The position numbers and the translations under genes are program-made. This document shows, piece after piece, positions 1 to 64,000 of a stretch of 64,000 nucleotides of DNA (its first letter is position 1; each line of letters begins with the position of its first letter). The DNA comes from Chloroflexi bacterium HGW-Chloroflexi-10 (GTDB lineage Bacteria; Chloroflexota; Anaerolineae; Anaerolineales; Anaerolineaceae): NCBI GenBank assembly GCA_002840755.1, contig PHBZ01000032.1, positions 1 to 64,000 of the forward strand, in the 5' to 3' direction. The notes beneath the pieces are model-generated. The model did no database searches and was not told the origin of the DNA. It saw nothing but the letters and a program-made list of their open reading frames with translations.

Positions 1-5
1 TATTT

Positions 6-338
6 TTAACCAGCTCTTTTTCCCTCTTTACTGTGCGGCATACTCCGGAATCGCTGTGCGATTTCCCCGGAATACGCAAAGGTAGCCAAAAAGTTAAGAA
101 GAAATAAATCGAGTAAGCCGCCAATTGCAGAGAGGAAACATAAGGCGGCTTTCAGCCAACGATTAGATAACATGAAGATGATGAATAAAACAGGAATGCT
201 CCAGAAGAATAGCCACCATTCATCAGCGTGCCTGATTTTACCGTTAGCAGACTGGTATAAAGGCATAAAGAAAGATGTTCCCAAACTCAAAGATGCAAAG
301 ACTAGTACGAAATTTATCGATTTTTCAATAGGTTGCAT
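6..338 (-). CDS. Small hypothetical membrane protein
   Basis: I do not recognise this family. The reading frame opens further upstream at a TTG (380), but the ATG at 338 begins a compact 110-residue protein with three hydrophobic segments (about residues 8-30, 43-60 and 65-90) and a short charged tail. It is therefore probably an inner-membrane protein. It is the last of four minus-strand genes in a cassette-like row and is preceded by a structured spacer. The stop codon lies at the very edge of the window, so what follows it cannot be seen. Confidence 0.55.
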   Translation of the reverse strand: MQPIEKSINFVLVFASLSLGTSFFMPLYQSANGKIRHADEWWLFFWSIPVLFIIFMLSNRWLKAALCFLSAIGGLLDLFLLNFLATFAYSGEIAQRFRSMPHSKEGKRAG

Positions 339-622
339 TTTACACCCTGTAATTCTGTATTTGCGCAGGAACTTCTTCAATATACTACTGATTGATTAAT
401 CATGTAGCCACATAACCGTTGGCATTGTTATCCCCGTAGGGGATACTGGCGGCGGGTGGAATTCGGTGGACAAAACCACCAGACGCCCGCGAAGCGGCCG
501 CCGTTTGGGGCTGCTTCCCCGAAAGTGTGGGCGAATGCCCGTACTTGTCCACTGCATCACATCAAAATAGCGGCCTATCATTTTTCCCGAAAGGACCCGG
601 AACGTGTATTGTGAACGCTTTG
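339..622 (-). other. Structured spacer with attC-like core site
   Basis: This stretch has no convincing gene. Read on the minus strand it begins with a GCCTAAC-type core (622-628) in which the TAA is also the stop codon of the upstream gene, a typical integron-cassette arrangement. It also contains short hairpins (ATCCCC/GGGGAT and GGTGG/CCACC) and a block, GCCCACACTTTCGGGGA followed by CTTCGCGGGC, that recurs in the spacer at 3157-3589. The far end has only a poor GTTATGT core. Integron relationship is an inference. Confidence 0.4.
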
Positions 623-2161
623 TTAGGCGCTTTTTTGTTCTTTAATTGCTTCATGTTTATAAAGAAGTATGAATAAGAAAAGGGCAATGTATACTAGCAA
701 TATTTGGTCTAAAAAAACAGGTTCACTGCTAAATTCTTGTGGAATAAGAAACCCACGCGTTGTGATAATTGTAGCGAAAACACCAAGAGATAATTCAATT
801 AATGTTTCTCGCTCTTTAGTCTGCCAAATCACCCAAAGAAAAGAGAATAACGCAAAGAAAATAACAACTACTAATATCTGGTAATATGGCGCATAACTAA
901 TTCTAAAAAAATAGGAATAACTGCCATGCGTAAATACCCTATTCTGATATGGTTCTTGGTGAATACTAAAAAAACGATGACTAGTGCTGATATTAATTGC
1001 TGCATAATCCCAAAAATTATCCGATGAGACAGTTATTTTGGATACGTATTCATTGAACGGGAAAAAATAGTTGTTGCCTGATGCTTGATCTGAAAAGTTT
1101 GAGTCAACAACAATTGCTATATCATCATCAAGTGTAACCTGAAGTTCTTTTCCGTTAACTATTATAATTTTCTCGTTATAAAAAACAGAAGGGAAACCGA
1201 TTGGGTCTTTACATATTTCTGTAAAATAATCTTCGTAGTAACACCCACCTTCCTTGTATATATGTTTGGCTTCTGATAATGTGAGGGTTCCTGTTAATTT
1301 TGAGGTAATAACGTCAAAATCATTAATCAATAGTTCTGCAAAAATCACTTCCTCTTTTTCAAAAGGATATATGATGGTGGTAGGATAATCGGGGGTCTTA
1401 TTTTCCTCTAATGGCGATGCGATTTTTAACGAATAACTTCCTTGACCGAGAAAGTAGGAAATAAAAACAAGCGCGATTAAGGTGAGAAGAGAATAGGAAA
1501 TTAATTTGTTTTTGTTTGGTTGGCTGTATATATCATCTATTTTTTCTAGGACTATGTCCTCAATCTTTTTCACCCAAATTGAAAAAATATATCTAGTGCC
1601 TTGCCTAAGAATTACCAAACCTACTATATAAAAAATAAAGCCCCGAAGTTCATATGAAGGTCTTATCGCATTAAATATAGAATAATAATTAAAAAAATCA
1701 AAAGCAGAGTTTAAAGAGATTGAAGCGTTGTGCCAGATGTTTTTTATTCTTGGAATAGTAGAAAATTCTTGAACCACAAATTCTTCAGCAAAAATCATAA
1801 ATATTAGAAGTACCAAACTTGCATTGCGAAGACGTTTTAGGAATTCTTTCTTCGTAAGAGCGGAACTTACTTCGCTTTTTATGTGTAATAAAGTCTGTTT
1901 GTGTACTTTTAGTTTATTCTTAATATTTGAGTAGGCTTTTGTATGCCAGAGTCTTGCAAAAATTTCCCACGGTAAAAAAATTATGATTGTGATTATGTAA
2001 ATCCACCAACCTGCTAGTCTATCGAACCCCCAACTGGTTTCCATTACATATAACTGCCAAAAAATTATCGTAAAAAACAAAAAGCCTATGAATACAATAA
2101 TTTTTGCATATCGTATTAAGACTGGCAGTAAAGGTTTAATTTTTATCCAAAGTTTTAACAT
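623..2161 (-). CDS. Hypothetical multi-pass membrane protein
   Basis: I cannot name this family. The protein (about 512 residues from the ATG at 2161; a GTG at 2179 is possible) has four or five hydrophobic helices in the first 240 residues. A polar, probably extracytoplasmic domain of about 190 residues follows, containing two or more Cys residues (CYYEDYFTEIC). It ends with three closely spaced helices at about residues 430-510. A soluble domain followed by three terminal helices loosely recalls DUF4436 or pentameric-channel layouts, but I see no diagnostic motif. The gene sits alone between two attC-like spacers, and its stop codon overlaps the core of the downstream one. Confidence 0.6.
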   Translation of the reverse strand: MLKLWIKIKPLLPVLIRYAKIIVFIGFLFFTIIFWQLYVMETSWGFDRLAGWWIYIITIIIFLPWEIFARLWHTKAYSNIKNKLKVHKQTLLHIKSEVSSALTKKEFLKRLRNASLVLLIFMIFAEEFVVQEFSTIPRIKNIWHNASISLNSAFDFFNYYSIFNAIRPSYELRGFIFYIVGLVILRQGTRYIFSIWVKKIEDIVLEKIDDIYSQPNKNKLISYSLLTLIALVFISYFLGQGSYSLKIASPLEENKTPDYPTTIIYPFEKEEVIFAELLINDFDVITSKLTGTLTLSEAKHIYKEGGCYYEDYFTEICKDPIGFPSVFYNEKIIIVNGKELQVTLDDDIAIVVDSNFSDQASGNNYFFPFNEYVSKITVSSDNFWDYAAINISTSHRFFSIHQEPYQNRVFTHGSYSYFFRISYAPYYQILVVVIFFALFSFLWVIWQTKERETLIELSLGVFATIITTRGFLIPQEFSSEPVFLDQILLVYIALFLFILLYKHEAIKEQKSA

Positions 2162-2177
2162 AGTTTTTTGTTTAAGC

Positions 2178-2184
2178 ACCTAAC
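2178..2184 (-). other. attC-like core site (GTTAGGT)
   Basis: The minus strand reads GTTAGGT, which fits the integron core consensus GTTRRRY, immediately before the start of the downstream membrane-protein gene. The spacer behind it (2185-2283) is short. I do not find a clear opposite RYYYAAC core at its other end, so this is a single half-site only. Confidence 0.3.
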
Positions 2185-2283
2185 GGTTTACTTTAGTGGC
2201 TGTGGGACGGGCGTAGATAAAAGCCTAAAAATGCCGCATAATCCCCAACGTCCAATGCACGCTGTAACCCTCTTTGAACTTCT

Positions 2284-3156
2284 TCAGACTTCGTGAAAAA
2301 GGCTTACGTTTACATCTTTAAAAACTCCAGCCATTGTTATAAAACCAAATCTTGCGCCAATAATTTCGGACAACTCCTCTTCGGAGAAATTGTCTTTTAG
2401 AAATAAATCGAGTCTGCTTGTTTCTTGAGGAGATAAAGCCTTGTTGGGAGTTCCACTGTCAAATAATAGCGTACATTCTAAAAGACCTAATGAGCCAGGC
2501 CTATTCTTAGGAGATATGTCTGATATAGTCAGTGGCGGTGCAGAGTTACTAAATCCCAACTTTGCCGAGTTTATCAGAAGGACTTGGTCATTATCATTGC
2601 GAATATCAATTGAAATTGCTTTAACGCCATTTTCTTTTCTAATATATTTGTGGGATAACCATAGAGAGCGTTGTGCAATAGATGACATCTCTTTTTCTAT
2701 TGTTTTGGGAGGACGCCATTTACTAATAGATATAATACTTTCACCTATTGGCTTGAGTCTGTCTGCGCTAATTTTTGGAATTTCATTTTCTTTATACCCA
2801 AGTATGTCCAAGAAATATTGTTGGGTGTTCTCATCCTTTATTTGATGCGGCAATCCAAAATCGTCAATGAGAAAAATGTCTGTAGTTTTATCACCTTGCA
2901 CCAAAATATTTTTATCTGGTTTGGTGGTTGACAATCGCCTATGAATGCGAGACAACAGAATTAAACCTATAATTTGTCCCACAATCAAAATAATCAGAAG
3001 TATTAATTGAATTTCAAGTTTTAAGAAGAAGCCAATAATAGCGGGTATTGCAATACCAAGTCCAATTATCATGAGATTTGCGAGGATATTGTCAAAGAGA
3101 CTTAAAAGTCTGTCTTTAAGAAGTGCTGCTTTTCTTTTCTCATTCATATTGACCAT
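2284..3156 (-). CDS. Hypothetical protein with two membrane helices
   Basis: A 290-residue protein of unrecognised family. Two hydrophobic helices (about residues 25-45 and 48-70) form a hairpin anchor near the N-terminus. The rest is a soluble, probably cytoplasmic domain with no motif I can name. The ATG at 3156 is preceded by AGGAAATC, a usable ribosome binding site. Same strand as its neighbours, but separated from each by spacers with attC-like cores, so it looks like an independently moving unit and not part of a conventional operon. Confidence 0.6.
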   Translation of the reverse strand: MVNMNEKRKAALLKDRLLSLFDNILANLMIIGLGIAIPAIIGFFLKLEIQLILLIILIVGQIIGLILLSRIHRRLSTTKPDKNILVQGDKTTDIFLIDDFGLPHQIKDENTQQYFLDILGYKENEIPKISADRLKPIGESIISISKWRPPKTIEKEMSSIAQRSLWLSHKYIRKENGVKAISIDIRNDNDQVLLINSAKLGFSNSAPPLTISDISPKNRPGSLGLLECTLLFDSGTPNKALSPQETSRLDLFLKDNFSEEELSEIIGARFGFITMAGVFKDVNVSLFHEV

Positions 3157-3589
3157 GATTTCCTGGTTTACGTGCTAACGAATTAAGGATTGAATTGGTG
3201 AAGGAGGACAATATCAAAGCCAGATTCAACATACCGCCATACTATTTTGAGAACGAAGGGCGCTGTCTGAGTTGAACTAAGCCGTCTTGGAAAGCATACC
3301 TGTTATTTGGAATTTAAGACACACCACTAATTTTAGTCCCTGTTTTATCAAGCAGTTATACATGAATTGTACAGTCAAAAAGCCAACCAATGCAAGCCAG
3401 AAACGCAGCAAAAAACAATCTCAAGGCGGGACTTGGCGGATAAACTCGGTAGATGCCCGCGAAGAGGAAGTCCCCGAAAGTGTGGGCAAAGCCACCTAAC
3501 GCCAAATCCGCCAAATGTGATGAATACCTGGAATGGCGGCGAAAGTCCGCCCTTGTCCGTCTGTGCGCAATTGTTGGCACGTTGCTGAC
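3157..3589 (-). other. 433-bp structured spacer with inverted core sites
   Basis: No gene is convincing here. On the minus strand the spacer starts with CGTGCCAACAATT (3569-3581) just after the AIPR stop and ends with AATTCGTTAGCACG (3171-3184) just before the next gene: the ends are near-perfect inverted repeats. Inside are another GTTAGGT core (3494-3500), paired arms such as TTGGCGGAT/ATCCGCCAA and GGCGGACTT/AAGTCCCGCC, and the block shared with the 339-622 spacer. The design (inverted ends, foldable inside, after a stop codon) resembles a large attC site. Confidence 0.4.
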
Positions 3590-5344
3590 TTATGAGGCTG
3601 TCTTGTGTTTGTAGAATTTTGGGTCTAAAGTTCGCAGAAGTTGTTCCGTTGCGCCAGCGCCTTTTAGACCTTGCTTATCAATGAGATCCACTCCAGATAT
3701 TTGAAATATCTCAACTGTTTTCTCAAAGATGGCTATGGATTGCTCTCTGTCTAATAAAATTTTGATAATTGGGTTACAGTACGATTCTGTGTTCTTTTCA
3801 CTATTAAGCATATTATTGTCAAAACCATGTGGATACGCAGGATTTGCTATTTTTCCAAATAGCATAATCAGAAACCATTTAACTTTTCTGTAACTGGTAT
3901 CAATTTCCCTGGCTCTAAATAAAGAATCTAATCGGTAATACGCTAATCCGGCGGTGTAATAGGGCAAATATTTATGTGCTGGATGGAATATTGTTGGTTT
4001 TTCACCTTCTACGTTTTGCTTAAGCACTAATCCAAAATAAGCAGTAACTCGATGAGGAATATCAACAAACATTGAACCGAATGCTTTGATTTGATTTTGG
4101 ACAGTAATAACTCTGGATTTTGCTACAGAACCATCGGTATGGTATTGCTTTGTTCTACGTTCATAATAGATGCGTCCATCTCCCTGAATAGTATTATAAA
4201 AATGCTCCAAATTTTTCTGAAAATCTTTCATTGCTTGTAATTGTTCACGTTTGATAGCAGTTTGACTATTTGTAGCAATAGTAATTCTATTTTTGACTTC
4301 ATCATTATTAGTGACTATCAACCTAACTGGAATACGCAATTCTTGCAATTCAGGCTTAGATGTATGCAGGGACAAAACATTACTGGTTTGGCACCCATTT
4401 ACAATTTGGTAATCGATAATAGTAAACTTATTCCCCGAAGCCTTTAAATCGTTAGCGACAATTGTCACCCCATTATTCAAAACAGTAAAAAGTTCAGGAA
4501 TATCGCCAACAAGGGTAGTTTCGATAGTTTTATTAATCGGGTTGTTTAGACCTTGAAAATCTCTTACATTGTCGTCAAATATATTAAGAAGATTGCCCTT
4601 ATCATCGAAAAGAATTTTTCTAAATTCTGAAAGAGGAACTAATCCATAATATGCTTCGCTGATTTGTGGCAATTCAGGCAATGTAACCTTTTCGGTGAAG
4701 GTAAAAGTTGAAGATGTAGAATTTTTGGTATCACGATAATATTTTGCTATTGTGCCTGTGTCCATCGGGAAAAAAGATACCTGTGAGAACAAATTGGTTT
4801 GGGTTAAATCTACCTTTGCGGTTTCTATGATGGCTTTATTGTTTTGATCATTTGCCCATGTTCCTGTTGTCACATAATATAAACTGCATTGTGGGTTTTC
4901 TCTAAAATGTCTGGCTTGCTTGAATATGTAATCTGCTAAGTTGGCAAAGGCTTGGATATCGTCACTGCGAACTAATCGCGGATTTTCAGCAAAAAAATCT
5001 TTAACACCAAAAGCAAAATTATTCATCTCACTACTGTCAAATCCACCTGAATTTTTGGTTTGAACAAAAATAAATTTGACATCCAGCGTTCCATTGTTCG
5101 CAAGCATGAGATCAACTTCCTCAGTATTTTCTACAATTGACCCATTAACGATTATCGCGATTCCATCTATTCCTGTGTCATTTCCTTTGCCTATACTAAC
5201 ATTTTCAATTTCAAACTCCCGATTGTATTCATGGGCTATTATTGCATAATTCGCAAATAATTCAAAATCTTGGTCAGGCGTTGTGGGTTTCCGTTCAAAA
5301 CTTGCCAAAAAATCATCTAACAAATGCTTAAGAATTCTATCCAT
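3590..5344 (-). CDS. AIPR-family abortive phage-resistance protein
   Basis: The 584-residue protein matches the AIPR family (abortive infection phage resistance, PF10592) in overall plan. An N-terminal part has an acidic, nuclease-like section (DTGIDGIAI..., then VQTKNSGGF). The diagnostic core follows, with NNGVTIVAND and the hallmark IVNGCQTSNVL at about residues 290-325 and TNSQTAIKREQLQA about 40 residues further on. Members limit phage propagation, in some cases by triggering host shutdown; the mechanism is not visible here. An AAGGAG stands 11 bases before the ATG. The gene is bounded by 9-base inverted repeats, CGTGCCAAC (5386-5394) and GTTGGCACG (3573-3581), suggesting a mobile cassette. 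No partner toxin or methylase is adjacent. Confidence 0.85.
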   Translation of the reverse strand: MDRILKHLLDDFLASFERKPTTPDQDFELFANYAIIAHEYNREFEIENVSIGKGNDTGIDGIAIIVNGSIVENTEEVDLMLANNGTLDVKFIFVQTKNSGGFDSSEMNNFAFGVKDFFAENPRLVRSDDIQAFANLADYIFKQARHFRENPQCSLYYVTTGTWANDQNNKAIIETAKVDLTQTNLFSQVSFFPMDTGTIAKYYRDTKNSTSSTFTFTEKVTLPELPQISEAYYGLVPLSEFRKILFDDKGNLLNIFDDNVRDFQGLNNPINKTIETTLVGDIPELFTVLNNGVTIVANDLKASGNKFTIIDYQIVNGCQTSNVLSLHTSKPELQELRIPVRLIVTNNDEVKNRITIATNSQTAIKREQLQAMKDFQKNLEHFYNTIQGDGRIYYERRTKQYHTDGSVAKSRVITVQNQIKAFGSMFVDIPHRVTAYFGLVLKQNVEGEKPTIFHPAHKYLPYYTAGLAYYRLDSLFRAREIDTSYRKVKWFLIMLFGKIANPAYPHGFDNNMLNSEKNTESYCNPIIKILLDREQSIAIFEKTVEIFQISGVDLIDKQGLKGAGATEQLLRTLDPKFYKHKTAS

Positions 5345-5588
5345 AAAATATGAATCTCCTTATTAGTGTTTTGGGCTAGGAGGTGCGTGCCAACTATTAA
5401 TTATACAAACTTGTGAAACGCTGTTTTTTTTTTGCCGTATAGGTGATATATTGGATTTTTGCAGTGTTATCCACCCAATTAATTGATAAACTAAGTATAG
5501 CATCTATTGATTTTGTTCAAGGAAAAAATAGATAGGAATTTTTTGGATGAGAATACCCATACGTCACCCAACGCGCGTGCTCTGCATT

Positions 5589-5650
5589 AAAAAACCACCG
5601 GCGTGATTAATCACGCCGGTTTATCATTCGGCTGAGGGGGACAGCCGAAT
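5589..5650 (-). ncRNA. Predicted small RNA A, two hairpins
   Basis: On the minus strand a -10 box TATACT (5662-5657) is followed six bases later by a compact unit. Hairpin I (5650-5626) has a 9-bp stem and the 7-nt loop UCCCCCU. A 5-nt linker follows, then hairpin II (5620-5597), a perfect palindrome, and a run of six U at 5594-5589: a textbook intrinsic terminator. Predicted length is 62 nt. No gene lies upstream on this strand that would need terminating. A second unit of the same architecture, spacing and length lies 110 bp away. The C-rich loop could pair with Shine-Dalgarno-like G-rich mRNA sites. The function is inferred. Confidence 0.6.
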
Positions 5651-5656
5651 ATAGAT

Positions 5657-5685
5657 AGTATAACGGAATTCCGCAAAAATGCACA
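5657..5685 (-). promoter_or_regulatory. Promoter of small RNA A
   Basis: TATACT at 5662-5657 with a weak -35 candidate, TGTGCA, 17 bases upstream on the minus strand. The expected start, about position 5650, coincides with the first base of hairpin I. Confidence 0.4.
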
Positions 5686-5698
5686 TAAAAAATGCGTT

Positions 5699-5760
5699 AA
5701 AAAAACCACCGGCGAGCAAAGCTCACCGGTTTTATCCTGATTGAGGGGGGCAACCAGGAT
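5699..5760 (-). ncRNA. Predicted small RNA B, two hairpins
   Basis: This is a second copy of the small-RNA architecture with a diverged sequence. Hairpin I (5760-5734) carries the 7-nt loop CCCCCCU, a 3-nt linker follows, then hairpin II (5730-5708) and seven U (5705-5699). Two positions that are mismatched on the plus strand (A-C and C-A) become G-U pairs only in minus-strand RNA, so base pairing itself indicates the transcribed strand. The -10 box TATAAT ends six bases before the first base of hairpin I, exactly as in unit A, and the predicted length is again 62 nt. Confidence 0.65.
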
Positions 5761-5766
5761 AGTCCT

Positions 5767-5796
5767 ATTATAGACCATGTTATAGGTTTGTGTAAG
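5767..5796 (-). promoter_or_regulatory. Promoter of small RNA B
   Basis: On the minus strand a consensus TATAAT (5772-5767) is preceded at 18 bases by CTTACA, which matches four of six -35 positions. This is the better of the two small-RNA promoters. Confidence 0.5.
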
Positions 5797-5925
5797 CTTT
5801 TTTGTGGAAAATCACCCGGCATATTGATCGCGCAGTAACCGCCAGCCATGTTCTCATCAAAACGCCCTTCCTTTAGAGAGGGTTGGGGAGGGTCCGGTTT
5901 TCTCTGTTTTGTCGGCATTTTCAAA

Positions 5926-6152
5926 TTTTCACTTCCTGATTCCTAATCCCCACTTCCTGATCCCTGCGTCAGCTTGTCTGTTCAATACCCGATGCCTCGC
6001 CCTTCCCTGCGCACTCTTGTCAAATCCGTGAATCGTCCTTCGCAAATGCCCTCCGTGGGCTAAAAACCTACGCCCAATTAATGGAGCTTTCATTCAAATC
6101 CCGATAGTGTCATCACTTTTTCACTTCCTGATTCCTAATCCCCACTTCCTGA
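5926..6152 (+). repeat. 36-bp direct repeat pair
   Basis: Two copies (5926-5962 and 6117-6152) of a stretch reading TTTTCACTTCCTGATTCCTA and onward, about 155 bp apart and nearly identical. Related phrases (CACTTCCCAATCCCCAATTC) recur three times at about 12395-12460, inside the phage block. They look like a dispersed intergenic repeat family and not coding sequence. Confidence 0.6.
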
Positions 6153-6205
6153 TCTCTTTACCATCTTGTCTACACAACCTGCCTTTAAGTGCAATATTTG
6201 TCCAT

Positions 6206-6231
6206 ACAACCTGCCTGTTTAGGCAGGTTGT
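6206..6231. promoter_or_regulatory. Perfect 11-bp hairpin before phage block
   Basis: ACAACCTGCCT and its exact reverse complement flank a GTTT loop. A further copy of ACAACCTGCCT lies about 30 bp upstream (6174-6184). There is no T-run, so it may be an operator or a processing site instead of a terminator. Confidence 0.35.
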
Positions 6232-6293
6232 CAAAGCCGCGAAAAGGCGTCATACTCTATCTGTAATTTAGAACACAAATTCTAAAAAGGAGT

Positions 6294-6869
6294 GTGAATG
6301 ACAAAAGACTTTGTTCCGGCTTACCAACCATCCCCAACCCGGCCTGTTTCGGAGCGTGCCCTGTGAACCACCCAGCCCCGGTCAAACGCAAACGCGGCGG
6401 GCAGCCCGGCAACAACAACGCCTTCAAACACGGCTACTATGCCAAAACCTTTCAGACGGTGGAAAAATCCGACCTGGAAACCACCGACAGTGTCCACCTC
6501 ACAGATGAGATCAACATGCTGCGCGTCTTTATGCGCCGCGTCCTCGAACAATCCGAATCGGCCGATAATCTCACCGAATCCCTCTTCACCCTGCGCACCC
6601 TCTCCCTGGCCTCCTCCACCGTCAACCGCCTCATCAAAACCCAGGCCGTCAATTCCCTCAAGGAATCCGGGGACGCCTACAAAAAAATCTTCGAATCCAT
6701 GAACGAACTCTCCGACAAACAGTATACCGAAGACCCCTTCTTTGATGACCTTTGGGACGAAGTTCATGCCATTGAAGATAAATACGCCAGGAAAAGGGAA
6801 GAATACTTTCGCTCCATTGGCAAATGGCCCCCCGAAGACCACGATGCCAGGTACAGACTCCTCCGCTAA
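6294..6869 (+). CDS. Terminase small subunit-like phage protein
   Basis: The 191-residue frame contains KRKRGGQPGNNNAFKHG near residue 30, the basic Gly-Gln-Pro-Gly-Asn signature seen in phage small terminase-like proteins. A helical C-terminal half follows. Position directly before the large terminase supports packaging-site recognition as its role. The start is uncertain. The GTG at 6294 is only one base from the GGAG, whereas an ATG at 6298 in another frame is well spaced but ends after 22 codons, next to a GTG in the main frame (Val-25). Either the protein starts at that GTG by coupling, or there is a frameshift near the N-terminus. GC-rich compared with the upstream genes. Confidence 0.55.
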   Translation: MNDKRLCSGLPTIPNPACFGACPVNHPAPVKRKRGGQPGNNNAFKHGYYAKTFQTVEKSDLETTDSVHLTDEINMLRVFMRRVLEQSESADNLTESLFTLRTLSLASSTVNRLIKTQAVNSLKESGDAYKKIFESMNELSDKQYTEDPFFDDLWDEVHAIEDKYARKREEYFRSIGKWPPEDHDARYRLLR

Positions 6870-7355
6870 CCATTCGTACCCTATTCGAAGCCTATTCGTT
6901 CCAAAACGAATACAGCACATTAACAACCACATATAGCCCCTCACCACCCCTGCAAACCGCAATTACCGGGTTTTTGCTGAAAAATACATTCGTTCCGATT
7001 GGATTTTTTCTCAACGAAAACGCAACGCGCTCCGAGCGCAGCGAAGGAGACGAATGAACGAATACGCAACCCACACCGCGGCGATTCCCGATAAATCGTG
7101 TACGGGCGAAGCATTTGCAAAAGACCTTCCGGGTCCCAATCTACACTCACCTGCAAATGCTTCGCCCCTCCGTCCCCCGACGGCGACACCGATATAACAA
7201 TCCTCCAGACCCACCCGGCCCTTTTCAACTCGCCCTTCCCTTCTCCCTCGTACGGGCGATGGCGAGAGCAACCCGGCCCACACGTTAATCCCCCCGAAGC
7301 CTCGCCCTTTCCCACACCCAAAAGTCCCCCCCCCATTTCTAAAAAAGGAGTTTCA
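6870..7355. repeat. Intergenic region with 16-bp inverted repeat
   Basis: No supported gene. GGGCGAAGCATTTGCA (7104-7119) and its exact reverse complement (7152-7167) enclose a 32-bp loop. This GCGAAGCATTTGC phrase resembles dispersed repeats of Anaerolineae chromosomes (from memory, not searched). The remainder is C-rich spacer leading to AAAAAAGGAG before the terminase leader. Confidence 0.5.
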
Positions 7356-7391
7356 ATGACACAACCAACCATCCTCACCGGTGATTTCTAA
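7356..7391 (+). CDS. 11-codon leader ORF before terminase
   Basis: ATG follows a strong AAAAAAGGAG at five bases and opens an 11-codon frame ending in TAA one base before the terminase ATG (7393). The terminase ATG itself has no ribosome binding site of its own, so the short ORF may feed ribosomes to it by reinitiation. It could equally be a chance frame caused by a frameshift at the terminase start. Confidence 0.3.
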   Translation: MTQPTILTGDF

Positions 7392-7392
7392 C

Positions 7393-8931
7393 ATGTCCGA
7401 TATCCTCGCAAACCTGGATGATCCAAAATACTCTCTGCTGCAAGGCGGCCTGGCCGACCCTCAAAGCTTTACCAGCATCGGCCAGTTAACCCTGCGCAGC
7501 TACCAGGTCAAAGTCTTTCGTGCGATCGTGCGTTCGGTGATCAACCAGCTCGGGTTGAGTTTTGTGGTCATGTTTCCGCGCCAGAGCGGAAAAAATGAAC
7601 TGCAGGCCCAGATAGAAGCCTTTTTGTTAATGCATTATTTTCGGAGAGGCGCGGAGATGATCAAAATCTCACCCACCTGGAAACCCCAATCCCAGAACGC
7701 CATGAACCGCCTGGAGCGGGTGCTCAACCGGCATCCGCTCCTGAATCAGTTCTGGACGTGCGAACAGGGTAACCGTTTTCGCTCTGGCGCCGCCCTCCAA
7801 ACCTTTCTCTCCGGGTCGCCGGAGGCCAATATCGTCGGCGCCACAGCTTCCACCCTCCTCCAGGTCGACGAAGCCCAGGATATCCGGATCGATAAATACG
7901 ACAAGGAAATTGCCCCGATGGCCGCCAGCACCAATGCCACCCGCGTTTTCTGGGGCACCGCCTGGACGGCAGATACCCTCCTGGCGCGTGAGCTGCAATT
8001 GGCCCGCGAAGCGCAGGACCGCGATACGATCCGGCGTGCCTTTGTCTTAACCGCAGACGCTGTCGCCGCCGAGGTGCCCGCTTATGGCGCCTTTGTCCGG
8101 CAGCAGATTGAACGTTTGGGGCGCACTCACCCCATGGTGCGCACTCAGTTTTTCTCCGAGATGCTCGAATCCGGCGGCGGCTTGTTTACCGCGGCGCGCC
8201 TGGCCCTCATCGCCGGCACCCATCCCAGTGAGCTGCGTCCCCGTCCGGGTCTGCCCTATGCTCTGCTCCTGGATGTTGCCGGGGAAGACGCAGCCGCCGG
8301 GCAGAATACGCTGGAAAACCCGCAGCGCGACTATACCGCCTTAACCGTGGTGGCGGTGGATGGTTCACAGCCGGCGCCCTGGGGTGGGCATTGGACGGTC
8401 TACCGCGTCGTCGCCCGTAAAGCCTGGCACGGCATAGCCCACACCCAGTTGTACAGCGAACTCCTCGCTCAGGCGCGCCATTGGGGCGCTCAGCGGCTGG
8501 TAGTGGATGCCAGCGGCGTCGGCGCCGGGATTTGCAGCTTCCTGGAACGTGCTTTGCCCGGCCGGGTCACGCCCTTTGTCTTTACCTCCGCCAGTAAAAG
8601 CCGCCTGGGCTGGGACTTCCTCGCGCTCATCGACAGCGGGCGTTACCGCGAGCATTCTGATGCGACGCCGGAGCAGGACATTTTTTATGAAGAAGCCCGC
8701 GCCTGCCGATACAGCACCGGCAGCGGGGTGGAACGCCACCTGCATTGGAGCGTCCCGTCTGGTCTGCGGCGCTCCGCGGATGGCAGCCTGCTGCACGATG
8801 ATTGGCTCGTCTCGGCCGCCCTGTGTGCGGTGTTGGAAGGCCACAGCTGGGGCGGCAGTATTACCCGCATCATCCGCGCGCCGGACCCCCTCCTCGAGAT
8901 GGACGGCCGCTGGCTGCGCATCCCCGATTAA
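7393..8931 (+). CDS. Phage terminase large subunit
   Basis: This is the DNA-packaging motor, with ATPase and nuclease. From the ATG at 7393 it is 512 residues, the usual size. An adenine-binding and Walker A-like segment (MFPRQSGKNE, about residues 58-67) and a Walker B-like LLQVDEAQDI at about residue 155 form the ATPase half. The C-terminal half shows the RNase H-like nuclease acidic residues: LLLDVAGED near 295, LVVDASGVGAG near 370 and HDDWLVSAAL near 470. Followed 18 bp later by the portal gene. Motifs appear intact, so the enzyme may still be functional. Confidence 0.88.
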   Translation: MSDILANLDDPKYSLLQGGLADPQSFTSIGQLTLRSYQVKVFRAIVRSVINQLGLSFVVMFPRQSGKNELQAQIEAFLLMHYFRRGAEMIKISPTWKPQSQNAMNRLERVLNRHPLLNQFWTCEQGNRFRSGAALQTFLSGSPEANIVGATASTLLQVDEAQDIRIDKYDKEIAPMAASTNATRVFWGTAWTADTLLARELQLAREAQDRDTIRRAFVLTADAVAAEVPAYGAFVRQQIERLGRTHPMVRTQFFSEMLESGGGLFTAARLALIAGTHPSELRPRPGLPYALLLDVAGEDAAAGQNTLENPQRDYTALTVVAVDGSQPAPWGGHWTVYRVVARKAWHGIAHTQLYSELLAQARHWGAQRLVVDASGVGAGICSFLERALPGRVTPFVFTSASKSRLGWDFLALIDSGRYREHSDATPEQDIFYEEARACRYSTGSGVERHLHWSVPSGLRRSADGSLLHDDWLVSAALCAVLEGHSWGGSITRIIRAPDPLLEMDGRWLRIPD

Positions 8932-8949
8932 AACCACAAGGAGAAAACC

Positions 8950-10332
8950 ATGAACTTGCTGAAATTTTTCCGATTACCCTCTCATAGCCCCAAAGAAGAA
9001 CACAGCTCGATGCAGCAAACCGCCTGCCCGCCCCTGATGCTGATGCCCACTCAGGCGCGAGACCGTCAGGTCTACGACCAGCACACCATCCTGCAGCAGG
9101 CCCTGGAAGCCTGGCGCACCAATCCGTTGGCCCGCCGTCTGGTCGGGCTCACCAGCCAGTATGTGGTCGGCGGCGGTATCCGTGTCCAGTGCGCCCACCC
9201 GGCTACCCAGGCATTTCTCGATCGCTGGTGGCGCCATGAGCTCAATCAGTGTGCGCTGCGTGCCTATGAATGGTGTGACGAGCTCACCCGTTCCGGCGAG
9301 TTGTTTTTTCTGCTCTCCAGTGATGCGGCCGGGATGAGCTATCTGCGCGCGGTGCCGGCCGCCCAGATTGGCCGGGTGGAGACCACCGCCAACGACGTGC
9401 AGCAGGAAACCGCCTTTTGCCAGCAGCTTCCCGGTCAACTGGCCGCGGAGAAAACCTGGCCGGCCTACCAGGCGCACGCGGACCAGCCCGGCGCGGACGG
9501 CTGCTTTCCGCCGGTGATGTTCCATTTCGCCATCAACCGCCCGGTCGGCGCGGTGCGCGGCGAAAGTGACCTGGCCCCGCTCCTGCGCTGGTTGAACCGC
9601 TATGCCGCCTGGCTGGAAGACCGCGCCCGCCTCAACCGCTTCCGCAATGCCTTTTATTTTGTGGTGCGCGCCCGCTTCTTAAATGAAGGCGAACGTGCAG
9701 CCCGGCAGGCCACCCTCAATACAGTCCCGCCCACGCCCGGTTCAATTTTGGTCACCGATGAATCCGAACAGTGGGAGGTCATCCACCCGCGCCTCGAGAG
9801 CCATGAAGCCGGTGAGGATGGCTTGAGCCTCAAGAAGATCATCGCCGCCGGGGCAGGGGTGCCCTTACATTTTTTGGCCGAGCCGGAAGGTTCCACGCGT
9901 ACCACAGCCGAAGCCGCCGGCGGGCCCACCTTCCGCCATTTTGAGCAGCGCCAGCAGTTCTTCTGCGAGCTGCTCAGGCAGTTAGCCCAGGCAGCCGTAC
10001 GCCGCAGGGCGCACTACGATAGGCGCATAGACCCGCAAACGCGTATCCAGGTCCTGGGTGCCGATCTCAGCGCCCGCGATAACGCCTCACTCGCCATCGC
10101 CACCCGTTCCGCCAGTCAGACCTTCCTCGATCTCTACGACCGCGGTCTGATAGGCGATCAGGAATTGCTGCGTGTCATCTACCGCTTTTCCGGCGAAGTG
10201 GTCGATCCGCAAACCCTCGGCAGCCAGCCCCAGCGCAAAGCCCGCCGCCCCCGTCAGCCCAGGGCAGCCCGCTCGGACGTCAACATTGCCCGCGCCATAG
10301 ACCCTGAGAGCGGCGAACCGCGCCAGTTGTAG
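8950..10332 (+). CDS. Phage portal protein
   Basis: A 460-residue protein in the conserved place after the large terminase, with an AAGGAGAAAACC ribosome binding site. Portal-like features are the N-terminal NPLARRLVGLTSQYVVGGGI, a central WxxELTRSGELFF section, a conserved HFAINRPVGAVRGESDLAPLL near residue 200 and the LSLKKIIAAGAGVP/FLAEP segment near residue 310. The portal forms the dodecameric DNA channel at one capsid vertex. The Arg/Pro-rich C-terminus is typical of tails lying inside the head. Confidence 0.85.
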   Translation: MNLLKFFRLPSHSPKEEHSSMQQTACPPLMLMPTQARDRQVYDQHTILQQALEAWRTNPLARRLVGLTSQYVVGGGIRVQCAHPATQAFLDRWWRHELNQCALRAYEWCDELTRSGELFFLLSSDAAGMSYLRAVPAAQIGRVETTANDVQQETAFCQQLPGQLAAEKTWPAYQAHADQPGADGCFPPVMFHFAINRPVGAVRGESDLAPLLRWLNRYAAWLEDRARLNRFRNAFYFVVRARFLNEGERAARQATLNTVPPTPGSILVTDESEQWEVIHPRLESHEAGEDGLSLKKIIAAGAGVPLHFLAEPEGSTRTTAEAAGGPTFRHFEQRQQFFCELLRQLAQAAVRRRAHYDRRIDPQTRIQVLGADLSARDNASLAIATRSASQTFLDLYDRGLIGDQELLRVIYRFSGEVVDPQTLGSQPQRKARRPRQPRAARSDVNIARAIDPESGEPRQL

Positions 10333-10376
10333 CCCTAGAAAAAGCAAGATCAGCATATTTTTGAAAGGAGGTTTTT

Positions 10377-12293
10377 ATGAGTGAAGCTCAATCCCCAATT
10401 TCTGCCCGCGTCCAGCTTCACAACGCGGTCGTATACCCGGCGGATCAGCCGCTTGAGGGCAGCCCGGCGGGCGAGGCTTCTGCCTTGTTTGAGGTAACTG
10501 CCATCACCGCCGGCGAAGGCAACGGCTGGAACTTTACCAGCGAGTGTCTCAGGCACTCCCTGCCGTTATGGGAGGGCGTCGAAATTTTCATCGACCACCA
10601 GCAGGGCAGCGGGCGCAGCCTGCGCGATTTGGCCGGTGTCGGTTTTGCCGCCCGTTTTGATGAAACCTGCGCCGGTATCCGCCTGCAGGTGCGCCCCTCA
10701 GGGCCCAGCGCCCGGCTCCTCGCCACCATTGGCGCCGAGTGGCTCGCCAGTGCCGCGCCGCGCCCAAGGGTCGGCTTCAGCGCTGATGTCGTCTTTTCAG
10801 CGTCCGAGCAAACCGTGATGGAGATCCTCAAAGTCATCAGTCTGGACCTGGTCTACCGCCCGGCGCGTGGCGGTCGTTTTAACCGTTTGTTCAATCAGGA
10901 ATTCTCAAATCAGGAGGAAGAAACATATATGAATACCCATGAAACCCCAATACTAACCACCCCCTCGGAGCCCGAGCAGCATTTGCAGGCGGATCTGCTC
11001 CATGTCAAGCAGGCGCTGCTGGCGCTTACTTTAAAGGAAAGCGGCCTGCCCGAAGCAGCGCAGAGCCATGTGCGTACCCAGTTTTCCGGGAAACCCCTCT
11101 TCCGCATGGAAGAGCTCGAAGAGGCAGTTCGCCAGGAGCGCGAACTCCTCGCCAGCTTGCAGGGCGCGTCCCGCATCCACAGCGCCGGGCGCGTGGAAGG
11201 CATGTTCAACGAGCGTGACCGTATCCAGGCCGCCGCCGATGATTTGTTGGGTGCCCCGCGCGAAAAAAGCGCCGGCAGCTTGCATGTGGCTTCCCTTTCC
11301 GGCATCCGCGAGTTGTATCTGCATCTCACCGGCGACCACGACTTCCACGGCAAGTACGCCCGGCACGCCCAGCTCGCCGACAGTAATTCCATGGCCAATG
11401 TGCTCAAGAACAGCTTTAACAAGATCATGCTGCGCCAGTGGGAAGAATTGGGGCGCGCCGGCTACCGCTGGTGGGAGAAGGTGGTCACCGTCGAGCACAT
11501 GAATTCCCTGCAGCCGGTCAGCGGGATTCTCCTCGGCGAGGTGAGCGCGCTGGGTGTGGTGGATGAAGGTTCGGGTTATGGCGAACTGGAGATCACCGAC
11601 AGCGGTGAGAGCCAGGCTTTCAAAAAATACGGCGGGCTGCTGCCGGTCACCCTCGAGATGATCGATAAGGATGAAACCCACAAACTGCGCCAGCTGCCCA
11701 ATAAACTGGCGGCTTCGGCGGTGCGCAATATTTCCAGCCTGGTAGCCGGCCTCTTCAGCGGCAGCAGTGGGGTCGGGCCGCTCATGACCGATGGCCTGCA
11801 TGTTTTTGAAGCCGGTGTGCATGCCAACCTGGGTACGGCGGCCCTCAGCGCAGCCAGTTTTGAGGCGGCCAGCCAGGCCATTTACCACCAGGGCATGCCC
11901 TCAACCGACACCCAGAAACCCCACCTGGCCGTGGATGCGCGTTACCTGTTGGTCCCGCGGGCCTTACGCCTGACGGCCATGCGCATTCTCTATCCCAGTT
12001 TCGAGCGCGAGAGCAATATCTTTGCCGAGAATATGCAGCGCGGCGAACTCGGGGATGTGATCACCGTCCCGGATTGGACAGATGCCAACGATTGGGCAGC
12101 CATGGCCGATCCGCGCTTTGCGCCGGGCGTGATCATTGCCGAACGCTTCGGCCTGCTGCCGGAGATCTTTGTCGCCGACAACGAACAGGGCTTCGACATG
12201 GTCCACAACGACACCATCAACCTCAAGGTGCGCCATTTCCTGGCCGTCTTCGTCGCCGATTACCGCCCCCTCTACAAGGCCAACGTAGCCTGA
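10377..12293 (+). CDS. Capsid protease-scaffold-major capsid fusion
   Basis: One 638-residue frame appears to combine three head functions. Residues 1-175 resemble a prohead maturation protease (compact beta-rich domain with a FIDHQQ His motif, then VGFSADVVFS). Residues 185-310 are charged and helical like a scaffold or delta domain. Residues 330-638 look like an HK97/Mu-type major capsid protein (MANVLKNSFNKIMLRQWEEL, then long beta-rich A and P domains). It starts after AAAGGAGG at a good distance. An internal ATG at 10930 has its own AGGAGGAAG eight bases upstream, so the scaffold-capsid part could also be made separately. Assignments rest on pattern and gene order, not a search. Confidence 0.75.
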   Translation: MSEAQSPISARVQLHNAVVYPADQPLEGSPAGEASALFEVTAITAGEGNGWNFTSECLRHSLPLWEGVEIFIDHQQGSGRSLRDLAGVGFAARFDETCAGIRLQVRPSGPSARLLATIGAEWLASAAPRPRVGFSADVVFSASEQTVMEILKVISLDLVYRPARGGRFNRLFNQEFSNQEEETYMNTHETPILTTPSEPEQHLQADLLHVKQALLALTLKESGLPEAAQSHVRTQFSGKPLFRMEELEEAVRQERELLASLQGASRIHSAGRVEGMFNERDRIQAAADDLLGAPREKSAGSLHVASLSGIRELYLHLTGDHDFHGKYARHAQLADSNSMANVLKNSFNKIMLRQWEELGRAGYRWWEKVVTVEHMNSLQPVSGILLGEVSALGVVDEGSGYGELEITDSGESQAFKKYGGLLPVTLEMIDKDETHKLRQLPNKLAASAVRNISSLVAGLFSGSSGVGPLMTDGLHVFEAGVHANLGTAALSAASFEAASQAIYHQGMPSTDTQKPHLAVDARYLLVPRALRLTAMRILYPSFERESNIFAENMQRGELGDVITVPDWTDANDWAAMADPRFAPGVIIAERFGLLPEIFVADNEQGFDMVHNDTINLKVRHFLAVFVADYRPLYKANVA

Positions 12294-12517
12294 CCGTAGC
12301 GGCGAGGCACGCCCCGCCGAGTAATCAGGAAAAAGGAAACAGGAATCTGGAATTAGGAAAAAAAGGTCTGAGTATTCATAGGCCCAATTCCTGATAACCA
12401 CTTCCCAATCCCCAATTCCTAATAACCACTTCCCAATCCCCAATTCCTAATAACTAATCTTCACTTCCTCATTACTCACAACTCATCACTCATTACTATC
12501 TTTCAAAAGGAGTCCCT
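12294..12517. repeat. Intergenic dispersed-repeat region
   Basis: No gene. Contains three near copies of a CACTTCCCAATCCCCAATTCC phrase and related ATTAC/CTAATAAC runs, plus CAGGAAAAAGGAAACAGGAA in the opposite sense. This is the same repeat family as at 5926-6152. It ends with CAAAAGGAG, the ribosome binding site of the holin-like gene. Confidence 0.55.
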
Positions 12518-12721
12518 ATGCAAAAACTAAAATTCTTACTCGCCTCCCGCAAATTCTGGGCGGCATTGGTTGGGCTGGTGTTCGTGGTCTTACAGGCCTG
12601 GAACCCGGATTTTCCGCTGGAAGCGGAACAGGTGAGCAACCTGATCTATGTGCTCGTTGCCTACATTCTCGGGGTAGCCCTGGAAGACGGCGCGCGTAGT
12701 GTCCAAAACCGCAAGGATTAA
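12518..12721 (+). CDS. Holin-like small membrane protein
   Basis: A 67-residue protein with a positively charged start and two hydrophobic segments (about residues 13-27 and 40-57). An acidic and basic tail follows. The size, the topology and the position just before a lysozyme gene fit a phage holin, which would open the membrane for the endolysin. AAAAGGAG lies seven bases before the ATG. I cannot name the holin family. Confidence 0.65.
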   Translation: MQKLKFLLASRKFWAALVGLVFVVLQAWNPDFPLEAEQVSNLIYVLVAYILGVALEDGARSVQNRKD

Positions 12722-12746
12722 TTTTCCGGAAGGAGGTGGTGCCACA

Positions 12747-12771
12747 CCGGGTCTGGTTCAACCAGACCCGG
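12747..12771. terminator. 10-bp hairpin between holin and lysozyme
   Basis: CCGGGTCTGG and its exact reverse complement enclose a 5-base loop. No T-run follows, so it may be an mRNA structure and not a terminator. The rest of 12722-12937 holds short CTCGTACCTAACCTC repeats and the AATAAGGAGG of the lysozyme gene. Confidence 0.35.
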
Positions 12772-12937
12772 CAAATCCATCCTAACCTCGTACCTAACCT
12801 CTTACCAAAGCTCGTAGCGAAACTCATCGTGCCCTTCAGGGTAGTATTTCGCGTTTTTGAAGGCTCGTAACTCAATCCCCTCGCAGGGCGGGTGGTTTTT
12901 CAAACAATCTTTTATCACCGAATAATAAGGAGGTCTT

Positions 12938-13756
12938 ATGTTCAATCAATATTGCCTGGGAGTGGATGTTTCCCACTGGCAGGCGCAGGTGGAATGGCCG
13001 CAGTTGTATGCCGCCGGGGTGCGCTTCGCCATTGTCAAAGCCACCCAGGGTAACTATCGCCGTGATCTCTTGCTGCATACCCATCTTCACGGCGCGGCCG
13101 CCGCCGGTATGCTCTGCGGAGTCTATCACTGGTTCGACCCGGCCAACAGCCCGGCCAGCCAGATCACCAACTTGCAGGTTCACCTCAAGGGGCTGGATTT
13201 TGATTTCTGCGCGCTGGATGTGGAACAATACTGGCAGGATTGGGACGAGTGGAAGCGCCAGGCAGTCACCAGACGCTTCCCCGGAGAAGTGATCAGCCAG
13301 GGCAGCCTGGAGATGGCCCATAAGCTGCGCGCCTGGAGCGCTAAACCGCTGCTCATTTATACCCGCGCCAGTTTTGTGACCGAATATGCCCCGCAGATGA
13401 CCACCTGGCTGCCGGACTGGCCCTTGTGGCTGGCGCATTATCCCTACCCCGGCGGGCGGGTATCCGTCGGTTGGCAGGCGCTTAAGCAAAACTTTGCGCC
13501 CGCCATCCCCGGCCCGCTGCTGCCGGCGCGCTGCCCGGATTGGGACTTCTGGCAGTTCAGCGGGGATAAGTTTGTCCTGCCCGGTTGCCAATCTCCCTTG
13601 GATCTGAATTTTTTTCATGGGGATCTGCCTGCCTTGCAGGGCTGGTTGGGGCGCGTACCGCTTCCTGAGCTGACCCTGGAAGAAAAAATCCAGCGTTTGT
13701 GGCAGGCTCATCCGGATTTATGGAAACAACAGGAGGTGCTGTATGAGTCCGCGTAA
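12938..13756 (+). CDS. GH25 lysozyme (phage endolysin)
   Basis: A 272-residue protein with the glycoside hydrolase 25 signature: LGVDVSHWQ at the N-terminus (catalytic-site Asp), FAIVKATQG at about residue 31, GVYHWFDP at about 60 and the acidic ALDVEQYW near 90. It ends in DWDFWQFSG near 190. It would cleave peptidoglycan glycan strands during lysis. No signal peptide is visible, consistent with export through the upstream holin. Its last codons overlap the next gene by 14 bases. The preceding AATAAGGAGG is a strong ribosome binding site. Confidence 0.9.
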   Translation: MFNQYCLGVDVSHWQAQVEWPQLYAAGVRFAIVKATQGNYRRDLLLHTHLHGAAAAGMLCGVYHWFDPANSPASQITNLQVHLKGLDFDFCALDVEQYWQDWDEWKRQAVTRRFPGEVISQGSLEMAHKLRAWSAKPLLIYTRASFVTEYAPQMTTWLPDWPLWLAHYPYPGGRVSVGWQALKQNFAPAIPGPLLPARCPDWDFWQFSGDKFVLPGCQSPLDLNFFHGDLPALQGWLGRVPLPELTLEEKIQRLWQAHPDLWKQQEVLYESA

Positions 13757-13955
13757 ACCCAAAAACAGCCCGGTTGTATCTGGTGAATTGCCCGTCGGCG
13801 TGCTCCGCCTGGCCGGGCGGTTGAACCTGAACCCGCAGGCGCTCCTGGATTGGAAAGTCTATCCGGGTGGGCGCGTGGTATTGATAGCGCCCAACGGCAT
13901 GAAGTTCTCCGCGATCGAGGTGAACGATGAACAATCTGACCGACCTGCTGAGTGA
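13743..13955 (+). CDS. Small phage protein of unknown function
   Basis: A 70-residue protein, basic at the start, containing a small beta-rich core (WKVYPGGRVVLIAPNGMKF). It overlaps the lysozyme gene by 14 bases and the next gene by 29 bases, and AGGAGGTGCT lies just before its ATG. This tight packing argues for a real, co-translated gene. I cannot assign a function. Confidence 0.6.
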   Translation: MSPRKPKNSPVVSGELPVGVLRLAGRLNLNPQALLDWKVYPGGRVVLIAPNGMKFSAIEVNDEQSDRPAE

Positions 13956-14364
13956 GCTGCGCGTGCTGCTCAATGACGTTACCGGCCACACCTTTTCCGA
14001 TACGCTGCTGATTGGGCTGGTACGCCAGGCGGTCGCGCGCCTGCAGCTGGTTTGCCCGCATCAATTGAGTGTGGCTGGTTTGGATGATGCCGAACAGACC
14101 AGCATGGATCAGCGTATGTTTGCCATTTTACACCGTCTGGCATGCCTGGACGCGCTGCGCCAACGCTGGCAGGCGCGCCTGGAGACCTACCACCCGGATG
14201 CGCCGCAGAGTTTGCTCCCTTTGGCCTGGTTAACCGGCGAGCAGCAGGCCCTGGAGGAGTTGCTGGAAAGCTTTCGCCGGCTCTACTTTCACACCAGCCC
14301 CAATGTGCCCTACAGTGAATGGCCGGAATCCGGGGTGGATGGAGAAACGCCATGTTTGCCTTGA
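13927..14364 (+). CDS. Phage connector-like protein
   Basis: A 145-residue, mostly helical protein overlapping both neighbours. Such short helical proteins after the capsid gene are often head-tail connectors (adaptors). I rely on size, position and helical character (LLSELRVLLNDVTG, LVRQAVARLQLV) and cannot name a family. A GAGGTGAACG precedes the ATG. Confidence 0.5.
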   Translation: MNNLTDLLSELRVLLNDVTGHTFSDTLLIGLVRQAVARLQLVCPHQLSVAGLDDAEQTSMDQRMFAILHRLACLDALRQRWQARLETYHPDAPQSLLPLAWLTGEQQALEELLESFRRLYFHTSPNVPYSEWPESGVDGETPCLP

Positions 14365-15650
14365 GTCTGATCATTAAGCAAGACAGGCTGGAATTGCACG
14401 GCAGCAGCCTCACGCCGCCCTTGCGCGGCTGCGTGCGTCACACCACAGAACGGCTGCAAAATGGGCATTGCCGTGAACGTCTGGACCTGGTCTTGCAGGG
14501 ATCTCCGGGAGAATCACAGCCCTTTATCGCCTGTTTGCAATCCTTTCTGGAACGTATGCGCCTCGGTCAACCGGCGCATCTGCAACTGCAAAGTGAACCG
14601 CGCCTGGAAGCAGCCAGCAGCCGCGTCTATGCCGGGGATTTCACCTGGATCAATGGCAGTGTCCAGCCACGCGGAATTGGTCTGCGCCTGGAACTGGAGC
14701 GCGATGAAACCTGGTTTTACCCCTGGCGCGCCCTGCCGTTGAGCAACCGCTATGGCGATCGGGTGGTGGGCGGCATTCGCGTGGATAACCGCAACGACAG
14801 TTTCGGCGAAAACACAGTACGCGTGTCGGCCGGGGATATCAGCGGAGACCTGCCCGCGCCGCTGCGGCTCACCCTGCGCAATGACATCCTCAGTGAACAG
14901 CATATCCGCAATCTCTACCTGGGTATGCGCCGCGAAGTGAATACGCTGCCCCTTCTGGCTGGCGAGAGCGCCCAAAGTGAATTGACCTTCGGGGTAGTGC
15001 CCAGCGCCGCCTGTAATGGCGCGGCATACGGCCTGGTGCAGTGGTCCGCAGCGGCGGAACAGTGTTTGTTGTATTGGGTCGTCCCTTCCGCGGTGGTAGA
15101 GGGTCTTCACGGCGCAGCATTACGTCCCCTGGCGCGTTTTGCGTTGGTACCGGACGAGGACTTGTGGTTGTATTGGCGCGTGCTTCAGGGTGGTTTGTTT
15201 TACCAGAGTTCGCCGCAGCGTATTCAAGCTGGCCTCCAATTGCAATTGCTGCCGTTGATCTGTTTACCCGCCGTATTGCCCGGGTTTGGCAGCCCGGCGG
15301 ATTTGCGCCTGGAGTTGTGGGGCTGTGCAGCCGCAGCCGGAAATCACAGCCTGGCCTTGGATGCTGTATTCTTGTTCGGGTTGGATGGCTGGCGCTCGTT
15401 GCAGCCCCTGGACGGCGGTTCACTGGCCTACGGGCAGTCCCTGGTGGATGACCACGCGCAGGGGAGTGCCGTGATTGTATGGGAAGGCGGTATGCAAAGT
15501 ACTTACCGCACGGCCGGGTCGGGGTTGTGGCTGGCTGCTCAGCAGAGCTGTCTGCTGCAAGTGCTCTATGACCACGGAGCCCAGTGCGCGGTGGAGGGTG
15601 CCATCCATCTGGCAGCCGAAGTTCAGCCGCGGGTGCGCGTGCTGCCGTGA
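14352..15650 (+). CDS. Phage structural (tail-like) protein
   Basis: I start this at the ATG at 14352, which overlaps the preceding stop by 13 bases, giving about 432 residues. The protein is beta-rich with few charged helices, and repeats of the type LRLTLRN and LELWGCAAAAGNHSLALDAVF suggest a tail or base-plate jelly-roll. It ends in TGA within GTGA, where the next gene begins. No family is recognised; the assignment is by context. Confidence 0.55.
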   Translation: MFALSLIIKQDRLELHGSSLTPPLRGCVRHTTERLQNGHCRERLDLVLQGSPGESQPFIACLQSFLERMRLGQPAHLQLQSEPRLEAASSRVYAGDFTWINGSVQPRGIGLRLELERDETWFYPWRALPLSNRYGDRVVGGIRVDNRNDSFGENTVRVSAGDISGDLPAPLRLTLRNDILSEQHIRNLYLGMRREVNTLPLLAGESAQSELTFGVVPSAACNGAAYGLVQWSAAAEQCLLYWVVPSAVVEGLHGAALRPLARFALVPDEDLWLYWRVLQGGLFYQSSPQRIQAGLQLQLLPLICLPAVLPGFGSPADLRLELWGCAAAAGNHSLALDAVFLFGLDGWRSLQPLDGGSLAYGQSLVDDHAQGSAVIVWEGGMQSTYRTAGSGLWLAAQQSCLLQVLYDHGAQCAVEGAIHLAAEVQPRVRVLP

Positions 15651-17113
15651 AATGTACAGTCTGCTTTGATACCATAGCTTTCGAGCCGCTCCCGTCAGAT
15701 GGCTTGGATTGGCAGGTGGAGCAGCTCACCTGGGCCTTACCGGGCGGCGCGCAGTCAGCAGTGTTAAGCGCTGAACCGGACGGCGCCTTGGCCGGCGAAG
15801 TCTGGCTGGAAAGGCTGGCAGAGCGCCTGGGTTGTCCGCTGCGCATACTCGATCCGCTCGGGCGTGTGTTCTGGGGCGGCTGGGTGGAACAAATTACCTG
15901 GCAGTCGGGGAACCTCGAAGTATCCGCCACACTGGCTGGGATGAGCAACCGCGTTGTTTGCCGCTACCCGCTGGAGCAGGTCACCGCCGGGGAGTGGGGG
16001 CGTTGGGCAGCCGGCGAATGGCAGCAGGACGACGCCAGTGTGCGGCGTTACGGGCGCAAGGAGAGCCTGATAACCTTGCCTATGCCGGATGCGCGTCTGG
16101 CAGAACAAACTGCCCTTGCGCACATCACCGGGTCGCGCAGTCAGCCGCGCTGGCACACCCGGCACTGCCCAGACCATCATCCGGGAGTGCGCATGCGCAT
16201 CACCGCCCGTGGTTGGTGGCAGCGCCTGGATTGGATCTGCGACCAGGAGCCGCGCGGGTTGCTGGCCCATCTCGGCGGCGGTAAAACGCGCCAGGTCTTG
16301 GGGCGGGAGAGCAGCGCCATCAAGCTGGCTCAATCCTTTCGGGTGGAGCAGGGCTTTAGCGCCGGCCAGCTTTGGCTGCGCGCGGCGGCTGTCGGCAGCC
16401 CGCAGGATGGTCTGCGCTGTAGCGTCTGCGCGGATGATAACGGTCGCCCGGGCGCGCTGCTGGCGGAATCCACCCTGCCGGCCTGGGCATTCAGCGGCGG
16501 TTTTCGCTGGCTGCTCTGGGAACTGGATGCCCCTTGCTCTTTAGCGGCAGACACGCACTACTGGCTGGTGCTGGAACGTGCGGGCGCGCTGGATGGTCAG
16601 CATTACTTTGTCCTGGAGAGTGACGATGGGCCAGGGTATGCCCTGGGTGAATTACGCCGCTGGAATGCTGCGGAGTGGCTGCTGCAAGCCGAGGATCTGC
16701 GTTTTTGCCTGCCGGCCATGCAGCAGACCAGTGAACTGATCGCCGGGCTGCCTCCCATCGAATTTTTGCAGGGTGTGCGCGTCTGGCAGTCCAGCGGTGT
16801 CTGGCAGCCCCAATGGCGCACACTGAAAAAGACCCTGCGCCAAACCCTGGAAACCTGGCTGGCGTTGGGTACACAGGCTGGCTCACAGCTCAGCGCCGTC
16901 GTGGATGGTCAGCGTATTGTCCAGGTCTTCAGTCTGCCGCACACTCCCCAAGTGGACCTGCAGATCAGCCAAACGGAGCAATTGCCCTTTATCCCCGAGG
17001 AACTGTTAGGGGGTTCACTCGCGATACCCTTTCCACAGCTGCACAACCTCTGCCGCGTGGAGAGCTTGCGCTACACCCCACAGCAGGGCCTGCGCCTCCA
17101 AACAAATTTGTAA
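15647..17113 (+). CDS. Phage tail-associated protein
   Basis: The best start is the GTG at 15647, whose GTGA overlaps the previous stop by four bases, giving 488 residues. The open frame extends further upstream, but only inside the preceding gene. The N-terminal 180 residues resemble a tail or hub domain (VFWGGWVEQITW, ATLAGMSNRVV). The middle (about residues 220-350) contains a beta-sandwich section (FSAGQLWLRAA, RPGALLAEST, THYWLVLE) like modules in fibre or adhesion proteins. It is the last phage gene and a terminator-like hairpin follows. Confidence 0.55.
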   Translation: MKCTVCFDTIAFEPLPSDGLDWQVEQLTWALPGGAQSAVLSAEPDGALAGEVWLERLAERLGCPLRILDPLGRVFWGGWVEQITWQSGNLEVSATLAGMSNRVVCRYPLEQVTAGEWGRWAAGEWQQDDASVRRYGRKESLITLPMPDARLAEQTALAHITGSRSQPRWHTRHCPDHHPGVRMRITARGWWQRLDWICDQEPRGLLAHLGGGKTRQVLGRESSAIKLAQSFRVEQGFSAGQLWLRAAAVGSPQDGLRCSVCADDNGRPGALLAESTLPAWAFSGGFRWLLWELDAPCSLAADTHYWLVLERAGALDGQHYFVLESDDGPGYALGELRRWNAAEWLLQAEDLRFCLPAMQQTSELIAGLPPIEFLQGVRVWQSSGVWQPQWRTLKKTLRQTLETWLALGTQAGSQLSAVVDGQRIVQVFSLPHTPQVDLQISQTEQLPFIPEELLGGSLAIPFPQLHNLCRVESLRYTPQQGLRLQTNL

Positions 17114-17144
17114 AGGCACGCTTGTATATTTCTTTGTTACAATC

Positions 17145-17177
17145 AAATAACCGGGCACACTATGTACCCGGTTATTT
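17145..17177. terminator. Terminator hairpin after phage block
   Basis: AAATAACCGGG and its exact reverse complement enclose an 11-base loop, ending in TTT. It closes the phage transcription unit and could work in both directions. The neighbouring 17178-17342 shows no other feature than the AAGGA of the next gene. Confidence 0.6.
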
Positions 17178-17342
17178 CCGAACGTATAGATTGCCCATGC
17201 TCACAAATGGCGCCGGAATGATTGAAGCGCTGTACAATTTAGTGATGCATTAGAAAAGCCCAGACAAACAAAATCACCCGATTAGCAAAAAAACACTATG
17301 AAGGTATATAAGTTTTTATGAGAGCAGATGAAAGGATTTGAG

Positions 17343-18575
17343 ATGAAAATTCGCAGTTTATTCCTGTTTTTGGGGATCCTGACCATAGTGTTAAACAGTG
17401 TGCCGGTGCAGGCACATACGCTGCCGGCGGAGTTGAATGAACAAAACCAGGCACAGGTCAACTTCAGCATCAGTGGGACGGTTACCATTGCTACCGGAGC
17501 TCCGTTTGCAGGCGTGACGATTACCCTGGAAGAACAAATATACCAGATCTATTTGCCGTTGGTGTTGCGCGATGCGGGTTCAGCGGATTTACCCTTCTCA
17601 GAGGATCAAAATTATTCCGGGGAAGCATTTAACGACGAGCCTTTAGTCCTTACGACAACAACCGATTCAAGCGGAAATTATAGTTTTAGCGATGTTCCTG
17701 CCGGCAAATATCGTATTACCCCTTCTACAAACTTGGATGATTCGTTTGACCCACTCTCTCGCCTGGTTAATCTCTCTTCCAATCTTCCGGACCAGGATTT
17801 TATTCAGAATGAACTGATATTTATTTCCAACAACAATAATAATATTACGTTTCAGATGGGCTGTGCCTCGAATGACCTGGAGTGCAACCCTTATGAAGAC
17901 AATGAAGTCCCCCTGCATACGGTGACCTTGAGCCCGTATTCCATTGATGTAACCGAAGTAACCAACCGTAAATTCCAGCAATGTGTGGCTGTCGGGGCAT
18001 GTGACCTGCCCGAATCAAATTCATCCAATGCGCGTACTTCATATTATGATAACCCAGTTTATGATGAATATCCGGTGGTTAACGTTACCTGGAATGATGC
18101 ACAGAACTATTGTCGGTGGGCCGGTAAAAGATTACCCACCGAGGCGGAATGGGAATTGGCGGCCCGGGGCACCACGGTACGAATATATCCCTGGGGAAAT
18201 CAGCCTCCGGATTGCACCCGTGCAAACCATTATTGGTATAACGGGGGTTCTAGTCAATATGAATATTGTGTTTTTGAAAATGAACATTCGGATACCAATA
18301 TGGTTGGCTCCTACCCGGATGGTAACGGCGTAGAATTTGGAGTCTCAGATATGGCCGGGAATGTGCAGGAATGGGTTTCAGATTGGTATTCAGCCTTTTA
18401 TTATTATTTTTCCCCGGCCGTTAACCCGACCGGTCCGACGGCGATAACAGGTCAAAAAGTAATTCGCGGTGGTTCATTTGACATTACGGCGGTAGAATTG
18501 CGAACTTCTTTTCGATTCAAATTAGATCCCCAGGAAAGTTATAACAACACTGGTTTTCGCTGTGTGCTGCCATAA
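17343..18575 (+). CDS. Secreted formylglycine-generating-enzyme-like protein
   Basis: The ATG at 17343 is better than the one at 17328 because AAGGA stands six bases upstream. A signal peptide (about 25 residues) is followed by a short beta domain of the carboxypeptidase-regulatory type ([20 protein letters not shown]) interrupted by a [13 protein letters not shown] linker common in Chloroflexi. From about residue 160 the protein is a complete SUMF1/FGE-sulfatase domain: [68 protein letters not shown] and VIRGGSF, ending in TGFRCVLP. Most bacterial members lack the sulfatase-activating cysteines and have unknown substrates, which I assume here. Confidence 0.85.
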
Positions 18576-18829
18576 TAGAAATTTTTTTTTGGAAACCAAT
18601 AACTATTTAATAACTCAGCGTTACCATAGCGATATTTATTCTCCATCTTTATGGCGTCTGCCAATCAGCGGGCTGCCATACGGTTCTGTCAGAAGTGTTT
18701 CGGTTTCGTTACGGTATCATTTCTGTTTGATTACAGTTAGCTCCTGGGCTATTGACCTGCATTCGTCTCTCGTGTATTGTAAAAGAAGCCCGTATTCTCT
18801 GCGGGAAGTAATTGTTTTAGGAGTTTATT

Positions 18830-19585
18830 TTGAACCCTATACTGAAGCAAATTTTTCCGATCAAAAAACCATCCCGTGGACAATCCTTTGTGGAATTGGC
18901 GCTTGTGGTGCCAATACTGTTGCTCATATTGTTGGGATTGGTAGAGGTAGCGTTTTTTATTGGGCGTTACCTGGACGTGCTGGATCTAAGCCGCGAAGCA
19001 GCCCGTTTTGCCTCAGTGCGCGATCCATTTACAACCGCTGGTGATCTTGATTGCAGCTCTTCGGCGGATCTTAATTTTTATTACGATACATCCTGTGTCT
19101 TATCTCCCCCTTCCGGGTCGGTAAACTGCCCGGACCCTGCATTTTGTAACGGCTTTACTCCCTATATGACCCTCGACCTGGATACAGATGATGTGGTCAT
19201 CTCCGTTTTTACCATCGCCGGCCACGCAGTTACCAATCGCTGGCCTCAGCCTAATACGTATTGGGCGCTTTCAAATGTTGATTTTGCTAATGATGTTGAC
19301 CTTAATTTAAATGCCGATCCGGGTCATCCAAATAATTTTTTAAAAGACTGTCAGGGAAATACAGTGCGCACTCAACCATTTTACACGGAGACTCAGGTCG
19401 AATCATTGTTGTTAAGTGATTCACCCGAAAATAAAGGCTATGTTGCCGTAGAGGTATACTATTGTTATGACCAGGTTTTGGGCTTACCGCTCTTAACCGA
19501 TGTTGTTCCTGATCCGCTGCAAATTCGGGCATATACGCTCATGCCTCTGCCAGCGGGACAACCAACCCCAACACCTATTCCATAG
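18830..19585 (+). CDS. TadE-like pseudopilin protein
   Basis: This starts at a TTG with TAGGAG six bases upstream. The hydrophobic segment at residues 15-40 is preceded by the GQSFVELALVVPILL motif, the TadE/TadF signature: a glycine, then polar residues and a Glu at position 5 before the helix, cut by prepilin peptidase. The remaining 200 residues are an extracytoplasmic domain with several cysteines. First of three clustered Tad-type genes, although no pilin, ATPase or TadB/C is visible. The 254-bp region upstream (18576-18829) shows nothing recognisable. Confidence 0.75.
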   Translation: MNPILKQIFPIKKPSRGQSFVELALVVPILLLILLGLVEVAFFIGRYLDVLDLSREAARFASVRDPFTTAGDLDCSSSADLNFYYDTSCVLSPPSGSVNCPDPAFCNGFTPYMTLDLDTDDVVISVFTIAGHAVTNRWPQPNTYWALSNVDFANDVDLNLNADPGHPNNFLKDCQGNTVRTQPFYTETQVESLLLSDSPENKGYVAVEVYYCYDQVLGLPLLTDVVPDPLQIRAYTLMPLPAGQPTPTPIP

Positions 19586-19591
19586 ATAAAA

Positions 19592-21370
19592 ATGAAACAA
19601 ACACAAAAATCAAACAAAGGTCAAGTAATCGTCATTTTCGCAGTTTCCTTATTGGTGCTGTTATTTTTCGTTGGTTTGGCTTTAGATGCCGGGTCATTAT
19701 ATGTGACTTATGCGAACTTAAAACGCGCCGTGGACTCTGCTGCTGTGGCGGCAGCCAATGAATTTAAACGTGATCCCAGTTCAACCTCCATGGCTGCGGC
19801 AGCCGGCGAAGTACTTAATTTAATGAATGTAGATTATTCTAATCTGGAGCTTTTATTATGTGATGCCAACCCTCAGGATGGTCTTCGGGATGATGCCTTG
19901 CCGGACCTGTTTAAAGCACGTTGTCCGGATACAGCCAATGGGGAGGCGCCCCGCAAGTTGGTGTGGATAGCAGCTGAACAGGAAGCCCCCTTATATTTCT
20001 TATCTTTGTTAGGGTTTGGTGATCTGGTATTAAGCACCAACACCATCTCCGAAGCGGCTCCATTGGATGTTGTCATTGTTTTGGATACCTCCGAATCTAT
20101 GGCTTCAGAAACATTAGCAGATACCGCCCCGGATCCCGATGTGCCGGCCTATAGTGCCAATTCGGAGTATTCCCCATTCGCTTGCAATGCAGCGAATCAA
20201 TGCCAGCCGATGTTGGATGCCAAAGAAGCCGCTAAAGCGTTAATCGACACCCTGGCAGATGGGTACGACCAGGTAGCCGTGGTAACCTTTGATAAAACGG
20301 ATCATTTGATCTATGGTTTAAATACCAATTTAGGAGCAGCAAAAACCGCTATTGACGGAATTCTGGTGCATGATGATCCGCCAGTGGTGTTTAATATTTG
20401 GTCAAATTGGTATAACCATACAGGCTCCTATAATCCGCTGAATTCTGAAGATTTGGATGGGGATGGCGCGGATTATGATAGTCCGACTGAATTGGGTTAC
20501 ACCTGTCCATTTCATGCTACTAATCCAAATCTAGATCCGCCCTCTATGGCGGACCGTTGGTGGGCAGTTGATGAAGGTGGACCAAACCCCTACGGCTGGG
20601 GCGGCGTGCCCTGTGACCGGAATGATAAGTATGATTCAATGGACTGGAACGGGGACGGGGTTTGGACTCAGGCAGATGATGATAGCGCCGTGGCATGGGC
20701 TTCAGCACAAACCGGTTTCACGGGATTTACTGGTTTATCAACCTGCAGCGGATGTGGTTTGCGTCAGGGTGCCAATCAGTTAAGAGGCAATGGTCGCTTT
20801 GGCGCGGTGTGGATCATGGTCTTTCTTTCGGACGGGGCAGTTAATTTGAGTGATAACCATGCGACAAACAATGAAATTCCTGCAGCATTGGTTAACGGTT
20901 TTTGCGGCGGTTCTACGGGTAATCCGTTTTGGACAACCAGCTGCTGGGACGATAACTTTACACCCCGCTATTGTTTTGACGAAAACTCCAATACTTGCCC
21001 ACCCGGTACGACTTGGTTGGATCCTGCTCTGTATGTTAATGATCCCAACCTGCCTTATTCGGTGTTGGACTATGCTATGGATATGGTCGACGAAGCCGCT
21101 CTAACCAGATCAGCCAATACCAATGAACCGCGTGGCAATGAAATTGCCGTTTATTCGATACGTTTGGGGAATATGACCATAGGTTCTGCGGAACCATTTT
21201 TGCGCTACGTGGCGGCGGTTGGTGATGATGGTGACCGCGTCACAGATCCGTGTTCCACTGTAGCGGCTAATACTTCATGTGGACAGTACTATTTTGCCCC
21301 ATCCGGGGCTCGGCTTTTGGCCATTTTTGAAGATATTGCTTCCCGTATTTATACCAGAATTAGTCAATAG
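19592..21370 (+). CDS. TadG-like protein with vWA domain
   Basis: Begins six bases after the TadE-like stop. The N-terminus has the GQVIVIFAVSLLVLL TadG-like hydrophobic helix followed by the DAGSLYVTYANLKRAVDSAAVAAA segment of the TadE/TadG family. A von Willebrand factor A domain starts near residue 155 with the MIDAS motif DTSES (DVVIVLDTSESMA) and continues with a long insertion containing calcium-loop-like DLDGDGADYDS and DWNGDGVWTQADD. It is presumably anchored in the membrane with its adhesive domain outside. Such proteins are assembled with Flp/Tad pili and mediate surface attachment. Confidence 0.8.
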   Translation: MKQTQKSNKGQVIVIFAVSLLVLLFFVGLALDAGSLYVTYANLKRAVDSAAVAAANEFKRDPSSTSMAAAAGEVLNLMNVDYSNLELLLCDANPQDGLRDDALPDLFKARCPDTANGEAPRKLVWIAAEQEAPLYFLSLLGFGDLVLSTNTISEAAPLDVVIVLDTSESMASETLADTAPDPDVPAYSANSEYSPFACNAANQCQPMLDAKEAAKALIDTLADGYDQVAVVTFDKTDHLIYGLNTNLGAAKTAIDGILVHDDPPVVFNIWSNWYNHTGSYNPLNSEDLDGDGADYDSPTELGYTCPFHATNPNLDPPSMADRWWAVDEGGPNPYGWGGVPCDRNDKYDSMDWNGDGVWTQADDDSAVAWASAQTGFTGFTGLSTCSGCGLRQGANQLRGNGRFGAVWIMVFLSDGAVNLSDNHATNNEIPAALVNGFCGGSTGNPFWTTSCWDDNFTPRYCFDENSNTCPPGTTWLDPALYVNDPNLPYSVLDYAMDMVDEAALTRSANTNEPRGNEIAVYSIRLGNMTIGSAEPFLRYVAAVGDDGDRVTDPCSTVAANTSCGQYYFAPSGARLLAIFEDIASRIYTRISQ

Positions 21371-21379
21371 GGTGATGAT

Positions 21380-23911
21380 ATGATATTTAAATTTTCTTTT
21401 TCCAGGTTTAAACCCCGCCTTTCCGCAAGAGGGCAAAGTTTGGTGGAGTTCGCCCTGTCATTGCCCATTTTATTGTTATTAATCTTTGGCATTGTTGAGT
21501 TTGGACGGGTGATGCAGGCCTGGCTGGCGCTGGAAAACGGCGCGCGCTTTGGCTTACGTTTTGCGGTGACTGGTAGTTATGATCCTCAATATTGCCAGGC
21601 TGCCGCCGATGCTTTAAGCGGCATATATTCTCCGCGAGAGCTTTTAGGGCCGGATTATCCAACAAGTGGCACAATTGACTTTCTTGCGGGAGATCTGGCC
21701 TCGGACGGCACCTATGACTGCCGTGTTTCAGATGCCTATGTAAATGGCGCATCCTGGCACATCACGAATCATACTCAGGAAGAGGCTGAACTGCTGAGTA
21801 ATGTGTTGATTGACTGGGCGCGTTTACCATCCATTAAGGATGCGGCTTTACAAGGCGCTATGGGTTTGGCTTATAATCCGGAGGAACCGGTCACCGGTGA
21901 TTATCCGGCATTTTTAGACCAGGCTTACTCGGTAGGCTCCTTTGATCAGACTTATCTCGGTAACCCGAGCTCATCCGGTTATTTTGATATTACCACCTGC
22001 TCTAATCGTAATTTACCCAATTCGGGCGGTCATTTTGTTTTTGATCCTAATCCATTCTTTTACTCGCCCGTTACTCCGGGTGATCCCCAGGAGGATTATC
22101 GTTTCCCTGTTCCTTGCCGTCAGGATAATGCTGCCGGTACAGGCATCATTCGTTTTGTGGATGATGCTGGCGGTCCTGGTGATCGTGTACGCGTGGTATT
22201 AACCTACCGCCATCCAATGATCACCCCATTTTTGAACACCTGGTGGCCGACTCTGCGCCTCACCGCGCAGCGTGAAGGCATTGTGGAAAAATTCCGCACC
22301 TCGCGTGTAACCGGCCTGGTGGGCGCTATTGGGCAGGCAGCCTTGAATACCAATACGCCATTGCCGCCGACAGCAACCCCGACCATAACCCAGACGCCAA
22401 CACCAACCAGCACTCCGCCGATTTTTCCGTGTAACGGCACTGGGATTTTGATGCAGAAGTGGACTGGGATTACTGGCAGTAGTGTGTCTGATCTGACAGA
22501 CAATGTGCGCTACCCAAATGATCCTGATACGAATGAAGTTAAGGATAATATTGATTTCCTCACCATCGGCAATAATTATGGCACGCGCTATACGGGCTGG
22601 GTTTGCGCCCCACAAGACGGTGTATATACTTTTTATATTGCCAGTGATGATTCATCGCAGTTGTATTTGAATGGTAACCAAATCGCTTATGTGAATGGTT
22701 GGACTAATTCAAAAATATGGAATAAGTATCCTGACACACAAGAGTCCGACCCTGTTTTGTTGCAAGGCGGGGAATGGTACCGGATTGAAACTTTACAAAA
22801 AGAAGGTACAGGCGGTGATAATTTGGCAGTGGGTTGGACAGGCCCGGTAATCGGTAATACTATTCAGGTGATCAGTAAACAATACCTGAGAGAGGCCACC
22901 CCTCTGGCTACCTCAACCCCTATCCCAACCGTTACCCCAACCGTTACCCCAACCTTTACTCCTACCCCCGTGGCCTGTTCCTACAACGGGACCGGTATCA
23001 TGGGAAATTATTACATGGAATCCTATAATAATCGTGATCGATGGCAAACCTATGTGTTTAGTCGCATCGATCCTACCATTAACTTCACCGCTTGGGGGGC
23101 AGGCAGCCCAGATTCAAGACTTCCTATCGATAATTTTCAGGTACAGTGGACGGGCTATGTACTGCCGCCGTATGAAGGATATTATACTTTTTACGGAAGG
23201 GCAGATGATGGCATCCGCGTATTTGTGAACGGCACTCAAATTATTAGCGGCTGGGTCAATCAGGGTGAAACAACCTATACCAGTTCACCGGTTTATCTTA
23301 CCTGTGCTCAACACCCACTCCAGATGGATTTCTATGAATATTCGGGCGACGCTTACGCAAGATTGCAATGGTCAGGAGAATTTGTAAGCCAGCAAGTCAT
23401 CCCGCAAAGAAATCTTTATCCTGGCGCGACGCCTACAGTTCCTACTGTGACGCCAACCAATACGCCTACCAGCACACGTACTCCTACCAGAACCAATACG
23501 CCTACAATTACAAACACACCAACAATCACCAATACACCGACCAGGACGCCAACGCGGACCAATACACCAACGATCACCAATACACCAACGATCACCAATA
23601 CACCAACGATCACCAATACGCCTACGCGGACCAATACACCAACGCGGACCAATACGCCTACGGAAACCAATACACCGACCAATACGCCTACGCGGACCAA
23701 TACAGCTACGATTACCAATACACCAACTCGTACAAATACGCCTACTCGGACCAATACACCAACCAATACGCCTACGCGGACCAATACGTCTACACCAACC
23801 GAAACCGCTGTTCCGACCTATACCCGGACACCAACGAATACACCAACTCGAACGCCGACATCGCTTTACACCCCCACACCTACACCAACGCGTTATAACC
23901 CGGGTGGCTAA
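21380..23911 (+). CDS. TadE-like anchor with two PA14 domains
   Basis: An 843-residue protein. Residues 15-50 carry the GQSLVEFALSLPILLLLIFG anchor signal. Two PA14 domains follow, from about residue 350 (TGILMQKWTGI ... YTFYIASDDSSQLYLNG) and about 530 (GIMGNYYMESYNN ... YTFYGRADDGIRVFVNG). Both show the usual fold markers G(V/Y)YTFY, DD and L/VNG. They are separated and ended by Thr/Pro/Asn-rich linkers. PA14 domains commonly bind carbohydrate. The C-terminal 150 residues are almost entirely TNTPTR-type repeats. The gene forms a Tad-like trio with its neighbours and ends before a terminator. Confidence 0.8.
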   Translation: MIFKFSFSRFKPRLSARGQSLVEFALSLPILLLLIFGIVEFGRVMQAWLALENGARFGLRFAVTGSYDPQYCQAAADALSGIYSPRELLGPDYPTSGTIDFLAGDLASDGTYDCRVSDAYVNGASWHITNHTQEEAELLSNVLIDWARLPSIKDAALQGAMGLAYNPEEPVTGDYPAFLDQAYSVGSFDQTYLGNPSSSGYFDITTCSNRNLPNSGGHFVFDPNPFFYSPVTPGDPQEDYRFPVPCRQDNAAGTGIIRFVDDAGGPGDRVRVVLTYRHPMITPFLNTWWPTLRLTAQREGIVEKFRTSRVTGLVGAIGQAALNTNTPLPPTATPTITQTPTPTSTPPIFPCNGTGILMQKWTGITGSSVSDLTDNVRYPNDPDTNEVKDNIDFLTIGNNYGTRYTGWVCAPQDGVYTFYIASDDSSQLYLNGNQIAYVNGWTNSKIWNKYPDTQESDPVLLQGGEWYRIETLQKEGTGGDNLAVGWTGPVIGNTIQVISKQYLREATPLATSTPIPTVTPTVTPTFTPTPVACSYNGTGIMGNYYMESYNNRDRWQTYVFSRIDPTINFTAWGAGSPDSRLPIDNFQVQWTGYVLPPYEGYYTFYGRADDGIRVFVNGTQIISGWVNQGETTYTSSPVYLTCAQHPLQMDFYEYSGDAYARLQWSGEFVSQQVIPQRNLYPGATPTVPTVTPTNTPTSTRTPTRTNTPTITNTPTITNTPTRTPTRTNTPTITNTPTITNTPTITNTPTRTNTPTRTNTPTETNTPTNTPTRTNTATITNTPTRTNTPTRTNTPTNTPTRTNTSTPTETAVPTYTRTPTNTPTRTPTSLYTPTPTPTRYNPGG
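23440..23890 (+). repeat. Short tandem repeats in PA14 protein tail
   Basis: Tandem copies of a sequence close to ACCAATACGCCTACGCGG, mostly 18-bp steps, coding for Thr-Asn-Thr-Pro-Thr-Arg/Ile. All frames on this stretch stay open on both strands, which produces long spurious open frames. A surface stalk role and length variability by slippage are likely. Confidence 0.8.
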
Positions 23912-23928
23912 GCAAGCAATAGGATCTG

Positions 23929-23970
23929 CTTTTCTCCCTGTGAGGTAAAAAAACTCGCAGGGAGATTTTA
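23929..23970 (+). terminator. Terminator after the Tad-PA14 gene
   Basis: A 15-bp stem TCTCCCTGTGAG/CTCGCAGGGAGA (one G-U pair) around GTAAAAAAA is followed by TTTTAA. It ends the Tad cluster before the next gene at 24006. Confidence 0.75.
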
Positions 23971-24005
23971 AGCAGGCGGTTTCCATTACGGGTAAAATAG
24001 ACTCG

Positions 24006-24881
24006 ATGAAAATTTTGCAGCGTAACCAACCTGGATTGAGAACAGCGTTAGCCCTTGTCATTTTTATTTTGGTTTCGGGCTTGCTTTTGCTTGTTTTAAG
24101 TCTGATTAATTGGCCGGAAATATCGATGGATACCAAAGTGAATTGGTTGTTTGCCATTATTCTGGTATTTCTGTTGTTGGTTGCCATGCTGGTGGTGCTT
24201 TCACTGCGTTTTTGGTCTTATCAAAATAAAACCACTATTGTGCTGGTGTTCACGTACGGGCTTCCATTGCTGGTTGTTTTAATTATCCAGGTAATGTTAA
24301 GCTTGGGGATTTCTGCTGATATTTCAAAAAATATCTATGGCAATTTATGGCGAATGACCTGGCAGGTTTTGTATTATATCTGGCAAAGCATGCTGCTGTT
24401 ATTTTCCGGTTTATTTTTATTTCCACATGTCCAAGAAAAAACTCCCTTTAAGAAAAATGAGCTCATAACGGGCATGTTGGTTGGGTTGGGAATGGGTTTG
24501 CTGGGAGCATACTTTTGTAGTGTTGGGGCTAACCTGTTCGCCGGACAGGCACAAACACAGTTAATCCAGCCGCCGCCAGGATTGCTGTATTGGATTGTTT
24601 TATTTTTTTCGCTGACTATCACGCCTTATGCGGTGGAGTATTTTTACCGTGCAATTTTGGAACCAGATTGGAAGCAGCGTTTTCCCCGGTTCTCATCAGT
24701 AATTTTAACGGCTGGTTTATTTGCGATCGTTCAGATGCGTGTTTTGTTGATTCCGGTAGCTTTTGCTGCCGGACTTGTTTTTTCATTGGTTTATCGCAGG
24801 TATGGTTTGTGGGTAAGTGTTGCTGCGCATGCGCTTTCTAATCTAATTTTGTTTATTGTTGCCTGGTATCTGGTTTTTTAA
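24006..24881 (+). CDS. CPBP-like membrane protein, degenerate active site
   Basis: A 291-residue protein with about eight hydrophobic helices. The C-terminal part shows the order of a CPBP-type intramembrane protease. However, the EExxxR motif reads VEYFYR (first Glu replaced), the FxxxH motif reads FAIVQ (His replaced), and only HxxxN (HALSN) is intact. It is therefore probably not an active protease and could be a scaffold or transport protein. Its stop overlaps the convergent glycosidase gene by four bases. Its closeness to the Tad cluster is probably only positional. Confidence 0.6.
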   Translation: MKILQRNQPGLRTALALVIFILVSGLLLLVLSLINWPEISMDTKVNWLFAIILVFLLLVAMLVVLSLRFWSYQNKTTIVLVFTYGLPLLVVLIIQVMLSLGISADISKNIYGNLWRMTWQVLYYIWQSMLLLFSGLFLFPHVQEKTPFKKNELITGMLVGLGMGLLGAYFCSVGANLFAGQAQTQLIQPPPGLLYWIVLFFSLTITPYAVEYFYRAILEPDWKQRFPRFSSVILTAGLFAIVQMRVLLIPVAFAAGLVFSLVYRRYGLWVSVAAHALSNLILFIVAWYLVF

Positions 24882-26818
24882 TGGTTTTCAAGAATAACGA
24901 GCGCAGCCAGAGCGCTCCAGCCTTGCATAAAAGCGCCGGGCGGGTAAGCGGGGGAATGGAACTCCACCGGGGTAAGCCAACCCTGATCCAGGCTGTACTG
25001 CCACCAACGTGTAAGGGCATATTGCCAGGTTTGCGGTTGAAATCCGAATTGGCGCAGCAGCAGTGCCGCTAACGCCGAGAGATACGGCCATTCACTACCG
25101 TTGTGATAGCGATAAGGATTCGCAGATTTGGCAAACAAATCCTGTGAATTCTGGTAAGGAGGGTAACAGCACAACACCCCCCAATTACCGTATGGCTGAT
25201 GCGGATTATTGACACTCAGCAGGTTTTTTTCCACGGCGTCCAGCATTTGTTGGCTTTGCTGAGGGTCGGCCAGGCCAAACCGAATAGCGGTGAGCGTATC
25301 AATTGCCAGATGCTCTTCCTTAAAATTCGGGCGGGCATAATCGGCGAACCAACCCTTTTCTGCCAGCCAGAGATGCTGGTTGGCGGCAGCCTTTAAGTGG
25401 GAGGCGCGTGCCAGCCATTCAGCCGCATGCGGCGTATCCAGACGGGCCAGCGCCAGCCAGGCGCCGTAGATCAGTGCGGCGTCATAGGTGACCCACGGAT
25501 AACGTAAGACGTTGTCGGCCCAATCGTTGGGATTCTGGTTCTTTTCCGGCAGTCCGTCCTGATCCAGATCCTGGCTGAATAGATAATCCCCACAGGCTTG
25601 CAGGTGTCCCAGCAGGCTGCGGCCGTTAATTTCTTCGGTGAGTATCTTCTCATCGCCGCCGGATTGTAAGTAGTCGTTCACTAACAGGATGAGGTACGCG
25701 GGGCTGTCGAAATGATTGGGCATCCAGTTCAATGCACCGGTCTGCTGCGGATTACGCACGGCAGCCGGATCGATCACCCCGCTGGGGCAGGCGCCGTTGG
25801 GCTGCACGCCGCGCGTCAGGTTAAGAATGTGTGCTCGTACCCAGTGGGGGTGGCTTTTGAGTAACGGCTGCACCGTCCAATAGGAGTCGCGAAAGTAAAT
25901 TCTCGGCGGGTAAGCATACCCCGGCCCCGCCCAGAAGCCGCTGAATCCGGAGGGAAGCCGCTTGAACATGCTTTCGGCAGTCGTGAGACAGGTAGCTAAT
26001 TGACTGCGCTGCAGGGCATTTGCGCCACGCAGCTGGGCGTCGATTCCGGCAGCGTGTCGTTGTGCCCCTGAAAGAATTTCCTGCGGCAGCAAGGGGTATT
26101 CTTCACAGGTCAACAGGTTTTCGGCGTAAATGGTTCCCCGTGCCGGAATTAATAGGGTTTGTTCTAACAATCCGGAATCGTCCAGGGTTTGCGGCGACGG
26201 AATGCACAAAACCTGCGCGCCAACGCCGTCCCGGCAGGCTTTGAACTGTTTGCCGTCCACCTGGATGGGGGTCTGCATTACCTTGGGCGGTTTTTTTATT
26301 TTTTCTCCGAAGTAATTTTCAATTTTCCAGCGGCGTGCTCCCAGTAGCATTTTGCCGGGCCGCCCGGTTAAAGCGCGTTGAAAGAGGCCGGTCAGGCTTG
26401 CACGCTGGTAGGTTGGGCGCTGTAGATCAAACTGGAATCGGTGGCGAATGTTAACTGCTGCAGACTTTTCTGAAGTGTTGCGAAATTCCCAATGCCACAG
26501 GACCGCAGCGTTGGTTTCATCACAGGTGATGGTGAGGGTGACGGCAAGGTCATCGGATTGGGTGTTGAGTTGAAAGAGGCGCGCAAAGACAACAGCGTTT
26601 TGCCAGACAAAGGAGTGACCATTAACCTGAATGATGAGAGAGTGTTTACTGAGCACACGGATACCCTCAGCAAGGTTGAAGGCGCTCAGGCTGCCGCTGC
26701 CGTCCACACAGGCAAAAAGACGTTGGTTGCCAAAATCAAAGTGGGTGGCGGTCGTGGGCTGCCGGACGAGCAGACTGCCGTCTTTCTGAGGAGTGGCGGG
26801 AGGGGTGATTGTTTGCAT
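24878..26818 (-). CDS. Amylo-alpha-1,6-glucosidase-like glycosidase
   Basis: The better start is the ATG at 26818 (646 residues). A hydrophobic prefix in the longer frame is unconvincing. The N-terminal 280 residues are a beta-sandwich (WHWEFRNTSEKSAAVNIRHRF), and the C-terminal part is an (alpha/alpha)6 barrel with repeats such as RIYFRDSYWTVQPLL, NGACPSGVIDP, DQDGLPEKN, WVTYDAALIYGAWLALARL and NGSEWPYLSALAALLLRQFG. Asp and Glu residues in the DSYW and DYAxxN areas are candidate catalytic acids. This places it with glycogen-debranching/GH15-GH63-type enzymes acting on alpha-glucans. No export signal is seen, so it is cytoplasmic. Confidence 0.7.
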   Translation of the reverse strand: MQTITPPATPQKDGSLLVRQPTTATHFDFGNQRLFACVDGSGSLSAFNLAEGIRVLSKHSLIIQVNGHSFVWQNAVVFARLFQLNTQSDDLAVTLTITCDETNAAVLWHWEFRNTSEKSAAVNIRHRFQFDLQRPTYQRASLTGLFQRALTGRPGKMLLGARRWKIENYFGEKIKKPPKVMQTPIQVDGKQFKACRDGVGAQVLCIPSPQTLDDSGLLEQTLLIPARGTIYAENLLTCEEYPLLPQEILSGAQRHAAGIDAQLRGANALQRSQLATCLTTAESMFKRLPSGFSGFWAGPGYAYPPRIYFRDSYWTVQPLLKSHPHWVRAHILNLTRGVQPNGACPSGVIDPAAVRNPQQTGALNWMPNHFDSPAYLILLVNDYLQSGGDEKILTEEINGRSLLGHLQACGDYLFSQDLDQDGLPEKNQNPNDWADNVLRYPWVTYDAALIYGAWLALARLDTPHAAEWLARASHLKAAANQHLWLAEKGWFADYARPNFKEEHLAIDTLTAIRFGLADPQQSQQMLDAVEKNLLSVNNPHQPYGNWGVLCCYPPYQNSQDLFAKSANPYRYHNGSEWPYLSALAALLLRQFGFQPQTWQYALTRWWQYSLDQGWLTPVEFHSPAYPPGAFMQGWSALAALVILENH

Positions 26819-27116
26819 GGGATAATTGTAACAAAGAATCATTTTTTTTCTTTTCAAATAGTTGTTTATGCTATAATTTTTATAATTTCATGTAGTTTCC
26901 GTTGAACATCTTTTTTATATTACCTCTATCCGCAGCGATTCTTTTATTCCAATACTCATTTCAATAAAAACAACATTCAGATGTACACGAACACCTTCGT
27001 GGGTGGTTATGTAGCGCAAATCAAGTGTATAAAGCCAACATTCTTTTAGGTAGTTTCGGTCTTTAATTTTTTTATCCAATCCATTTACAAACCTTATCTG
27101 ACCATTGGATATAAAT
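26819..27116. other. Divergent intergenic region
   Basis: This stretch separates the glycosidase gene from the first glycosyltransferase gene. It holds a small CACGA/TCGTG hairpin near 26989 and AT-rich stretches, with no gene or strong promoter that I can support. Confidence 0.4.
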
Positions 27117-29012
27117 ATGGATATACCTGTTTTTGGAAAGAAAATTTCTAATTTATATATTGTTTTTCTGCTGTTTCTGCTTATATTGGCCTATGCCAAT
27201 TTTAAATATGACAGACTGGGTGATTCCATTCCTTTTCAGCTCATTGCAATTTCTATTATTTTTTACTGGCTTATTTTAAATAATAATTCACATTTCTTTT
27301 CCTTTAATAAATTTCAGCTTGATAGAACAATTCATCCTCTATGGGCGGTGGTTGTCATAGCCATTTTTATCCGTGTCGTTGCATTAACGATCTTCCCTTT
27401 AGATATTCAACCCGGTTTTGAAGAAATCCAAACGGGAGAAGTAGCAAAAAGCATAATGTTACTCAGAGAGATACCCATCGAATTTCGCTTTACCAATATC
27501 ATAGGTGCCTTTGGTTTTCTCTTCGGTGGAAAAATGGATTTAACCCTTTTAAGATTACCGTTTCGCATTGTGGGATTATTCGTCCTTTTCCTGTTGGGTG
27601 CATATTTCAAAAACAACAAAACCAATTGGCGTGTTGTGTTGGTTATCCTCTTCTTTGCAGCGACAAACAAATTTTTTGTGTTATCCGGTGCAATTGCAGA
27701 TGAATTATTTGCAGCGATCCCATTTCTGATCATTTTTTTGTTCAGTTTAAGTAAACTGGACACCCGGAATACGGACCCTGTATTGTGGGCTGGTCTTGCG
27801 GGTTTTTTTGCAGGTATTCTTTTTTTTGAATATATCAGTTATCGTATTCCTGTTTTTGTAATGTCCATCTGGTTAGTGTTTTTTTATAACCGTTCTCTAA
27901 AGATCGGGGAGAGATTACATATTCTCTTCTCTTTTTTTCTCTGTTTGTTGCTGGTTTCTATACCCACCATTTTGCAAACATTGAAGTATCCGGAAAGTTC
28001 CATATTTTTTGATGGTTTACGGCGTCATTTTGGCGAGAGGTCTACCTTTATCTCCCAGAATTTTTTCTCTAACCTGAAGGATAATTTTTTTGCCATTTTT
28101 GGTTATCCATCGAATATCAGTGCCATGTTTACACCTCACCAAATACCCATGATAACACCCATTTTTGGCTGGTTGTTTTTAATAAGTATGGCTTACTGTT
28201 TGATCTTTGAAAAAAAAGGTTTTAGAAAATTCCTTGCATTAAGTGTTTTAGTGACAATCGTTGTCATCAGTATCTTTTCAAACAATAATAATATTGGCAG
28301 GGCATCACCGATTTTATGGATCTTGTTAATGATTTCCGGTTGTTTTTTAGACCGGGTGGTTTTATTCATAAATCCTTTTTTGGTCCAAATTATTGGTAAA
28401 CCTAAGGTTGCAGGTACACAAGAAAGTGGACTGCAGGCAGAAAGCGCAGCCAAAAATAAATTTCTTAACCTTTTGGATTATGGTAAAAAACGGGTAAATT
28501 TGATAAAAACGAAAGATGGGGCATTTATTCTTAATCAATCAATTATAGAAATTGCTTTGAAGGCTTGTTATGTGTTTATTTTATTTGCCATCACTACTAC
28601 AAATTTTATTGAGTTGACGCGTATGGTATATGCGCCAGAGGTGCTCCGTGAATACGCCAATAATGAATATGCTCTTTGCTCTTTTCTTGGCAGATCACGG
28701 TATTCTGGTCAAATGGTATATTATTTTTCAACCAGTGAGTATATAAATTGCCCGGGTTCACTCGCTTCCAGTTGGTATTTTTCAGATGAACAATTTGAAA
28801 TTATCGGTAACCCAATATCCATGCTCGAAAAGGTCGATTTTAAAAAAGGCAGTCTGATTCTGGTGGGTGATCCAAATAAATTACTGGAGCAAGAAGATTT
28901 AGAAAAGCTGCTTCGTATAGGAAATCAGGAAGATGCGCTTAAAACTTTAATGACAACAAAGGATATTACCGGTAAACTGATAGCAGCTTCTATTTGTTAT
29001 CAGTGTGAGTAA
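27117..29012 (+). CDS. Multi-pass membrane glycosyltransferase-like protein
   Basis: The ATG at 27117 fits better than the upstream TTG. About 630 residues with 11-13 hydrophobic helices. An acidic loop after the second helix (LDIQPGFEEIQTGEVAKSI) corresponds to the acidic-pair motif of GT39/ArnT-type transferases, which move a sugar from a polyprenyl-phosphate carrier onto a lipid or protein at the outer face of the membrane. The substrate cannot be told. The C-terminal 200 residues are a mostly soluble domain. First of a group with the next two genes. Confidence 0.65.
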   Translation: MDIPVFGKKISNLYIVFLLFLLILAYANFKYDRLGDSIPFQLIAISIIFYWLILNNNSHFFSFNKFQLDRTIHPLWAVVVIAIFIRVVALTIFPLDIQPGFEEIQTGEVAKSIMLLREIPIEFRFTNIIGAFGFLFGGKMDLTLLRLPFRIVGLFVLFLLGAYFKNNKTNWRVVLVILFFAATNKFFVLSGAIADELFAAIPFLIIFLFSLSKLDTRNTDPVLWAGLAGFFAGILFFEYISYRIPVFVMSIWLVFFYNRSLKIGERLHILFSFFLCLLLVSIPTILQTLKYPESSIFFDGLRRHFGERSTFISQNFFSNLKDNFFAIFGYPSNISAMFTPHQIPMITPIFGWLFLISMAYCLIFEKKGFRKFLALSVLVTIVVISIFSNNNNIGRASPILWILLMISGCFLDRVVLFINPFLVQIIGKPKVAGTQESGLQAESAAKNKFLNLLDYGKKRVNLIKTKDGAFILNQSIIEIALKACYVFILFAITTTNFIELTRMVYAPEVLREYANNEYALCSFLGRSRYSGQMVYYFSTSEYINCPGSLASSWYFSDEQFEIIGNPISMLEKVDFKKGSLILVGDPNKLLEQEDLEKLLRIGNQEDALKTLMTTKDITGKLIAASICYQCE

Positions 29013-29084
29013 TCCGAATTACTCACCATACAAAAATCTAAGTGTGTTTTTTAAAAGCGCTTATAAAGGCATCCTAAAGATCTT

Positions 29085-32000
29085 ATGAATCAAAATTCGC
29101 AAACATTGCTGGCATTAAATACATTGAGTGAAGAGCAACTTGTTGAATTTTTTAATCTTTCGCCTCGTTTGGCAAAAAGAATCATTGCAATGCGCCCTTA
29201 CAGTTCATTCGAACAGATCGATCAAATTTGGGGATTGGATCTTGTGACCAAACAAAAAATTTTGGAATATCCTCAATTGTCAAAACCGAAATTGTATATA
29301 CCAGGATTGCCAAAGACAAAAAGATTGGTCTCTTTTGTAACTGAGAAAACAAAAAAAATACCTGGTTTGGCAAATATAAAAACAACTCGGTCAGAGAAAT
29401 CCGTTCAAAAAGATATATCTTTTAAATCGAAATCAATAGTATTGAAAATTATTGCAATTGTCATCGGTATCATTGCTCAGGTAATTATTGATAAATACTT
29501 ATTTCTATCGATTGCTTTTTTGTTAGCAGCTTTGGTTTTATTTTTCTTTTCAATCAGGAAAGAATCTGCTTTACGAATTCCCGAAATTGTCTTTAATCCT
29601 CAAGCACCTGAAAAAATATCCCGGTGGTGTTATATCCTGGGCGGAGTTTCTATTGCTCTTACTATTTTTTCTTTCTATTTGTTTTCTACCAAAATTCCAA
29701 ATTTAGTTGCCTGGATATTTCATGGAATCAGTATCTTTTTGGCGATTTTGTCAATAACATTATTTGCCTGGGAGACAAAGAAGAAACCAGTTAGGGATAC
29801 CTGGCATTGGTTGGAAATCGTTGCATTAATAGTTGTATTTTTAATTGCTATTTCCATCCGCATCTACAAAATTTCCCAATTACCATACGGATTCTGGTTT
29901 GATGAAGCTGATAATGGGCTGAATGCTCTTGAGTTGTTTAACGGTACAACAAATTTTCCGGTTTTTGCATCATCGACGCACTTGCCAACTCATTTATTAT
30001 ATTTGATAGCACTATCTATAAAAATATTTGGACAGAGCATATTCTCTGTCCGGATTGTAAGTGTGCTGTTTGGTGTTGGAACAGTGGCTGCTGCTTTCCT
30101 TGTCGGTCGCGAATTATTCGATCGACGAATGGGGATTATCCTTGCTTTTTTTCTGTCTATTTCCAGATGGGATCTTGTTTGGAGCCGCATAGGTATGCAT
30201 GGTGTTACCGTCCCATTTTTTGAACTTTTTACGATTGGTTTATTACTGCGTGCATTTCGTTTACAGAGATATAGGGATTATTTTTTTACAGGTCTTTCCT
30301 TAGGTCTTGGATTTTGTTTTTACGTTCCCTTTCGGTTATTTCCTGCCGTAATCCTTGTTTTGTTGATTGGAGCATGGTTGACCAATCCGAATTTTCTCAG
30401 AAATACTTATCGCCATTTATTAGTTTTTATACTTGGAGCGATTGTAATCTCAGTACCAATATCACAATTTGCTGTTTTTCATTCCGAAGATTTCTGGGGG
30501 CGCACCAATCAAGTATCTATCTTTAATGATCGCACAATTCGTGAAGGTTTACAAACAGCGCTTAAAACAACTGGTGAACACCTTGCCATGTTTACGTACA
30601 AAGGTGACAAAAATGGGCGTCATAATATTCCTTCAGAACCCATGCTGGATCCAATTACCGGAGCGTTATTTGTCCTTGGAATTGGAATCTGTCTTTACAG
30701 GATTAAACGACCTGTCTCCATTCTAATGCTCTCCTGGCTTTTAGTGATGCTAATACCAGGTATCTTTTCACTTGATTTCGAATCCCCCCAATCGTTACGC
30801 GCTATAGGAAGTCTGCCCGCAGTCTATTTACTGGCTATTTTGCCATTTTATGAGTTGGTTAAATATAATCATTCGCTGCCCTCAAAAATGTTAAAAATAG
30901 CTGTTAATATTTTTGTATTCACAACTTTGGTTGTTGTTGGTTTTTTGAATGTAAATTTGTATTTTAATAATCAAATGCGGTCAACCGCTTCCTGGTTAGG
31001 ATATTCTACAAAGGAAACCATCATTGCAAAAAAAATAAACGAATTAGGGAATAAAAAGAACTATTATATTAGTATATTTTACAACAATTCACCAACTATT
31101 CGGTTTTTAGCCCCTGATGTAAATCAAACGATTGGGTTGGAAACTTATGACGTTTTCCCTTTATTTCAAGAGAATGATCGGGATCTTGTTTTTTTTATTG
31201 ATCCGGATCAAAAAATGTTTTTTGAGTTAGCAGAAAAATATTTTCCAAACGGGAAATATGAAGAAATTTACGAACCTAACGGACACATCATTCTTTATGG
31301 AATTTATTTAACGGCTGATGATCTAAAATCTAATCAGGGACTGATGGCTACCTATTACCCGGAAGGGAAATCCGGAAGTGCTGCATCATTTTCCCAAAAA
31401 GAAACCGAGTTTGCGTTTGATTGGCAAAACCATATACCGCTGAGTCCCCCTTATCTAGTGAAGTGGGAGGGCGTTTTATTTGCTCACCTTTTTGGCGAAT
31501 ATCGCTTTTTTTCCAATGATCCAGGGCATACACAATTAGTCATTGATGGGCAAACTGTTCAATGGAGTTCTTTAACTGAATCCAACACGGGTATTACCTT
31601 GGCCAAAGGGAACCATGCCATTAGTATACAGGCAGAAGTCGGAAATGGATCGTTTGCATTAGATTGGCAGCCCCCTAATGAAGATTTAAAACCATTGACT
31701 TCTGCTTCTTTGTTTGTCGCTCCGGTTACCATGAACGGCCTTTTAGGAGAATATTATGCCGGTCTGGATTGGTCGGAACCGGTACAGTATGCCCAAATTG
31801 ATCCTTCTATCAGTTTTTATTACCATAATCAGCCATTGCCGAGACCCTACACGGTTGAATGGAAGGGAAGAATAAAAATCGAAGAACCAGGCTTGTATCG
31901 GTTTGCTTTAACCTCGATTGATGGATCAACTCTGTATATCGGTGAAAAGGAATTAATTAATAACACTTCCCCCGGAAAAAAACAACAAGAGGAAATGTTT

Positions 32001-32132
32001 TTAGACATTGGCTATTACCCTATCCGTGTTTTATATACAGATCAAACTGGATATACCCAAATTTCGCTTTTCTGGACACCGCCTGGAAAAGAAGAATCGA
32101 TTATTCCACCTGAGGTTTTATTTTATCCATAA
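29085..32132 (+). CDS. HhH-glycosyltransferase-PA14x2 fusion
   Basis: A 1015-residue protein of unusual build. Residues 8-62 form a helix-hairpin-helix of the ComEA type (LNTLSEEQLVEFFNLSP, RLAKRIIAMRPYSSFEQI). A linker and several membrane helices follow. The GT39/ArnT-type transferase core has its acidic motif FWFDEADNGLNALEL at about residue 270. After residue 750 come two PA14 domains (LMATYYPEG near 752 and MNGLLGEYY near 882), presumably outside the cell and carbohydrate-binding. The HhH would lie in the cytoplasm, where it would normally bind DNA or protein. The 5' end is a duplicate of the next gene's. It lies 72 bp after the previous gene. Confidence 0.75.
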   Translation: MNQNSQTLLALNTLSEEQLVEFFNLSPRLAKRIIAMRPYSSFEQIDQIWGLDLVTKQKILEYPQLSKPKLYIPGLPKTKRLVSFVTEKTKKIPGLANIKTTRSEKSVQKDISFKSKSIVLKIIAIVIGIIAQVIIDKYLFLSIAFLLAALVLFFFSIRKESALRIPEIVFNPQAPEKISRWCYILGGVSIALTIFSFYLFSTKIPNLVAWIFHGISIFLAILSITLFAWETKKKPVRDTWHWLEIVALIVVFLIAISIRIYKISQLPYGFWFDEADNGLNALELFNGTTNFPVFASSTHLPTHLLYLIALSIKIFGQSIFSVRIVSVLFGVGTVAAAFLVGRELFDRRMGIILAFFLSISRWDLVWSRIGMHGVTVPFFELFTIGLLLRAFRLQRYRDYFFTGLSLGLGFCFYVPFRLFPAVILVLLIGAWLTNPNFLRNTYRHLLVFILGAIVISVPISQFAVFHSEDFWGRTNQVSIFNDRTIREGLQTALKTTGEHLAMFTYKGDKNGRHNIPSEPMLDPITGALFVLGIGICLYRIKRPVSILMLSWLLVMLIPGIFSLDFESPQSLRAIGSLPAVYLLAILPFYELVKYNHSLPSKMLKIAVNIFVFTTLVVVGFLNVNLYFNNQMRSTASWLGYSTKETIIAKKINELGNKKNYYISIFYNNSPTIRFLAPDVNQTIGLETYDVFPLFQENDRDLVFFIDPDQKMFFELAEKYFPNGKYEEIYEPNGHIILYGIYLTADDLKSNQGLMATYYPEGKSGSAASFSQKETEFAFDWQNHIPLSPPYLVKWEGVLFAHLFGEYRFFSNDPGHTQLVIDGQTVQWSSLTESNTGITLAKGNHAISIQAEVGNGSFALDWQPPNEDLKPLTSASLFVAPVTMNGLLGEYYAGLDWSEPVQYAQIDPSISFYYHNQPLPRPYTVEWKGRIKIEEPGLYRFALTSIDGSTLYIGEKELINNTSPGKKQQEEMFLDIGYYPIRVLYTDQTGYTQISLFWTPPGKEESIIPPEVLFYP

Positions 32133-32377
32133 CCCGGGTATGGCAAATTTTTTATTTTAATAATTCAGGGTGCATAAAGAATATTAATCATCTAATTCTA
32201 CGATAATGCAACAATTTTCTATACACAGAATGGCTGATTGCTATAAGATTAGCTCACACTCCCTAAAATTTTTTGATGCTATAATATATTTTACTTATTA
32301 TCCCTTATCTATTTTCCCTATAAAAATCCAAATGTGTTTATTGAAGGCATTTCCTGAATAGTTCTTAGAGGGAGTTT

Positions 32378-35300
32378 ATGAATCGAAATCCCAAAACACT
32401 GTATGCCATAAATACGTTGAACGAAAAAGAACTTATTGAAGCTTTTAATCTTTCGCCTCGATTAGCAAAAAGAATAATGGCTCTGCGCCCTTACACATCG
32501 CCTGAACAATTGGATCAGGTTTGGGGAATAGATTTCGCGACTAAACAAAAAATCCTGGATTATTATGAACTGTCAAAACCGGGAGAACCAAAGCCAGATC
32601 TTCCGGAAACGGAAGTGACAGAACCGGAACCGCATGTTGAATTAATTAAAAACCAGGAAGAAAGCATAACACCGCCAGATTCAAAAGAAAGTGATCCGCA
32701 GCCAATTGAGCAACAACAAGGGGTGCTTCCTAAGCCGAAACCTGCGATATCCTGGAAAACAATTGCGCTTTTGATTGTCATTTTGATTGTTGCAGCCGTA
32801 TTCCGGTTTTCAGGGCTCAATTGGGATGGTGGATTTCACCAACACCCGGATGAACGTTATATGACAATGGTAGCGGAACAAATCCGGGGAGTAGATGGAA
32901 TACGGGCCTATTTTGACACACAAAATAGCACGCTGAACCCTTTGAATTTCGGTTCTTATACCTATGGCATGCTGCCTTTGTTTCTCACTCGGATGGTTGC
33001 CGAATGGGTCAATATGGCCAGTTATGATTCTATTACGCTGGTGGGAAGATTTTTATCAGGTTTGTTTGATTTAACATCAATTTTGGCACTTTATCTGTTG
33101 GCAGCCCGTTTATACAATAAGAAAGTCGCTTTACTGGCATCCGCATTAGCAGCTGCGGCGGTTTTACCCATCCAACTCTCTCATTTTTTTACGGTTGACT
33201 CTTTTTCCACGTTGTTTGTGATTTTAAGTGTGCACTTTCTGCTTTGGGCACTTCCTTTGGACCGGTCAGCAGAAAATGTAACAAAGACTAATCTGCTGTA
33301 TTTTGGTTTATTTGGTTTTACGAGTGGTTTAGCAGGAGCGTGCAAGGTAAATACTTTGCCAGTCCTGGGAATGATTTTTATTGCAGCTATTTTATATTTA
33401 GCAATTAAAAGGAAACAACCGCGGTTTTGGTTTTCTTTTAAATTAATTTTATTGGGATTGTTTTTTGCGGTATTGTTTGCGTTTTTGGCATTTCGTATTT
33501 TCCAACCTTATGCTTTTGCGGGTCCATCCTTTTTTGACCTCAAAATTAATGAGCGATGGTATGATGTCCTTAAAGAGGTGACTAATCAGGTAGCGGGAAA
33601 TTCTGAATGGCCCCCAAATCATCATTGGACAAACCGCCCCGTGCAATATGCCTGGGTAAATATGGTGCTTTGGGGTATGGGGCTCCCGCTTGGATTAATG
33701 GCATGGTTGGGTTGGGGATGGGCCGGCTACCGTATTTGGAAGGGTGAATGGGGTAAGCACCTTTTTCCATTTATTTTTATTTTGGGCTATTTCTTATGGC
33801 AGAATATGCAATTCTGGCGCTATATGCGCTATTTTTTGCCAATATATCCGTTTTTAATTATGTTTGCGGCCTGGGCATTAATCGAAATTATAACCAGAAT
33901 ACAACCCCGGTTAAGCAGAATTCGAGCAATTGGTAAAGATATTCAGCTGCAAAAAAAAGAAATTAGGCTGAATTGGCAGGGCTTATTGGGCTTATTGGTA
34001 CTGTTGGTAGTGCTCTTAGGAACCTATAGCTATGCATTCGCTTTTACCCGGATTTATACTCGACCGCATTCCCGGGTGGATGCTTCGCGATGGATATTAC
34101 AAAATATTCCTGGTCCAATGAATGCAGTTGTAGAATCGGATGGGGAATCCCTAATGTACCCTATCCCGGTATATAACAACAATGTGCTTAAAAATGACCA
34201 GCGGGAAATAGTCGATTTAAAAATAAAAGCCAGTGGTACATTATCTGGTATTACCGCTCCGCAAATTAAACGCCCTGGCGGGATTTTTAATTTTCAATTA
34301 ACGCGCGATGAATTGGGTGAGGATCGGATTGCAGACGGTTGGATCGCGCTCCCAGATCAGGATGTTACAGAACCGTTTGAAATTAATTTCACTCAGGTTA
34401 AGTTAGAGCCAGGTCAGACGTATTTTTTGCAATACCAGGTGGATAGCAGCAACACCATCGAATTTTCAAAATTCAAATTAGGCGTTGAATCGGATGAAAA
34501 CCCATTAATGTACCTTGACGTTAATTTTAGTCAGCAAGAATCCGATTTGACTACTGGAAAAACCATGTTTCAGGTGGATCAAACATCTCAGATTGACTAC
34601 CTTGAAATCGTGGATTTAGTCCAGAAATTTGAGCCATCCAGTGCTGTATTAAAAGTAAGCATTCTTATAGACCGCGATGAGCAAAACCCATTGGCTCAAG
34701 CGGAACAGAGGATAGATTTTTTAAGCCCGGATGCGCGCTATTCCGCTGATTTAAGTTTCCCGCAAGTTGCCTTAAATACAAACCAAAATTACCAGGTTAT
34801 GTATGAACTGATTGAGGGCAGCGCAATTTTATTGTATGCAGAAAATTACACGCTTGAAACATCCTGGGATGATGCTTTGCCATTGAGTGTTGATAATATC
34901 AACGCTCTGGGTGATATTTATGATCCCTTGAATATGGAATTGTATGAACCGGACACCCCGGAAAAACGTGAAAAGATGCTTGACATCCTGGATTCCAGCG
35001 AATATATCGTCATCCCGAGCAACAGAGCCTACGATTCAATGCCGCGCTTGGAAATGCGCTACCCTCTTACGCTAAAATATTACCAGTTATTATTTGATTG
35101 TGATTGCAGCGGTAATGCAATGGAGAAGCGGGCTTATAGCCTGGAACCGCCATTTAAAAGCCCTTTGGGGTTTGACCTTGTGGCTGTTTTTACCAGTAAT
35201 CCAAATATTGGCTTGATCCAAATTAATGATCAGAATGCAGATGAATCGTTTACGGTCTACGATCATCCGAAAGTATTTGTGTTTAAAAAGTCGGCAGATT

Positions 35301-37978
35301 TTTCAATTGAAAACCTCAAAGAAGAATTATATCAAGTTGATTTGGATAGTGTGGTTTTCCAAAAGCCCATCGATTATACACGCGTGCCAACAGCGCTTCG
35401 CCTGACATCCGATCGGCTGGAAGCACAGAGAAATGGCGGAACATGGTCGAGTATGTTCAATAGATTGAGTATTCTCAATCGGATTCAACCTCTTAGTGTA
35501 ATTGCATGGTATCTGCTTTTGTTGATCTTTGGTCTGACTGTGTTGCCAAGCGTTTTTTTGGTATTTCCCGGACTGCCAGATAAGGGATATCCATTGATCC
35601 GTATGGCTGGGTTATTAATGTTGGCCTGGATCCCCTGGTTTTTTGGCAGCATTAAATGGTTTGCCTTTACCAGGTTTACTATTCTGGGTGCCTTCGCTAT
35701 TTTGCTTATTTTTAACGGGTTTTTATTTTATAAAAACAGGCAGAGTATCATCGATTATTTTAAATCGAACTGGCGTCATATTGTTTTTGTTGAAGTTTTG
35801 TTTTTGTTGATTTTTCTATTCAGTTTGGTGATTCGATTAAATAACCCCGATTTGTGGAACCCATGGCTGGGTGGTGAAAAACCCATGGATTTCACGTTCT
35901 TTAATGGGGTACTCAAATCGGTTTATTTTCCTCCTCCTAATCCCTGGTTTTCTGAGCATTATATTAATTATTATTATTATGGGTTTGTAGTGGCAGCCAT
36001 TCCAACCAAAGTGTTGGGAATTATGCCATCCATTGCATACAATTTAATATTGCCAAGCTGGTTCGCTATGACGGGTGTTGGCGTCTTTGCGATTGGTTAT
36101 AATATATATGCAGCTTTTGGAAATAAAAAGGATGATCTGAGATTGCTGGAAAATGGGGCGGGTCAAGCGGTAGAAGGTCGTTTTAGCAGGATAAAAAAAC
36201 AGAAATTTATTGCTTACTTATGTGGTGTTTTTGCGTTAATGGCTATTTTGTTCTTTGGGAATTTTTATCAAGTCAAGACATTGTGGAATTACTTACCGGA
36301 AGTCTCAAATCTAAGCGGAAACAATTTTTATGGAACACAACTGGACCGGTTTCTTTCTGGTGCCAGTCAGGTGCTATCCGGAGAGGCTGAATTGCCAGGC
36401 GATGGCGGACGATGGTATTTTTCCGCTTCGCGGCCCATTTTGCATGATGGTCCGGATACCCCAATAGTAGAATTTCCTTATTTTTCTTTCTTGTACGCCG
36501 ATATGCACCCGCATTTATTAACCATGCCGTTTTACGCTCTTGGTTACGCTTGGTGTTTAGGAGTTTATCTGGTTCCATTAATCCGGCGCAAGGTGGTTGA
36601 CCAGATCCTTGCTTTGGTGTTTTCAGGTTTGTGTATTGGGAGTTTTCTTGCTTCACATACCTGGGATTTTCCTGTTTTTATCGCTCTTGGCAGTTTAACA
36701 ATCTTTTGGATGGCCTATACAGCTCAAACGGTGAAAATTAACCAAAAAATAAAAATATTTTTAATCTATACCGCCGCTTTTGTTTTGATGGGTTTTCTCT
36801 TCTACTTTCCATTTATTTACTGGTTTAAGACAGAATATAATTCAATGGAATTGTGGAAGGGCGTAAGAACCCCGCTTGCTGATTATTTTACTGTTTTTGG
36901 GTTATCGTTGTTTATTATGATCAGCTTATTACTGTCTTCACTTTATTCTGATTTCAAACGGGTATATCAGCGATTTTTTGCACAAAAATCGTGGAAGACA
37001 ATTCTTATAGCCGCAGTCATAATACTTGTTTGGGTAGGTATGATCTTGTTGTGGTTCTACGACTATCAGGTATTGGCATTTGGATTGCCATTAGTCATTT
37101 TATGGGTATATGCCCTGATATTTAAAAAAGGTCTTCCTCAAATTGAGAGATTCTCCTTCTTATTGTTTTCAATTGGTTATTTGATCACATTTTTTGCGGA
37201 AGTTTTCGTTCTTAAAGGAGATGTTGGACGCTCTAATATGGTCTTCCGAACATATATAGCGGCCTGGTTCCTGGTGGGATTTGCTTCAAGTTTGGCGCTG
37301 GTGCAGGTATTCCGATTGATTAATAATTGGCGGTTTTTGGCGCGGATAAGCTGGATTGTGACCCTGCAAGTCTTGATATTATTTGCTTTGTCTTATCCGT
37401 TGACCGCAACCAATAGAAAAATGCAGGACCGCTGGCCAGGTATTGAAAACCCTCTCAAAACTTTGGACGGCGCGCTATTCATGTTGGGCAACTCGGCCGA
37501 TGACCCGGATATGCCAGGCGCTATTTACAGTGATGAAGGCCGTGATTTGGATTTAGGCGCGGATTATTTTGGTATTAAATATATGCAGGATCATATAATC
37601 GGTACCCCTGTGATTGTGGAAGGACACACCACTGAATATCGTTGGGGTGGGCGCTACGCAATCTATACCGGATTGCCATCAGTTATTGGCTGGAACTGGC
37701 ACACCCGGCAGCATAACGTTTTGGCAGGGGAAGGAATTGTTGAAAAAAGAATTCAACAGGTAAATGATTTTTATAATTCCACGAATATAGATGACGCACA
37801 TATTTTCTTGAATCGCTATCAGGTGAAATATATTGTTGTTTCAGGTTTGGAGCACGCTTATTATTCGCCTGAAGGTTTAGCCAAGTTTTCCCAAATGGTA
37901 CAGGAAGGTGACTTAAGCATTGCTTATACGGATCAAAACGGGAAAGAGACTACGATTTATGAAGTGCTTGTAAGGTAG
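32378..37978 (+). CDS. HhH-glycosyltransferase-YYY domain giant
   Basis: An 1866-residue protein. Residues 5-62 form an HhH domain almost the same as in the preceding gene. A Pro-rich linker follows, then a first transferase region with HQHPDERYMTMVAEQI at about residue 157, the D-E pair of GT39-like enzymes. A beta-rich extracytoplasmic region covers about 590-1000. After about residue 1020 comes a second multi-pass region with the YYY-domain signature INYYYYGFVVAAIPTKVLG (about 1192; TIGR03662/DUF2298 type, known from Chloroflexi and archaea) and HPHLLTMPFYALGYAW. Probably a lipid-linked sugar transferase with two catalytic halves. Spacing of 245 bp and an upstream GAGGGAG support its own translation. 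Confidence 0.8.
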   Translation: MNRNPKTLYAINTLNEKELIEAFNLSPRLAKRIMALRPYTSPEQLDQVWGIDFATKQKILDYYELSKPGEPKPDLPETEVTEPEPHVELIKNQEESITPPDSKESDPQPIEQQQGVLPKPKPAISWKTIALLIVILIVAAVFRFSGLNWDGGFHQHPDERYMTMVAEQIRGVDGIRAYFDTQNSTLNPLNFGSYTYGMLPLFLTRMVAEWVNMASYDSITLVGRFLSGLFDLTSILALYLLAARLYNKKVALLASALAAAAVLPIQLSHFFTVDSFSTLFVILSVHFLLWALPLDRSAENVTKTNLLYFGLFGFTSGLAGACKVNTLPVLGMIFIAAILYLAIKRKQPRFWFSFKLILLGLFFAVLFAFLAFRIFQPYAFAGPSFFDLKINERWYDVLKEVTNQVAGNSEWPPNHHWTNRPVQYAWVNMVLWGMGLPLGLMAWLGWGWAGYRIWKGEWGKHLFPFIFILGYFLWQNMQFWRYMRYFLPIYPFLIMFAAWALIEIITRIQPRLSRIRAIGKDIQLQKKEIRLNWQGLLGLLVLLVVLLGTYSYAFAFTRIYTRPHSRVDASRWILQNIPGPMNAVVESDGESLMYPIPVYNNNVLKNDQREIVDLKIKASGTLSGITAPQIKRPGGIFNFQLTRDELGEDRIADGWIALPDQDVTEPFEINFTQVKLEPGQTYFLQYQVDSSNTIEFSKFKLGVESDENPLMYLDVNFSQQESDLTTGKTMFQVDQTSQIDYLEIVDLVQKFEPSSAVLKVSILIDRDEQNPLAQAEQRIDFLSPDARYSADLSFPQVALNTNQNYQVMYELIEGSAILLYAENYTLETSWDDALPLSVDNINALGDIYDPLNMELYEPDTPEKREKMLDILDSSEYIVIPSNRAYDSMPRLEMRYPLTLKYYQLLFDCDCSGNAMEKRAYSLEPPFKSPLGFDLVAVFTSNPNIGLIQINDQNADESFTVYDHPKVFVFKKSADFSIENLKEELYQVDLDSVVFQKPIDYTRVPTALRLTSDRLEAQRNGGTWSSMFNRLSILNRIQPLSVIAWYLLLLIFGLTVLPSVFLVFPGLPDKGYPLIRMAGLLMLAWIPWFFGSIKWFAFTRFTILGAFAILLIFNGFLFYKNRQSIIDYFKSNWRHIVFVEVLFLLIFLFSLVIRLNNPDLWNPWLGGEKPMDFTFFNGVLKSVYFPPPNPWFSEHYINYYYYGFVVAAIPTKVLGIMPSIAYNLILPSWFAMTGVGVFAIGYNIYAAFGNKKDDLRLLENGAGQAVEGRFSRIKKQKFIAYLCGVFALMAILFFGNFYQVKTLWNYLPEVSNLSGNNFYGTQLDRFLSGASQVLSGEAELPGDGGRWYFSASRPILHDGPDTPIVEFPYFSFLYADMHPHLLTMPFYALGYAWCLGVYLVPLIRRKVVDQILALVFSGLCIGSFLASHTWDFPVFIALGSLTIFWMAYTAQTVKINQKIKIFLIYTAAFVLMGFLFYFPFIYWFKTEYNSMELWKGVRTPLADYFTVFGLSLFIMISLLLSSLYSDFKRVYQRFFAQKSWKTILIAAVIILVWVGMILLWFYDYQVLAFGLPLVILWVYALIFKKGLPQIERFSFLLFSIGYLITFFAEVFVLKGDVGRSNMVFRTYIAAWFLVGFASSLALVQVFRLINNWRFLARISWIVTLQVLILFALSYPLTATNRKMQDRWPGIENPLKTLDGALFMLGNSADDPDMPGAIYSDEGRDLDLGADYFGIKYMQDHIIGTPVIVEGHTTEYRWGGRYAIYTGLPSVIGWNWHTRQHNVLAGEGIVEKRIQQVNDFYNSTNIDDAHIFLNRYQVKYIVVSGLEHAYYSPEGLAKFSQMVQEGDLSIAYTDQNGKETTIYEVLVR

Positions 37979-38047
37979 GAAGAAAAAAAGAAGTAGCAAT
38001 CAGTTATTAGAAATTGGTCATTCCTGATTCTGGATTGAAAACCCTTC

Positions 38048-38350
38048 TCATACCAAAAACGCCTGTATTTCGTCAATTTTTCCCTGGGCAACGGCTTCGA
38101 CGAGGAGATCGGTGCGCCCGCGGCGTTTGAAGTACAGCGCGGCAAAGTTGCGTTGGATAAGTTCGCCGTTGAAAAGATAGTGTTGGATGCGCAGACATCC
38201 TTGCAGGGTGTCCACCTGGTTGAGGGCGTTATCCACCAGCTTGGTGGTAAGCAGGTCATCTTTTTGCGCTAGGAGCTGCATAAGCGTATCGATGTCTTCG
38301 CTGCGTCCGGTTTGACCGATTTGGGTGAGTTGTACGAGGCGGTTGGTCAC
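38048..38350 (-). CDS. Small conserved-looking hypothetical protein
   Basis: A 100-residue protein starting at a GTG, without a strong ribosome binding site. The order of amphipathic helices (LVQLTQIGQTGRSEDIDTLM; RNFAALYFKRRG) resembles a helical repeat. It lies downstream of padR on the same strand, separated by a hairpin. The composition looks protein-like, but I cannot name the family. Confidence 0.5.
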   Translation of the reverse strand: MTNRLVQLTQIGQTGRSEDIDTLMQLLAQKDDLLTTKLVDNALNQVDTLQGCLRIQHYLFNGELIQRNFAALYFKRRGRTDLLVEAVAQGKIDEIQAFLV

Positions 38351-38427
38351 TGTAAAATCACTTTCTGCTCAGGGCTCGTCGTTCAGGCCATGGTTTGGAT
38401 TTGTAGTGGGGCGGTGAGCGTGGTTGA

Positions 38428-38458
38428 ACAGACCCCTGCTCTTAAAAGAGGGGTCTGT
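38428..38458. terminator. Hairpin between padR and small gene
   Basis: ACAGACCCCT and its exact reverse complement around an 11-base loop. No T-run on either strand, so it may be a weak terminator or a processing structure. Confidence 0.4.
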
Positions 38459-38490
38459 GGGGAATTAAGCTGGAGCGGATCTCAGGTGGG

Positions 38491-39033
38491 TCAGACCTCG
38501 AGAGTTTGCAGTTGCCGGCGCAAGTTGCGCACCCATTCCAACTCGTATTGGTAATATCCGCTCCAATTTTCGGCGATGCTGTCCCATAATAGATTTTCAC
38601 GCATGGTACGTGCCGGATGTAACTGTGGGTTTTTTACACTGGCCTGAACCAGTAATCCCAGTGCAAAAACCTCATCCTCGTAGTTGGATAAAAGGCTGTC
38701 CAGTTCTGCGGAGGAGAGCTGGTCTGCCCAGCCAAGTTGAATGAGGAATTCATGTTTGCGGAGGGGCAGGCTGGGTGTGCTGTTAAGCCAATGTCGCAAG
38801 GCATTATGCCCCTGCGGGGTCAGCGAGTAAACTTTGCGCGCCGGCAGACTCTCTTGCTGCTGAATATCCCGTTCCACCAGTCCTTCATTGTGCAGGTTTA
38901 CCAGGGTGCGGTAAATCTGGTTGTTGTTTCCCGACCAGTGATATACCGGTGAGTCTTCAAAAATCCGTTTGAGATCGTATCCGCTGAAAGGCTGCCAGGA
39001 GAGCAGCCCGAGGATGGCGTATTCGAGAGTCAT
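38491..39033 (-). CDS. PadR-family transcriptional regulator
   Basis: A 180-residue protein. The N-terminal winged helix reads LEYAILGLLSWQPFSGYDLKRIFED ... IYRTLVNLHNEGLVER, the PadR signature with the typical YDLKR recognition-helix region. The C-terminal half is a helical dimerisation domain (Vir-like PadR subfamily 2). An ATGT-N8-ACAT palindrome 31 bases upstream of the start matches known PadR operator sites and suggests autorepression. The ligand and any further targets are unknown. The adjacent small gene may be co-regulated. Confidence 0.85.
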   Translation of the reverse strand: MTLEYAILGLLSWQPFSGYDLKRIFEDSPVYHWSGNNNQIYRTLVNLHNEGLVERDIQQQESLPARKVYSLTPQGHNALRHWLNSTPSLPLRKHEFLIQLGWADQLSSAELDSLLSNYEDEVFALGLLVQASVKNPQLHPARTMRENLLWDSIAENWSGYYQYELEWVRNLRRQLQTLEV

Positions 39034-39063
39034 GATCGCTCCATTTATTGTTTGTAATAACCT

Positions 39064-39079
39064 ATGTTAATAATAACAT
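39064..39079. promoter_or_regulatory. PadR operator-like palindrome
   Basis: ATGTTAATAATAACAT is a 6-4-6 perfect palindrome that fits the PadR operator pattern ATGT-N8-ACAT. It sits 31 bp before the PadR start and could be the autoregulatory site. Confidence 0.6.
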
Positions 39080-39141
39080 ATTATCGTAAAAAATCAAGGG
39101 CAGAAAAAGGACGCTTGTGATAAAAATTTCATATAGCGGGG

Positions 39142-39169
39142 TTGACAGCATCGAAAGATTGATTATAAT
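39142..39169 (+). promoter_or_regulatory. Promoter of tRNA-Asn
   Basis: TTGACA (39142-39147) and TATAAT (39164-39169) are both perfect consensus, separated by 16 bases. The tRNA begins 11 bases after the -10 box. This is the strongest promoter in the window. Confidence 0.85.
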
Positions 39170-39179
39170 AATGAAGCTT

Positions 39180-39252
39180 TCCTCGATAGCTCAATAGGCA
39201 GAGCGGGCGGCTGTTAACCGCTAGGTTGTAGGTTCGAGTCCTACTCGAGGAG
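39180..39252 (+). tRNA. tRNA-Asn (anticodon GTT)
   Basis: A 73-base cloverleaf. The acceptor arm TCCTCGA/TCGAGGA pairs perfectly, the D arm lies at AGCTCAATAGGCAGAGC, the anticodon loop CTGTTAA carries GTT, and the T arm has the GGTTCGAGTCC sequence. CCA is not encoded (the sequence continues CCT), so it must be added after transcription. A promoter precedes it and a terminator follows it, so it is transcribed alone. It does not look like an integration site: no repeat of its 3' end was noticed nearby. Confidence 0.95.
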
Positions 39253-39269
39253 CCTTTTTGAAAAAAACG

Positions 39270-39304
39270 ATGCCTTTACGTGCTTTACGAAAGGCATTTT
39301 TTTA
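39270..39304 (+). terminator. Terminator after tRNA-Asn
   Basis: ATGCCTT and its exact reverse complement AAGGCAT around a 14-base loop, followed by eight T. It ends the tRNA transcript. Confidence 0.85.
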
Positions 39305-39626
39305 TTTCAAAAGTCAGTTTCGATAAAAGCTAATTATCATTATGATGGCAATTGAGATAATAACAACTTTAATTTCTTTATTTCATTCTGGGTGAAATCA
39401 TCGCTTTAAACATTGTTTTAGGTTGATAGGAGAAACATACTTCCCTGGCATATCAGTCTACTCGTCAGCCGGCACCACTTGTCCGAAAAGAAAATTATCT
39501 GGCAAGGAAGTTATTTTATCCTGATTTAAAATAAATTTCTTAAACCTTTGCATTTATGGGAATCAAAAACGATCTGACCCTGGATCAGAAGATCAATTTA
39601 AATCATCGGTAATATATACGAAGTTT
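39305..39626. other. AT-rich intergenic region without features
   Basis: Between the tRNA terminator and the next minus-strand gene I find no credible open frame, strong hairpin or core promoter. It may carry regulatory sites that cannot be recognised by eye. Confidence 0.5.
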
Positions 39627-39815
39627 CTAACTTTTACCTTTCAAGAAACCAAGCACGTAACCGGCGCCAATGGCAATAAAACCTGCGATCAACAAAACGA
39701 TCTGCTTCCAACCAAAACCAGGCCCACCCAAATTTAGCGGTTCAATCAGTAAATCAACCGCAAGCATTAGCACTCCCAAGACAATTAAAATGATTCCTAT
39801 TGTTTTCTTATTCAT
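39627..39815 (-). CDS. Small two-helix membrane protein
   Basis: I choose the ATG at 39815, which has GGGAGATGTG just before it. That gives 62 residues with two hydrophobic segments (about residues 6-21 and 37-55) joined by a Gly/Pro-rich loop. Such proteins are common and mostly uncharacterised. It stands alone between intergenic stretches. Confidence 0.6.
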   Translation of the reverse strand: MNKKTIGIILIVLGVLMLAVDLLIEPLNLGGPGFGWKQIVLLIAGFIAIGAGYVLGFLKGKS

Positions 39816-40053
39816 CACATCTCCCTTGAATGTAAACAAATTTAATTTATTATAGCTTTTTCTTAGAATGAAATTGTAAATTCTTTCGATAAGTTTTTTC
39901 TGTTTCCATCTTTTGGAATTTTCTTTTCATCCCCACATTTCAGGTGCGAAATGGGGAGCGGAGGATTATAATGTTTATTAAATTTAAAGAACGTCGCTAA
40001 AATCCCTTAATTTTATATCCAACCCAAAGCAGAATTTCTTTCAGGCCAGCCTC

Positions 40054-41127
40054 ATGCAAAAAAGAAAATATAATTTTTTACGGATAATATCTCTCTTCTT
40101 CTTATTATTATTTTTCCTTCTATATGTTTATTTTAATATCCTGAATAAAGAAGCCCCCATCGATTACAAAACCTTCATGGAAATCGGTCATCGCTTCCGT
40201 ACAGGCCAAAATTTTTATGGGGAAAATAGCTATTACCCCATTCCTTTTGTAATGGTTTTTGCTTTCTTTGATTGGCTTCCTCGGGAATTGAGTCTGTCTC
40301 TTTGGCTGCTCGCACCTGTATTTGTTGCACTCGCCATCAGCGGGTTTTCCCCACTGTCGCTTTTATATGCCCCGCTCATCGGACATTTCTTGGGCGGGCA
40401 AAGCGTATTATTTGGGCTGCTGGGTTTTTGGGGGTATCGAAAGTACCCGAATCCCGATAAAATGTCCGGGGGAATCTGGCTTGCCCTAACGACATTAAAG
40501 CCGCAATTGGCCATCGCACCTTGTTTGTGGGCTTTCTCCCGCTGGTGGCTGGATTATCGCGAAAAAAAGCGAGTTCCAAAGCAGGCGCTTGGCTTTATTT
40601 TTACCGTAGGTATTATGTACCTTCCGGGTTTTTTCCTGGTACCCAACTGGGTAAGCCAGTGGCTCAGCAGTCCGCGCCCGCTGTTTCTGCGCGCCTTATC
40701 TGGATTATTTCCAAGAACTTTACTTTACCTGATTCCGCAACCGTCCCCGGTGTATTGGATTCTGTTAGCCCTGCTTTCCATCGCACTCTTCCTTTTTGTC
40801 TGGTTTTATTGCAGTAAAAAAATTACCCTGGATATTCTCGTTCTTTTTTATTTTGTAGTCAGCCCTTTTGTTCATGATTATGATTTGATTCAATTAATGC
40901 CGATGCTTGAGACGACAAGGCTAAGGATTATTGCCATCCTCTTGTCTACACCGGGGTGGGTAGTTATTTTTACCCAATATGCCAATGATTCTGCTTGGGT
41001 TGTTTTTACGATTATTGCGCCAGGCCTGCTTATATACTTTATCAGACAGTATCGTCAAGAGATCGAAAAGGTGGTCGAATCCACAAATAAATTCGAGGAT
41101 GTTGATCTTTCCCAAAACCCGCAATAA
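40054..41127 (+). CDS. GT87-like (DUF2029) membrane glycosyltransferase
   Basis: A 357-residue protein with about nine hydrophobic helices. The acidic PIDYKTFMEIGHRFRTGQNFY near residue 35 contains the conserved Asp of the GT-C family, and IWLALTTLKPQLAIAP at about residue 143 has the LKPQ motif. It is the family of polyprenyl-phosphate-mannose type transferases (DUF2029/GT87), but acceptor and donor cannot be told. Two relatives lie just downstream on the minus strand. Confidence 0.75.
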   Translation: MQKRKYNFLRIISLFFLLLFFLLYVYFNILNKEAPIDYKTFMEIGHRFRTGQNFYGENSYYPIPFVMVFAFFDWLPRELSLSLWLLAPVFVALAISGFSPLSLLYAPLIGHFLGGQSVLFGLLGFWGYRKYPNPDKMSGGIWLALTTLKPQLAIAPCLWAFSRWWLDYREKKRVPKQALGFIFTVGIMYLPGFFLVPNWVSQWLSSPRPLFLRALSGLFPRTLLYLIPQPSPVYWILLALLSIALFLFVWFYCSKKITLDILVLFYFVVSPFVHDYDLIQLMPMLETTRLRIIAILLSTPGWVVIFTQYANDSAWVVFTIIAPGLLIYFIRQYRQEIEKVVESTNKFEDVDLSQNPQ

Positions 41128-41478
41128 TATTCTATAAGCACCGCCTCCTTTTGCTTAAACTTTGCAGATATAATACCCATGATCACAAATTGCGCTATCC
41201 TCTTTAAGAAAAAAGGCGTAGTTTGTGACCGTGAGGGTATAACAATTAAATGCGAAGGAGTACGCATGCGATGAAATGTGTGTTGATTAAGGTAAGCGGA
41301 TTTGTAGTGCTGAAAATGGGTTTGCCCGGATTCGATCAGCCCAATGGAGTAGGTATCGTGGGCGTGTTTTTCAAAGGCGTGATGGCGGTACTGTGAGTAG
41401 CGCAGTCTTCTATCTCTTTGAAATGTGGGTTATGGTAAAAACGGATTTCTGTTGGAGGAATAGTTTCTAAAAACAATC
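41128..41478. other. Intergenic region holding an AraC relic
   Basis: No intact gene. The minus strand contains the AraC-type fragment listed separately. The remaining part (41128-41260) has no recognisable feature. Confidence 0.5.
41262..41455 (-). pseudogene. Frameshifted AraC-type regulator fragment
   Basis: On the minus strand a broken frame reads TEIRFYHNPHFKEIED, and after a one-base shift near 41401 continues RYSQYRHHAFEKHAHDTYSI, then GLIESGQTHFQHYKSAY. This is the N-terminal ligand-binding cupin of AraC-family regulators, whose usual start is an NPH...H(F/S)H(D)TY-x-IG motif. The continuation and the C-terminal DNA-binding domain are missing. It is therefore a degraded remnant, perhaps of a former regulator of the glycosyltransferase genes around it. 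Confidence 0.65.
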
Positions 41479-42717
41479 TTAATTTGTACCATATTGGCTG
41501 TTTGGTGGGAAAGTGGTGTCTATTTCCGGAATCCTGAAAATGTTGGGAATGAACAATAGACACACCAGCCATAATCCATAGTAGAGCAGACGAATTTCAT
41601 CAATCATGGGTACGAAGGGAAAAACTTTTGTCAGAATAAAAGCTCCCCAGGATACCAGGACCGTTCCCAGCCCAAATATCCACCAGTAGGTATCTTTCCG
41701 GGGAGATAAAACCAGCCATGCCATCAAAGGTATGAAAAAGCGCAGTTGTTCATAAGAAACGCTTTGAGGGCTGATTAAATAGCTCCATAAACCTATCCAG
41801 GCTAATATTGGCAGGATTGCGTATTTTCCGCGCCACCATTGAATAAATATATACATGGATATTCCCAAAAAGATTAAAGCAATAAGAATCGTAAAGAATG
41901 CCACCGTTTGTTCGGGAAAAAATCGTTTCAGAATTAATAACAGAACAGGTTCTGACGGGATATAAGTTGTGTAGGCTTTCAAACGTACCAACCATTCCGG
42001 AAACCAGGTCGGCCAGATCATTGTTGAAATTGCGGCATATATCAGCAATCCGGCGAAAAAGCTGCCCATAAGCGCTTTGAGTTTTTCGCGAAGAGCGTAC
42101 AAAGCAAAGAAAATCAGGTAAAACCAGCTAAATTGGGGCTTAATCGTTAGCCATGCCAGCAAGAAACCCAAAATAATTTGGATGGAAGTTCCCCGCTGTT
42201 TCTGAAATACCAGTAAACCTAAAGCGGCAATGATAATTGTAAAAACCAGAATGTTTAAATTTCCCAGGACCAACCCAAACACAAGCGGGTAAAAAGGTAA
42301 TGCAAACAATAGGCCCCGGAGTGGTCTTTTAGGAAAAGCAATAAATAAAGCGGATGATAATGCAATCAGGTTGAAGGAAAGCCAGAATGGTTGTGCCCAA
42401 TCAAATGGCATCCTGAGGGTGGGGAAAACGGGAAGCATAGCATAAAGCGGATAAGAAAAAGCCATCTGGTCTTCACCCGGTTTTGCGAGGCGTTTCAAAA
42501 TGGCTAATTGGTTTTGTTGGGCAACTGCATCACTGTAGGGAGAAGAATCGTTGAAAATCAACTCACGCCCGGCTGTGTAGTACATTTTGAAATCCATACC
42601 CGGAATATTGCCTTGCACGAACGCTCGGATAGCAAATGTTAAAGCGACATGTAACAGTAGGATGAATACAATGATTAGGGTTACCCGTTTGAAGGTTGAA
42701 TAGGAGATTTTTAGCAT
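41479..42717 (-). CDS. GT87-like membrane glycosyltransferase
   Basis: A 412-residue protein with about ten hydrophobic helices. An extracytoplasmic loop after the first helix, NIPGMDFKMYYTAGRELIFN, carries the conserved Asp and YYxAG, and the LAWLTIKPQFSWFYL stretch near residue 195 has the KPQ motif of the DUF2029/GT87 family. It would transfer a sugar from a polyprenyl-phosphate donor outside the membrane. Part of a minus-strand run with the next two genes. Confidence 0.8.
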   Translation of the reverse strand: MLKISYSTFKRVTLIIVFILLLHVALTFAIRAFVQGNIPGMDFKMYYTAGRELIFNDSSPYSDAVAQQNQLAILKRLAKPGEDQMAFSYPLYAMLPVFPTLRMPFDWAQPFWLSFNLIALSSALFIAFPKRPLRGLLFALPFYPLVFGLVLGNLNILVFTIIIAALGLLVFQKQRGTSIQIILGFLLAWLTIKPQFSWFYLIFFALYALREKLKALMGSFFAGLLIYAAISTMIWPTWFPEWLVRLKAYTTYIPSEPVLLLILKRFFPEQTVAFFTILIALIFLGISMYIFIQWWRGKYAILPILAWIGLWSYLISPQSVSYEQLRFFIPLMAWLVLSPRKDTYWWIFGLGTVLVSWGAFILTKVFPFVPMIDEIRLLYYGLWLVCLLFIPNIFRIPEIDTTFPPNSQYGTN

Positions 42718-42898
42718 AATTTAATAAGGACTTTTGTTTCGCAAAAATAAAAAAGATTGGGATGTGGGAAGGATAATACTAAAAATGACCAATCTGGAGA
42801 TCAGAGGAAATCAATGATCACACAATTGTATTACATATCGAAGAACTTTTTATGTTTACAGAGAGCTGATTTTACGAAGGTATTGATTAAATAAAAGA
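42718..42898. other. Short intergenic stretch between glycosyltransferases
   Basis: AT-rich spacer with no gene, hairpin or promoter that I can support. It separates two related GT87-like genes transcribed in the same direction. Confidence 0.35.
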
Positions 42899-44180
42899 TT
42901 AGGCAATATTACTTTTACATTGTGATTCAGATGTCTCTATTGGTTTGATCATATTTGCTTTAGTTAGTACGGAAAGAATAGTGATAACAAGGAGCATGAT
43001 AATTAATGCGGGGAAATTATTACTGAGAATAAATGGTCTATTAGTAAATGAATACAACGTTGAAGAATAGGAAGCAGAAAAAATGAGCAGCAATCCAATT
43101 AAAATCAGTCGAATTCGGAAACTGTTAACCCTTCCAAAGAAGCGTGCATTTGAAAACAATAACGCAACGGGAGCTGCAAGGATCGATAATTTATAATCGT
43201 GACTTACGGATGGAATGACCAATGCCCCGATTGTACAAGCCAGCAATAAAAGCGGATTTACCCCCTGCTGGTTTTGCCGATATGCTTGAAAGGTGATTAT
43301 AAGTATGCAAATAAGCGTTACAGCCAATAATAAGAATTGCGCTATTTTTTCATACTGGTTAGCCCATAGCCATCCCTGGTTACCGGCGGAAGTAGAGAAA
43401 AAAGTTACAAAAGAACGAATAGAATGGTTGCCTTGCCAAATAGCGGGATATAAAGTTTGGGCAAGGATTGCTTTGATGAAATCAATAAAAACAGTTGGAC
43501 CCAATATAAACAACAGTAAAAAATTTACTAAAGCCAATATCAAAATTCTTTTTAAGTTATTTTTCCAATCTTGCCAGTTGTTAATGAACATAACAATGAA
43601 AATGAAAGGGAAGATTTTTAATTGTACGGATAGCACAAATAGAATATAAGCCGGATGTCGATATTTATTGTGAAAATGAAAAATCCAAATAGCCAGAAAA
43701 CACAAGAAAGTTGCAATTACATTGAATTGTCCTCGCTCAAGTTCAAATTGAAAACCATACGATAATAATCCGGTTATAAAGATCAACACTAATAAATTTG
43801 GGGCATGTTTTTCTTTTTCTACTCGTAGTGGAAAGATAAATGTAATAATCACGTAGCAAAATACATTTATAAAAGTAATTATTTTGTAAGCCCAAGAAAA
43901 TTTCACAAAAATTAATGGTGTAAACAAGACACTGGCAAGAGGTGGGTATAAATTAAATCCGATATAGGGAGTCTGTTTATCAAAAAGCCATGATTCACTA
44001 TAGCTAAGCATTTGTTTCAGGTCCACACCAATTGGATCTATGGCTGGGACACCCTGGAAGAATTGCATTACATGCGATGAAAATAATACGGGCTGTACAA
44101 AAAAAAAGAAAGTAAGATAAAGAAAAACTTATCAAAACCCAGGCAATGGGAGGAGCTTTTATAATAGTTCTGATGCTCAT
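42899..44180 (-). pseudogene. GT87-like gene with A9 homopolymer frameshift
   Basis: The downstream part (from 44068) is 389 residues of GT87-like membrane protein: AIDPIGVDLKQMLSYSESW with the conserved Asp, then about nine helices and an SVQLKIFPFIFIV segment. It lacks its first helix. Just upstream an ATG at 44180 opens MSIRTIIKAPPIAWVLISFS, then LSYFLFF, a good first helix. It then runs out of frame at nine consecutive A (44099-44107, plus strand). Shifting there restores FVQPVLFSSHVMQFFQ. So the gene is either broken, slippage-dependent, or affected by a sequencing error. The ATG lies 13 bases after the preceding stop. Confidence 0.65.
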
Positions 44181-44193
44181 AGTTGATTTACTT

Positions 44194-45399
44194 TCACCCT
44201 CTCCAGGTTATGCCCCACATATTAACAAAAACACCTAAAACAATTAAAACTTTCATCAGATTAGGTAATTTTTCCTGGCTGGCGTAAGCAAGTAATACCA
44301 TAAGTGGAATCATAAAATCCAGACTGAATCGATAGCCGAATTGGTACCAACCGGTATTGTAGTAAAGCATTAAAGGAATTAATATCAAAAGAACAGAAAA
44401 CCAGGCACCGAGAACAATGGGTGATCGTTGGCGGGCTTTAAAAAGGAATATTAATGCAGGTGACGTAATCAGTAAACTCATTCCTGTGCCATCTGGAATC
44501 AAACTTTTTCCATCCCAACTGGGCAGCGCTAAAAGCATAGCCCATAGGTTCTGAGGAATGTACCGCAAGTTAAATTGTCCGTATGTGGTCAGGTTAAATC
44601 GTAGATGGGTAGCTACGTTTTCGTTTACATACCCAAAATCAAGCATACTGTCAAAACGAAGCCAGTTATAGAATAAGATTCCGAAAATAGAGACGAAAAG
44701 TGGAAGAATCGATGAGCTAATCCAACGAATTAAAAATGTTTTTCTTGAATTAGGTATTGTTTCTTGAAAACCCATATAACCAATTCCAACTAATAGTGGA
44801 TATATCAGGATGATATGTGGACGTGCCCATAACGCGGCGCCCAATGCGAGTCCAGCTAAGAAGGGTTTACGACTGATAATGGTTAACCAAACAGCCAAAG
44901 CGCTGAAGGTTACAGTGCTTAATTGACTGATATACCAAACAGATCCAAAAGTGGAGATGTACCAGTGAACTGACCCTATTCCAAATAAGATTGTCAACCA
45001 GATACTGTCTATATAACGGAGAATAATCCAGCTTGATCTGATTAGCCCGCGGATTATCAAAAAAACCAGACATACATTTACTGCACCAAGAACTGCAGAA
45101 AATACCACAGTGTTGATTGTCCCGAATAGTGCAATCCAGGGTAGCATTAAAAAGGAGGGTAATGGAAGAAATGGCACATACCATTTGCTTTGATATAAAG
45201 TCAGGTCATGCACCGATTGTGGGTTTTCCAGAAAAAGCTTGCCATCCAGGAAGGACTCCGCCAATTCGTTGAAATAAGCATTTGGAGGCGTCTCTGTTGA
45301 GCCTGTGCGCCATGCAGATAACCAATAGAGCAAAAATGTGATTGCAAAAATAATTATTATTATAATCAAGTCTTTTTTAGCAGGTACAGACTTAGTCAT
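44194..45399 (-). CDS. GT39-like membrane glycosyltransferase
   Basis: A 401-residue protein with about ten hydrophobic helices. The first loop (STETPPNAYFNELAESFLDGKLFL) and the later ALWARPHIILIYP resemble plant- and bacterial-type membrane glycosyltransferases that use polyprenyl-phosphate sugars, but the acidic pair is not the classical one. It is the first gene of a minus-strand run with the frameshifted GT87-like gene 13 bases after its stop. The substrate is unknown. Confidence 0.65.
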   Translation of the reverse strand: MTKSVPAKKDLIIIIIIFAITFLLYWLSAWRTGSTETPPNAYFNELAESFLDGKLFLENPQSVHDLTLYQSKWYVPFLPLPSFLMLPWIALFGTINTVVFSAVLGAVNVCLVFLIIRGLIRSSWIILRYIDSIWLTILFGIGSVHWYISTFGSVWYISQLSTVTFSALAVWLTIISRKPFLAGLALGAALWARPHIILIYPLLVGIGYMGFQETIPNSRKTFLIRWISSSILPLFVSIFGILFYNWLRFDSMLDFGYVNENVATHLRFNLTTYGQFNLRYIPQNLWAMLLALPSWDGKSLIPDGTGMSLLITSPALIFLFKARQRSPIVLGAWFSVLLILIPLMLYYNTGWYQFGYRFSLDFMIPLMVLLAYASQEKLPNLMKVLIVLGVFVNMWGITWRG

Positions 45400-45789
45400 T
45401 AAAATAATCCTGTCATGGTATAGAATAATGCTACAAAACGATGCAAAAAACGGCAGGATACTCGCGCTGCAAATGATACTTTAAGTTTGTTCGGAAAAAT
45501 TCCATGTTTAGGTTTGTAAAACATATTGAAAAGATTGACGGATCAGATTTATTGTAATAATTAATTATAATTCTAAAAAATGTTAATAATACTCTTATGC
45601 AAATATTGTATAAAAACGCTGTACAGTATGAAAGCATGACTCGACAAGCCCTTAAAAGCTGGTAGAATCGTGTTATAAAGTAAATTAATGTTGATGGGGC
45701 AAATAGCCCCGGTTGGTTAAATAACGATTGAACGTCTGTTACAGTTATTATACGCGACAGACGTTTTTTGAAAAAAATAGGAGGTTGCC
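45400..45789 (+). other. clpC leader region with possible promoter
   Basis: The region lies between divergent genes. TATAAA at 45674-45679, with a weak CTTAAA -35 seventeen bases upstream, is a possible promoter for clpC. The leader then forms a GGGGC/GCCCC hairpin (45696-45710) and a terminator-like hairpin (45731-45769) before the AGGAGG of clpC. The left half has no gene that I can support. Confidence 0.5.
45731..45769 (+). terminator. Attenuator-like terminator before clpC
   Basis: AACGTCTGT and its exact reverse complement enclose a 17-base loop and are followed by six T. No plus-strand gene lies upstream to be terminated. The hairpin therefore probably acts within the clpC leader, 21 bases before its start. 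Confidence 0.6.
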
Positions 45790-48333
45790 ATGGCTGGAAT
45801 GGAACGATTTACCCAAAGAGCGCGTCGGGTACTCAGCCTGGCTCATCAAGAAGCAGAACGGATGCGTCAGGATGCGATTAGCACTGAACATCTCTTGATG
45901 GGATTAATTCAGGAAGAAGGCGGAGTCGCAGGCCGCGTATTACGAGATTTAGGCCTGGAACCCGAACGGGTGCGTGAAATAATCGAGCGCCTGGGCGGTA
46001 TGGGTGATTCTAAAAATAAACGCCTGGATCTGACGGCGGGTGTCCAGCAGGTGCTGGAATTTGCCATTGAAGAAGCGCGTCAGATGGGCCACCATTATAT
46101 TGGTACGGAACATATTTTATTGGCTTTGGTCCGCTCTGAAGAGGGACAGGCGATGGAAGTGCTCAAAAAACTGGGGGTCACCCCGGAACAGGTTCGCCGC
46201 CAGACACGCCGGGTTTTGCAGGAAGGTGGTTCTTCGGCTACACCAGCCAAACCAGCCACTGGCTCGAAAACAGGCAGCGGTTCCACGGCACGCAGCAGCG
46301 CCAGTAAACCCGAACAAAAGAAAGATGTCAAAACACCGCTAATTGATCAATTGGCAACCGATCTGACTGCACAGGCTGAAGAGAACAAGCTGGATCCGGT
46401 GATTGGCCGTCAAATGGAAATTGAACGGGTGATTCAGATTCTGGCACGCCGCACCAAGAACAACCCGGCCCTGATTGGACAGCCGGGCGTTGGCAAGACC
46501 GCCATTGTGGAAGGTCTGGCGCAGCGTATCGTTGAAGGCGACGTTCCTGCGCCTTTGCTGGATAAGAAAGTATTGCAATTGGATGTGGGTTCTCTGGTTG
46601 CCGGCACCATGTACCGCGGTCAATTTGAAGAACGCTTGAAGCGCGTTATTGATGAATTGAAAGCTTCAGGTGCCATTCTCTTTATTGACGAAGTCCACAT
46701 GCTGGTGGGCGCCGGTTCAGCCGGTTCCTCAGTGGATGCGGCCAATATCCTCAAGCCGGCGCTTTCGCGTGGTGAACTTCAGGTAATTGGTGCCACGACA
46801 ATGGAAGAATATCGCAAGCATATTGAGAGTGATGCGGCACTGGAACGCCGTTTCCAGTCCATCATGGTAGAAGAACCTTCCCAGGAGGAAGCTGTTGCCA
46901 TTTTGCGCGGCATTCGCAACGCATACGAAGAACATCACCGGCTGATCATTTCGGATGAAGCCATTGAATCAGCTGTAAAACTCTCGGCACGCTACGTGAG
47001 TGAGCGTTTCCTGCCAGACAAAGCCATCGATTTAATCGATGAAGCTGGTTCAAGGGTGCGCATGTATAAAAGCTCGCAAGCCAAAGAATCCAAAGAACTC
47101 ATTACGGAGCTGCGTGAAGTACGTCACAGCCAATCCGCTGCGATGGAAGAAGGCCGTAACGACGAAGCACAGGACCTGTTGGAACGCCGCGAAGAACTGG
47201 AAGCCAAGTTGGAACGTTTGCGCACCGGTTGGGACCGCGCTAACAGCCCGGTGGTGACCAGTGATGATATCGCCGAAGTAGTTTCAATGTGGACCGGTGT
47301 ACCCGTGATGCAGATGGCTCAGCAAGAATCTGACCGTTTGCTGCATATGGAAGACGAATTAAAAAGCCGCATTATTGGTCAGGATGAGGCCATTGAGGTT
47401 ATCGCTAAATCCGTACGACGCGCCCGTGCTGGCCTCAAGGATCCGCGTCGCCCGATTGGTTCCTTCATTTTCCTCGGCCCCACTGGTGTGGGTAAAACGG
47501 AACTGACCAAAGCGTTGGCCCGTTTCCTCTTCGGCAGCGAAGATGCCCTGGTGCAGTTGGATATGTCCGAATTTATGGAACGGCACTCGGTTAGCCGTCT
47601 GGTAGGTGCGCCTCCTGGATATGTAGGCTACGAAGAAGCCGGCCAATTAACTGAAGCTATCCGTCGCCGCCCCTACTCGATAGTTGTTTTTGACGAGATC
47701 GAGAAGGCCCACCCTGAAGCCATGAATATGCTTTTACAGATCATGGAAGAAGGACATCTCAGCGACGCCCGCGGACACAAAGTAGATTTTCGCAATACCA
47801 TTATTGTGATGACTTCCAATATTGGAGCGGATGTAATCAAACGCCAGCAAGGTTTTGGTTTTGCCTTAACAGTAGATGAAACAATAGCTGAACAAACTGC
47901 GTATGATGAAATGCGTAAGAAACTGCTCGACTCGCTCAAACGTGTTTTCCGACCCGAGTTTATCAACCGTTTGGATGGTGTGCTGGTCTTCCGTAATCTC
48001 ACCCGTGAGCATATCAGCAATATTGTCGGTTTGGAAATCAAGAAAGTGGCTGAACGCTTAAAGGATCATGAGATTATCCTGGATGCCACCGAAAAAGCCA
48101 TGGAAAAACTGGCCGTTGAAGGGTATGACCCCGATATGGGTGCCCGCCCGTTACGACGAGTGATTACCAATCGTATTGAGGACCGCCTCTCAGATGCTCT
48201 GTTATCCGGTGAATTCAAGGACGGAGAAAGCATCCTTATCGATTGGGATGATGAGAAGGAAGAATTTGTCTTCACATCTTCTGCGAAACCGCAAGAAGGC
48301 GAGCCGGAAGAAGAATTGCAGATTACGTTGTAG
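45790..48333 (+). CDS. clpC: ATP-dependent Clp protease ATPase ClpC
   Basis: An 847-residue Hsp100 protein. The N-terminal double Clp-N domain ([33 protein letters not shown]) occupies residues 1-145. A Ser/Thr/Pro/Lys-rich linker follows. The first AAA+ module has Walker A GQPGVGKT (about residue 234) and Walker [15 protein letters not shown]-type middle domain lies at about 425-480. The second AAA+ module has Walker [10 protein letters not shown] (about 565) and Walker [19 protein letters not shown] loop (about 698) is the expected ClpP contact. The protein unfolds substrates for ClpP in the cytoplasm. AGGAGG precedes the ATG, and the leader carries an attenuator-like structure. Confidence 0.95.
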
Positions 48334-48401
48334 AGAAGAAATGGAATAAGGAGTTAGTTATCAAGAAATTCAGGATAACTACAGAGTAATCAGTAAACAG
48401 G

Positions 48402-48434
48402 AAAAGCCGTATTTATAGTGAATACGGCTTTTTT
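48402..48434 (+). terminator. Terminator after clpC
   Basis: AAAAGCCGTATT and its reverse complement AATACGGCTTTT enclose a 7-base loop and are followed by more T. It separates clpC from radA, which therefore needs its own promoter in 48435-48497. Confidence 0.9.
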
Positions 48435-48497
48435 GTTGTGACTGATTTTATGATTTTTCAGTATAATAGAACTAACATTCAATAAAAGGAGCGGTTC

Positions 48498-49907
48498 ATG
48501 GCGAAGACGCAGGTGCGCTATGTTTGTTCGGAGTGCGGCAGAGTTTCGGCACGCTTAATGGGGCGTTGTCCGCATTGTGGTAATTTTGATACGATGGTGG
48601 AAGAAGTTGTTATCCCTGAACCGGTGCCTTCGTCCAAAGGACAGCGTGGCCTGAGTATTCAGTCCAAGCCCGTGCGCCTAGGTGAAATCGAAGGTGGCGC
48701 GGATGATCGCATCCCGCTTTCCATTAGTGAATTTGCCCGTGTTCTCGGCGGTGGCATTGTGCCGGGTTCGATCGTGCTGGTGGGGGGGGACCCCGGCATC
48801 GGCAAATCGACCCTGATGCTGCAGATGACATTGGAGATGGCACACCAGAAAGAAAACGGCCGGGTATTGTATGTTTCCGGGGAAGAGTCGGAGAAACAGA
48901 TTAAGATGCGCGCCATGCGCCTGTTAAACCCGCCGGATGGTAAAGCCAAATCATTGCCGGAGGATCTCTTCCTGGTGACCGAAACCAATCTGGATGTGAT
49001 TTTACAACATACTGAAACCGTTAAACCGGATATTTTAATCGTCGATTCGATCCAAACTGTCTATATGCCCGAGTCAAACACTTCTGCCGGGTCGGTCACT
49101 CAGGTGCGCGAGTGTTCTTCCCGCTTGCGCGAACTGGCAAAATCCAGTGGAATTGCCGTGTTTGTAATTGGGCATGTCACCAAAGAAGGCGTAATTGCCG
49201 GTCCGCGTGTGTTGGAACATATTGTCGATACCGTGCTCTACCTGGAAGGCGACCGTTACCAGGCCTTTCGCTTGCTGCGTTCGGTGAAGAACCGCTTTGG
49301 GGCTACTTCCGAGGTGGGCGTGTTTGAAATGCGCGGCCACGGCATGATTGAGGTTCCCAATCCCTCTGAAGCATTTCTGGCGGAACGCATGGTGAATGCG
49401 CCCGGTTCGGCGATTGTGGTGACAATGGAGGGTACCCGTCCGCTGCTGGTGGAATTGCAGGGTCTCACCAGCCCGACTCAATTTGGCAACGCGCGTCGTA
49501 CCCCCAATGGGGTCGATTTTAACCGGCTGCTGTTGGTAATTGCCGTACTTACCCGCCGGATGGGGCTGCGCCTGGGCGAGCAGGATGTGTTTATCAATGT
49601 GGTTGGCGGGATGAAGATTGACGAGCCGGCTGCCGATCTGGCAATTGCCGTAGCGGTGGCCTCCTCGATGAAGGATGTGCCGGTGCGTGCGGACGCCGTG
49701 CTGCTGGGCGAAATTGGCCTTTCCGGTGAGCTGCGCTGGGTGGGTCAGTTGGAGGCGCGCCTGAAGGAAGCCGCCAAATTGGGATTCAAAGTAGCCATCG
49801 TGCCTCGCCGGATCCGCCGCGGCGAGCCATGGCCGGAAGGCATTCAGATCATCGAAGCCAGGTCACTGCGCGAGGCGATTCAGGCAGCGTTGAAAGAAGA
49901 GAAGTAA
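48498..49907 (+). CDS. radA: DNA repair protein RadA (Sms)
   Basis: A 469-residue protein with all RadA landmarks. The N-terminal C4 zinc finger reads CSECGRVSARLMGRCPHCG (residues 10-28). The RecA-like domain has Walker A GGDPGIGKST near residue 96 and the KNRFG motif (SVKNRFGATSEVG) near 265. The C-terminal Lon-type domain ends in the GEIGLSGELRWV segment. It helps process recombination intermediates as a branch-migrating helicase. AAAAGGAGC precedes the ATG. Unusual features are not seen. Confidence 0.95.
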   Translation: MAKTQVRYVCSECGRVSARLMGRCPHCGNFDTMVEEVVIPEPVPSSKGQRGLSIQSKPVRLGEIEGGADDRIPLSISEFARVLGGGIVPGSIVLVGGDPGIGKSTLMLQMTLEMAHQKENGRVLYVSGEESEKQIKMRAMRLLNPPDGKAKSLPEDLFLVTETNLDVILQHTETVKPDILIVDSIQTVYMPESNTSAGSVTQVRECSSRLRELAKSSGIAVFVIGHVTKEGVIAGPRVLEHIVDTVLYLEGDRYQAFRLLRSVKNRFGATSEVGVFEMRGHGMIEVPNPSEAFLAERMVNAPGSAIVVTMEGTRPLLVELQGLTSPTQFGNARRTPNGVDFNRLLLVIAVLTRRMGLRLGEQDVFINVVGGMKIDEPAADLAIAVAVASSMKDVPVRADAVLLGEIGLSGELRWVGQLEARLKEAAKLGFKVAIVPRRIRRGEPWPEGIQIIEARSLREAIQAALKEEK

Positions 49908-49974
49908 GTAAAAAGTAATACCGAACTCAATCTACTATACAATTAAATAGGTGCATTATCCCGGGGAGGTTGAG

Positions 49975-52900
49975 ATGTCTTTTTTTAAGCGCGTAATTCG
50001 ACCAAATCTGAAGAAATTATATGAAGAAAAAGATGATAAAAAACTTTCTCAGCAGCAATTTACCCCAAATATACCACCACTCGCTGAAGATACCGTACTC
50101 CCTGTTTTAAATTCTGTTTCACCACCAATAAACCCGCCTGCACCTACCCGTAGTATACAGCCAACTTCTCCTATTCTCCAACCTGCCCAGTCTCTGCATA
50201 AAACTGACCAATCCAAATTCAATCATTGGAAAACGGTATACGTGTTTATCAGCAGTACATTCAATGATATGCACGCCGAGCGTGATTATCTTGTGAAGCA
50301 AGTTTTCCCTGAATTGCGAGAGTGGTGCGAACAACGCAAATTGCATCTGGTCGATATTGACTTACGTTGGGGAGTTACCGAACAGGACGCCACCCAAAAT
50401 CGTCGGGTGGTGGAAGTTTGTTTGGAGCGTATTGATCAATGTCGTCCTTTTTTTATTTCTTTTCTCGGTCAACGTCGTGGATGGGTGCCGCTCAGTGAGG
50501 ATGTTTCAGATAGTACGCTGTTTAAATATCCAGGACTAAAAGACCATCTCGGGGCAACATCCGTTACAGAAATGGAAATTCTGCATGCATTAATCAACCC
50601 TATGTGTCAGGCCGAAGAGCGGGTTAAATTCGCTTTCTTTTATTTGCGTGACCCTGGATATCTCACTGATATTCCAGCCGAACCTTACCAGCTAAAAAAA
50701 ATCTATACCAATGACAACATTGCAGATATAGAAGAACGCAGCATTGCCGATCAGGCATTAACAGAATGGAAGGAAAAACGTATTCAGAATGCACATTGCG
50801 TTCGGCAATACAAAGGGGTGTGGAATCCACAGGCAGCTACCCCGGAATTAGCATACCCATTAACCAGTCCTTCACTAAATCCATTCAACCTGGAACGATG
50901 GCAAATACAATGGCAGCAATTGGGTGTTCAAACGAAAGATAATTATGTTTCACCGGAAAGCCTGGAAGTGGCGAAAAAATTTAATCAGAGTTTGATCAGT
51001 GGCCGGCTAACAGATTTTGAATGTGAACAACAACCTTTACGACAGGTGATCCTGGAAGATCTCAAACAGGCCATCAGTGAACAATACCCGGATCATGTTG
51101 AAGTGGTTTTTGATTCGGCGCTTCAACGTGAGATCGACCAACAGGAACTATTTACCCAAACAGCCAGTGAAGTATTTATACCCCGAGAGGGAGATTTTGA
51201 TGCCTTGGATGCATACGTTCACACTCCGTCTACCCAACTTTTTGCGCTGACGGCGAACGCAGGTATGGGAAAGACCACTCTGGTGGCTTCCTGGGTAAAT
51301 CACTTGCGAGAGCAAACGGCAGCAAACGCCCCAATAATCATCTTCCGGTTTATCGGCGCAAGTGACGACTCTACTTCAATTGGCTCTCTCCTTTCTTCCG
51401 TATCTAATGAAATTAAAAATTACCGAAAAAATATCCAAACAGTAATTCCTGCCGATCCACAAAAAATACGGCAAGTTTTTCCCAAACTGCTGGAAGAGGC
51501 AGGGCGCGGCGGTAAAATGATCCTGGTTTTGGATGCTCTCAATCAATTGGAAAGTGGACTTTCTGATCTTAACTGGCTCCCCTTGGCATTGCCTGCAGGA
51601 ATCAAGGTGGTGGTGACCTTTAAACGCAATGACCCATCCGCAGAAGATCTTTACCGGCAGTGGAAAGAAAGTGGTCAGGTGCTGTTCGAGACGGTGAAAT
51701 CTTTTGAAATGGATGACCGCCATAAACTGGTACAAACTTATCTTTCTCAATATCTTAAGCAACTGGATGAGATCCTGTTAGGCGAATTGATCCGATTACC
51801 AGGCGCTGAAAATCCGCTTTACCTAAAGATATTGCTTTCGGAAATGCGTGTTTTTGGTGTATTTGGTGAACTTAGGGAAAAAATTAGCAGAGGTTTTGGA
51901 GAAAACCCTGTTTCTGCTTTCCGAAGTGTCTTGCATCGACTCGAAACAGACCCAACCTACTCCAACATCGAACCATTGCGCGCCGTCCCCGTGTTGTTTG
52001 GTGCATTATCTCATGCACGCCATGGCCTTTCCGTGAGTGATCTGGTGGAAATTATGCTGCGTGATCAGCACCTGGAGCACGACCCCAAAAACTGCATGGG
52101 TGTGCAGGATACCGTCAACTTGTTTTTACGTCAGGTAAGACCCTTCCTTTCGCGGCGTAATGGTCGATATGATTTTTTCTACGAAAGTTTCAAGCTGGCC
52201 GCCTTAGAACGATATACGTCGAATGGCGATGGTAACCCAAACCGTACGAGCATAAATTGGCATACCCTATTGGCGGATTATTTTTACAGTTTGGAAACCT
52301 GGCAGGATTTTAAAAGTAAATTTCCAAATGCCAGAAAAACCGCCGAGTTGCCTTATCACCTTGGCATGGCAGAAAAAGGAGAACAGATCAAACAAGTTCT
52401 GACTGATTTTGATTTCCTGGAAGCAAAAATCACTGCCAGTCAAATTTATGAATTGGTACTGGACTATGAACGGATTGGCGCGAGCCGGTTGAAAATTTCG
52501 GCGCCGATTCGCACCGCCCAAACCTATAAAGATAAGAATTGGATAATATGCCCATTTTGTGGCATCCAGGCATTGGTTCCACAACAGTTTTTAGGAGAAG
52601 AATCTGCCTGCCCAACCTGTAACGGTCAGATAAAGTTAAATCCATTTGTTGTTCAACGCGCATGGAAAACACAACCAGCAGCGACGATGACACATGCGCT
52701 TCAAAAGAAATCAAGCTTTATTCTGGAAGATGAAGCCTTGATCCAATTTGCAGATTTTATCCGCAATAATGCAGACCTCTTATGCATCTACCCAACCATC
52801 ATTTTACAACATGCCCTGGATGAACCGAATGTTTCCTTTCTACATAATATCGCGTTTGAAATTATTAACCAGAAGGATACGCCTCATATTAAATGGCTGA

Positions 52901-55227
52901 CAAAACCACAGGAGGTTTCTGCTTGTATTAAAACCGTATACTTTGAAGGTTACGATTACATCGGTTCTCCATGTTTATCTCCCGATGGTAAGTTCGTTTA
53001 TTTGTATGTATGGAGTGGCGATAAAGGTGGTTTAGTGGTTATCCATAATTTAATGAACCATTCAACTCAGCAAACCCAAATACGTTCTAAGTTTTCTGGG
53101 TTTTGCTCGCTTTCTCAGTCCGGTAATTTACTTGCTGTAGGGTTTAGGGCAAACAAAAATAGCCTGGCTTTATATTCCACAAAACCATTAAAAGAAATAG
53201 GCTCAACAGGAGAATTTCCTGGAAATTTTAGTATCTGTGTGCTTTCTCCAAATGGTGATTTTTTGGCAACAGGGTGCGATGGATCATTAACACTGTGGGA
53301 TACGGATGATTTAAAATCTTTGTTCTATTATGATGATTTCATCGGTGGGGTAGTAACCTGTGCTTTCTCACCCAATGGATCCCTTCTGGCCGCAGGGTCA
53401 GATCCCAGCGTGTTTGCAAACACTCAACCTAACAGGGACAACCCTAATGCCAGAGTATTCCAAATAATTAATACAAATTCAGGAAAATGTTTGTTTAAAC
53501 TGAATGCCGTTGAAAGTTATACAGTGAAGAGTTGTGCTTTCAGTCCGGACGGAGCGTTATTCTTTTTAGCAATAAGAGAGGATTTTAAATATTATCTTCA
53601 TGGTTATTCAACTAGCACTTTTGAGTTAGTATTTAAATCTGACCAATTTACAAGTCAACCTGATAATTTATGTTTCTCACCTGATGGTAAATGGTTGGTA
53701 GTATCGCATTTTCGATATGTATCTATTTACCAATTAAATCCTATTCTTCAAATTAATACCTTTTTGGCACACACTGCATGGCCAATTCATTGCTGTTTTT
53801 CCATGGATGGCAAGAATTTAATAACGACGAATAAGGATGGTACATTAAAGATATGGGAGATGGATAAATTTATTTCAAGAGAAGAGGATATTCAGGATCT
53901 GAATACCCAGGAAAAACCGGTACTGTATGTAAAATCCTGTGTGTTTTCTCCTGACCAGGCGCAAATCATTGCAGGTGGTAGCAGTGCTTCAAATAAAAGC
54001 TTTATTTCAGCATGGGATGTTTCTTCGGGAACTCAACTTACAGAAATATTCAATAGCCACCATCTAGATGAGTATGCTATAGCATCTCCTAAAAATAGTT
54101 TTATTGGGTTATTTTCGAAGTCCAGTGATGCTGTTGTGTTATTTCATTATCCTTCCCTGGAATATTTCCAGCACATAAAGCATGGTTCCCGGTTACGAGG
54201 TTGTTCCTTTTTACCTGATGGAAAAAAAGTAATCACATACGGACCAGGTGGGTTGATTAATCTCTGGGATGTAAATACAAAAGTGCCAATATATTCCATT
54301 AATGCGATTCAATCTGATGAAACTAATCACTCATCGCTAACAGTGCCAGCAGATAAAGATGATCAATTGGCTATAATTGCCATTTCACCGGATGAATCTT
54401 ATTTTGTTGCCTGGTCAAAAGACCTGATCTTTTATGACTTGTTGAATGGTAAAGAGATCCGGCGGTTACCTTTACCTGGGGAGGATAGATTTGTACCAGG
54501 ACAGCCGGTTATTTATTTTTCACAGGATGGTTTACGTATTGCGCTCAGTGATTCTAATAGAAAATGCCGGCTTATCAACCTGAGTAACTGGACAATCACT
54601 GATATTCAATTGGCGCGAGATATAAAATTTTCCCCGGATGGACGAAAAATACTGATAAAAACGGAAGGAAAATTACAAATCTTTGCCGTTAACGACCTTT
54701 CACAAAAGAATTTTGAAAAAAATGGGAACGTCACCTGGGTAGAATTCTCTCCGGATGGCATTTACCTGGTTGTTTTTCTCATAGAAAAAAGAATTCGCTC
54801 TTTTTATCATATTTGCGAAATCTGGGATATCCATACCGGTAATGTAGTGGCCCGCAAATCTACTGAGTTGTTTAAATCAACACAAGTTGCATTCCCGCCA
54901 GCAAAACCTTACCTGGCGATGGGTGGGGATAATTCGGTCTGGTACCTGCTTCAGTTTATGAATATCCCTTGGGGGTTACCGATCACAACAGCAATTTATA
55001 GGTTCTATCCAGAATCTCAAACTTTTGAAAATAAGCCTTCCGTAATCTGTAAATGGTGTGGCGAAAAATATTTTCTGGAAGATAAAATCAGCAAACAATT
55101 ACACATTATTTCAACATCGCAGGAGTCCGAAGAGTTTGCTTCCGCAGAGTTGCTGACTATCGATTGCCCAACCTGCCACCAATCCATGCGGATTAATCCT
55201 ATCCTATCCGGGTTCAGAGTGATATGA
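49975..55227 (+). CDS. DUF4062-STAND ATPase-zinc ribbon-WD40 protein
   Basis: The start at 49975 has GGGGAGG five bases upstream (1750 residues). Residues 85-230 are a DUF4062 domain (VYVFISSTFNDMHAERDYLV ... DIDLRWGVTEQDA ... FFISFLGQRRGW). A STAND/NACHT-like P-loop ATPase follows with Walker A TANAGMGKTT at about 428 and Walker B MILVLDALNQL. A C4 zinc ribbon (CPFCG ... CPTC) stands near 855-880. From about 1000 to 1670 roughly 14 WD40-like blades (FSPDG/LWD motifs) suggest two 7-blade propellers. A second similar zinc ribbon (CKWCG ... CPTC) closes the protein. Likely a sensor-switch protein. It is convergent with the RyR-channel gene, 30 bp from its stop. Confidence 0.8.
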   Translation: MSFFKRVIRPNLKKLYEEKDDKKLSQQQFTPNIPPLAEDTVLPVLNSVSPPINPPAPTRSIQPTSPILQPAQSLHKTDQSKFNHWKTVYVFISSTFNDMHAERDYLVKQVFPELREWCEQRKLHLVDIDLRWGVTEQDATQNRRVVEVCLERIDQCRPFFISFLGQRRGWVPLSEDVSDSTLFKYPGLKDHLGATSVTEMEILHALINPMCQAEERVKFAFFYLRDPGYLTDIPAEPYQLKKIYTNDNIADIEERSIADQALTEWKEKRIQNAHCVRQYKGVWNPQAATPELAYPLTSPSLNPFNLERWQIQWQQLGVQTKDNYVSPESLEVAKKFNQSLISGRLTDFECEQQPLRQVILEDLKQAISEQYPDHVEVVFDSALQREIDQQELFTQTASEVFIPREGDFDALDAYVHTPSTQLFALTANAGMGKTTLVASWVNHLREQTAANAPIIIFRFIGASDDSTSIGSLLSSVSNEIKNYRKNIQTVIPADPQKIRQVFPKLLEEAGRGGKMILVLDALNQLESGLSDLNWLPLALPAGIKVVVTFKRNDPSAEDLYRQWKESGQVLFETVKSFEMDDRHKLVQTYLSQYLKQLDEILLGELIRLPGAENPLYLKILLSEMRVFGVFGELREKISRGFGENPVSAFRSVLHRLETDPTYSNIEPLRAVPVLFGALSHARHGLSVSDLVEIMLRDQHLEHDPKNCMGVQDTVNLFLRQVRPFLSRRNGRYDFFYESFKLAALERYTSNGDGNPNRTSINWHTLLADYFYSLETWQDFKSKFPNARKTAELPYHLGMAEKGEQIKQVLTDFDFLEAKITASQIYELVLDYERIGASRLKISAPIRTAQTYKDKNWIICPFCGIQALVPQQFLGEESACPTCNGQIKLNPFVVQRAWKTQPAATMTHALQKKSSFILEDEALIQFADFIRNNADLLCIYPTIILQHALDEPNVSFLHNIAFEIINQKDTPHIKWLTKPQEVSACIKTVYFEGYDYIGSPCLSPDGKFVYLYVWSGDKGGLVVIHNLMNHSTQQTQIRSKFSGFCSLSQSGNLLAVGFRANKNSLALYSTKPLKEIGSTGEFPGNFSICVLSPNGDFLATGCDGSLTLWDTDDLKSLFYYDDFIGGVVTCAFSPNGSLLAAGSDPSVFANTQPNRDNPNARVFQIINTNSGKCLFKLNAVESYTVKSCAFSPDGALFFLAIREDFKYYLHGYSTSTFELVFKSDQFTSQPDNLCFSPDGKWLVVSHFRYVSIYQLNPILQINTFLAHTAWPIHCCFSMDGKNLITTNKDGTLKIWEMDKFISREEDIQDLNTQEKPVLYVKSCVFSPDQAQIIAGGSSASNKSFISAWDVSSGTQLTEIFNSHHLDEYAIASPKNSFIGLFSKSSDAVVLFHYPSLEYFQHIKHGSRLRGCSFLPDGKKVITYGPGGLINLWDVNTKVPIYSINAIQSDETNHSSLTVPADKDDQLAIIAISPDESYFVAWSKDLIFYDLLNGKEIRRLPLPGEDRFVPGQPVIYFSQDGLRIALSDSNRKCRLINLSNWTITDIQLARDIKFSPDGRKILIKTEGKLQIFAVNDLSQKNFEKNGNVTWVEFSPDGIYLVVFLIEKRIRSFYHICEIWDIHTGNVVARKSTELFKSTQVAFPPAKPYLAMGGDNSVWYLLQFMNIPWGLPITTAIYRFYPESQTFENKPSVICKWCGEKYFLEDKISKQLHIISTSQESEEFASAELLTIDCPTCHQSMRINPILSGFRVI

Positions 55228-55257
55228 GCGCTTTTAATACTGAATTCAAAACAGCGG

Positions 55258-56976
55258 TTATTTGCTAACCAACTGAAAGCCGGCTTTCCCCAGGATCCCG
55301 GGAATATTGCGAATAAAATTCCGGTTTTTCTCACGCTCGTTTTCGGGCAAATCTTTCCATTCTATTAACGCAGGGTTTGTTTTTGCCTGTAAATTCTTCT
55401 CGCCGGGCTGGTAGCGCCATCCTTCTGCCAGGTGGTCTGCCAGCCACAATTCATGCTCCCGCTGCGCCATACGTTCGCTTATATCGTCAGGAAAGATATA
55501 AGAAATGGCTTCCCAATCTACAAGTGGAGCAATGCTGTAACTAAATTCAGTGGTCAGATTAATCAGATGATCCACCTGCTGGTAGTTCTTTGCTTTATAG
55601 TCTGGGTGTAACCCATACCAGGTGTTCATCGCCGGATCAGGCTGTGATAAAGGTTCACCTGGGTGTTGTCCACGAACGTAGGCTTCGTGAAAAGCCTGCG
55701 CCAGAATGTCGCGCGGTTGTTGGTCCAGCAGGTTCGTGGTACAGATTTGTTCCAGAACCAGAAAGGGAAAAAGATTGGGGATACTTAAACCATTCCCTGT
55801 GCGCTGGATGAGACGTTCTAACCCTCCGCTTTCCACCATGCGGATGATGTTGGGAACCTTCCCCCTTGTTATTTGCTGCAGGATCAGGCCGGCTTTTAAG
55901 GCATGTGAATCATCATCCAGGCAAATATAGATACGGTCGGGCAGCCTGCTATTGAGATAACCGGCCAATTCAAATTCAGCCGATTCAAGCTCAATGTTTT
56001 CGGAGATAATGTGAACGGCATGACGCAATTGAGGGTAGCGGGCAAACAACAAATCGGTATTTTGTTTGGCTTTACGCTCAATCACGGTAATTTCAAGTTT
56101 TTGGTTTTTATCCTTACGATAGTTCCACCAATTGCGTCCAAGCTGTAAAACTAGGTTCTGACCAAATCGCCCCAAACCCAGAACGAGAATATGCGGAATA
56201 CCGGAGGTGTTTTCCTCCCAGGCCGGAAATTCCTGCAAAATTCGTCGCGCGCCATGCTCAAACACATTGAACAATTCCATTCGAAAAGCCGTTTGTTCCA
56301 GACGGGTATGCTGTTTGTTAAGAATGAGGCATAACTGCGGATCGGATACATGCACCAGGCAATGTAAGGTTTGACTACTTCGCTCATTACTCAATGCCTC
56401 TGCACGCAAGGCAATTTCCACATTAATCCCATCATCATCACAAACAGCGATAATGCCGTGTGCATGTTTTATCCCGGCTTTTTCCAATAGAGCCGGTTCT
56501 GTTGCATCCCCGATCAGCAGATACATTCCCGGTTTGTTGCACGCTTCTATCCATGCATTGTCTTTGTTGCGTTCAATGATGACAACCGCTGTTCCATGCG
56601 ATTGAAATTGGTTGGCCAGTAACAGCCCTTTACGACTCAGGCCGCAAATAATAATATGGTCGTGCAGGTATAACAAACGTGCGGATTTGATTTGCTGGCG
56701 AAATATAGCCCATAACGCTTGGATGGCAGCAGCAGCAGCCAGGATAGGCGTTAAAAAACGTGCAATATTCAACGCTGCTGGCACGGGTGGCTCCAACCCG
56801 CCTGAATTGAGCGGGATTAATTGCAATGTGAGATAGAGGTTATCCCAGAATGTATACCCTGATCCATGCAATTGTGAATAGCGTGCGAAACCTGCCATCC
56901 CAAGTATTAAAGAGAGGACCCAGGTTAATCCCAATAGGACCCATTTTATTTTTTTTCGGTTAAAAAAATTCTTCAT
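55258..56976 (-). CDS. TrkA-N/RCK channel-like protein with RyR domain
   Basis: A 572-residue protein. Two membrane helices (about residues 13-33 and 65-87) enclose a pore-like loop (FWDNLYLTLQLIPLNSGGLEPP), as in a two-helix potassium channel, although a clear TVGYG filter is absent. Two TrkA-N Rossmann domains follow (IIICGLSRKGLLLANQF near 108; ILVLGLGRFGQNL near 263). The C-terminal 75 residues match a RyR domain (REHELWLADHLAEGWRYQP ... LPENEREKNR ... NIPGILGKAGFQLV). RyR domains are found in some proposed bacterial nucleotide-signalling/conflict systems. It is probably a ligand-gated ion-flux effector. Last gene of the apparent three-gene minus operon. Confidence 0.75.
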   Translation of the reverse strand: MKNFFNRKKIKWVLLGLTWVLSLILGMAGFARYSQLHGSGYTFWDNLYLTLQLIPLNSGGLEPPVPAALNIARFLTPILAAAAAIQALWAIFRQQIKSARLLYLHDHIIICGLSRKGLLLANQFQSHGTAVVIIERNKDNAWIEACNKPGMYLLIGDATEPALLEKAGIKHAHGIIAVCDDDGINVEIALRAEALSNERSSQTLHCLVHVSDPQLCLILNKQHTRLEQTAFRMELFNVFEHGARRILQEFPAWEENTSGIPHILVLGLGRFGQNLVLQLGRNWWNYRKDKNQKLEITVIERKAKQNTDLLFARYPQLRHAVHIISENIELESAEFELAGYLNSRLPDRIYICLDDDSHALKAGLILQQITRGKVPNIIRMVESGGLERLIQRTGNGLSIPNLFPFLVLEQICTTNLLDQQPRDILAQAFHEAYVRGQHPGEPLSQPDPAMNTWYGLHPDYKAKNYQQVDHLINLTTEFSYSIAPLVDWEAISYIFPDDISERMAQREHELWLADHLAEGWRYQPGEKNLQAKTNPALIEWKDLPENEREKNRNFIRNIPGILGKAGFQLVSK

Positions 56977-57091
56977 ATCATTTTCCTAGCAAAACACGAT
57001 GTATGTATTCACGATGATACCTTCCCATCGGACTTTCTACCAGATTACACGGTGTTTTATTGGATATCAAACAAATTCATACTTTGTCAAT

Positions 57092-57757
57092 TTATCGGCT
57101 TTTTGCCCAACCGTAAATAGCAATTACGCCAATAATCAAAGCTACTACCACAACGCCTGCCAGAATATAATTGATATTGCTTTTAGTAGTAGCAGATTCT
57201 TTTTCGGCTGCATTCGCAAACACGACAACGTTATTCAATTTCCAGGTTTCCAAAGTGGGATTCGCTTTAGGTGGCAGCAGACAATTTTCCTGGATATAAA
57301 AAATATCCTCTCCCCTGAACAGGTTTAAGTTGGCAAAACTGACGGAAATTGCTCCCTTTCCGGCAGTAGCAGATGCGTCGGCTGATACTTCGTACTCAAT
57401 GGTTAGTTTTGTCCCAAGAACGGAGTATTTCATATCGTCACTCCACTCAATAAGCTTGGGACTAAATGTGAATGATGAAGTTTTCACCTCCAGCCCCTGC
57501 GGCATGGACCATACAGGATCAGCAGTAAGTAAAGGGTAAGCTGCTGCAGGGATGGATCGAATGAGTTGATCTTTCGGCTTCGCATTATTGCCTATATAAA
57601 AACAGAAAGCTTTAATCCGCGTAGTTGTTTCACCCGGCAAAAGATATACTTCCAGCCTGTTTTCTTCTTCAGGGACGCACCCACTGCAAAGCAAAAAGAA
57701 AGCAAAGGAAAAGAACGCGGTTATTTTTATGAGTGTTTTCTTATGAAAATGGAACAT
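57092..57757 (-). CDS. Lipoprotein-like protein with C-terminal helix
   Basis: The ATG at 57757 is preferred to 57763 because AGGAGG lies six bases before it (221 residues). A basic start and hydrophobic core lead to LLCSGC, a lipobox-like site. The mature part is beta-rich, extracytoplasmic, and about 25 residues of hydrophobic helix close the C-terminus (YILAGVVVVALIIGVIAIYG). No family is recognised. It lies between the WD40 giant (34 bp upstream) and the RyR-channel gene (115 bp downstream) in one apparent operon, so it may belong to the same membrane complex. Confidence 0.7.
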   Translation of the reverse strand: MFHFHKKTLIKITAFFSFAFFLLCSGCVPEEENRLEVYLLPGETTTRIKAFCFYIGNNAKPKDQLIRSIPAAAYPLLTADPVWSMPQGLEVKTSSFTFSPKLIEWSDDMKYSVLGTKLTIEYEVSADASATAGKGAISVSFANLNLFRGEDIFYIQENCLLPPKANPTLETWKLNNVVVFANAAEKESATTKSNINYILAGVVVVALIIGVIAIYGWAKSR

Positions 57758-57791
57758 AATCATCCTCCTAAAATTTTCTGAATAGTCTTAT

Positions 57792-60700
57792 TTATGGAAC
57801 AACCTGGGTGACCACTGGTAGCGGCGTTTGAAAAACCTCTGGGTTGGGCATAATTACCTGGTCAAACACAAGATACGCAACAATGAGAAAGATCAGAATA
57901 AATAAAGCAATAAACCAGGGAGAAAATTTCCTGTTTCGTGGGGTGCTGCTACCATCCGCTTTCACCGTACTGGAAGATAGTGGTGTAGTAGGCGCCACTT
58001 TTTTTGAGGCAGGTTGTGGGCTAACGTCTTTTATTGCAGCAGAGGGATGTTTTTCACCAGTTTGTTTTAATGGCTTTACGGGCAGCGGCGGTAGTTGAAT
58101 AGGCGCTAAAACAGTTTGATTCGTGACCATAGGTAGCCCAATCGGAGAAAATGATTCAATCTTTTCAATGCCGGAAATTTGTAAATCATGATCATCAGTA
58201 ACAAAGCAAAGACGATAAATTTCGCCGGCCTGATCGGTTACCCAAAGCAACTGTGTTTCATCAAAATACTCGAGAGATAAAATCTCAGCCTTGCTCTGGA
58301 ATATGCTCGCCGCTTCATCCCCCAAACAATCTGCTGCATGAACGCCATGCAGGTATCCCCAGCAGATCTGATGATTTCTTTTCTGATTGCTGATTCCTCT
58401 CCATAAAGACTCGTGAACGGTTCCCATATCTTTGAGGCAAACACCGTTTTCAAGATCCCACAGCTTCCAATGTTTCTTAAAACATGCAAATGCCCGCGTC
58501 CCGTCCGGACTGAATGCTATTTTAGAATAGTTTTCAGTGATTTGCTCCATTGTATACTGAAGCTGGCCGTTGCCCATGTTCCAGGCCCGAATGCTGCCAT
58601 CTTCCGAATGGGCAAAAACAAGTGTTTCGCTGGCATTTTTCCATAAATTTTTTAACGACGATGACAGATCCTGATGAGACCATAGTATTTTGTTGGCACG
58701 CAAGTCCACCCTCAGCATGCTGTTATCTTTACAAAATGCCAGTGCCTGTTCACCATTTTCGAGAGGTAACAAGTGTAAAGGCGGCGATGCCAACCCACTC
58801 GCCTGGCTCAATTCAACACCGGTAACCCAATTCCATAACCGCAAGGTTCCGTCAGCTGAAGAAGAGAGCAAACATTGTGTTCCCGGGACGAAAGCCAGAC
58901 TATGGATCCAATCGCTATGCCCTTTCAGGCTGCCTGTAAAGAGTCCTTTGTTAAGGTCATAAATGTGGATTTCGTTATCGGATCGGCGATCTTTGTTACC
59001 ACTAAACACCAACAAAGCCTCGCCATCCGGGCTGAGCCAATGAATTGGCAAATCTACGTAAGAACGGTTAAACAGGGTTTCAAAGGAATGGATGATTTCA
59101 CCTTTGTTAAGATCCCATACCTGAATGTTCTGCCGATTTTTACAGGTGGTGATCATTTGCAGGCGGTCCGGTGCGATCCGGCAAGCGCGAAGACTGATAA
59201 TGTCTTTGATAATCTTAATGGAATTGCCCGTTGAAAGATTCAATTCATTTATCGAACCATCTTCGGAACCGGAAATCAACCGGTCGCCGGCAGGATGAAA
59301 TTCCAGGCTATGGATAGCGTAACCTCGCACACTGCGAATGGGCTTATTATCCCCTCCGGTCACTTTCCATACTTCTATTTTCGATTCTGCCCCTAGCGCA
59401 ATACGTTTATCATCCGGTGAAAGGGCTAAAACTCGTATGTTTTTAAGGCCACAATTAAACTTATGCAAACACTTTGCGTTGGCTAAGTCCCAAACAGTGA
59501 TTTCACCATCATTGGCAGCAATAGTAACTTGTTTGCCATCTGAGCTGACAACGGCATGTCTTCCCTCCGGACAATTAGTCTGTATCGTTTTAACACAAAG
59601 TCCCTGTTCCAAATCCCATAATTGGATGGCATTCCCTGAAACGGTAAAAGCTTGTTCAGTATGCGGCAGAAAAGCAGCTGCAAACACTTTTTCCGGAATG
59701 ATGTGCAAGCAGCGGCTGCCGGGTAGATCGCATATCGCAAATTCATCAAAGGAAAAAGAGATAGATCTGTCTCCCGCAGAATTTATGTTTACACCTAAAA
59801 CAGCCTTAGGGTGGATAGACAGCCTTAGAACCCGCTCTCCGTTTTGTAAATTCCAAACCAACAGCGCACCATCTTCACCCCCGGTAACCAGATGATCTCC
59901 ATCAGGTGTAACCGCCATAGTAGAGATTTCTCCGATATGCCGGACACTGCGCATTAGGCGTTTTCCCGACTTTGCCTCATAAACTGCCATTTCTCCATCG
60001 GCAGCACTCGCGAGCACCTTGCATTTGTCCTCTGAGACCAACAGTTTTTTGTGAGAACGGGATTCAGCTTCTGTATTTCCTGTTTCGTTATGTGCTAAAC
60101 TCCAGGTTTTAATTACGCCGCTGGTAGATCCGCTGAAAAGCAATGCCTGGCTCGAATTCATCCGGGCGGTTATTAATCCACCTTCATGAATGAAAGTCCG
60201 GATACAGCGACCATCCTGAATATCCCATACCTTGATAATTCCTTCTCTGCCGCCATCCAATGTACTGACAAGCTTTGTACTCATGCTAAGCGCTTTTACC
60301 CAATTGAGTTGGCCGGATAGTGTTCGAACAATAGCCTTACGCTTCCAATCCAGAATGAGGATGTTTTTGTTCCTGTCAAAGGCGACCAGATTTCCGTTGG
60401 AAGAGATGGCAGCCGCACGTGTTCCATGAATATTCTCCGCGAAAGTATAAACACATTTTCCCTGAGTTACATTCCAAACCTTCAGGGTATCATCTTCTGC
60501 AAGAGAGCATGCCCATTGTCCATCATCAGACAAATTGACAGCCTTTATTGCGCCGGTATGACCTTCCAGTACTTTTAAGCAGGTAAATTGATCCAGGTTC
60601 CAAAGACGGATTGTCCCGTCTTTGGAACCGCTAATGGCTAGATGGTTCTTGCCGTCTTTATCTGCGGAAGAAATATCCAGGCAGGTAATCGCAGACTGGT

Positions 60701-63680
60701 GTTCCTTCAATACTTTGCATCGCGGTTCGGTACGGGTTCTATGTAATATAATCCCTTGCACATCCCACACCTGTAAATAGTCTTCTTTAGCGGAGACAGC
60801 AACTTTTCCGTCATCAAAAATGGCGAGAGCAGTTATCGTACCGCCCGGCATGTAACCACTGAATGTTGCAAAGGAATGCAGCACCTCACCTTTTTCCAGG
60901 TCGAGAATGAAAAGTGTTCTGTCAAAAGCTTTGAGACCCCACCGGCCGTTAGCTGAAATTGCCAGCTTAGTTAAGGGATCAAAATTGAATGCCGATACCA
61001 GACTGGCAGAAGGTGATTCTAGGCAGGAATCCAACGGCAGCAAATATGGCCGGCGGGCTTTTTCGCGTATATCATTCAGGAAAGCAGTCATTTCCGGTTC
61101 ATTAATGGGCATCAAGCGCGCAACCAATTGACCGGCCAATTGGTTTACCTCCCTTTTTACTGCCATGCTGGATAGAGAGAGTGCCCGGTTTACCAAATTT
61201 AAAACACGCTCTTTTTCCGGCGCCAAACCAATGGATAGAACGCTCTCATATTCTTCGATTAATGTGCTGATATCAAAGCTGCGAACTTTTGCCTGAATGT
61301 AATCATAATCAAGCAAAAGCGGATAAATTTGTTCGGGATAACCCGCCAGGTTTCCGCCCAGCTTGTATTGGATTAGTACTTCCCCAGCCCTGTGCCAGTT
61401 TGGCTGCGACTTGGCAGAATCCTGGAAAGAGGGTTGTTGCGCAAAGAAATTAGCCAGCCGTGCATGCAGGATGGTCTTACCCCGTAGCCAATCCATAACC
61501 GCCCCTGGTGCAGCATAATCTGAAAAGCGTCCGTTTTGAACTTCGCTTACCGTTACCTTTTCATATTGCGTCCACAGGGCTAATGAGTCGCTGCCGGTGT
61601 ACAGCAGAGTCAGGTATTCCAGCCCGTTATGACGGCGGATGGTGAGAAAGGGTGAGAGATCATGATTCAAGCGCGCCCAGATCACCACTGGCAGTCGCTG
61701 CGCGTCGGGTGATTTGGGTGAACGCCGGTGAAAATCGGTCATCACCACCTCATCATTGGAAAGCACTTCCAGTAATTCATCCTCTGTCAGCCCGTATCTG
61801 GTATTTGCCAGATAACCAAGTACCCGGCTTACCAATACATCACCGTGGTTTTCTTCTTTTGCAAGGTTGGCAAAACTCCGCTGAATCAGTGAGGACAAAT
61901 CCCCGCTTTCTACAGGCGGATGGGTATACGATTTCCATTGTAAACTCTGCTCAAAGGCAAAACGCAATGCTTGCGGTGAAGGGCCTCTGGATAATGTGTT
62001 TAAGACCTGCTCACGTTGATTGTCTGTCAGAGTCCGCTGTTTTTCTGCCAGCCATTGCTTCAGTAATATTTGGCCCTCATCCCTTCCCAGAGGTTTGATA
62101 GTCAACGGATTAAATCGTTGCCCTAAAACCTGTAATAAACGGGCAGACGGTTGAGATCCCACACTAAAGACCAGGCGTACTCCCTCAGGAAGCTTAACAG
62201 GCAGCCAATCAAAAGCTTCTTCTTTGGCGGACTCCAGCCTATCAATCGAATCCAGGCAGAGTGAAAGCGGTTTCTCTGGTCTTACCTTTCTAAGCAGCTG
62301 CAAAAACAATTTACACAGCCCTGCATAATCATCGGGTATTTCCTGTAAGGGTGCACCATATTTATTAACAATTTCCTGGCATAAACCGGCAAGCAAAGTT
62401 CGTGAATTGGCTGAATCCGGGGTGTGCCCTACAAAACGTACGATAGTCACCCCATCTTTACAATAAAATTGAGCCCTGTGATAGGCAGCTGCGATTAAGG
62501 CGGATTTCCCAGCGCCCTCGCTTCCTAGGATTGGTAGTGGAAATTGACTACCCAGTGGATTAACGTAATAATCAATGATTTGCGAGATTTCTTCCCGCCG
62601 CCCAATAAAGCTGGCGTTTAACCGGGCTGCGAAAGAAATGTGCTCTTCAATTTCCGACTGTAAAGGGTCTTTTTCTTCAAAATTATGAAATTCTGACTCC
62701 ATTACACCCCGTAAAGCGGATTCAACATCAGAACAAAATTGTTCTAAATGCCCTGTGGATATCCCATTTCCTGTCCAGGCTGCTGTGTATTCAAAAACAT
62801 GGTCAGATAAATATTCTTTAATTTGTTTTCTTAGCAATTCCAAATGAGATCTTGCCGGCAAGTCAGGCTCCTGCTCAGCATTCAGGTCAATAAATTGACG
62901 TGCCAGAGATCCATTTCCACGCATGGATTCATCGTCAGGCAGGTCGTTTTCCAGGGCATCCAGATTGTTAATGCTGCGCAGAAAGCCAAACACATGCTTT
63001 TGTCCATCGTTGGTTTGAAGAGCGCCGTTAAAAATTTCCTGCCCTGTCGCTGAGAAAATATATTTAACCAGTGCCGCTTCACTTAGTCCGGCCTGTCGTG
63101 CCGCCTGCTCAAGTGCTGCACCAACCGGATGTTCCACTTCTTTTTCCCAGGTAGTATATGCATCAAAATAACTACCTTTTGGGCGTGGCTGCAACACATA
63201 CACTTCCGGGATTGCATTATGGTCTAAACGGTACCAACCCAGGCGGCCCGTTACCTGTCCCTCATTCCATGCTGCCATTTCCGGTATTCCAACAACTTCC
63301 TCTTCATCCGGCCAGAGCACCATTTGACGTTGAGCAGGGGTCAGGTTTATTTTGATTTTTTCCATCTCTTCAGCAGGGATTTCATACGGTAGCGGGCGCC
63401 AACCATAACGATCACCCATTAGAATTAAGAAATTCGGTTTCAGGTTATTTTGTTGACAGTGATCAATTTCGTCCAGACAAATTTTCATGGTCTGTTGATC
63501 AAGTGCAGCTTCCTCGCTGACTCCCCATCGCAGATCGATTGCCTGGAAGCGGCAGCCATGCGCCATTGCCAGATCACGTAACCGTGGAAAAACAGTTTTT
63601 TGAAGAGCATCGCGCTCCTCTTTAAGGTCACTGAAGGTAGAGCTAATAAAGACGCGAAATGTTCGGGAGGATTGAGACAT
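57792..63680 (-). CDS. DUF4062-STAND ATPase-WD40 membrane-anchored protein
   Basis: A 1962-residue protein. DUF4062 (residues 6-100, FRVFISSTFSDLKEERDALQ ... DLRWGVSEEAALDQ ... ILMGDRYGWR) is followed by a P-loop STAND ATPase (Walker A LGSEGAGKSA at about 388; LSLCLDSIDRLE as Walker B) and a helical region. From about residue 910 to 1830 come about 21 WD40-type blades (ISGSKDGTIRLWNLD, VTGGEDGALLVWN), enough for three 7-blade propellers. A Ser/Pro/Lys-rich linker and a single C-terminal helix (about 1920-1942) anchor it, with a short outer tail. The layout resembles eukaryotic TEP1/NWD-type proteins. First gene of an operon with the lipoprotein and RCK-RyR genes. Confidence 0.8.
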   Translation of the reverse strand: MSQSSRTFRVFISSTFSDLKEERDALQKTVFPRLRDLAMAHGCRFQAIDLRWGVSEEAALDQQTMKICLDEIDHCQQNNLKPNFLILMGDRYGWRPLPYEIPAEEMEKIKINLTPAQRQMVLWPDEEEVVGIPEMAAWNEGQVTGRLGWYRLDHNAIPEVYVLQPRPKGSYFDAYTTWEKEVEHPVGAALEQAARQAGLSEAALVKYIFSATGQEIFNGALQTNDGQKHVFGFLRSINNLDALENDLPDDESMRGNGSLARQFIDLNAEQEPDLPARSHLELLRKQIKEYLSDHVFEYTAAWTGNGISTGHLEQFCSDVESALRGVMESEFHNFEEKDPLQSEIEEHISFAARLNASFIGRREEISQIIDYYVNPLGSQFPLPILGSEGAGKSALIAAAYHRAQFYCKDGVTIVRFVGHTPDSANSRTLLAGLCQEIVNKYGAPLQEIPDDYAGLCKLFLQLLRKVRPEKPLSLCLDSIDRLESAKEEAFDWLPVKLPEGVRLVFSVGSQPSARLLQVLGQRFNPLTIKPLGRDEGQILLKQWLAEKQRTLTDNQREQVLNTLSRGPSPQALRFAFEQSLQWKSYTHPPVESGDLSSLIQRSFANLAKEENHGDVLVSRVLGYLANTRYGLTEDELLEVLSNDEVVMTDFHRRSPKSPDAQRLPVVIWARLNHDLSPFLTIRRHNGLEYLTLLYTGSDSLALWTQYEKVTVSEVQNGRFSDYAAPGAVMDWLRGKTILHARLANFFAQQPSFQDSAKSQPNWHRAGEVLIQYKLGGNLAGYPEQIYPLLLDYDYIQAKVRSFDISTLIEEYESVLSIGLAPEKERVLNLVNRALSLSSMAVKREVNQLAGQLVARLMPINEPEMTAFLNDIREKARRPYLLPLDSCLESPSASLVSAFNFDPLTKLAISANGRWGLKAFDRTLFILDLEKGEVLHSFATFSGYMPGGTITALAIFDDGKVAVSAKEDYLQVWDVQGIILHRTRTEPRCKVLKEHQSAITCLDISSADKDGKNHLAISGSKDGTIRLWNLDQFTCLKVLEGHTGAIKAVNLSDDGQWACSLAEDDTLKVWNVTQGKCVYTFAENIHGTRAAAISSNGNLVAFDRNKNILILDWKRKAIVRTLSGQLNWVKALSMSTKLVSTLDGGREGIIKVWDIQDGRCIRTFIHEGGLITARMNSSQALLFSGSTSGVIKTWSLAHNETGNTEAESRSHKKLLVSEDKCKVLASAADGEMAVYEAKSGKRLMRSVRHIGEISTMAVTPDGDHLVTGGEDGALLVWNLQNGERVLRLSIHPKAVLGVNINSAGDRSISFSFDEFAICDLPGSRCLHIIPEKVFAAAFLPHTEQAFTVSGNAIQLWDLEQGLCVKTIQTNCPEGRHAVVSSDGKQVTIAANDGEITVWDLANAKCLHKFNCGLKNIRVLALSPDDKRIALGAESKIEVWKVTGGDNKPIRSVRGYAIHSLEFHPAGDRLISGSEDGSINELNLSTGNSIKIIKDIISLRACRIAPDRLQMITTCKNRQNIQVWDLNKGEIIHSFETLFNRSYVDLPIHWLSPDGEALLVFSGNKDRRSDNEIHIYDLNKGLFTGSLKGHSDWIHSLAFVPGTQCLLSSSADGTLRLWNWVTGVELSQASGLASPPLHLLPLENGEQALAFCKDNSMLRVDLRANKILWSHQDLSSSLKNLWKNASETLVFAHSEDGSIRAWNMGNGQLQYTMEQITENYSKIAFSPDGTRAFACFKKHWKLWDLENGVCLKDMGTVHESLWRGISNQKRNHQICWGYLHGVHAADCLGDEAASIFQSKAEILSLEYFDETQLLWVTDQAGEIYRLCFVTDDHDLQISGIEKIESFSPIGLPMVTNQTVLAPIQLPPLPVKPLKQTGEKHPSAAIKDVSPQPASKKVAPTTPLSSSTVKADGSSTPRNRKFSPWFIALFILIFLIVAYLVFDQVIMPNPEVFQTPLPVVTQVVP

Positions 63681-64000
63681 TTTGAATGCGAGCTCCTATA
63701 TACCGCTCCGGATATGGGTCATTCTGTCTTGTTAACTGGCTTATTCTTAAAAGAATAAATTTCTACCGGACAGAATAGAAAAAATGATCATTCAGGGAGT
63801 TAGTATCGGGATTTACCAGTTATAAAATTGTGGATAATGGTGGCTGGTACCGGCAAAATAACCTGTAAAGTTTTTACCGCCAACTTGAAATAATGATTGC
63901 CTGGCTAAAAATGATATTTTTTGGGATGATTTTGAGAATATATTAAGTATAGTATGAATCAAGTATTTACTGCATAAAATCAGCAGGCAATCGCACGGCT
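63681..64000. other. Upstream region of the STAND-WD40 operon
   Basis: It holds TAGGAG twelve bases before the ATG at 63680, the nested palindrome listed separately, and AT-rich sequence without a supported gene up to the window edge. A TTAACA in the minus strand near 63733 is a possible -35, but I find no good -10 at the right distance. Confidence 0.4.
63721..63776. promoter_or_regulatory. Nested palindrome upstream of STAND-WD40 operon
   Basis: An outer ATTCTGTC/GACAGAAT pair (63721-63728 and 63769-63776) surrounds an inner TTATTCTT/AAGAATAA pair (63741-63748 and 63751-63758) with a 2-base loop. All arms pair perfectly. It lies about 40 bases upstream of the start codon and could be an operator or a leader structure. 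Confidence 0.5.

Follow-up and report, generated by a model that had tools for sequence, protein, structure and literature searches.

Two units arranged in tandem on the minus strand of the window (the whole 64,000-nt stretch of DNA analysed here) look like real small-RNA genes, their transcription being predicted from sequence. On the same kind of evidence, these two, units A and B, are members of a multi-copy sRNA gene family of one bacterial order, apparently Anaerolineales to judge from the names of the matches in the GTDB collection. The family is apparently undescribed so far, and it probably silences mRNAs with G-rich ribosome-binding sites, through predicted pairing. Its single-hairpin plan consists of a promoter, a spacing of ~6 nt, one ~16-bp hairpin with the loop CCCCCCU and a short U-run, ~47 nt in total.

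Two tandem units next to phage-like genes

The preliminary description had placed twin units of the same plan at 5589-5796, 110 bp apart. We located both as described (Table 1): each has a -10 box, six bases, a first hairpin with a C-rich loop, a short linker and a second hairpin followed by a T-run, and the C-runs of A and B start 110 nt apart. Compared with shuffled sequence, the folding energies are -32.3 kcal/mol for unit A (z -7.2) and -31.2 kcal/mol for unit B (z -6.5). The argument that wobble pairs in unit B point to minus-strand transcription held up: the plus-strand fold reaches -23.3 kcal/mol versus -31.2 kcal/mol on the minus strand, because two G-U pairs turn into A-C. The -35 element of unit B (CTTACA) is poor, and the region of A and B holds 10 promoter-like sites versus 9.2 in shuffles. 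An Rfam scan of the window returned only a tRNA at gathering level, with sub-threshold matches such as SQ1002 (E 0.018).

Table 1. Features of units A and B and of their surroundings in the window
Feature	Position	Strand	Basis or remark
Unit B, -10 box TATAAT	5772-5767	minus	weak -35 CTTACA at 5796-5791
Unit B, hairpin 1 (11 bp, loop CCCCCCU at 5750-5744)	5733..5761	minus	folding, model alignment
Unit B, hairpin 2 (10 bp, 5730-5708) and U-run (T7), predicted intrinsic terminator	5699..5730	minus	folding
Unit A, -10 box TATACT	5662-5657	minus	sequence
Unit A, hairpin 1 (9 bp, loop UCCCCCU at 5641-5635)	5626..5650	minus	folding, model alignment
Unit A, hairpin 2 (10 bp, 5620-5597) and U-run (T6), predicted intrinsic terminator	5589..5620	minus	folding
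AbiU/AIPR-type abortive-infection gene	3590..5344	minus	PADLOC AbiU, E 1e-118; next ORF downstream of A/B, co-oriented
Phage-like genes (terminase small and large subunit, portal, capsid, GH25 endolysin)	6294..13756	plus	pointing away from A/B

There is, as had been claimed, no gene on the upstream side for the units to terminate: the neighbor is a terminase-small-subunit-like ORF at 6294, on the plus strand and pointing away. Among the window ORFs scanned, none matched a tail or integrase gene. On the other side, the AbiU gene lies ~245 nt downstream of the tandem units in the same orientation, an arrangement that would suit an RNA antitoxin of the adjacent gene in the style of type III toxin-antitoxin systems. 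We consider this very improbable. A Pfam scan of nine near neighbors of five other two-hairpin loci (C29, C69, C82, C99 and C62), which are part of the flanking ORFs, revealed no AIPR, and none of 10 scanned representatives of neighbor clusters (24 clusters listed) was AIPR. Hence, RNA repeats standing constantly upstream of a cognate toxin, as in type III systems, were not seen in the neighbors scanned.

A two-hairpin form in this genome

A search of the genome with a loose pattern gave nine matches, versus one with a reversed control; five of the nine are real units, which adds three to A and B. Covariance model R1 was built from five two-hairpin copies, using the RNA part only and leaving the promoter out. 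Against its own genome, R1 found eight copies: seven are strong (E 1e-17 to 1e-23), including two that had not gone into the model, and one is decayed (E 8e-6). Although the promoter is absent from R1, a TAnnnT box stands a few bases before the hairpin in all eight two-hairpin copies. Three of the eight (C82, C99 and C62) have a second C-rich loop, in the terminator hairpin. The copies are spread over six contigs of an assembly with an estimated contamination of 6.67%. At E 1e-6, R1 matched this genome only among 301 genomes of the order, and the genome also holds four single-hairpin copies, detected with model R2 described below. As far as such matches tell, the version with a C-loop hairpin and a separate terminator has multiplied in this genome.

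A single-hairpin family across the order

R1 was also searched in 60 relatives, from which 29 loci were fetched (mixed matches, E 1e-4 to 1e-2). A clear single-hairpin relative is present in 16 of these loci; the other 13 have no C-loop hairpin and were excluded before model R2, which consists of the 16 loci and is thus selected for the C-loop hairpin. The apical sequences in the 16 are GGGUG-CCCCCCU-CACCC or GGUUG-CCCCCCU-CAACC, with one GGUAG-UCCCCCU-CUACC. The loop is nearly invariant as CCCCCCU (or U/A-CCCCCU), and the sequence of the stem drifts.

The preliminary description had proposed ~62-nt sRNA genes with a C-rich loop. Covariation, promoter spacing and strand-specific wobble throughout the order support the gene and its loop; the length has to be revised, since the form that is widespread has one hairpin and ~47 nt, not two hairpins and 62 nt. 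The covariance-model search of relatives that it had suggested did yield further copies, with compensatory changes and a conserved promoter distance. The relatives keep the promoter and the C-loop and have no separate terminator hairpin, which is the opposite of terminators that persist while C-loop and promoter are lost.

R2 matches are present in 37 of 41 genomes, this one included. In a phylum-wide sample, 36 of 400 genomes were positive, 35 of them in the same order; the sole positive outside it (G252) is weak (E 1.7e-4), and none of the 19 listed genomes of the same class and other orders matched. Within the order, at E 1e-4, matches occur in 238 of 301 genomes, in 148 of the 174 of good quality and in 92 of 112 genera, with 1-10 copies per positive genome. 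No match was found at this threshold in 63 of the 301 (26 of the 174), misses that are soft, since 15 to 20 candidates were scored per genome in the large searches and a model derived from the order may miss distant forms. Because of these 63 genomes the family is not universal in the order, which counts against the reading that we favor. One genus of this genome's own taxonomic family, g17, has no R2 match in any of the seven genomes shown (G023, G551, G577, G634, G639, G645 and G650); this apparent loss, seen at the sequence level, makes it a useful natural control.

An exact-pattern scan of the GTDB collection, with a pattern derived from this order's copies, gave at least 120 stretches. 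Among the matches listed, 77 of 80 are Chloroflexota (Anaerolineales, Anaerolineaceae and others, including Leptolinea tardivitalis and Pelolinea submarina), assigned by title or by genus, some of the genera being presumed to belong there. The remaining three are L138 and L175, with stems of 6-7 bp, and L196, whose near-identity to an Anaerolineales record (L120) suggests contamination. Tandem sets within 500 nt occur on at least 8 of 98 GTDB contigs, on 2 of 52 viral contigs and on one contig here besides that of A and B.

Stem, promoter and strand

Across the 16 loci of R2, compensatory changes occur at 13 of 16 base pairs, with 98.8% of cells paired and a score of 0.953, versus 0.268 in shuffles. 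A further test left the outer stem free, with 124 GTDB-collection copies, among the matches listed, picked by the loop and the six apical base pairs. A TAnnnT box lies at -34 to -22 in 116 of them. In these 116 copies, pairs 7-16 are 93-99% complementary and pair 17 is 51% complementary, and this drop indicates a stem of ~16 bp; in the eight copies without a box, pairs 7-16 are only 38-88% complementary. The corresponding viral set consists of 79 copies from viral contigs picked by the loop and 5 bp: the 60 with a box are 58% paired at base pair 6 and 70-93% paired at base pairs 7-16, and the 19 without are 32-58% paired. For stems of at least 11 bp, the promoter box is found in 104/108 GTDB, 55/57 other chromosomal and 52/55 viral copies. 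A region of the same size has it in 20/108, 12/57 and 7/55 when placed further upstream, and in 17/108, 6/57 and 17/55 when placed downstream.

These data bear on whether ordinary intrinsic terminators have been taken for genes. Hairpin 2 is a textbook terminator in both A and B, and among GTDB copies the nearest upstream ORF of at least 80 aa is co-oriented in 63 of 108. However, 33 of the 108 have that ORF in the opposite orientation and 12 have none in the stretch. In addition, 116 of 124 copies have the -10 box at a near-fixed distance, the loop hardly varies, and the U-runs are weak, with three or fewer T in a row in the tail of 64 of 108 GTDB copies. Terminators mistaken for genes are thus a very unlikely explanation, while the weak U-runs are also counted against an sRNA family. 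The predicted RNA is ~47 nt long (5-95% range 42.5-53.5; 211 copies). By sequence, the family has its own promoter, a C-rich hairpin loop and a predicted intrinsic 3ʹ end, as do sRNAs of the C-loop class, many of the single-hairpin U-runs being weak.

Where stem cells are not Watson-Crick pairs, G-U outnumbers A-C by 169 to 10 in the GTDB set, 90 to 1 in the relatives and 85 to 14 in the viral copies, the first two sets possibly sharing genomes. The excess of G-U shows selection on the RNA of the C-loop strand, and would be unexpected for a DNA palindrome or an RNA of the opposite strand. The scattered multi-copy palindromes of this genome could suggest a DNA-level repeat, such as a REP/MITE-like palindrome or a cruciform; given the strand asymmetry and the coupling to a promoter, we regard this as the least probable of the explanations considered. 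Viral stems are less clean, with 101 other mismatches in 660 cells, which also weighs against the favored reading.

Viral copies and chromosomal neighbors

A scan of IMG/VR gave 90 stretches, with 55 copies that have stems of at least 11 bp on 52 contigs, viral by IMG/VR classification. A terminase large-subunit gene lies within 3 kb upstream of the copy on 23 of the 52 contigs and a portal gene downstream on 7; five have both. The palindrome AGAA-N6-TTCT, or a close variant, is present in the promoter region of 13 of 55 viral copies and of none of the chromosomal copies (0/108 and 0/57). It resembles the Gram-positive LexA (SOS) box. Short protein motifs revealed no lexA or recA next to such palindromes in the 33 stretches searched, from five genomes, and control by LexA is thus a tentative reading based on this resemblance.

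One viral contig of 48.8 kb (L367) carries the two-hairpin form (70.7 bits), with two C-loops, adjoining an HNH-type gene that has a weak match in PHROG (E 0.002). The other 35 of 36 IMG/VR matches to the two-hairpin pattern have a C-loop stem of 3 bp or less and were set aside as chance. No blastn match to the family was found in isolate phages and plasmids.

Several further elements were seen near these sites. On four viral contigs (L256, L276, L280 and L310), a further element was noticed by eye within ~300 nt downstream of the C-loop sRNA, ahead of the next ORF. It comprises a TTGACA that resembles a promoter, a conserved stretch and a strong hairpin of terminator type, and is possibly another phage ncRNA. 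In the window, a palindrome like that of the viral sRNA promoters, TAGAACACAAATTCTA, lies at 6269-6284, just upstream of the terminase-small-subunit ORF. In three genomes (G047, G169 and G388), AGAAC-N4-GTTCT palindromes precede recurring families of ORFs (~139 aa, MSIWDRL..; ~250-276 aa) at L396, L401, L413, L414, L415, L418, L420, L422, L423 and L424, and one palindrome in G047 is 18 nt from a C-loop sRNA. By sequence, these sites form a candidate SOS regulon.

Is the RNA primarily a phage element? It could be a selfish or phage-serving RNA that spreads with phages and acts mainly in lysogeny or lysis, host copies being captured or remnant. This would fit the long-stem copies on 52 IMG/VR contigs and the terminase genes near 23 of them, the LexA-box-like palindrome confined to viral copies, the phage-like genes adjoining A and B, and the two-hairpin form on a viral contig. 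However, the same gene neighbors recur in many genomes, as expected for vertically inherited host genes, and we consider a phage-serving role unlikely. The recurrent neighbors of single-hairpin copies are a class-V aminotransferase (22 loci, mostly convergent), a SpoU-type methylase downstream of the copies (21 loci) and a 123-aa acidic protein without a Pfam match (17 loci, recurrently convergent, including L076, L079, L080, L081, L086, L088, L089, L154, L182 and L187). Also near some copies are obg and genes that, named from sequence by eye, are presumably recN and ftsK. No single partner gene accounts for the family.

Possible mode of action

What could so short an RNA do? With moderate confidence, we favor a multi-copy sRNA family whose exposed C-run pairs without Hfq with G-runs at or near ribosome-binding sites and blocks translation. 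The loop is taken as the working part because it is nearly invariant, the stem being kept mainly in structure. The RNA would be transcribed from a σ70-like promoter and be stable; its exposed C-run would then pair, independently of Hfq, with the G-runs and so prevent translation. The loop would be invariant because it must fit many mRNAs, with the stem a mere scaffold. The viral copies, some of which have an operator resembling the LexA box, would divert this control on infection or induction. The predicted duplex of the loop with G-run sites has an energy of -15 to -16 kcal/mol, versus -5.5 with AAGGAGGU. None of 41 genomes matched the Hfq model PF17209 at E 0.001; 5 of 14 control genomes did.

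Carriers show no enrichment of GGGGGG before ATG: the mean ratio to a reversed-pattern control is 1.77 in 10 carriers versus 2.41 in 10 non-carriers, in a crude test (p 0.045, carriers lower) confounded by lineage and GC. The ratio in this genome is 1.0. For mycobacteria, one report describes target prediction from C-rich regions as not accurate (PMC12395582). Since there is no G6 enrichment, we keep as an alternative a protein sponge or decoy, in which the C6U loop binds an RNA-binding protein and the multi-copy hairpins titrate it. The loop hardly changes in sequence or size throughout the order, although the stems vary, and might just as well be a site for a protein; 1-10 copies per positive genome with some tandem sets would suit titration. 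Against this, base pairing is how B11 and RepG act through their C-rich terminator loops: B11/6C uses its terminator C-loop to pair with guanine tracks near ribosome-binding sites (PMC12395582), and the C/U-rich terminator loop of RepG pairs with a G-repeat in an mRNA leader (PMC8295292). We give the sponge a minor but real chance.

A more far-reaching version of translational control by the C-loop is also rather doubtful. The ~47-nt RNA may be an Hfq-free global riboregulator of the order that temperate phages captured, often beside terminase and partly under LexA-type control. DNA damage would then flood the cell with C-loops favoring phage translation, and this genome would have amplified the phage-type two-hairpin version.

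Relation to known RNAs with C-rich loops

Tandem or abundant sRNAs with C-rich loops include the Cuckoo RNAs (CcsR) of Rhodobacter and sX13 of Xanthomonas. By description, these resemble the present family. An Rfam search that admitted E values up to 10 matched no family to the hairpins in 10 sampled loci and gave no row for RF01066. The preliminary description likewise named no known family of this kind. A literature search, thin on subscription journals, found among the papers listed no report of the C-loop family and no sRNA study for the group.

The closest likenesses are to 6C/B11 (RF01066) and RepG. 6C/B11 is a short structured sRNA whose hairpins have C-rich loops, with one of these loops in the terminator, and B11 has two of them, of six and nine C (PMC12395582). 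Plasmids can carry further copies of 6C, and in Corynebacterium glutamicum it is reported to have a role in the SOS response (PMC9569102). In contrast, the widespread form here is a single hairpin of ~47 nt with a near-invariant CCCCCCU loop, in another phylum. Two C-loop hairpins are the exception (C82, C99, C62 and L367), and 77 of 80 GTDB matches listed, obtained with a pattern built from this order's copies, are Chloroflexota and not Actinobacteria. None of 41 genomes exceeded the RF01066 gathering cut-off and two gave weak matches; the positive control was weak, since C. glutamicum, among the control genomes, scored only below the cut-off. The single RF01066 match in this genome, at C44:51762-51832 on the minus strand (L355), is a locus with two hairpins whose loops contain CCCC and CCCCCC; it matches the 6C model and R1 weakly, has no clear promoter and is perhaps a distant relative of the two-hairpin units. 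RepG of Helicobacter pylori resembles the family in the C/U-rich terminator loop that targets G-repeats. By description, it differs in being a single gene between hp1043 and hp1044 of strain 26695 (PMC8295292), whereas the RNA here is multi-copy, order-wide and, as a whole, one hairpin. As far as anatomy tells, the family resembles 6C or RepG and is placed in neither.

The family adds an order-wide RNA where no Rfam model matches. At ~47 nt and with one near-invariant loop, it is near the minimum for a base-pairing regulator, so that rules for loop-target pairing are directly testable. Chromosomal and viral copies, with an SOS-like palindrome on viral copies only, offer a natural host/phage comparison of one RNA. 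The resemblance to 6C of Actinobacteria, seen here in genomes without an Hfq match, would suggest that bacteria lacking Hfq have come to C-loops as a solution repeatedly.
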